Source: a virus
DNA: 22,747 nucleotides
Virus record (IMG/VR): IMGVR_UViG_3300049846_001020
Span: 1 to 22,747 of that record
Strand: one strand, 5' to 3'
Made by a program: the position numbers and the translations under genes. Below the pieces are notes generated by a model. It did not search any database. It was not told the origin of the DNA and was given only the letters and a program-made list of their open reading frames with translations. How positions within the stretch are numbered: position 1 is the first letter of the stretch; every line of letters starts with the position of its first letter. Positions 1-22,747 of the stretch are shown here, piece by piece.

Positions 1-4
1 CTCA

Positions 5-700
5 TCAGGCGGCAACGGCATGGAGCTGCTCCATCAGGAAGTCGCGGTGGGCAGCGGTCTTGATGTAGTCAGCGGCCTTCTGCCCCGGCGGCAAGCTGAA
101 GCGCTCTTGGAAGGCCAGCACGATCTGAGCGCGGCGCTCCTCGCTCACCTGAAGCACGGCCTGCACCAGCTCTTGGATCTCAGCGGCGTTGAGCTTCTCG
201 GGGTTGGGGGAGCTGGGGCGCTTGGCCGGAACACTCTTGGTTGGTGCCTTGCTAGCGCTAGCGGCGGCTGGCGCAGCAGGCGCTTCGTCGCGCATCGGGT
301 TCTCCACCTCGACCCGTGCCCACAGCTCATACCCCAACCCAAAGGCAAAAGCTGCAGCGGTGCACAGGCAGCGGCGGTGCGTGTCGGTCAAGGTCCGCGC
401 CGTGATCCGCTCAAACGGGATCGGGTTGTTGCGGTTGTCCATGCAGGCCTGCGGAAAGTCCGGTGTCACCTGCTCGCCATTGGCGAAGTAGCCGACGACA
501 TAGCCGCTGCCATCCGGTGCGCGCCAGATGTGGCCGCCATCGGGGGCGGTGCTCAGCGTGAACTGCCAACCCGGCGCGTGGACATGCAACAGGTGGGCGA
601 TCTTGGCCCAATTCACATAGTCAGCGGCATAGGAGCCGCTGCCCTTGGTGGAGATGTCATCAGGCGTGATGACCCCACCAAGTTGCGGGAAATCAGTCAT
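5..700 (-). CDS. Sak3/DUF1071-like single-strand DNA annealing protein
   Basis: Probably a phage recombinase that anneals complementary single strands during replication-linked recombination. The N-terminal ~140 residues show the DUF1071 (Sak3) pattern: a Y/W-rich start (ADYVNWAKIAHLL), a WRAPDGSGYVVGYF strand region, then MDNRNNPIPF and a TDTHRRCLCTAAAFAFGLG helix. A low-complexity Ala/Pro/Lys linker (about residues 145-175) joins a charged helical C-terminus; the linker contains a doubled GCTAGC word. I chose ATG at 700 (231 aa) over GTG at 736, because a promoter-like sequence has its -10 at 743-748, which would put the transcription start next to 736. It is the last of three minus-strand genes after the integrase. 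The family call comes from remembered motif layout, not a search; another SSAP family is possible. Confidence 0.6.
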   Translation of the reverse strand: MTDFPQLGGVITPDDISTKGSGSYAADYVNWAKIAHLLHVHAPGWQFTLSTAPDGGHIWRAPDGSGYVVGYFANGEQVTPDFPQACMDNRNNPIPFERITARTLTDTHRRCLCTAAAFAFGLGYELWARVEVENPMRDEAPAAPAAASASKAPTKSVPAKRPSSPNPEKLNAAEIQELVQAVLQVSEERRAQIVLAFQERFSLPPGQKAADYIKTAAHRDFLMEQLHAVAA

Positions 701-742
701 GGATGCGGTGTATCGGATGCCGCGTCGCTGCGGCACCCCTGC

Positions 743-771
743 ACCCTAGGCTAGCCAACGCTAGCCGTCAA
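743..771 (-). promoter_or_regulatory. Promoter with double CTAG operator, upstream of the annealing protein
   Basis: On the minus strand, -35 TTGACG (771-766), a 17-nt spacer GCTAGCGTTGGCTAGCC (765-749) and -10 TAGGGT (748-743). The -35 and spacer match the plus-strand promoter at 6314-6342 except for one base. The -35 lies in the last codons of the upstream gene. The repetition of a specific spacer sequence suggests an operator bound by a phage regulator. Confidence 0.55.
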
Positions 772-1429
772 CCGTTTTCTCCCACGCCGCTAGTGCATCG
801 GCAATCGGGTCGGAGCCATTCAGGCAGATCGACTCCCACTCGCTCGGCATCCAGGTATGCCAGCCGCTCAGCACGTTGCGCAGCAGGTCGCGCTGGCTGC
901 TGGTGAGGCTCTGGCACTGCTGCTCCAGCTCCTTCCACGCCACCGCTGGCGTCAGCATCTTGGCCTTGGCAATCGCTTCAAAGCGTGCTTGATGTTCAGC
1001 GCTCAAGCTCTTGGCCTCCTCGGCTGACAGCGGCTCGGGCTGCTGCAGCCACTCCGGGGCCTCCAGCTCGCCCACAAAGTGCGAAAAAAACTCCGTCGCC
1101 CGCCACGGCACGCCGTTGGCATCGGTGATGGGCTGAGAATCCTTGAGGCGATCCTTCAGGCGCCGGTCGCTGACGCCGCTGTAGTCCCCTGCTGCCACCC
1201 GCGCATTGGCCAGTGCCAGCTGGATGAAAGTCAGCGGCTGCGGCTGATCGGTCTTGGCGTTCTGCAGCTTGTTGAAGCTCGAATCGCGCACCGCCGGGAA
1301 GCCCGCCTGCTCGCCCCACTCATGCAGCGTGCTGTGGATCCAGCCGTTGCGGTTGCACCACGCGGTCAAGGTGCGACCAAAGCGTTGACGCGCGGCTAGC
1401 GGCGGGTGGCTGTAGCGGTCGTGATCCAA
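761..1429 (-). CDS. Hypothetical protein with helix-turn-helix-like N-terminus (possible repressor)
   Basis: 222 aa from a TTG start; no ATG lies near the N-terminus, so the start is uncertain. Residues ~15-75 (LTAWCNRNGWIHSTLHEWGE, a GFPAVRDSSFNKLQ turn, then TFIQLALANARVA) look like a helix-turn-helix bundle of the kind seen in phage repressors. The middle (SDRRLKDRLKDSQPITDANG) is charged, and the C-terminus is helical and Trp-rich. It sits between the integrase and the annealing protein on the same strand, where temperate phages often keep lysogeny control. CTAG repeat clusters flank both ends, at 746-765 and 1442-1463. I do not recognise a named family; the repressor role is inferred from position and predicted fold only. 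Confidence 0.4.
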   Translation of the reverse strand: MDHDRYSHPPLAARQRFGRTLTAWCNRNGWIHSTLHEWGEQAGFPAVRDSSFNKLQNAKTDQPQPLTFIQLALANARVAAGDYSGVSDRRLKDRLKDSQPITDANGVPWRATEFFSHFVGELEAPEWLQQPEPLSAEEAKSLSAEHQARFEAIAKAKMLTPAVAWKELEQQCQSLTSSQRDLLRNVLSGWHTWMPSEWESICLNGSDPIADALAAWEKTVDG

Positions 1430-1463
1430 TGGAGAGGCTTCGCTAGCGGCTAGCCTAACCCTA
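1396..1463. repeat. Cluster of CTAG-core repeats at the integrase/HTH gene junction
   Basis: GGCTAGCGG at about 1395, CGCTAGCGGCTAGCC at 1441-1455 and CCCTAGG at about 1458 lie around the junction of the integrase 3' end and the next gene's start. They resemble the double CTAG operator seen in three promoter-like sequences of this window, but I see no good -35/-10 pair here. Confidence 0.4.
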
Positions 1464-2882
1464 GGAATGGGCAGCCGCCTCCCCGGCCCTTAGCCGCACT
1501 TCACTCACCACCCCATCGGTCACCACCACCCGCTCCACCCAATCCGTCATCAGGTGCCGCGTCTGTTCCAACGTCTTGGTCATCTCCGCCCAGGCCTCGG
1601 GCTGATCCAAGGCCTCCAGCGCATCCTTCAAGCTGAACCGGCTGCCGCCATCGTTCATGCACTCCTGCAGCAACGCATTCAGCCGGTCCTCCTTGCGCCC
1701 AATCACCTCCTCTAGATCGGGGTCATCCAGCAGGCGCAGGTCACTGATCTGGCTTTGCAACTGCTGGATCTCTGGGCTCAGCTGCTGCTTTAGCCGCAGT
1801 TCATCCACCACGCTGCCGTAGGCCAGCAGTTCGCGTTTCTCCCACAGCCGCTCCATCACAGCTTCCAGCACCTTCTCTTCGTGGATGTGCTTGCGAGGCC
1901 GGATCGGGCACACCTCATGCGTACAGCGGATGTAGACCGGCCCCTGCGGACGTGCTTGGTGATGCCGCATCAACCCACCGCAATGGCCGCAATACACCAG
2001 CCCGGTCAACACGCGGCTGCGGCGCTTGCGCAGCGGCGTTGAAGCGCGGCCCCGCAGCATCCGCATGATCTTGTGAATCTCCCCTTGCTCTTCGTGCGAC
2101 ACCAGCGCTGGATGCGCGTGGGGGTGAATCTCATCCACTTGGCCGGGCTTGTGCAATAACCGCCGCTTGTTGCCCTCCTCATCCATCACCCAGCGGCACG
2201 TTCCATACACCCGGCTGCCTGCAATGGCTGGATTCATCAACCATCGCCGCAACCCTTCCAAGCTGCGAAACGCTTGGCCGCATTGTTTGTATTGAAAATC
2301 AAAGGCTTCGCGCAAGCTGGCGCACTGCAAAAAGCGTTCCACGATCCGCCGTGCAATCGGTGCGGTCTCTGGATCGAGTTCGTAGTTCAGCTTCTGCTCG
2401 GTGTAGCGATAGCCATAGGGCGGCTTGCCCGATTGCGGCTTCATTTGCTTGCGGGCATACATCTGCCCGTGATGCACGCGCTCTCCGATCAGCTCGGATT
2501 CCATCTGCGCCATGCCCATGATCACGTTGGCGCAAAAGCGCCCCATGGCTGACGACAGATCAATGGACTGATCGAGGCAGATCAGGTTGGGCCAGCTCTC
2601 CTGGTTGAACAGCCGCAGCAGCTTGCCGCCATGCACCGACGAGCGGCTCATGCGATCCAGGCGCGTGCAGACCACCGTGTTCAGCAGGTGATCCCTGCAG
2701 GCCTCCATCAACTGCTGCAGCTGGGGGCGGTCGTCGCGGGTGCCGGAGCCCACATCCACGAACTCCACCACCGGCTCGCCAATGTCGGCGGCATAGGCGC
2801 GAAGGCGGCTCAGCTGCTGCTCTAAGGCGTTGGCTTGGTCGTCGCTTTCGGTGCTGACGCGGGCGTAGATCGCCGTCGTCAT
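1461..2882 (-). CDS. int: Large serine recombinase (phage integrase)
   Basis: A 473-aa site-specific recombinase that would integrate the phage genome at an attP/attB pair through a phosphoserine intermediate. Order: N-terminal resolvase domain with IYARVST (catalytic Ser10), CTRLDRMSR and an E-helix (MGMAQMESELIGERV); a 'recombinase' domain beginning GKPPYGYRY near residue 155; a zinc ribbon (CGHCGG, later CTHEVC) near 310-340; a coiled coil around 385-420; and a basic C-terminal tail. The size suits the large serine integrase class. ATG at 2882 is unambiguous. It faces away from the plus-strand genes starting at 2969, so the 86-nt gap between them must carry divergent signals and is one place to look for attP. 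No attachment core can be identified from this window alone. Confidence 0.93.
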   Translation of the reverse strand: MTTAIYARVSTESDDQANALEQQLSRLRAYAADIGEPVVEFVDVGSGTRDDRPQLQQLMEACRDHLLNTVVCTRLDRMSRSSVHGGKLLRLFNQESWPNLICLDQSIDLSSAMGRFCANVIMGMAQMESELIGERVHHGQMYARKQMKPQSGKPPYGYRYTEQKLNYELDPETAPIARRIVERFLQCASLREAFDFQYKQCGQAFRSLEGLRRWLMNPAIAGSRVYGTCRWVMDEEGNKRRLLHKPGQVDEIHPHAHPALVSHEEQGEIHKIMRMLRGRASTPLRKRRSRVLTGLVYCGHCGGLMRHHQARPQGPVYIRCTHEVCPIRPRKHIHEEKVLEAVMERLWEKRELLAYGSVVDELRLKQQLSPEIQQLQSQISDLRLLDDPDLEEVIGRKEDRLNALLQECMNDGGSRFSLKDALEALDQPEAWAEMTKTLEQTRHLMTDWVERVVVTDGVVSEVRLRAGEAAAHS

Positions 2883-2968
2883 TCTTAGGCTTCGCTCCGG
2901 GCTATTGTGTGGTTACAGGCCTAGTCGCGCCAGAGCTGCTTGGCCTGTGTCCACAGCCGAAAAGCCGC

Positions 2969-3220
2969 ATGAACACTGCATCCTCCGCACTGACTGCTCA
3001 GCCCATCAGCCGCAGCACTCTGCTGGACCTGCTCAGCAGCACCGGCCAGTCCCACGAGAACCTCGGTGCTGGTGTCCGCGAAGCCTGCCTCTGCCTGCAG
3101 GACGCCCAAGCCTTCTACGACCTCCCTGCGGTGTTGAGCGACCCCTTGAGCCGCTTTCGCTGGCACCTCGATCAGGCCTTCGTGGCGCTGGAGGATGCGC
3201 GGGAGCTGATCGCCTCCTGA
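2969..3220 (+). CDS. Small hypothetical protein
   Basis: 83 aa, starting MNTASSALTAQ. ATG at 2969 is preferred to the in-frame GTG at 2909, whose 20-residue extension looks like intergenic sequence. The protein is mostly helical, with a Cys pair (CLCLQDAQAF) and an acidic C-terminal helix (HLDQAFVALEDARELIAS). It is the first plus-strand gene after the divergent integrase and could be an excisionase or control protein by position, but no DNA-binding motif is visible. No Shine-Dalgarno site is seen. A weak terminator-like hairpin follows. Confidence 0.5.
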   Translation: MNTASSALTAQPISRSTLLDLLSSTGQSHENLGAGVREACLCLQDAQAFYDLPAVLSDPLSRFRWHLDQAFVALEDARELIAS

Positions 3221-3271
3221 GCCCTGCTGCTGCCCCTGCAGCCAGCACGCTCCACCGCCTCAGGGGCTTGT

Positions 3272-3287
3272 GCCCTTGGGGCGTTTT
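3272..3287 (+). terminator. Weak intrinsic-terminator-like hairpin
   Basis: GCCC (3272-3275), a TTG loop, GGGGC (3278-3282 region) and then GTTTT. The stem is only 4-5 bp, so this is a marginal call for termination after the gene ending at 3220. Confidence 0.3.
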
Positions 3288-3330
3288 GTCGTGGTTGACG
3301 CGCTGCAGATCTGCACCATCTTCATTGCTT

Positions 3331-3385
3331 CTCGCTAGCGCAGTCTATGGTTGTGCTTCGCGCTAGTCCCGCAATGCGACGGCTA
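3331..3385. repeat. CTAG-core repeats upstream of the RHH gene
   Basis: CGCTAGCGC (~3333), CGCTAGTCC (3361) and GGCTAGCCC (~3381) lie in the 70 bases before the small RHH gene. They match the CTAG words in the operator-like promoters elsewhere. A TTGACG at 3295 has no good -10 partner at 16-18 nt, so I do not call a promoter here. Confidence 0.4.
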
Positions 3386-3403
3386 GCCCTTGCACATCCG
3401 ATC

Positions 3404-3610
3404 ATGACCGCAAGCCTTGCCTACCTCTCGCGCCGACCGCAGCGCCTCACCATCACCGTCTCCCATCACGTCGCTGAAAACCTGATCCAGCAGAGCAACG
3501 ACCAAGGGCGCTCCATCAGCAACCTGGCGGCCTACCTGCTGGAGCGGGCGCTCACGGACCCAGACAACAGCCCCCCGATCCCGAAGCGCTGGCCTGGCCA
3601 GGCCGCCTGA
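3404..3610 (+). CDS. Ribbon-helix-helix (CopG/Arc-type) DNA-binding protein
   Basis: 68 aa with the classic RHH layout: a short beta strand RLTITVSHH (about residues 13-21), helix 1 VAENLIQQSNDQ, a turn GRSISN, and helix 2 LAAYLLERAL, followed by a Pro-rich tail. RHH proteins bind DNA as dimers with the strand in the major groove and commonly regulate their own promoters. ATG at 3404 places the strand near the N-terminus; in-frame starts at 3347 and 3374 would add unsupported residues. CTAG repeats stand upstream and a clear terminator follows, so this is probably a monocistronic regulator. It is a candidate for the protein that reads the CTAG operators. Confidence 0.7.
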   Translation: MTASLAYLSRRPQRLTITVSHHVAENLIQQSNDQGRSISNLAAYLLERALTDPDNSPPIPKRWPGQAA

Positions 3611-3616
3611 TGCACG

Positions 3617-3636
3617 GCCCCGCAAGGGGCTTTTTT
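3617..3636 (+). terminator. Rho-independent terminator
   Basis: Perfect 5-bp GC stem GCCCC/GGGGC with a GCAA (GNRA) tetraloop, followed directly by six T residues. It lies 7 bases after the stop of the RHH gene. Confidence 0.85.
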
Positions 3637-3700
3637 CATGCGCGAATGCAGCAGTCCCGCAGCGGGTCGCAAGGGACTAATCGACTAGCGCTGAGATGTC

Positions 3701-3729
3701 TTGTCACCGTGGCTAGCGCTGGCTAGCTT
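3701..3729 (+). promoter_or_regulatory. Promoter with double CTAG operator, upstream of the replication gene
   Basis: -35 TTGTCA (3701-3706), 17-nt spacer, -10 TAGCTT (3724-3729). The operator GGCTAGCGCTGGCTAGC spans 3711-3727, so its second CTAG overlaps the -10. The predicted start near 3736 falls just before the 10-bp repeat array. The two CTAG cores are 10 bp apart, about one helical turn. Confidence 0.5.
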
Positions 3730-3740
3730 TTGCACCGATC

Positions 3741-3800
3741 CGTTCAAATCCGTGCAAAACGGTGCAGATCGGTTCAGATCGGTTCAAATCAGTGCCAATC
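3741..3800 (+). repeat. Iteron-like array of 10-bp tandem repeats (six units)
   Basis: Six consecutive 10-base units: CGTTCAAATC, CGTGCAAAAC, GGTGCAGATC, GGTTCAGATC, GGTTCAAATC, AGTGCCAATC. Degenerate half units flank the array (ACCGATC before, GGTGATG after). The consensus is about GGTKCAAATC. The array ends 4 bases before the ATG of the RHH replication protein at 3805. The 10-bp period puts every unit on the same DNA face, as expected for cooperative binding by that protein as an autoregulator or origin iteron. Confidence 0.75.
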
Positions 3801-3804
3801 GGTG

Positions 3805-4395
3805 ATGCCCCGGATCAACCTCACAGTGCAGCCTGAGCTGTACGACTACATCTTGAAACACAAGCCCAAAGCCCTGTCAGTGCCTGCGTTCTGCAGTCTG
3901 CTGATTGAGCAGTCGGCCTCGGATTCCCTTGACAGGCCCATTACTCTGGGAGAACCGAGCGCAGCCGGGTCTCCCTCTATTTCTTATTCTTCTTCTATAG
4001 AAGAAGAATTAACAGCCAAAACCAATAAAACCAAGACGCGTGCGCGCGCGTGCGAGGCCGATCCCTACAAGGCCAAGGCGATCAGCGCCGATCTGGTGCC
4101 CGCTGACCTGCTCGATTGCCAGCAGCTGCTGCCCGAATGGTGGGCGGTCAAGAAGGGGGTGCGCTCAGAAGGCGTCTGGAGGCGCGTTTGCACCAAGTTG
4201 CGTGGTTGGACCCCTGAGCAGCGGCGGGAGGCCCTTGAGCGGTCCATAGCGAGCGGCTGGGGCGATGTTTTCGAGCCACCTGCGGCTAGGGCTAACTCGG
4301 GGCAGCCGAGCGGCTACGTGGACTCGATCACCCGCGACCGCCAGGTGATGGATTCCTTCCTCGCCATGTTCCCCACCGAGCCGGAGGCCGCATGA
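3805..4395 (+). CDS. Putative replication initiator: RHH N-terminus plus primosome/helicase-loader-like C-terminus
   Basis: 196 aa from ATG 3805. An upstream in-frame start at 3730 would translate the repeat array and is rejected. Residues 2-38 (PRINLTVQPELYDYILKH, then ALSVPAFCSLLIEQS) fit a ribbon-helix-helix domain. Residues ~45-85 are a disordered Ser/Glu/Lys linker written in AT-rich DNA. The C-terminal part (LLPEWWAVKKG, then GVWRRVCTKLRGW, then REALERSIASGWGDVFEPP) resembles the DnaD/DnaT/lambda-O-type tail of phage replication proteins. The layout suggests it binds the 10-bp array, opens DNA and recruits the host helicase. The next gene overlaps by 4 bases (ATGA). The role is inferred; the RHH call is firmer than the replication call. 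Confidence 0.6.
   Translation: MPRINLTVQPELYDYILKHKPKALSVPAFCSLLIEQSASDSLDRPITLGEPSAAGSPSISYSSSIEEELTAKTNKTKTRARACEADPYKAKAISADLVPADLLDCQQLLPEWWAVKKGVRSEGVWRRVCTKLRGWTPEQRREALERSIASGWGDVFEPPAARANSGQPSGYVDSITRDRQVMDSFLAMFPTEPEAA
3986..4009. repeat. 24-bp perfect palindrome in an AT-rich patch inside the replication gene
   Basis: The segment is a perfect inverted repeat centred between 3997 and 3998, with TTCTTCTTCTA on the left arm and its complement on the right. It lies in an AT-rich stretch (about 3970-4033) unusual for this GC-rich window, and is followed by 19 bases of alternating purine-pyrimidine (4036-4054). It encodes the Ser/Glu part of a flexible linker. Confidence 0.7.
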
Positions 4396-4787
4396 TCACG
4401 CAGGAAGACTTCGGCAAGGTGTTGCAGGCCCTTAGCCGCACGCTGCCGCGTTTCAAGCCCTGGGATGAAACCGCCATGGCGCTCGCGTGGATGACCTTCC
4501 CTGAGCCGGCCAAGCAGCAGCTGACCCGTGAGGTGTGGCTCTATGCCGCCGGCCAGCGCCGCCTAGATCCAAACCCACCAGAAGACGTGCCGCTCGACCT
4601 GCAGCTGCTCAACTACGTGTTCCGCAACGAGAACGGCCGCGCCAACGTGGAGTGGGGCCTCAAAGCCGACCTACCGGAGCGGATGCAACGGCCGCATCTG
4701 TTCCACCCGCAGCCGGTGCCGGGCCAGGTGGTGCTGCCGCCCGAGCCGCCCGTGACCAACCCACTGCTGCAGGAGGTGGCATGGTGA
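4392..4787 (+). CDS. Hypothetical protein in the replication cluster
   Basis: 131 aa, starting MITQEDFGKVLQALSR, with its ATG overlapping the previous stop (ATGA). A helical N-terminal half (LPRFKPWDETAMALAWMTF, then a REVWLYAAGQRRL helix) is followed by a Pro-rich C-terminus. Its place directly after a putative replication initiator, and its short helical N-domain, would suit a helicase loader or replisome accessory protein. The resemblance to G39P-type loaders is weak and I do not assert it. Translational coupling to both neighbours is likely because of overlaps at each end. Confidence 0.6.
   Translation: MITQEDFGKVLQALSRTLPRFKPWDETAMALAWMTFPEPAKQQLTREVWLYAAGQRRLDPNPPEDVPLDLQLLNYVFRNENGRANVEWGLKADLPERMQRPHLFHPQPVPGQVVLPPEPPVTNPLLQEVAW
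4771..4776 (+). promoter_or_regulatory. Strong Shine-Dalgarno site AGGAGG
   Basis: AGGAGG lies 4 bases before ATG 4781. Good ribosome sites are scarce in this window, and this one decides the start of the 57-aa gene. Confidence 0.7.
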
Positions 4788-4954
4788 AGCGCAAGCAGGA
4801 CTGGGTGCCAGCCACCACCTTCAAAACCATCAAGCTGAAGGCCAATGGCCCGAAGCCAGGCCAGTCGGTTGAGGCTTGGCAGCGGGGCAAGGACCGCGAG
4901 CAAGAACGCTTTGATGCGGCAAAGGATCGGAAACTGCAGAGGGGTGAGCTATGA
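4781..4954 (+). CDS. Small basic hypothetical protein
   Basis: 57 aa, rich in Lys and Arg (MVKRKQDWVPATTF, then a charged helix EAWQRGKDREQERFDAAKD). The start is fixed by the AGGAGG site, and the gene overlaps the previous one by 7 bases and the next by 4. The basic charge suggests nucleic-acid or protein binding within the replication block, but I recognise no family. Confidence 0.6.
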   Translation: MVKRKQDWVPATTFKTIKLKANGPKPGQSVEAWQRGKDREQERFDAAKDRKLQRGEL

Positions 4955-5283
4955 GCCTCGGCCCCTTGTTTGACTTCTCTGCTAGCGCTAGCGAGGCTGC
5001 CAGGGATCACGCCATCGCCGCGGTCGGCGCCCATGCCGGCCCTGAGTTCATGGAGCAGGCCAAGGCCGTCATCCAGCAGCGCCTCTCAGGCACCGAATGC
5101 CTGGCTGAGGAGTTCCGCCGCGTCTGCGAAGAGGCCGGCATCCGCCCCCATCACCACAACGCTTGGGGCAGCTTGACCAATCAGCTGGTCAAGGCCGGGA
5201 TCCTGATCGACACCGGCCGCCTCGGCAAGAGCACCAGCCTTCGCAGCCACGCCCGCCGTCAACCGATCTGGAGGGTGCGCTGA
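4951..5283 (+). CDS. Phage winged-helix-like protein of unknown function
   Basis: 110 aa. The second half (SGTECLAEEFRRVCEEAGI, then NAWGSLTNQLVKAGILIDTG, then LRSHARRQPIWRV) follows the layout of small phage winged-helix proteins found next to replication and recombination genes in many siphoviruses: a helical pair, a 'G-x-L...AGI-I--G' wing and a final W. The N-terminal linker (DFSASASEAARDH) is encoded by a doubled GCTAGC word. It overlaps both neighbours by 1-4 bases. The family is common, but its biochemical function is not known to me. Confidence 0.6.
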   Translation: MSLGPLFDFSASASEAARDHAIAAVGAHAGPEFMEQAKAVIQQRLSGTECLAEEFRRVCEEAGIRPHHHNAWGSLTNQLVKAGILIDTGRLGKSTSLRSHARRQPIWRVR

Positions 5284-5780
5284 TGCAGCCAGCCTTTGAT
5301 CTCAGCAGCGTGCAGGCCCTGCTGCAGCGCGGCATCAATGCCGGCCATTGGACCGTTGAGCAGCTCGACTTCCCATCGCCGGATTACGAGCGCAACCTGA
5401 TCGAAGCCCGCCGCTCCAGGTTCTTCTCTCCCACCTACGAACCACCCACTCCCTATGCCAACCCGCTCCGCGCCGCCAACACCGGCGAAGCCGTCCAACC
5501 GATCAGCCCCCGCGATTTCGACGTGGCTGCAGCCACTAGGGCTAACAAGGGACCCAGCCACGTGGACCTACCGCCTCTCCAATGGCCACCAGTTCCCCGT
5601 GTCCGTGACGAGCCTGATCTCAGCGGTGACCAAGACGCCTCAACAAATGGAGGCGATCATGGCCAGCCGTCACATCTGGGAGCCACGGGGAAACACGATC
5701 CACAAGGCCCTGGAGGTGATGGCGCACCAGCGCTTCAACCCCAACCCACCGACGAACCTGTCTCCAGCGCCCCATGGTGA
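5283..5780 (+). CDS. N-terminal part of a frameshifted nuclease gene
   Basis: From ATG 5283 (overlapping the previous stop) this frame gives sensible protein, MQPAFDLSSVQALLQRGI to about AVQPISPRDFDVAA (nucleotide ~5535). After that it turns into Gly/Gln/Pro-rich sequence typical of an off-frame read. The PD-(D/E)XK nuclease continues in the +1 frame, so I read the first ~85 codons as the true 5' end of that gene. The break coincides with the CTAG-repeat word CTAGGGCTAAC at 5536-5546. It may be a real mutation, a sequencing error, or, less likely, programmed +1 frameshifting. The codons from about 5550 to 5780 in this frame are probably meaningless. Confidence 0.5.
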   Translation: MQPAFDLSSVQALLQRGINAGHWTVEQLDFPSPDYERNLIEARRSRFFSPTYEPPTPYANPLRAANTGEAVQPISPRDFDVAAATRANKGPSHVDLPPLQWPPVPRVRDEPDLSGDQDASTNGGDHGQPSHLGATGKHDPQGPGGDGAPALQPQPTDEPVSSAPW

Positions 5781-6162
5781 CTACGGCGCCTGGATTGAGC
5801 CGTTGCTGAGCAATGAGCTATGGGATGAGGTGACCGTGATCGGCGCTGAGGTGATGGCCTACAGCCTGCGCCGCAACGTCGCTGGCACTGCCGATCTGGT
5901 GATCCGCTTTGCCGATGGCACCTACGGCATCGCTGACCTCAAAACCCAAAGCTCTGAGCGCTCCACCCCCTACGACACCCGCCCGCAACTCGGCGCTGGC
6001 GTGGAGATGATCGGCGACCACTACAAGCTTCTCATCTCCCGCTGCCTCACGCTCTGGTCACGGCCCGGCAGCCTGGTGATCCAAACCCACAGCGCGGATG
6101 AGTGCCTGCAGGCCTGGCTGGATGTCTGCGAGGAATACGCCGCACGGTTCCGCCCCTTCTAG
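5455..6162 (+). CDS. PD-(D/E)XK (RecB/Cas4-type) nuclease domain, 5' part in another frame
   Basis: The frame is convincing from DPATWTYRLSNGHQF (about 5560) to the stop. Motifs in order: GNTIHKALEVMA (the His/Glu helix of RecB-like nucleases), VTVIGAEVMAY (acidic residue), GTADLVI (catalytic Asp), then GIADLKT (the D-x-K catalytic pair) and a PQLGAGVEM helix carrying a Gln. In phages such nucleases partner a single-strand annealing protein, and one is present at 5-700. ATG 5455 lies within the region better read in the other frame, so it is not a convincing start. The whole protein would be about 290 aa starting at 5283. Active-site residues look intact. Confidence 0.75.
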   Translation: MPTRSAPPTPAKPSNRSAPAISTWLQPLGLTRDPATWTYRLSNGHQFPVSVTSLISAVTKTPQQMEAIMASRHIWEPRGNTIHKALEVMAHQRFNPNPPTNLSPAPHGDYGAWIEPLLSNELWDEVTVIGAEVMAYSLRRNVAGTADLVIRFADGTYGIADLKTQSSERSTPYDTRPQLGAGVEMIGDHYKLLISRCLTLWSRPGSLVIQTHSADECLQAWLDVCEEYAARFRPF

Positions 6163-6190
6163 GCCGCTAATCAGCCGCCGCTAGTCCACT

Positions 6191-6295
6191 GCAGGCCCAT
6201 CCCGTGGCACTCTTAGAGCTGCCGGGATGGCCCGAATACAAGACCCGCAAGGGGAATTAGGGCAGGAGCATGCGGCTCCATCGGAATCCCGGCAC
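6191..6295 (+). ncRNA. Possible structured RNA in the gap between nuclease and small-gene cluster
   Basis: CCATCCCG(TG)GCA at ~6198-6209 can pair with TGCCGGGATGG at 6220-6230, closing a CTC-TTA-GAG inner hairpin. The same GCCGGGA (6221-6227) can instead pair perfectly with TCCCGGC (6287-6293). Between them are CCC-GCAA-GGG and GGAGC-ATGCG-GCTCC hairpins. Two exclusive folds in one segment suggest an attenuator or small RNA, but there is no U-run and no known family is recognised. It could be chance in GC-rich DNA. Confidence 0.3.
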
Positions 6296-6313
6296 CCAAT
6301 CGCTAGCCAAGGC

Positions 6314-6342
6314 TTGACGCCTAGCGTTGGCTAGCCTATTGT
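6314..6342 (+). promoter_or_regulatory. Strong sigma-70-like promoter with double CTAG operator
   Basis: -35 TTGACG (6314-6319), exactly 17 nt of spacer CCTAGCGTTGGCTAGCC (6320-6336), and -10 TATTGT (6337-6342). Start would be near 6349, 30 bases before ATG 6379, and would drive the small early gene cluster. A further CGCTAGCC at 6301 forms an inverted pair (CTAGCCAA/TTGGCTAG) with the spacer. This is the best promoter in the window. Confidence 0.65.
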
Positions 6343-6378
6343 CTGCATCAAGGGGGCGACCCCACCGCACAACCACCC

Positions 6379-6633
6379 ATGAACCCTCTCTGCACGGTTC
6401 TTCCAGATCTCCCTTCCTCCACGGACTGGGCTGAGCGCTATCTCTTCAGCAGCGCCATCCTGTCGGACTACTGCCAAGAGGAAGAACTTGACGACATGCA
6501 CGCCACCTTCATGGCGGCCGGCATTCCCTACACCGTCCAGTTTCGCCCCGGCGCTCCAGAGCCTGAGCCCTACGACTGGGCCGATGAGTGCCTCAGCGCA
6601 GCAGATCGCAACTCCTTCGCTTGCTTCCAATGA
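6379..6633 (+). CDS. Small acidic hypothetical protein, first gene of the early cluster
   Basis: 84 aa, acidic (CQEEELDDMHATF, then PEPEPYDWADE). ATG 6379 is 30 bases downstream of the predicted start of the CTAG-operator promoter. A short GGGG-CGA-CCCC hairpin lies in the leader. The protein shows no motif I recognise. Small acidic proteins as the first early gene of phages are often host-takeover or inhibitor proteins, but nothing in the sequence proves that. The next gene overlaps by 4 bases. Confidence 0.6.
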   Translation: MNPLCTVLPDLPSSTDWAERYLFSSAILSDYCQEEELDDMHATFMAAGIPYTVQFRPGAPEPEPYDWADECLSAADRNSFACFQ

Positions 6634-6806
6634 CTAGCGCTAACGAGCAGCAGCTCGCCTTTCTGCTGGAGCAGGCCGTCACCAACGACATCCACGAAGA
6701 AGACGCCGCCGACTTCCTCAACGACCACGGCATCCCCTGCTTCTCCCACAACCGTCAAACCCTCATCACCCTCGCCTACCGCAACGGCTGGAGACCCACC
6801 TCATGA
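6630..6806 (+). CDS. Small hypothetical protein
   Basis: 58 aa starting MTSANEQQLAFLLEQAV, with ATG overlapping the previous stop (ATGA). The first codons contain the CTAGCGCTAAC repeat word (6634-6644). The body is an acidic helix pair (DIHEEDAADFLNDHGI) followed by a basic end (AYRNGWRPTS). ATGA overlaps on both sides indicate translational coupling. No family recognised. Confidence 0.55.
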   Translation: MTSANEQQLAFLLEQAVTNDIHEEDAADFLNDHGIPCFSHNRQTLITLAYRNGWRPTS

Positions 6807-7006
6807 CCTCTCCCTCTCTGCCTCCCTTCATCACCCGCAGCAACCGCCGCACCTATTCCCGCACCGCACCCCTCAGCTCAGTGCCTGCCCGTCCGCACCG
6901 CAAACCTTCCAAACCGCAATCTTTCTTTGAGCGTCATGGCGATCTCATCACCTTCCTCTGGACCTGCATCCTCATCGCTGCTCTCGTCTACACCGCCTTC
7001 TCTTGA
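6803..7006 (+). CDS. Small single-pass membrane protein
   Basis: 67 aa. A basic, Ser/Pro/Arg-rich N-terminus (about 45 residues) precedes one hydrophobic segment, LITFLWTCILIAALVYTAF, at the very C-terminus, suggesting a tail-anchored inner-membrane protein with the basic part in the cytoplasm. It is coupled to the upstream gene by an ATGA overlap. Size and topology would also fit a small holin-like or superinfection protein, but the position among early genes argues against a lysis role. Function unknown. Confidence 0.55.
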   Translation: MTSPSLPPFITRSNRRTYSRTAPLSSVPARPHRKPSKPQSFFERHGDLITFLWTCILIAALVYTAFS

Positions 7007-7292
7007 CGGCAAGCTAGACCGCTTGGTTTTTCTCAAGAACCTTCTCAAAGAAACGCAAGCGGAGATAGATGCTATCTGCGATGAACTTGATCAGCTGGTG
7101 GAAGCGGGTGAAGCAGAGGAGCAACTCACCTGGAACGACTGCAAGATCACGCGCCGCTCTCGCAAGTCCGTCACCTACCCGCAGCACATCCTTGAGCAAC
7201 GCGAGCAGCTCAAGGCATCTGAACGACTATCACTCGCCTTGGGCGAGGCCTCGGTAACCATCAAACACTTCTGGGAAGTCCGCACCGCGTAG
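6936..7292 (+). CDS. Hypothetical coiled-coil protein
   Basis: 118 aa from ATG 6936, which overlaps the membrane-protein gene by 71 bases. The first ~22 residues (Ser/Pro-rich) are a shadow of that gene, and the true start may be a TTG near 7023 (DRLVFLKN). The credible part is a coiled coil (LVFLKNLLKETQAEIDAICD), then a KITRRSRKSVTYP strand and another long helix EQREQLKASERLSLALGEAS. The layout resembles phage proteins of the Gp157 type only loosely. No catalytic motif is visible. Confidence 0.55.
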   Translation: MAISSPSSGPASSSLLSSTPPSLDGKLDRLVFLKNLLKETQAEIDAICDELDQLVEAGEAEEQLTWNDCKITRRSRKSVTYPQHILEQREQLKASERLSLALGEASVTIKHFWEVRTA

Positions 7293-7311
7293 TCATTACC
7301 ACTAATCACCC

Positions 7312-7692
7312 ATGACACAACAACATCCCATCACCCCACCGCCATCGGAGCTTGTCCTGCAGTGGATTGGTGAGCACTTTGATTGCACTGCTGGCGGCGA
7401 ACTCAGCGATTTAGAGCATTTTCTTACCATCCGCGCCGCCCAATGGGGCGCAGACCAAGAGCTTGAGGCGTGCTGTGAGTGGCTACAGGATCCTGATCTG
7501 AATGTGGACACTTACAAACTCCGCGCTGCCCGCCGCCCCAAGCCACCGAGCTTGAAGGAGCAGGCGTTGGCTCTGATCGACGAATGCACTGATCCTGAAG
7601 GTGACTATCTGGACGACAACGCCCTGGCTACCATCCGCCGCGCCCTTGAACAACTTCCCGACAGCATTGTCGTATTTCCTTCTCACTGTTAA
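7312..7692 (+). CDS. Hypothetical phage protein of the 'ITPPPELV' type
   Basis: 126 aa. The opening HPITPPPSELVLQWIGEHF resembles a motif I associate with small proteins of Synechococcus-type prophages. It is followed by an acidic helical stretch (GADQELEACCEWLQD) and a C-terminal segment LKEQALALIDECTDPEGD with a helical end (NALATIRRALEQLP) that recurs in the same kind of proteins. ATG 7312 follows a 19-nt gap. Function unknown; the motif association is from memory and unverified. Confidence 0.6.
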   Translation: MTQQHPITPPPSELVLQWIGEHFDCTAGGELSDLEHFLTIRAAQWGADQELEACCEWLQDPDLNVDTYKLRAARRPKPPSLKEQALALIDECTDPEGDYLDDNALATIRRALEQLPDSIVVFPSHC

Positions 7693-7704
7693 AAGCATTA
7701 AAAA

Positions 7705-7728
7705 GCGGCAGGATGTCACACCCGCCGC
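7705..7728 (+). terminator. Possible hairpin after the 7312 gene
   Basis: GCGGCAGG (7705-7712) and CCCGCCGC (7721-7728) form an 8-bp stem with one mismatch around an 8-base loop. Only CTCTTG follows, so it lacks a proper U-tract. The rest of the 176-base gap (7693-7868) holds a TAATAC -10-like word at 7834 without a convincing -35. Confidence 0.3.
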
Positions 7729-7868
7729 TCTTGCAACTGGATCTCACTCCAGCCGCGTTGCTGGTTTCTGTCAGCTCCAGCACTGTAGCACATGGCAGGT
7801 ATCACCATGTATTACCTGAAAACAGGAATCGGCTAATACTTGCCCGTTTACGAACAGCTTCCCCTTCT

Positions 7869-8099
7869 ATGCCTGAACTTTCACCCGCCGCACAGGCCGT
7901 TGATGCCGAGCTGGCAATCTGCATTCAACTACAGGGCGAGATCATTAGGGCTCGACCACTGGCCGCTGCCGCCCTGCGAGCTGCTGCGGATCAGGTGGTG
8001 CCAGCGCCACGTCTTCCGTATGATTCTTGCTGTGATGTAAACGCAGCAGCAATACGAGCCGAACTTCTGGCTATTGCTATTGAACTTGAAACCCAGTAG
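7869..8099 (+). CDS. Small hypothetical protein
   Basis: 76 aa from ATG 7869 (MPELSPAAQAVDAELAI). An open frame reaches back to 7713, but that extension is atypical and crosses a hairpin, so the internal ATG is chosen. The protein is Ala-rich and helical, with a CCDVNAAAIRAELLAIA segment near the end. No Shine-Dalgarno site and no recognised family. A 12-base gap separates it from the next gene. Confidence 0.5.
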   Translation: MPELSPAAQAVDAELAICIQLQGEIIRARPLAAAALRAAADQVVPAPRLPYDSCCDVNAAAIRAELLAIAIELETQ

Positions 8100-8111
8100 T
8101 CAGACCCACTT

Positions 8112-8306
8112 ATGACCCTGAAATCTCTAGAAGATCACAACCGGCACGCGTGGACTTTCACCACCGGACCCGTCAAGAACGGCATTGCCTGCCCGGATTG
8201 TGGGTCTGAGCTGATGGATTCCAACCCATCAGTTTGTCTTGCAAGTTGGCCGCCGCAGTGGGCTATCCATTGCCCTGAGTGCGGGTATAACGGCGCCAGG
8301 CGTTGA
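8112..8306 (+). CDS. Small zinc-ribbon protein
   Basis: 64 aa with two CxxC knuckles, CPDCGSEL (about residue 27) and CPECGYNG (about residue 54), spaced as a Cys4 zinc ribbon. The N-terminus (LKSLEDHNRHAW) is polar. Phages encode many such proteins; the E. coli phage Lar-like/restriction-alleviation group is one possibility, but the match is only at the level of the zinc knuckles. Function unknown. Confidence 0.6.
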   Translation: MTLKSLEDHNRHAWTFTTGPVKNGIACPDCGSELMDSNPSVCLASWPPQWAIHCPECGYNGARR

Positions 8307-8333
8307 AGTCACCTTCACTAATCACGCCAACCC

Positions 8334-8507
8334 ATGCCCACCAAGCTCAAAGCCTCCACTCTCCCCGTCAACCTCACCGCCTATCAGCGCGCTATCGAAG
8401 CCGCTGCTCGCACCGTCTCCGGTATCCCGCGCTGTCAACTTGAAGCCATCGTCGCTGCCGCCATCACCGCCATTGGCAAACCAACGGATGACAACCAAGC
8501 GGCCTGA
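8334..8507 (+). CDS. Very small hypothetical protein
   Basis: 57 aa read directly from ATG 8334 to TGA 8505: MPTKLKASTLPVNLTAYQ, then a helical IEAAARTVSGIPRCQLEAIV and AAAITAIGKPTDDNQ. Two amphipathic helices could form a hairpin. It overlaps the next small gene by 20 bases. Support is the open frame, coding-like composition and tight packing in line with its neighbours; no family recognised. Confidence 0.45.
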   Translation: MPTKLKASTLPVNLTAYQRAIEAAARTVSGIPRCQLEAIVAAAITAIGKPTDDNQAA

Positions 8508-8664
8508 AAACCAACCCTGTCGCCTGGTCTCCCTCTGCGGTCAGTTCCTCACCGTCAATGGCACCTTCTCCGCAGACCCTGCCCGCGCCCTCACAGCAGA
8601 GCGCTGGTACATCGAGCGCGAACAAAGGCGTATCAACACCGCCACCATCATCCTCCGCGCCTAG
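8488..8664 (+). CDS. Very small hypothetical protein
   Basis: 58 aa from ATG 8488. A basic N-terminus (MTTKRPENQPCRLVSL), a central FLTVNGTFSADPARALTAE and a charged helix RWYIEREQRRINTATI. It overlaps the previous gene by 20 bases, and the open frame of the RusA-like gene begins within it, so at least one of these starts may be wrong. No family recognised. Confidence 0.45.
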   Translation: MTTKRPENQPCRLVSLCGQFLTVNGTFSADPARALTAERWYIEREQRRINTATIILRA

Positions 8665-9091
8665 CGCCATCACCTTCGATGTGATCGGCATGGAGGCCGC
8701 CACACAAGGCTCCAAGCGCGCCATGCCCAATGGCGTCATGCTCGAAACCAACAAGCGCCTGCGCCCCTGGCGATCACACATCACCGACGCTGCCCTCGCC
8801 ACCAACTACCCCCTCACCACCGCACCCGTCTCCATCTCCATCACCTTTCGCTTCCTGCGCCCCAAAGGCCACTACAACAAATCCGGCCTATCTCCTAAAG
8901 CTCCGCTCCACCTAACCTCTAAGCAGAAAGGCGACATCGACAAGCTCTCCCGTGCCGTGCTTGATGCCCTCACTGGCACTCTTCTTCACGACGATTCTCA
9001 AGTGGTTCAACTATCCGCCCACAAGCGCTACACCACCACAGAAGAACGACCCGGTGCCCTCATCACCATCATTCCCCTCGCGGCAACCTAA
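8558..9091 (+). CDS. rusA: RusA-like Holliday junction resolvase
   Basis: Likely cleaves four-way junctions made during phage recombination. From ITFDVIG (nucleotide ~8669) the order fits RusA: a first strand, a basic QGSKRAMPNG stretch, SISITFRFLRPKGHY, then GDIDKLSRAVLDALTG and LLHDDSQVVQLSAHKRY, which match the KPDxDNL...DAL...DDxQV...K signature with the catalytic Asp residues kept. The first Asp region reads KGDIDKL rather than KPDIDNL. ATG 8558 (177 aa) overlaps the previous gene by 107 bases. A start closer to 8660 would fit the usual ~130-140 aa length, but no standard codon is seen before GTG 8681, which would trim the first strand. Confidence 0.78.
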   Translation: MAPSPQTLPAPSQQSAGTSSANKGVSTPPPSSSAPSAITFDVIGMEAATQGSKRAMPNGVMLETNKRLRPWRSHITDAALATNYPLTTAPVSISITFRFLRPKGHYNKSGLSPKAPLHLTSKQKGDIDKLSRAVLDALTGTLLHDDSQVVQLSAHKRYTTTEERPGALITIIPLAAT

Positions 9092-9110
9092 ACCACTCAG
9101 CCTTGGCACC

Positions 9111-9425
9111 ATGGAGCCTTGGTCCGTCGTCGCTGAATACCCCTACACCGGTGAACCCTTTGGTCTCGTCTTCAATGACGACTCCACCTTCACTGAAGCT
9201 GAATACATCGCTCGCCAGCTCCTCGCCACCTTCCGCCTCACCGGCCTCTACATCCCCACCTCCTCGCAAGACAACACCGAAGGCAGCTACCTCTTCACCT
9301 TTACCGTCTCCCCAGAAACCCTCCCCCGTATGGGCACCATCTGGGCGCTCAATGCACAAGATGCTGAGCTTCGCCTCACTGTCTTGTCCTCTGATGGCAC
9401 ACTCTTCATGCCGGCCTCCGGTTAA
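9111..9425 (+). CDS. Hypothetical protein upstream of the terminase
   Basis: 104 aa from ATG 9111 (MEPWSVVAEYPYTGEPF). Strand-rich sequence with YLFTFTVSPETLP and AELRLTVLSSDGTLFMP suggests a small beta fold. It lies between the resolvase and the small terminase, only 9 bases before the latter, so it may be co-transcribed with the packaging genes. No family recognised. Confidence 0.55.
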   Translation: MEPWSVVAEYPYTGEPFGLVFNDDSTFTEAEYIARQLLATFRLTGLYIPTSSQDNTEGSYLFTFTVSPETLPRMGTIWALNAQDAELRLTVLSSDGTLFMPASG

Positions 9426-9434
9426 ACTCAGGCC

Positions 9435-9758
9435 ATGGCAAAAAAGTCAACCAATACCGAAATAGACGACCGCATCAATACGGTCTACGACCTCCTTCTG
9501 CGCGCTTACAGTCGCACCCAAATCATTCGATTCGCTTCGGAATCCTGGGGTGTTGGTGACCGTCAGGCCGAAAACTACATGGCCCGCGCTCGTCAGCTCA
9601 TGCAGCTTGACGCTGAGCTAGAGCGCCCCCAATGGCTCGCAGCCGCTATCGCGCGCCTGCAGGAATACGAACGCCGCGCTTCCGAGTCCAATCAGCTCGG
9701 TGTCGCCCTCAAGGCCTTGGAAGACCAAGCGAAGCTGCTCCGCTTCGAGATGTCCTGA
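9435..9758 (+). CDS. terS: Putative small terminase subunit
   Basis: 107 aa. The N-terminal half (NTVYDLLLRAYSRTQIIRFA, then ESWGVGDRQAENYMARARQL) reads as a helix-turn-helix DNA-recognition domain. The C-terminal half (RLQEYERRASESNQLGVALK) is a helical oligomerisation segment. Size, fold and position directly before the large terminase (overlap TGATG, one base) support TerS, which recognises the pac/cos site and feeds DNA to TerL. Sequence identity among TerS proteins is low, so position weighs heavily. Confidence 0.75.
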   Translation: MAKKSTNTEIDDRINTVYDLLLRAYSRTQIIRFASESWGVGDRQAENYMARARQLMQLDAELERPQWLAAAIARLQEYERRASESNQLGVALKALEDQAKLLRFEMS

Positions 9759-12142
9759 TGGCATCGCTTCTTGCTGGTATCTGCAAGCCCGAGCCCATCA
9801 CGGCCTTTCTCAACGACCGCTCCACCCAGCCCGTAGAGCGCCTCTCCTTCTACGACTGGCTCAAGCAGGTCTCCCCCAACGACAACTGGGACTGGCCGCA
9901 CCTCGCTTACATCCGCACCTACCTCGACGCCATCACCGCTGGTGATCTCAAGCGGCTGATCGTCACCGTGCCGCCCCGTCATGGCAAAAGCCACCAAGGC
10001 ACCATCCGCTACCCGGTGTATCGCCTAGAGCAAGACCCCACGCAGCGCGTGGTGATCGCGGCCTATTCGCAGACGCTGGCTAATACCTTCAGCCGGCAGG
10101 CTCGGCGGATTGCTTCAGAGCGGATGAACATCGCTTCCGACCGCAAGGCCGTTGAGCAATGGGAAACCGCATCAGGCGGCGGCTTGCGGGCTGTTGGTGT
10201 GGGTGGTGGTATTACCGGCCTTGGTGCCAACTGCTTACCTGCAGGAACCATGGTGCAAACAAGACGCGGATCTGTACCCATTGAACAGATCAATGTTGGC
10301 GCCAAGCCCGATAAAATACTGAGCTATAAAAACGGCCGCCTTGAGTACAAAGAAGCCCAAGCTATCCAGGTACGTCAGGGAGCTTGGCTTTACCGAATCA
10401 CCACTGCCTCTGGACGAGTGGTTGAAGCTACGGGAAACCATCGCTTCTACGTGGCCGGAGACTATCGGGAAGCGTCTTCACTTTCCGCCGGTGAGCTTCT
10501 CATGCTCTTGGTGCCAGAAGACCGGAGTCAAGGCGGCCTACGACTTCAGGAAGTGGGAGGCAAAAGGTCACAAGGACATCTATTGCAGCCGGCCTTGCTC
10601 CGAAGCTCACCACGCGATCAAGAACTGTCCAGTCTGTGTCTGCGGGGCTCGCAAGAAGCACAATCGCAAGTTTTGCGATGCTTGCCTGCCCGTGTTGAGG
10701 CAAAGACGCCAGCCAGTGCATCCGCCTGTGATCAAGCGCTGTCCAGAGTGCAACTGCGAGTTCAAAGCATTCTGGAGGGGCGTAGGAAACGGTTTCGCAA
10801 CCTATTGCAGCATGGACTGCAAGAACAGGGGGCACTCAAGGCTGATGAGTGGCAAGCAAAACCCCAAATGGAAGCATGGGGCAACGCCATTGCGTGCGCA
10901 GCCTCATTCGGCCAAGGCGTTCAGGATCATGCGCGAGTTGGTCAAAAAAAGAGACGGGTTTGCCTGCGTGAACTGCAAGGCCACCGACTATCTGCATGTT
11001 CATCACATCGACAACTGGCCCATGAACAACCGCGCAACCAACTTGGTAACGCTCTGCCGAACGTGTCACTTCAGGTTGCACAGGGCTTTGGATTCCAAGC
11101 GATCTACGAACCCATTGCCATGGTTGAGCGACTACGCAGACAGGCCACTGTTTACGACATCCAAGTCAAAGACAACCACAACTTCTTTGCCAACGGATTG
11201 CTCTGTCACAACTGCATCATCATCGACGACCCGGTGAAATCCCGCGAGGAGGCTGAATCCGAGGCCTACCGCGAGCGCGTCTGGAACTGGTATCGAGACG
11301 ACCTCTACACCCGCCTCGAACCCGGTGGTGCCGTCGTGCTCACCATGACGCGCTGGCATGAAGACGACCTGGCCGGCCGCATCCTGAACTCCGACGACGC
11401 CGACAGCTGGACCGTCGTCAACCTGCCCGCCATCGCAGAAGACAACGATCCCCTCGGCCGCACACCTGGTGCTGCGCTCTGCCCTGAGCGCTACGACCTC
11501 ACCGCCCTGCAAGATCGCCGCCGCGTCTTGGGTGAATACGGCTTCAATGCCCTGTTTCAGCAGCGGCCCTCCCCACCCGCCGGTGGTCTGTTCAAGCGCT
11601 CTTGGTGGCAGACCTACCGCGAACTGCCCCAACTCGACCGGATCATCACCAGCTGGGATCTCACCTTCAAAGACGGCCCCAACACCGACTACGTGGTGGG
11701 CCTAGTCATCGGTCAGAAAGGCGCCAGCTTCTACCTGCTCGACTGCATCCGCGACCGCCTCGACATCACCGAGACGATCCCCGCCATCGTCAACACCTTC
11801 AACCGCTACAAGCCTGTCGCCACGGTGGTGGAAGACAAGGCGAACGGCCCGGCTGTGATCGCCATGCTCCGCACCAAGGTGCCCGGCCTGATCGCGGTCA
11901 ACCCGCAAGGCGGGAAGTTCTCGCGCGCCTCAGCGATCTCCCCCATGATCGAGGCCGGCAACGTCTACCTGCCGGAGCGCAGCAGCTGGGCCTCGGCTCT
12001 CATTGAAGAGGCCGCTGCCTTCCCCAATGCCGCCCACGACGACCAAGTGGACGCGCTCAGCCAAGGCCTCTCCTGGCTCCGTTCACGCCCAGCGATCAGC
12101 ACCGCTGCCGCTGTCTCCTACGGGCAGGCCGCCGCATGGTGA
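9758..12142 (+). CDS. terL: Large terminase subunit interrupted by an intein
   Basis: 794-aa precursor that would mature to 467 aa after removal of a 327-aa intein. TerL packages DNA into proheads using an ATPase and cuts it with an RNase H-like nuclease. Visible parts: Walker A VPPRHGKS (residues 72-78); intein at 159-485; Walker B CIIIDD (486-491); VLTMTRWHEDD; nuclease motifs SWDLTFKDG, TVVEDKANGP and AAHDDQVDAL. The start at 9758, coupled to TerS, is preferred; the frame stays open back to 9632 but that region belongs to TerS. Flanking exteins GITGLGAN and CIIIDDPVKSREEAE join into a normal terminase sequence. Inside the intein an HNH gene is read in the +1 frame. Confidence 0.93.
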   Translation: MASLLAGICKPEPITAFLNDRSTQPVERLSFYDWLKQVSPNDNWDWPHLAYIRTYLDAITAGDLKRLIVTVPPRHGKSHQGTIRYPVYRLEQDPTQRVVIAAYSQTLANTFSRQARRIASERMNIASDRKAVEQWETASGGGLRAVGVGGGITGLGANCLPAGTMVQTRRGSVPIEQINVGAKPDKILSYKNGRLEYKEAQAIQVRQGAWLYRITTASGRVVEATGNHRFYVAGDYREASSLSAGELLMLLVPEDRSQGGLRLQEVGGKRSQGHLLQPALLRSSPRDQELSSLCLRGSQEAQSQVLRCLPARVEAKTPASASACDQALSRVQLRVQSILEGRRKRFRNLLQHGLQEQGALKADEWQAKPQMEAWGNAIACAASFGQGVQDHARVGQKKRRVCLRELQGHRLSACSSHRQLAHEQPRNQLGNALPNVSLQVAQGFGFQAIYEPIAMVERLRRQATVYDIQVKDNHNFFANGLLCHNCIIIDDPVKSREEAESEAYRERVWNWYRDDLYTRLEPGGAVVLTMTRWHEDDLAGRILNSDDADSWTVVNLPAIAEDNDPLGRTPGAALCPERYDLTALQDRRRVLGEYGFNALFQQRPSPPAGGLFKRSWWQTYRELPQLDRIITSWDLTFKDGPNTDYVVGLVIGQKGASFYLLDCIRDRLDITETIPAIVNTFNRYKPVATVVEDKANGPAVIAMLRTKVPGLIAVNPQGGKFSRASAISPMIEAGNVYLPERSSWASALIEEAAAFPNAAHDDQVDALSQGLSWLRSRPAISTAAAVSYGQAAAW
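10232..11212 (+). other. Intein in TerL (327 aa), class 1, apparently splicing-competent
   Basis: Cys1 begins block A (CLPAGTMVQTRRGSVPIEQI). Block B contains TGNH (Thr67, His70 of the intein). Block F is VYDIQVKDNHNFF and block G is NGLLCHN, with penultimate His and terminal Asn, followed by Cys as the +1 extein residue. All residues used in standard class 1 splicing are present. About 200 residues between blocks B and F (nucleotides ~10500-11095) have no intein or endonuclease motif in this frame: the sequence is Arg/Gln/Ser/Leu-rich, the look of an off-frame read, and it is open throughout. The endonuclease is in the other frame. Confidence 0.92.
10491..11237 (+). CDS. HNH homing endonuclease nested out of frame within the intein
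   Basis: 248 aa in the +1 frame relative to terL. Order: Cys4 zinc knuckles CSWC and CSRPC (residues ~4-35), CPVCVC and FCDAC, then CPECNC and CSMDC, a NPKWKHG linker of the NUMOD/HNH type, and the nuclease KRDGFACVNCK, LHVHHIDNW, NNRATNLVTLC, RTCHFRLH. The catalytic His pair, Asn and structural Cys residues are all kept. I chose GTG 10491 because credible protein begins there (SFSCSWCQ); the frame is open back to TTG 10341, but that part shadows intein blocks A-B. The last ~45 residues (Ser/Thr-rich) shadow blocks F-G, and the stop lies 25 bases beyond the intein. No good ribosome site is seen, so how it is translated is open. Confidence 0.82.
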   Translation: MSFSCSWCQKTGVKAAYDFRKWEAKGHKDIYCSRPCSEAHHAIKNCPVCVCGARKKHNRKFCDACLPVLRQRRQPVHPPVIKRCPECNCEFKAFWRGVGNGFATYCSMDCKNRGHSRLMSGKQNPKWKHGATPLRAQPHSAKAFRIMRELVKKRDGFACVNCKATDYLHVHHIDNWPMNNRATNLVTLCRTCHFRLHRALDSKRSTNPLPWLSDYADRPLFTTSKSKTTTTSLPTDCSVTTASSSTTR

Positions 12143-12756
12143 TGACCAAACCCCAGCGCCACAGACCTTGCGATGGCCAGCTGAGCTTTCAGCTCCTCTC
12201 CGATGGCCCCTGGCAGCCCGCACCGCTGCCCACCGGCAAGCTGCCGCCGCCCAAGCCCAAGAGCACCCGCCCGAAGACCCTCCTCTACCGCGAGCACTGC
12301 CCGCGCCAGCGCCGCCTTGAGGAGCGCATGGTGCAGCAGCACATCCCCCTGCTCAAGCTGATCATCAAGCAGCAGCACCACAAGTACAAGTGCATTGAGA
12401 TCGAGGATCTCTACAGCCTGGGCCTGATCGGCCTGCTCAAGGCGGTGCGCAAATACGACGCCGCCACCGGCTTCAAGTTCTCCACCATCGCCTTGCCCTT
12501 CATCCTGGGTGAGTGGCGTCACTACATCCGCGATCACAACTTCTGGCTCAAGGCCCCCGGTGCGGTCCGTCAGCGCGGGATGCACGCCAGACGCCTGTTG
12601 GAACGCGGTGAAACCATGGCGCAGGTGTGCGAGAAGCTCGGCATCACGGCCGAGGAGCTGAAGCTGGACCTACGCGCCACCGCTGGCATGGGCCATGAGC
12701 TGGGCGGCTTTGAGCTGCACTCCGCCGACGATCAGATGGATGCTGGCTGGCTCTAG
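12136..12756 (+). CDS. Phage-encoded sigma-70 family factor
   Basis: 206 aa (204 if ATG 12142 is used; both overlap the terL stop). Residues ~65-150 match sigma region 2: VQQHIPLLKLIIKQQ, then IEIEDLYSLGLIGLLKAVRK, YDAATGFKFSTIALPFI and EWRHYIRDHNFW, which correspond to core binding and -10 recognition/melting. The following MHARRLLERGETMAQVCEKL and GITAEELKLDL form a helix-turn-helix, but a full region 4 for -35 contacts is not obvious. The protein is shorter than a usual SigB/SigF factor. Lying between terminase and portal, it could direct RNA polymerase to late phage promoters. Confidence 0.8.
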   Translation: MVMTKPQRHRPCDGQLSFQLLSDGPWQPAPLPTGKLPPPKPKSTRPKTLLYREHCPRQRRLEERMVQQHIPLLKLIIKQQHHKYKCIEIEDLYSLGLIGLLKAVRKYDAATGFKFSTIALPFILGEWRHYIRDHNFWLKAPGAVRQRGMHARRLLERGETMAQVCEKLGITAEELKLDLRATAGMGHELGGFELHSADDQMDAGWL

Positions 12757-12851
12757 CCCAAGGACTTGCGCTAACGAGCCGCAGATGCTATTGATGGGTT
12801 GCGGCAGCGCTGAGCAGCAGCTCACCACCGCGAACCCCAAGCCTTTCAACC

Positions 12852-13037
12852 ATGACCATCACCGCCCTGCTGTGGGCGCTGGTGTTCCCCATCGTGATCG
12901 CCCTCGGTGTGATCCTCTGGGCCACTGAATCCCGCAGCCAACGCATCCATCGCCTGCGCCGCCAAGGCTGGTCGCAGCAACGCATCGCCTCTCACCTCAA
13001 GATCTCTCGCTATCAAGTGCGCTTCGCGCTGTCTTAA
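12852..13037 (+). CDS. Membrane-anchored helix-turn-helix miniprotein
   Basis: 61 aa. An N-terminal hydrophobic segment TALLWALVFPIVIALGVILW (residues ~4-24) is followed by a basic hinge and a resolvase-like helix-turn-helix IHRLRRQGWSQQRIASHL plus KISRYQVRFAL. This would place a DNA-binding domain at the inner face of the membrane. It lies between the sigma factor and the portal. The preceding 95 bases hold a TGAGC-AGCA-GCTCA hairpin (12811-12824) and a GCGCTAACGAGC word also seen near 6637. No Shine-Dalgarno site; no named family recognised. Confidence 0.55.
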   Translation: MTITALLWALVFPIVIALGVILWATESRSQRIHRLRRQGWSQQRIASHLKISRYQVRFALS

Positions 13038-13042
13038 TCACC

Positions 13043-13056
13043 GGCAATTTCAGGCA
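13043..13056 (+). promoter_or_regulatory. Repeated 14-bp late element, copy 1
   Basis: GGCAATTTCAGGCA, 5 bases after a stop codon and 18 bases before the portal ATG. An identical copy lies at 15977-15990 before the tail tube gene. Identity of an AT-rich 14-mer at two equivalent intergenic positions suggests a shared control signal. Confidence 0.45.
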
Positions 13057-13074
13057 CGGAAGAAAACCACATGG

Positions 13075-14550
13075 ATGGACGGCAGGCCTGCCATTGACGG
13101 CGATCTCTTCGATGCGCCCAACCTGCCGACCTGGAAGCATCCGGTCCTGCGGGACATTGAGCCCGATCTGCAGCTGCTAGCCGACTGCTGGCTCGGTTTG
13201 CGCGGTAGTGAAGCCACCTACCTGCCGCAGGAAACCAAGGAGCCCGACCGCGCCTATCGCAACCGCTTAGCGCGCGCCACCTACGTGCCCAGCTTCCGCA
13301 AGGCCATTGAGGCCATGAGCGGGATCCTGTCGCAGTTCACCCTCAGCGATCTGCCCGGCTCACTGGAGCAACAGCTGGAGGATGTGGACCAGCTGGGCAA
13401 CAACCTGACGGCCTTCATGGCCATGGCCGACAGCCTCGCCATGCGCGATGGCGGCTGCGCCGTCATGGTGGAAATGCCGCAGCAGGTCGCCGTTCCCTCC
13501 GAAGCCGACCGCCTTGCCCTCGGCCGGCAGCCCTACCTGGTGCTGCTGGAGCGCCGCAACATCCTCAACTGGAAGACCGAATACATCGCCGGTCAAGAGC
13601 AGCTGGTGCAGGCCACGCTGCTCGAATGGCGTGAGGTGGATGCCGGCAGCTTCGGCTTCACCGTGGAGCCCTACTTCCGCGTGCTCACCCCTGGTGCCTT
13701 TCAGGTCTATGCGCTGAACAAACAGCTCGGTGCCACCACCAAGCTGCAGCTGGTGGAGGAAGGCTTCACCAGCCTGACCGAGGTGCCGCTGGTCTGGTAT
13801 TCACCGCAGCCGCAGCGTTGGGGGCATGGTCTGCCGCCGTTCCGTGAGCTAGCCCTGCTCACCCTGCAGCACTACCGCAGCCGCTCTGATCTCAACGAGC
13901 TGCTGCATCGCTGCGCCTTGCCGGTGCCGGTGCGTCGTGGTGCGCTGCTGATGGACGGTCAAACCCCGCCACCGTTGGTGATCGGCCCGAACAGCGTCGT
14001 CGATGTGCCGGTGGATGGCGACTTCCGCTTCGCGGAACCCTCCGGCAGCAGCCTGCAGCAGCAGCAGGAACACCTGCGCCACATCGAAGAGCTGATCAAC
14101 AACGAGACGCTGGCGTTCATGAGCGGCCAAGAAGCCGTCACTGCTACTCAGGCCCGCTTGCAGGCCGGGCAGGTGCAAAGCGGTCTGGCCTTGGCTGGGA
14201 TGCAGAAGGCCAGCCTGTTTGAGCAGCTGCAGTTCCTCTGGTGCGCCTACACCGGCGACGAACCCACCGGCACGTTGCAGATCGCTGCACAAGCGTTGGA
14301 GTCACGCCTTGAACCGCAGCAGGTGGCGCAGATCCAGAGCCTCGCTGATGGCGGCTACATCAGCAAGGAGACCACGCTGGAGCTGCTGCAACGCGGCGGT
14401 GTGCTGCCCATCGACTTCGACGTAGAAGCCGAAGTGCTCGGCCTTGACGGCAGCGATCAGCGGCAACTGGAGTCGCAGCTGGAGCGGGATCGGCTGCTGC
14501 TGGAGCAGGGCATCATGGCGCCGCCGCAGGCGCTGCAGCCTGGTAGCTGA
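13075..14550 (+). CDS. Portal protein (DUF4055-like)
   Basis: 491 aa forming the dodecameric ring through which TerL pumps DNA. The N-terminal part (LLADCWLGLRGSEATYLPQE, then AYRNRLARATYVPSFRKAIE, AMSGILSQFTL) and the central VVDVPVDGDFRFAEPSGSSL followed by a long helix (QQEHLRHIEELINNETLAF) match the DUF4055 portal-like family as I know it; the C-terminus is helical. ATG 13075 is chosen because the earlier ATG at 13071 reads into a stop. It overlaps the MuF gene by one base (TGATG). Size and position after the terminase are typical for siphophage portals. Confidence 0.82.
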   Translation: MDGRPAIDGDLFDAPNLPTWKHPVLRDIEPDLQLLADCWLGLRGSEATYLPQETKEPDRAYRNRLARATYVPSFRKAIEAMSGILSQFTLSDLPGSLEQQLEDVDQLGNNLTAFMAMADSLAMRDGGCAVMVEMPQQVAVPSEADRLALGRQPYLVLLERRNILNWKTEYIAGQEQLVQATLLEWREVDAGSFGFTVEPYFRVLTPGAFQVYALNKQLGATTKLQLVEEGFTSLTEVPLVWYSPQPQRWGHGLPPFRELALLTLQHYRSRSDLNELLHRCALPVPVRRGALLMDGQTPPPLVIGPNSVVDVPVDGDFRFAEPSGSSLQQQQEHLRHIEELINNETLAFMSGQEAVTATQARLQAGQVQSGLALAGMQKASLFEQLQFLWCAYTGDEPTGTLQIAAQALESRLEPQQVAQIQSLADGGYISKETTLELLQRGGVLPIDFDVEAEVLGLDGSDQRQLESQLERDRLLLEQGIMAPPQALQPGS

Positions 14551-15587
14551 TGAACGCCGCCGACAGCTGGGAGCGGCTCAGTGATGCGCTGCTCGGCCCG
14601 TTTGAGCGCGACATCATCAACGGCCTCACCGATGCCTACCGCTCCCTTGAAGGTCGCATCGAGATCGCCTACAAGCGTGCGCTCAGTGGCGGCAACGACA
14701 TGCCGCTGCGGCAGCTGTTGATCCTCCGCCAGCAGCTGGAGCAGGAGCTGCAGACCATGCGCCTCCCACCACAGCTGCAGCAGGTGGTCAATCAAGCCCT
14801 GCTGGATGGGCAACAGGCCTCGGACTTCTGGGCGCTGGCCGAACTCAACAAGGTCAAGCAAGAGGCAATGCGCCTCAACCCAGAGCAAGCCGCTGCGGTC
14901 TTCGCTGATGCCATTGCCGATCCCACGGCGATCTTGACCCCAGCGATGGTGCAGCAAAACCCCAGCGCCATGATTGCTGCGGCCCAACGGCAGAACGCTC
15001 TGGCTAACTACGCCGCAGGCGGGAAAGGTACGCAAGCCTTTGCCGCCCTAAATCGCTTGGTGGAGGTGGATCTACGCGGCCGCATCATCGGCGGTGTGGA
15101 GTTTCACTTGGCGCAAGGGGACAGCTGGCGGCAGCTGCGCAAGACCCTGCAGAACAGCGTCGAACTGACCAAGAGCCGCGCGCAAACCGTCGCCCGCACG
15201 GAGATGGCCGCCGCGATGGTGGAAGGCACCAAGCTGCGCTATGAGGCCGAAGGCATCAAGCAGGTGCAATGGCAGGCGGTCGGCAGCAGCCGCACCTGCG
15301 GTTACTGCGCCCCACGGCACGGCAAGGTCTACCAGCTCGGTGATGTGGTGGCGCCAGCGCACCCGAATTGCCGCTGCACCGTCACGCCATGGGATCCGAA
15401 ATGGGTGGAGCTAGGCCTGGTGGATCCGCAGGCGGAAGCCAAGAGCCGCGCTGATGTGCTGGCTGATCTGGAGGCCGCAGGTAAGAAACCGATCAGCGGC
15501 CCATCGCCCTTTGAGAAGGCGCTCGGCATGGAGCAGGCACCGGAGGCGCTGTGGATCCCGCCACGCCTCAAGGAAGGGGCAACCTAA
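14550..15587 (+). CDS. Phage head morphogenesis protein (MuF / SPP1 gp7-like)
   Basis: 345 aa minor head protein that binds the portal. The C-terminal third has the MuF signature: SRAQTVARTEMAAAMVEGTK, IKQVQWQAVGSSRTCGYCAP, RHGKVYQLGD, APAHPNCRCTVTPWD, with two Cys pairs (TCGYC, CRC) and a His that may bind zinc. The N-terminal two thirds are helical. The start overlaps the portal stop. In most related phages the scaffold/protease and major capsid genes come next, but here the following gene is a short connector-like protein. Confidence 0.88.
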   Translation: MNAADSWERLSDALLGPFERDIINGLTDAYRSLEGRIEIAYKRALSGGNDMPLRQLLILRQQLEQELQTMRLPPQLQQVVNQALLDGQQASDFWALAELNKVKQEAMRLNPEQAAAVFADAIADPTAILTPAMVQQNPSAMIAAAQRQNALANYAAGGKGTQAFAALNRLVEVDLRGRIIGGVEFHLAQGDSWRQLRKTLQNSVELTKSRAQTVARTEMAAAMVEGTKLRYEAEGIKQVQWQAVGSSRTCGYCAPRHGKVYQLGDVVAPAHPNCRCTVTPWDPKWVELGLVDPQAEAKSRADVLADLEAAGKKPISGPSPFEKALGMEQAPEALWIPPRLKEGAT

Positions 15588-15602
15588 GCAAAAGCACCCG
15601 CC

Positions 15603-15974
15603 ATGGCCTGGGTTTCCACTGACCGCGAAGCAATCCGCCGGCATCTGGCCATCCCGGCCACCAACATCGCCCTCGATCACCTCGATGTGCTCATGGGTGA
15701 AGCCTCAGCGGCATCCATCACCACCAGCCAGACCGCCATCGGCAAGCTCAACACCCTTGAAACCAGCTTCGAGAGCAAGGCCTCAGAAGACCTCGGCCTG
15801 ATCCGCGCCGACGTTCTCGAATGGCAGCCCGGCAACCCCGAAGCCAAGCTCGCCGGCATCCGCACCCAACAGGCGTACTGGCGTGAGCAGCTATCGCTCG
15901 CCATCGGCTACGACTGGCGCTTCTCCAACCTCTACGCCAAGCAAGGCGGCCAGGCAGAGCTGCTGCGTTCCTGA
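15603..15974 (+). CDS. Putative head-tail connector (adaptor-like) protein
   Basis: 123 aa, mainly helical: STDREAIRRHLAIPATNIAL, a Thr-rich middle, then IRTQQAYWREQLSLAIGYDW and RFSNLYAKQGG. Short helical-bundle proteins after the head genes usually form the adaptor ring under the portal. The call depends on position and size; no signature motif is seen. It is separated from MuF by 15 bases with no clear Shine-Dalgarno site. Confidence 0.55.
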   Translation: MAWVSTDREAIRRHLAIPATNIALDHLDVLMGEASAASITTSQTAIGKLNTLETSFESKASEDLGLIRADVLEWQPGNPEAKLAGIRTQQAYWREQLSLAIGYDWRFSNLYAKQGGQAELLRS

Positions 15975-15976
15975 TT

Positions 15977-15990
15977 GGCAATTTCAGGCA
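15977..15990 (+). promoter_or_regulatory. Repeated 14-bp late element, copy 2
   Basis: GGCAATTTCAGGCA again, 2 bases after the upstream stop and 22 bases before the tail tube TTG start. It is identical to 13043-13056. No -10/-35 of the usual kind is attached to either copy. Confidence 0.45.
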
Positions 15991-16012
15991 GACCGCTTTA
16001 GGAGCGCCCACC

Positions 16013-16495
16013 TTGGCCTTCATGTCCGCCATCGGGTATCGGCTCTGGATGGCCGACGCCACCTCTGCTGATGCCGCCCACCCCACCAGCAGCACCGGCC
16101 TTACGGAGATTCTGAATCTCACCAACGCCGGTATTGAAGGCACCACTGAAACTCAGACGGTGACCGACTACTCGACCTCTGGTGGTTTCCAGAAGGCTGT
16201 GGCCACCTCGCAGGGTTATTCCATGCAGATGGTGATGAACCTAGACACCGTGGATGCGGGCTACCAGCTCATCAAAGATGCAGCCATGGATGCCCCCACC
16301 GGTCAATACGTGAAGTGGTATCGGGAATCGCCTGATCCTGGTGCATCCGTGAGCACCGTGGAGAAGCACGCCGGTATCGGCATCATCACCGATTTCTCTG
16401 AGTCGATTGAGGCTGGCGGTATAGCGACTGTCTCATTTTCGCTCCAGGGTTATGGGAGCTATTCCTATACCGCTGCAACTGCACCTAGCCCCTGA
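16013..16495 (+). CDS. Major tail tube protein
   Basis: 160 aa. The pattern LTEILNLTNAGIEGTTETQT, VTDYSTSGGFQKAVATSQGY, MQMVMNLDTVDAGYQ, YVKWYRESP, KHAGIGIITDFSESIEAGG and ATVSFSLQGYGSYSY is that of siphophage tail tube proteins (beta-sandwich, hexameric rings around the tape measure). TTG 16013 is favoured because AGGAG (16000-16004) lies 8 bases before it; ATG 16022 is the alternative at 17 bases. The expected tail chaperone pair is not seen between this gene and the tape measure gene. Confidence 0.85.
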   Translation: MAFMSAIGYRLWMADATSADAAHPTSSTGLTEILNLTNAGIEGTTETQTVTDYSTSGGFQKAVATSQGYSMQMVMNLDTVDAGYQLIKDAAMDAPTGQYVKWYRESPDPGASVSTVEKHAGIGIITDFSESIEAGGIATVSFSLQGYGSYSYTAATAPSP

Positions 16496-16503
16496 GCTAA
16501 CTG

Positions 16504-16899
16504 ATGGCCAGCCCGCTTAATGCCTACAGCAATGGGGAGGTGACCTTTCACCTCCCTGCAGCGGGCACCACAACAGACCCGGCAACCGGCAACGTGGTCG
16601 CCAACACCACTGCGCAGGGTTACCGGGTCTTCCTCAAGGAAATTGGCGCCACCATCGGCCAGAACTTCGCTGGCGTGGATGTGCGTACCTCACGCTTTGA
16701 GGGGTATGCCACCGATCCGCAGCTGTTGGATGACGCGGTGCTGGAAGGCATGACCGGCACGCTGGAGATCGACGACGGCAGCACCTTTGAGGTGACGCTG
16801 GTGGCAGCTCGGAGCGCCTACGGCCGCCAAGGCATCGGTGCGCTGTTAGAAGCTCCTCTCGGCCACGCTGTGATCCTCGACGCGGTGCGCCAGGAGTGA
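16504..16899 (+). CDS. Putative neck or head-closure protein
   Basis: 131 aa, predicted mostly beta: NAYSNGEVTFHLPAAG, GYRVFLKEIGATIGQNF, GYATDPQLLDDAVLEGMTG, TLEIDDGSTFEVTLVAARS and GIGALLEAPLGHAVILDAV. A small barrel of this kind placed among connector and tail-completion genes fits a stopper/head-closure role, but the match is to general fold only. It starts 8 bases after the tail tube stop and ends with the AGGAG that serves the next gene. Confidence 0.5.
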   Translation: MASPLNAYSNGEVTFHLPAAGTTTDPATGNVVANTTAQGYRVFLKEIGATIGQNFAGVDVRTSRFEGYATDPQLLDDAVLEGMTGTLEIDDGSTFEVTLVAARSAYGRQGIGALLEAPLGHAVILDAVRQE

Positions 16900-16902
16900 G
16901 CC

Positions 16903-17310
16903 ATGGATGTCCGCGTCAACTTCAACAGCAAAGAGTTAGAAGCCAAGGTGCGGCAGGCCTTTGCCTCCTACAGCCAGCTGCTAGAGGCGCAGTTCACCAA
17001 AGAGATCACCACCAAGCAGTTCAACTGGCCCACGGAAACGCAACGGGGCAGTTACAACCGCAAAGGTGGCGGCCGTGAGAAGGTCCGCAGTCCCCGCGAC
17101 ATCGTAGATAGCGGTGCCTTCCGGCAAAGCCAGCTGCGCACCCAGATCAGCCCGCTGCAATACCGCTACAGCTGGATCGGCTACGGCGCACCGATCTACT
17201 TTGGCTATAGCACCAAGGCGGGCAATCGGATGCCGCCAAGAGACTGGATTCGCCCGGCTCTGGGCAAGTTTCCGATCAGTGTCTTCATGCAGAAGTATTT
17301 AGACAGTTAG
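16903..17310 (+). CDS. Putative tail completion protein (HK97 gp10-like)
   Basis: 135 aa. MDVRVNFNSKELEAKVRQAF opens like minor tail/tail-terminator proteins; the middle is basic (RGSYNRKGGGREKVRSPRDI), and VDSGAFRQSQLR, YRYSWIGYGAPIYFGY and PRDWIRPALGKFPIS match the 'D-G-L--S-...-G-----Y--...R-W---AL' layout of gp10-type proteins. AGGAG at 16892-16896 sits 6 bases before ATG 16903. It probably caps the tail tube end. Confidence 0.65.
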   Translation: MDVRVNFNSKELEAKVRQAFASYSQLLEAQFTKEITTKQFNWPTETQRGSYNRKGGGREKVRSPRDIVDSGAFRQSQLRTQISPLQYRYSWIGYGAPIYFGYSTKAGNRMPPRDWIRPALGKFPISVFMQKYLDS

Positions 17311-17322
17311 GCAACTTTGCCT
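17309..17322. repeat. Short inverted repeat before the tape measure gene
   Basis: AGGCAA-CT-TTGCCT, a 6-bp perfect stem with a 2-base centre, directly at the end of the preceding gene (stop 17308-17310). Its GGCAACTTT resembles the GGCAATTTC of the 14-bp late element. No U-tract follows, so it is not a clear terminator. Confidence 0.4.
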
Positions 17323-17337
17323 AGGAAAGTGTGAATC

Positions 17338-20265
17338 ATGGCCCAGTCGCTTGGTGAAGCGGTCTTTGACCTGAAGCTGAACGACCAAGCGTTTCAGGCC
17401 GGGCTGCGCCAAGCCGATCAGTCCGTCAAGGGCTTCACCGATTCCACCGGTCGGTTGCGCGATGAGTTTGGGCGCTTCATCCCCAAGCAGCAGCTCGCAG
17501 CGCAGGGCCTGGCCGATTTCGCTGGCACTGCTGGCAAGAGCCAAGTGTTTCGTGCGTTGGGCGATGAGATCAAGAACATCGCGTTGCAGCTGGGCTTGGT
17601 GGCCACGGCTGCCAAGGCTTTTCAACAGCTGGCTCAAGCCGATGAAGCCTCTGCAGCTCTGCGCACGCTGGGCGTAGACACCGTTGAGCTGGGCAGCAAC
17701 CTGCGCGTGGTGAGCGCTGAGCTGAAGGCCAACACCAGCACGCTGCAGCTCTCCAAGGCTGCCTATGACGTGGCTTCGGCTGGCTTTGCCAAGGCTGCTG
17801 ATGCCACCGCAATCCTCAAGGCCTCAGCTCAAGGCGCTAAAGGCGGCTTCTCCGATCTGAACACGGTGGCCGATGCCACCACCTCGGTGCTCAATGCCTA
17901 TGGGCTTTCGGCAGAGAACGCCACCAAGATCGTCGATGGCTTCATCACCACGCAGAACGACGGCAAGATTGTGGTGGGTCAATACGCCGATCAGATCGGT
18001 CGCGTGGCACCCATCGCGGCAGCCGCTGGTGTTGGCATTGATGAGCTGAATGCTGCGATCTCAGCTGCCACGGCTCAGGGTGTGCCGGTGGAATCCACCT
18101 TTGCTGGCCTGCGGCAGGCGATCAGCAGCATCCTCAAGCCCACAGCAGAAGCGTCGCAGCTGGCCAACAGCTTGGGGCTGGAGTTCAACGCTCAGGCCTT
18201 GCAGGCCAAAGGCTTGGGTGCCTTCCTGCAGGACGTGGCGGTCAAGACCAAGGGCAATGCAGCGCAGAACAATGTGCTGTTCGGCTCGATTGAAGCCTTG
18301 GCGGCGGTGCAGCCGCTGCTTAACGACCAGCTGCAGAAGTACAACCAATTTCTGGACAACCAGCGCAATAGCGCCGGTGCTGCCGCGCAGGCCGCCAACA
18401 TCTCCAGTCAGACGATCAGTAGCGGCATCGCTGCCATAGGCAACGCCTTCAGCAATCTGCTCACCAGCAGCAACCTCTCGGGGATTGGCGATGCGTTTGT
18501 TGAGATCGCCGAGACGATCAACAGCATCAGCCTCACGCCAGCGGAGCAGCAGCTTGCTGGCATTACCACCGCCATTGAGCTGGTCACCTCTGAGATCCAG
18601 CGGCAGAAGGAATACGGCCTCGACACCACGAACGCTGAGAACCGCCTGAAGCAACTGGAGCAGCGCGCCAACGTGGTGCGGCAAGTGATCGGCGAGCAAA
18701 CCCGCGTTGAGCAGCTCAAGAGTGAGGCCGCTGCGATTCAGCAGCAGGCTGAGGCGCTGCAAAAAGCTGGTGTTAATGCTGAAGGGCTGAAATCAGAGAT
18801 CATTGCCCTTGGCTTGGAAATCTCTAGTATTGAAGGCCGCGACACAGCCTTCCAGCTGCCAGGCCTTGGCCTGCTGGCCAACACGGTGGCGACCAAAGTG
18901 ACGCCGGAGATCAAGAAGTTCAACGATGAACTGAAGAACTCGCAGAAAGAGTTGGGGCAGCTGGAGTTAGAGAAAAAGCTCAAGCCTCCTGGCATTGATA
19001 CCACTCAGCTGGATGGCGACATTGCCAAGGTCAAGGCCAACATTGAGTCACTGCAGGCCCGGATCAAGATCACGGCTCAGTCGCAGGCCGTTGATAGCGA
19101 AATCAACCGCATCAAGGGCCAGCTCAATGACCCACGCCTCAGCCTGTCTTTGGTCGGCCCGCAGGTGCGCAAAGACCTGACGGAAACCCTCTCCAGCCTT
19201 GAAGCGCAGAAGCAAATCCTGCAGCAGATCGGTGCGCAAGGCGTGCAGAACAGCACGCAGCAGTTGGCGGCCACTGCGCAAGGCACTGCCCAAGTGCAGC
19301 AGCAAAGCGCCGCTGTCGGTGCGCTGACAGGGCAGTGGAACAGCTCCCTTGAAGCGCAGGTGCAGCAGCTCAAGGCATCCGAGCAGCGCCTTGGGCTCTA
19401 TGCCCAGGAATACAACCTCGTTGGGCAGATCGAGAAGGTGCGCAGCGATGCCACCTTGAACCGCTCCAACACGGTCAAAAGCCTGCTGGATCAGGAGCTG
19501 CAGCAGGCGCAGGCGCTGGCCGGCAGCGATGAAGAGCGGGCACGGCTGCAGGAGGTCTACGGCAAGGCCAAGCTCGATCAGACCATCACCGAGTTCCGCA
19601 TCAAAGGCGATGGCCTGCGCTCCGAACTGGCCAGCCAAGAGGCCAGCCTGCAGTTTGAAGTGCAGAAATCCGAGGCGGCTGCCAAGCGCGCCATCTTGGA
19701 GGCGGAGATCAACCAGCTCAAGGCGCAGCAGGCTGCGGCCAGCGGTGACCCTGCCGCCCAAAAGGAACTGGAGATTGCAAACCAGCTGCTGGATCTCACA
19801 AAGCAGTCCTACGCCGATGAGGTGCGGCTTGGTGGGCTGCGCTCCCAACTCTTCCAAGAGCAAAAGGCCGCCGCCGCTGAGCGCCTCTCCAATGAGCGCC
19901 TCGTTGCCCTCAACGCCTTAGAGGCCTACGGCACCGATCAGCAGCGCGCCCAGATCCAGGCCGATGTCAACCGCCAGCTGCAGAACACCGTCCAATACTC
20001 CTCTGCGGCCTCTGTCGCGGCTGGGCAGTTCAAGCAGGAGCTGCAGGGTGCCTCGCAGGCGCGCGGTGATCTGGCCAACGCGTTCCAGGCGCAGGTGAAC
20101 ACCACCATCGACGGCAGCCAAGTTTTTGCAAGGATGAATAGCTTGTTGGAATCAATCGCAAAGAACACAGCAGAAGCAAACATTGTCAACGTGACTATGA
20201 ATGCTTCAGGCGGCGGTTGCGGTGGCAACTCAAGTGCAAGCGTGAAGGCGAGCGGACGCAGCTGA
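17338..20265 (+). CDS. Tail tape measure protein
   Basis: 975 aa. It sets tail length, and at roughly 0.15 nm per residue would give a tail near 145 nm. Residues ~95-330 form the TP901-type core domain (ALRTLGVDTVELGSNLRVVS, QGAKGGFSDLNTVADATTSV, NAYGLSAENATKIVDGFI, GRVAPIAAAAGVGIDELNAA, STFAGLRQAISSIL). From ~390 to 900 it is long coiled coil rich in Gln, Glu, Leu and Ala, and it ends in a Gly/Ser tail with SGGGCGGNSS. No obvious transmembrane pair is seen, in contrast to many tape measures. It is followed after one base by the next tail gene. Confidence 0.9.
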   Translation: MAQSLGEAVFDLKLNDQAFQAGLRQADQSVKGFTDSTGRLRDEFGRFIPKQQLAAQGLADFAGTAGKSQVFRALGDEIKNIALQLGLVATAAKAFQQLAQADEASAALRTLGVDTVELGSNLRVVSAELKANTSTLQLSKAAYDVASAGFAKAADATAILKASAQGAKGGFSDLNTVADATTSVLNAYGLSAENATKIVDGFITTQNDGKIVVGQYADQIGRVAPIAAAAGVGIDELNAAISAATAQGVPVESTFAGLRQAISSILKPTAEASQLANSLGLEFNAQALQAKGLGAFLQDVAVKTKGNAAQNNVLFGSIEALAAVQPLLNDQLQKYNQFLDNQRNSAGAAAQAANISSQTISSGIAAIGNAFSNLLTSSNLSGIGDAFVEIAETINSISLTPAEQQLAGITTAIELVTSEIQRQKEYGLDTTNAENRLKQLEQRANVVRQVIGEQTRVEQLKSEAAAIQQQAEALQKAGVNAEGLKSEIIALGLEISSIEGRDTAFQLPGLGLLANTVATKVTPEIKKFNDELKNSQKELGQLELEKKLKPPGIDTTQLDGDIAKVKANIESLQARIKITAQSQAVDSEINRIKGQLNDPRLSLSLVGPQVRKDLTETLSSLEAQKQILQQIGAQGVQNSTQQLAATAQGTAQVQQQSAAVGALTGQWNSSLEAQVQQLKASEQRLGLYAQEYNLVGQIEKVRSDATLNRSNTVKSLLDQELQQAQALAGSDEERARLQEVYGKAKLDQTITEFRIKGDGLRSELASQEASLQFEVQKSEAAAKRAILEAEINQLKAQQAAASGDPAAQKELEIANQLLDLTKQSYADEVRLGGLRSQLFQEQKAAAAERLSNERLVALNALEAYGTDQQRAQIQADVNRQLQNTVQYSSAASVAAGQFKQELQGASQARGDLANAFQAQVNTTIDGSQVFARMNSLLESIAKNTAEANIVNVTMNASGGGCGGNSSASVKASGRS

Positions 20266-20266
20266 G

Positions 20267-21016
20267 ATGAGTGTCACGATCAACGGCCTCACCATCAGCA
20301 CGCTCACCGCTCAGCCCTTTGGCTACGAAGCTGAAGACGTGCGCAATGGCCTCGCCGCGCGGCAGTGGACCGTGGCGGGGCTACTGAACAGCACGCAGCT
20401 GGGGCAGTTCAAAAGCATCTTTGACACCTGGCTGAGCAATCGCCAAGCCGATGGCGACAGCATTGCCACCAACAGCGTCGGCAGCACGGTGAGCCTCTCG
20501 GCCAGTGCCAATGGCCTCACGGTCAGCGGTGTGTCCTGCTGGTTCAGCGAAGCGCCGAGCTTTGAGCAGGTGGGTGCCTATGTGCAGCTCACGGCCACGT
20601 TGGTGGATGCCACGCAGGCCTTGGCGGTGGCCAAGAAAGCGCTGGAGAAAAGCGCGGCAGCCGATGACGCGCTGCTGCCGAACCTTGGCACCGTCACCTT
20701 GGGCGGGGTGACCATCACGCTCACCGAGCCGATGGAGACCTTGGATGATCTGCCCACCTTGGAGCGCACCGCTGGCGGCACGGCCTACCTGACCGGTCCG
20801 CTGCGCGCTTCGGCTGTGCGCACCATCACCGGCACCGTCGCCAATGAGGCGGCCTACAACACCCTGCGCAACTGGGTGAGCACCACGGTGCAGAGCACAC
20901 CAGCAGTAGGGGATTGGTTTCCAACGGCACCACCTACAGCCTCGGTTGAGGCGCGCATTGTCGGCGGCCTGAAGGTCAACCAGTGGACCGTGACCCTGAC
21001 GGTGGAGCAGGTCTGA
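20267..21016 (+). CDS. Tail protein with an internal domain duplication (distal-tail-like)
   Basis: 249 aa, beta-rich. Two halves look related: residues ~1-115 (VTINGLTISTLT, RQWTVAGLLNSTQLGQFKSI, WLSNRQADGD, VGAYVQLTATLVDATQ) and ~140-249 (VTLGGVTITLTEPME, RTITGTVANEAAYNTLRNWV, GDWFPTAPPTASVEARIVGG, VNQWTVTLTVEQV). Position after the tape measure suggests a distal tail (Dit-like) or adapter role, inferred from order. A one-base overlap (TGATG) joins it to the next gene. Confidence 0.6.
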   Translation: MSVTINGLTISTLTAQPFGYEAEDVRNGLAARQWTVAGLLNSTQLGQFKSIFDTWLSNRQADGDSIATNSVGSTVSLSASANGLTVSGVSCWFSEAPSFEQVGAYVQLTATLVDATQALAVAKKALEKSAAADDALLPNLGTVTLGGVTITLTEPMETLDDLPTLERTAGGTAYLTGPLRASAVRTITGTVANEAAYNTLRNWVSTTVQSTPAVGDWFPTAPPTASVEARIVGGLKVNQWTVTLTVEQV

Positions 21017-22747
21017 TGGTGTTGGATGCACGCGCACAGGTGCTCTGCAACCTTGGCCCGGTCATCTCCGGGTCACTGAGCGACGATCACGCGCAAGGCA
21101 ATGGCGTGATCACTACCACCGGTGAGCTGGTGCTGGCAGGACTGATCACCGCTCGGCCCGGTGATGAAGTGCAGCTGGGCTACATCACGCCAGATCAGAC
21201 GCAGGTAGCGCGCTTTCCGCGTTCACGGCTGCGGGTGCTCAAAGCCTTTGCCAACCCCTTGACCCGTCAGACCACGGTGCAGGTGGGTGATGAGCTGGCC
21301 TACAAGAAAAGCCGCAAGGGCGGTGTGGTGCAGAGCGGCCTGCTGGATGTGGTCAATGGCCGCGCACCGGGCACGGGGCTGAGCATCCGCATGGCGGAAG
21401 CCACGCAGCTGGCCGCTGATCGGTTGGGGCTTCAGGCGACGTTGCCAACGCTGAGCACGCGCAAGACGGCCAGCAGCATTGACATGGGCCAGGGCTATGT
21501 GCAGTTCCTCAGCGATGCCATGGTCTCCGAAGGCCGCATCGCCTATCAGCAGCAGGACGGCACGATCATCAGCATCGAGCTGCAGCCGGCCAACCTTGAA
21601 GGCCCCTCGATCCTGATCAGTGACCTGATCGACATCGCCCCAACGGAAGGCGGTGAGGATCCAGCGCCGGTGGCCTCCGGTGTGGGGCAGAGCGAGGCGT
21701 TGGTGCAGACCAATGACCTGCCGCTGGAGGTGCCTCAGCTGGTGGCGCCTGAAAACGCCGTGGCCGATCCGGTCAATCCAGCGGTGGGTGTCGCGGAGAA
21801 AATCCCCGAGACGCTGACGGTGCCGACGCGGCCCGAGGCGCTGCCGATCACTACGCCGGAGGCGCCCACTGCCGAGGATCCTGGTGCAGAAGGTCACAAG
21901 CTGAATCTGGGCAGCAGCTGGACCAACAGCAAAACCGAGACCAGCACCACGCTGCGCATCAGCAACAGCAATGGTGGTTTGATTCCGCTGCAGATCACCG
22001 AGACGAACATCACGGCCGAGGAGACCGCTGGGCCTGACAACCGGGTGCTCAAGCGCTACAGCAAAACGATCACGGGGCTGGCCAAGGTCAACCAGCAGTT
22101 TGTGGAAGACCTTTATCGGACCACTGGCAACATTCAAGGCGGTGCCTACACCACGGCCAAGGAAGAACAGTACGAATACGAAGAGATCGCACCCGAGGGG
22201 TTGTCAGAGGCCGAGAAGACGCAGCTGGCCGATGAGATCCGCAATGCGGCCTATGCCGCCAACCCAGAGGAGCTGAAGTTTCTCGTCTACAACCCGAAGT
22301 TTCGGCTGAAGGCCAAGACTGAAGCCACGATGATCTCTAGCGCTGAGGCCGCCGGTCGCTTGGGCGTTAAGGACTACAACCGCACCAATGGCCTGCCGGG
22401 GGGCTCGGGTTTTAGCGAATACATCACCACCGAATACCTCTACAGCGGAAATCTCACCAAGGAGATCCGCCGCATCTTCCGCGCCTATGGCCTGACGCAA
22501 AGCGGTCAGCAGGCGATCAGCAAAGCGCTGCAGAAGGCCTCCGCACCGGTGGACCTAGGCCCTTTTGTCGGGCGCTTCTTTGATCTGGTGCTGGATGACG
22601 TGCAGGTGATCATCCGCACGGCTGATGAGGTGGAGTCCGGGATCCAGGCGGCGCCGCAGAAGGTGGCGCAGAACGTGGAGAAGACGCCCAAGCCGGTGCA
22701 GAAGAACGTGGTGCAGGAGTTCAAAGCACCGACGCTGCCCGAAGCGG
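21016..22747 (+). CDS. Large tail protein, cut by the right edge
   Basis: 577 codons read from ATG 21016 without a stop to the end of the window. It begins MVLDARAQVLCNLGPVISGS. The first ~200 residues are beta-rich (GELVLAGLITARPGDEVQLG, MGQGYVQFLSDAMVSEGRIA), residues ~215-290 are Pro/Glu/Val-rich and probably disordered, and the rest mixes helices and strands (NSKTETSTTLRISNSNGG, KQ-rich C-part with DEVESGIQAAPQKVAQ). By order it is probably a baseplate/tail-tip protein of the Tal or hub class. The true length and any C-terminal domains lie outside the window. Confidence 0.7.
   Translation, partial: MVLDARAQVLCNLGPVISGSLSDDHAQGNGVITTTGELVLAGLITARPGDEVQLGYITPDQTQVARFPRSRLRVLKAFANPLTRQTTVQVGDELAYKKSRKGGVVQSGLLDVVNGRAPGTGLSIRMAEATQLAADRLGLQATLPTLSTRKTASSIDMGQGYVQFLSDAMVSEGRIAYQQQDGTIISIELQPANLEGPSILISDLIDIAPTEGGEDPAPVASGVGQSEALVQTNDLPLEVPQLVAPENAVADPVNPAVGVAEKIPETLTVPTRPEALPITTPEAPTAEDPGAEGHKLNLGSSWTNSKTETSTTLRISNSNGGLIPLQITETNITAEETAGPDNRVLKRYSKTITGLAKVNQQFVEDLYRTTGNIQGGAYTTAKEEQYEYEEIAPEGLSEAEKTQLADEIRNAAYAANPEELKFLVYNPKFRLKAKTEATMISSAEAAGRLGVKDYNRTNGLPGGSGFSEYITTEYLYSGNLTKEIRRIFRAYGLTQSGQQAISKALQKASAPVDLGPFVGRFFDLVLDDVQVIIRTADEVESGIQAAPQKVAQNVEKTPKPVQKNVVQEFKAPTLPEA

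Follow-up and report, generated by a model that had tools for sequence, protein, structure and literature searches.

In canonical large inteins a homing endonuclease domain is inserted in frame between blocks B and F of a polypeptide with the Hint fold and serves the homing of the element. Another arrangement, the 'fractured genes' reportedly described by Dassa and co-workers in 2009, is said to consist of split inteins whose two halves flank an endonuclease gene that stands on its own; IntN of such genes ends at a stop, and splicing proceeds in trans. A further system is the ShiLan element of mycobacteriophage DNA methylases, which leaves no stops in the host frame, carries its HNH in the third (+2) frame and has Mantra among the phages that harbor it (Arsenault, Gosselin and Gogarten 2025, PMC11855218). 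The same paper, citing a preprint on 'non-canonical' actinobacteriophage inteins (bioRxiv 2025.01.02.630785), states that overlapping frames 'occur frequently in Actinobacteriophages'; judging by its title and this citation, the preprint may overlap with the out-of-frame inteins considered here. Besides PMC11855218, only PMC12613952 was recognised as a paper on an out-of-frame nuclease among those listed in our literature searches.

The stretch of DNA analysed here, called the window, comprises 22,747 nt of the IMG/VR record IMGVR_UViG_3300049846_001020 (positions 1 to 22,747). We consider it very probable that its terminase large subunit (TerL) gene harbors a mobile intein in which two coding layers overlap. 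With canonical large inteins it has in common the Hint fold, the place of insertion between blocks B and F and the homing role, but its nuclease is a polypeptide separate from the splicing parts, and loss or splitting of one need not involve the other. As in the fractured split inteins, splicing and homing are the work of distinct genes at a single site, and the EDxHD type of their nuclease recurs in the helicase inteins of class 2 discussed below; they differ in the stop that ends IntN, whereas the window has one continuous frame over the nuclease. ShiLan is likewise a phage insertion with a stop-free host frame and an HNH in another frame. However, it has no intein splicing blocks, and its HNH lies in +2 according to the paper and, for Mantra, to our own computation, while the window holds a full intein, splicing blocks included, with the HNH in +1. 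The HNH of the TerL intein of Gordonia phage Clown matches gp64, a methylase of the carrier phage Mantra (35% over 125 aa, E 8e-7). The first-pass annotation had held that the layout may be undescribed, which we soften because ShiLan has been published (PMC11855218) and the preprint may overlap; an out-of-frame HNH within a phage gene lacking an intein is thus already on record.

The TerL intein and the overlapping nuclease frame

The features of the locus, all on the + strand, are as follows.
9758..10231, +: TerL N-extein, ATPase part, C-terminal ...GLGAN (ORF list, sequence, PHROG terminase large subunit matches)
10232..11212, +: contiguous TerL intein, 327 codons, 0 stops (sequence, Pfam, NCBIfam, AlphaFold/PDB matches)
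10232..10513, +: N-terminal splicing part, blocks A and B, with Cys1 and TGNH (sequence, NCBIfam, pLDDT about 90)
11105..11212, +: C-terminal splicing part, blocks F and G, with the terminal His-Asn (sequence, NCBIfam, pLDDT about 90)
11213..12142, +: TerL C-extein, nuclease domain, first residues CIIIDD with the +1 Cys (Terminase_6C 4.2e-19)
10341..11237, +: +1-frame ORF of the HNH endonuclease, probably 298 aa from TTG 10341 (ORF list, Pfam, PHROG, stop depletion, codon-position rates, AlphaFold)
10491..10493, +: alternative start GTG, 248-aa product (sequence)
10965..11084, +: HNH nuclease core, +1 frame (Pfam HNH, residues 159-198 of P0002)
10367..10495, +: probably dual-coded, block B region in the TerL frame (intein codons 46-88) and N-terminal part of the HNH protein in +1 (family +1 stop depletion, reduced third-position divergence)
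11235-11237, +: nuclease stop TGA, within C-extein codons (ORF list)

The TerL frame is open from Cys1 at 10232 to the His-Asn ending at 11212 and continues into the +1 Cys, and both Pfam (Intein_splicing, E 1.3e-17) and the N-terminal and C-terminal intein models of NCBIfam recognise it, in agreement with the earlier reading that every splicing block, from Cys1 and TGNH through block F to the His-Asn and +1 Cys, lies in this frame. That reading had extended the intein over 10232-11237; its start is correct, but the intein ends at 11212, and 11237 belongs to the stop codon of the nuclease. Without any stop between Cys1 and the His-Asn, there is neither an IntN ended by a stop nor a separate IntC gene. 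Searches of the intein frame against Pfam, NCBIfam and PHROG returned no nuclease family, which bears out the claim that an endonuclease motif is missing between blocks B and F. The AlphaFold model of the intein has pLDDT about 90 at residues 1-90 and 291-327, and almost all of residues 98-278 fall below 50, so the frame is predicted to be disordered where the nuclease is encoded in +1. Compared with the PDB, the model matched Hint structures, the best being 6frg (E 1.1e-5), with 36 matches at E <= 0.001; the 50 matches listed are inteins, intein-like or Hedgehog domains.

The +1 frame over the intein holds a single long ORF (10341-11237), and the intact HNH nuclease that had been noticed there from the letters alone is confirmed by its match to PHROG_1271, HNH endonuclease (4.2e-26), as a zinc-ribbon HNH nuclease, and by a Pfam HNH match of 7.1e-5 (23.3 bits against a cut-off of 21.4). 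A nine-sequence HNH alignment shows invariant cysteines, and the sequence profile matches IscB (2.8e-6). A Foldseek comparison of the HNH model with the PDB gave nothing at E <= 0.001, the best match being Cap5 (0.053).

Conservation and selection in relatives

With the nuclease alone as query, 30 loci were found, and in all 22 that had both parts the HNH lay in +1, as it did in 47 of 47 both-part loci among 75 more, 15 of the 75 being contigs that had already come up. In-frame HNH relatives, which would have spoken against the earlier proposal, were not encountered among the loci with both parts at the TerL intein; eight HNH-only loci (L038-L045) stand outside this count. The counts exclude seven inteins that nearly duplicate others, seven with no nuclease or with remnants of one, and contigs whose end falls within the element (L034, L096 and L099 among them); removal of near-duplicates by shared 20-mers then took none of the 42 class-1 rows and reduced class 2 from 81 to 68. 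An identical contig, L002, may represent the same population rather than an independent check. In two loci, L084 and L092, the nuclease profile matches a short C-terminal piece, perhaps no more than the shadow of block F. A profile search of genome contigs with the nine-sequence HNH alignment gave one weak HNH fragment only, and the P0001 search of the 'phages' set gave no match.

The 42 distinct TerL inteins (class 1) share the layout of the window. Their splicing residues are conserved (Cys1 in 42/42, TxxH in 42/42, HN in 41/42, +1 Cys or Ser in 42/42), and the HNH active-site pattern occurs in 42/42; because the first pattern matched 30 of the 42 and was loosened after the other 12 had been inspected, the latter figure is a description rather than a blind test. 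When the HNH core of the window was shuffled synonymously, a mean of 7.4 intein-frame stops arose and none of 3000 shuffles was free of them, whereas the real sequence has 0. Across the 42 loci the same procedure predicts 385.5 intein-frame stops, and none is present. At the 2317 critical places T never precedes AA, AG or GA; elsewhere it does so at 1724 of 6311. An unusual layout by itself might point to faulty sequencing, or to a recent pair of indels that compensate each other in an intein of the ordinary kind, with its nuclease in frame. Yet the register is kept in 42 distinct relatives, the isolates Gordonia phage Clown and Synechococcus phage S-EIV1 among them, with zero intein-frame stops where about 386 are predicted; the layout is therefore not an artefact, and we regard the chance of such an error as practically negligible.

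Divergence at nuclease codon positions 1, 2 and 3 is.402,.337 and.603, so that third positions vary most. This would not be expected if the +1 nuclease were a dead relic with selection acting on the intein alone, an idea for which one could cite the stop inside the +1 N-terminal region of L012, the nuclease remnants of L077 and the mini-inteins L087, L090, L094 and L098, in which a nuclease was not detectable. Given also the active-site pattern kept in all 42 and the open HNH frame of the window, we judge it highly improbable. The peptide between the intein halves, in turn, has an identity of.289, against.275 after shuffling, and together with its pLDDT below 50 it looks like a shadow of the nuclease frame. 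The nuclease frame is the constrained protein; over its length, selection does no more than keep the intein frame free of stops.

Proposed expression of the nuclease and mobility of the element

We propose that the TerL frame would be read straight through to give TerL-N/intein/TerL-C, from which the folded Hint halves would excise the intein, the stretch between them being a tolerated disordered linker. From the same mRNA, an internal start in +1 would produce the separate zinc-ribbon HNH homing endonuclease, which might cut intein-less TerL alleles near the Walker-B-like CIIIDD site and thereby prompt repair that copies the element into them. Intact splicing blocks, an intact nuclease, selection for both open frames, family conservation and intein-less alleles are all evident at the level of sequence; splicing, internal initiation in the window copy, cutting and homing are what we infer from them.

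The window has no +1-frame ATG ahead of the nuclease, and the candidate starts are TTG 10341, TTG 10422 and GTG 10491. Stop depletion, codon-position rates and the AlphaFold model together suggest that the HNH protein probably starts near 10341, where Shine-Dalgarno pairing is weak (-1.9), and not at GTG 10491; the nuclease would therefore be 298 aa long instead of the 248 aa first given, and splicing block B would be dual-coded. Alternatively, ribosomal frameshifting from the TerL/intein frame could make the nuclease as a TerL-N/IntN/HNH fusion. The TTG and GTG starts of the window, together with the lack of Shine-Dalgarno enrichment at class-1 starts overall (p = 0.25), point in that direction; 8 of the 42 class-1 loci have no ATG, GTG or TTG in the tested interval. 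The +1 ORF, moreover, opens slightly upstream of the conserved part, so a frameshift there would work. Against this, an ATG is available within intein nt 82-130 in 24 of the 42 class-1 loci. In class 2, a start was found in 61 of 68 loci, often right behind a +1-frame stop, and Shine-Dalgarno-like sites precede these starts: their median is -5.6, while 3633 control sites gave -2.2 (p = 1.4e-8). We therefore consider frameshifting unlikely, and retain internal initiation.

TerL alleles without the intein exist at 96% protein identity to the TerL of the window, the conserved site interrupted here being uninterrupted in them. Nucleotide identity to one such allele, L212, is.73-.83 within the bins that span -180 to +90 relative to the site and.89-.98 outside them, and this drop is centred on the site for alleles of the L212 type. 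Intein-less alleles and a divergent tract around the insertion fit with homing; alleles of the L222 type are divergent along the whole 5' side, so that ordinary phage recombination could account for the drop in flanking identity.

Other nuclease families and a possible route to split inteins

The layout is no isolated case: at least three combinations of intein and nuclease exist. Class 2 comprises 68 distinct helicase inteins with a DUF559 (EDxHD-type) nuclease in +1, one locus being left out of the stop count for a stop in its nuclease frame, and class 3 comprises 31 inteins, any near-duplicates kept, at a second TerL site with an endonuclease-VII-type nuclease in +2. Isolates with the layout include Corynebacterium phage phi673 (host C. 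glutamicum ATCC 13032) in class 2 and Gordonia phage Clown (host G. terrae 3612) in class 1. Beside a second intein, L033 has a weak HNH match in +2. Class 3 rules out a universal +1 rule. It can be argued from the genetic code that in +1 a synonymous change can avoid any intein-frame stop, while +2 forbids Met followed by I, M, T, N or K. Such pairs are present in most +1 nucleases and absent from class 3; their absence follows from the open intein frame and is not independent support for the argument.

Split relatives with the nuclease between the halves, namely L171, which resembles a split version of class 2, and more distant loci, raise the thought that the TerL frame is untranslated across the nuclease, with the halves acting in trans as a split intein and the codon choice of the nuclease leaving the frame open incidentally. 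The absence of stops in class 1 speaks against it, and so do the intein-frame stops over class-2-type nucleases in split L171 (13) and free-standing L188, L200 and L202 (28, 30 and 9). Similarly, 23 of 27 intein-less bacterial DUF559 places have 1 to 15 stops, and the 4 with none have shorter matches. We find this account exceedingly improbable, and continue to regard the TerL frame as probably translated throughout. The loci L104-L121, considered as frame-shifted relatives, were rejected as such, those inspected being mostly split inteins: among nine distant loci (eight of these plus L122), 8 have an N half terminated by a stop codon and a C half encoded in an ORF of its own, six of which have a further ORF of > 110 codons between the halves, and L122 is a short contiguous intein.

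With three kinds of phage intein, together well over a hundred, using their DNA twice in this way, the architecture is real and widespread. We lean slightly towards a broader reading, in which out-of-frame homing endonucleases, one register per family, form a major phage-intein architecture unannotated so far. It would include at least three families (zinc-ribbon HNH, EDxHD/DUF559 and endonuclease VII) at three main sites, with the code setting the registers; since an intein-frame stop would convert the overlap into a split intein, the overlap would be a natural intermediate. In the stretches examined of six isolate records, no homing endonuclease is annotated over the intein; homing endonucleases thus go unannotated in cultured phages. 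The loci also form a large natural collection of genes that overlap on the same strand, a splicing motif among the dual-coded parts, and provide a code-based argument on the overlap registers that are able to persist. The usual description of an intein is a single polypeptide with an internal nuclease domain; here the two functions share DNA but no frame, so that loss of the nuclease or splitting of the intein leaves the other layer untouched, and the overlap is a possible route to split inteins.

The TerL intein of the window and its overlapping HNH frame

The window spans an entire virus record (22,747 bases), and the following features concern us here.

9758-12142, + strand: TerL, interrupted by an intein
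10232-11212, + strand: TerL intein, from Cys1 at 10232 to the His-Asn end at 11212, then the +1 Cys
10341-11237, + strand: HNH nuclease ORF, the sole long ORF of the +1 frame over the intein bases

The intein matched Pfam Intein_splicing (1.3e-17) and both NCBIfam intein-end models, and Pfam, NCBIfam and PHROG searches matched no nuclease family in its frame, bearing out the first-pass annotation, which had described a terL frame without endonuclease motif between the splicing blocks. The intact HNH nuclease claimed for the +1 frame over the same bases held as well: this ORF matched PHROG_1271 (4.2e-26) and Pfam HNH (7.1e-5), its closest solved relatives by profile being IscB (2.8e-6) and IcmJ/DotN (1.1e-4). 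The AlphaFold model of the intein gives a confident Hint fold for residues 1-97 and 281-327 and a pLDDT below 50 almost throughout residues 98-278; what it matches in the PDB are inteins and related proteins.

Elsewhere in the window, a Sigma-70 region-2 protein (12136-12756, + strand; 1.3e-8) directly follows terL, overlapping its end, and a large serine recombinase (1461-2882, − strand) matches the cyanobacterial excision recombinase XisF (5.5e-84, under the model cut-off), which suggests that the phage is temperate.

Relatives of the TerL intein and selection on both frames

Relatives searched separately with the intein and with the nuclease showed the same layout from both queries (nuclease identity 31-58%), every matched nuclease in them lying in the frame one base ahead of that of the intein. 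The nuclease profile led to 30 loci, 22 of them, including a few copies of one another, with the blocks of the window's intein class (class 1), and the intein profile to 75 further loci (15 being re-fetches), 47 with both an intein block and an HNH-core match; the same +1 register, for which such separate searches had been proposed beforehand, was found for the HNH in 22/22 and 47/47. No intein of this family was found at the other eight of the 30 loci; L038-L045 are HNH matches without one. The intein frame had 0 stops in 59/59 tabulated inteins, a set including duplicates, four class-2 inteins (see below) and nine short ones. Among isolates, Gordonia phage Clown and Synechococcus phage S-EIV1 carry the class-1 layout, the region being annotated only as terminase.

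Some relatives retain little of the nuclease: L077 (and its identical copies L079 and L080) has two pieces of it in +1, L084 and L092 have no more than a C-terminal stub, and none was detected at L087, L090, L094 and L098. All of these keep an open intein frame. The class-1 intein at L012:2869-3864 has a +1-frame stop near codon 92 with the intein frame open, implying either a later nuclease start or decay while the intein frame stayed open.

In the +1 layout, a stop enters the intein frame wherever the last base of a nuclease codon is T and the next codon starts with AA, AG or GA. Across 42 distinct class-1 loci, T occupies 0/2317 such critical places and ends 1724/6311 other codons, and there are 0 intein-frame stops vs 385.5 predicted by synonymous codon shuffling within the nuclease. 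These loci share ancestry and are not fully independent, although blastn alignments above 250 nt between them reach at most 77.5% identity. The nuclease is the constrained protein, because third positions vary most in its core (divergence.402/.337/.603 at codon positions 1/2/3, 85 pairs). The intein-frame peptide over it has an identity of.289 vs.275 after synonymous shuffling (48 pairs, mean z 0.56); this stretch of the intein frame is thus held open, its sequence itself not clearly conserved, in agreement with the low AlphaFold confidence there. Judged by these codon patterns, both frames are under selection.

The ratio of observed to expected +1-frame stops in class 1 is 1.18 at intein codons 1-28 and 1.07 at 29-44, then 0.19 (45-60), 0.07 (61-76) and 0.00 (77-88); class 2 shows no depletion to codon 88 (0.98, 1.12, 1.18, 0.84, 1.03), and seven class-1-like inteins that lack a complete nuclease show 7 stops where 9.9 are expected over codons 45-88. 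Third positions of the intein frame have a class-1 divergence of.629 over codons 1-28 (77 pairs) and of.479 over codons 46-88 (205 pairs); the corresponding class-2 values,.681 and.647, differ far less. Together with a 298-aa nuclease model confident over residues 11-70, helices included, these measures place the class-1 nuclease start around intein codon 30-45, so that block B is coded twice. Before the conserved part, the window offers only TTG 10341, TTG 10422 and GTG 10491 as +1 ATG/GTG/TTG codons. Of the 248-aa HNH first described, the intact +1 nuclease stands; the start at GTG 10491 which that length implies is probably too late, the protein being more likely 298 aa long and overlapping block B. 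Shine-Dalgarno enrichment was not found at class-1 starts (p = 0.25). Class-2 starts, present in the tested interval at 61/68 loci, show it clearly: the 3633 control sites have a median of -2.2 kcal/mol and these starts one of -5.6 (p = 1.4e-8), and comparison with 64 other-frame ATGs gives p = 4.9e-7.

Helicase inteins, a second TerL site and the register of the nuclease

Four distant matches were helicase inteins by their DEAH-like flanks, with DUF559 as the +1 ORF (E 5.1e-13 to 5.5e-14). The resulting class 2 comprises 68 loci (scan loci, isolates and the four first matches, near-duplicates removed). The E..D..H..D pattern of EDxHD enzymes occurs in 68/68 of their nucleases, and the splicing residues are Cys1 in 68/68, TxxH in 67/68 and HN in 64/68 (SN in 4). 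The isolates are three Vibrio phages (CP-T1, K391 and 1.194.O) and Corynebacterium phage phi673; in each, the annotation gives one long protein (helicase, or 'coil containing protein' for 1.194.O) and no nuclease gene over the intein. DUF559 is assigned to EDxHD in one published account (PMC9403480).

In a nuclease-only scan, the intein frame was continuous and free of stops, with the nuclease in +1, at 74 of the best 80 loci; of the other six, two were ended by contig ends and three were free-standing nucleases (28, 30 and 9 stops in the corresponding frame). At the last, L171:3218-4171, the intein frame stops just past the N-terminal splicing part and is broken by 13 stops across the nuclease, which is intact in +1; this locus looks like a split intein derived from the class-2 layout. 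The 67 class-2 loci usable for the count have 0 intein-frame stops vs 471.6 expected. The intein-frame peptide (.267 vs.241 shuffled, 345 pairs, mean z 1.0) is again close to a shadow of the nuclease, with a small excess over shuffling. A sample of 398 bacterial genomes from a single phylum gave 29 DUF559 places, in 25 genomes, at E 1e-12; two (L247, L248) have the class-2 layout, their intein frame free of stops across the nuclease, and the 27 intein-less places have 1 to 15 stops in 23 and 0 in 4, over shorter matches.

Three class-1 TerL genes carry a second intein (class 3) before the TRWHEDD motif.

L004:6126-6923: second TerL intein, endonuclease-VII-type nuclease in +2 (vs Endonuclease_7, 4.5e-17)
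L013:2846-3646: second TerL intein, endonuclease-VII-type nuclease in +2
L015:2043-2846: second TerL intein, endonuclease-VII-type nuclease in +2

Of 34 loci from a class-3 nuclease scan, counted without de-duplication, 31 have a continuous intein with the nuclease in +2 and 0 intein-frame stops, vs 34.8 expected by shuffling; one was cut and one had no nuclease match. At the remaining locus, L287:1942-2740, the N part is in one frame and the C part in another, and we read it as a copy with a frameshift or an assembly error. The intein at L033:6898-7659, which lies in a different gene, has an HNH_3 nuclease, also in +2. With +1 in classes 1 and 2 and +2 in class 3 and L033, the register is, in these data, fixed per family and not universal. 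In +1 the offending codons all end in T and have a synonymous partner ending in C, so that any protein would fit. In +2, a Met whose next residue is I, M, T, N or K would always give a stop; such pairs occur in 39/42 class-1 and 65/68 class-2 nucleases, whose unchanged placement in +2 would thus be impossible, and in 0/31 class-3 cores, as the open intein frame demands.

Mobility and relation to known elements

Intein-less TerL genes of 96% protein identity were found (L210-L213, L230). The insertion point reads AAC-CTG (Asn-Leu) in six uninterrupted alleles (L220, L221, L222, L225, L227, L231) and AAC/TGC (Asn-Cys) in the invaded allele. Identity to L212 in 90-nt bins is.98.91.98.83.73 before the site and.82.96.93.91.89 after it. 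This divergent tract of ~270 nt fits what co-conversion during homing would leave, and ordinary recombination could also be its source: L222-type alleles are divergent over the entire 5' side and close on the 3' side, a pattern different from that of L212, so the TerL gene is a mosaic.

The ShiLan element (PMC11855218) is an HNH lying out of frame within a methylase; its authors report no support for an intein or intron there, and they refer to a preprint about non-canonical inteins of actinobacteriophages. One such out-of-frame HNH case is mentioned in another paper (PMC12613952). The nuclease of the Clown TerL intein resembles the one in Mantra, which carries ShiLan, but the Mantra nuclease lies in the third frame and the Clown nuclease in +1. 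Other papers on an intein with an out-of-frame endonuclease were not found in the literature searched, which excluded bioRxiv and included few subscription papers, so absence is not proven. On the evidence of these sequences, we regard the intein with an overlapping out-of-frame nuclease as a genuine, conserved and widespread form of the mobile intein, apparently a new one, for which splicing, initiation inside the intein and cutting are predicted.
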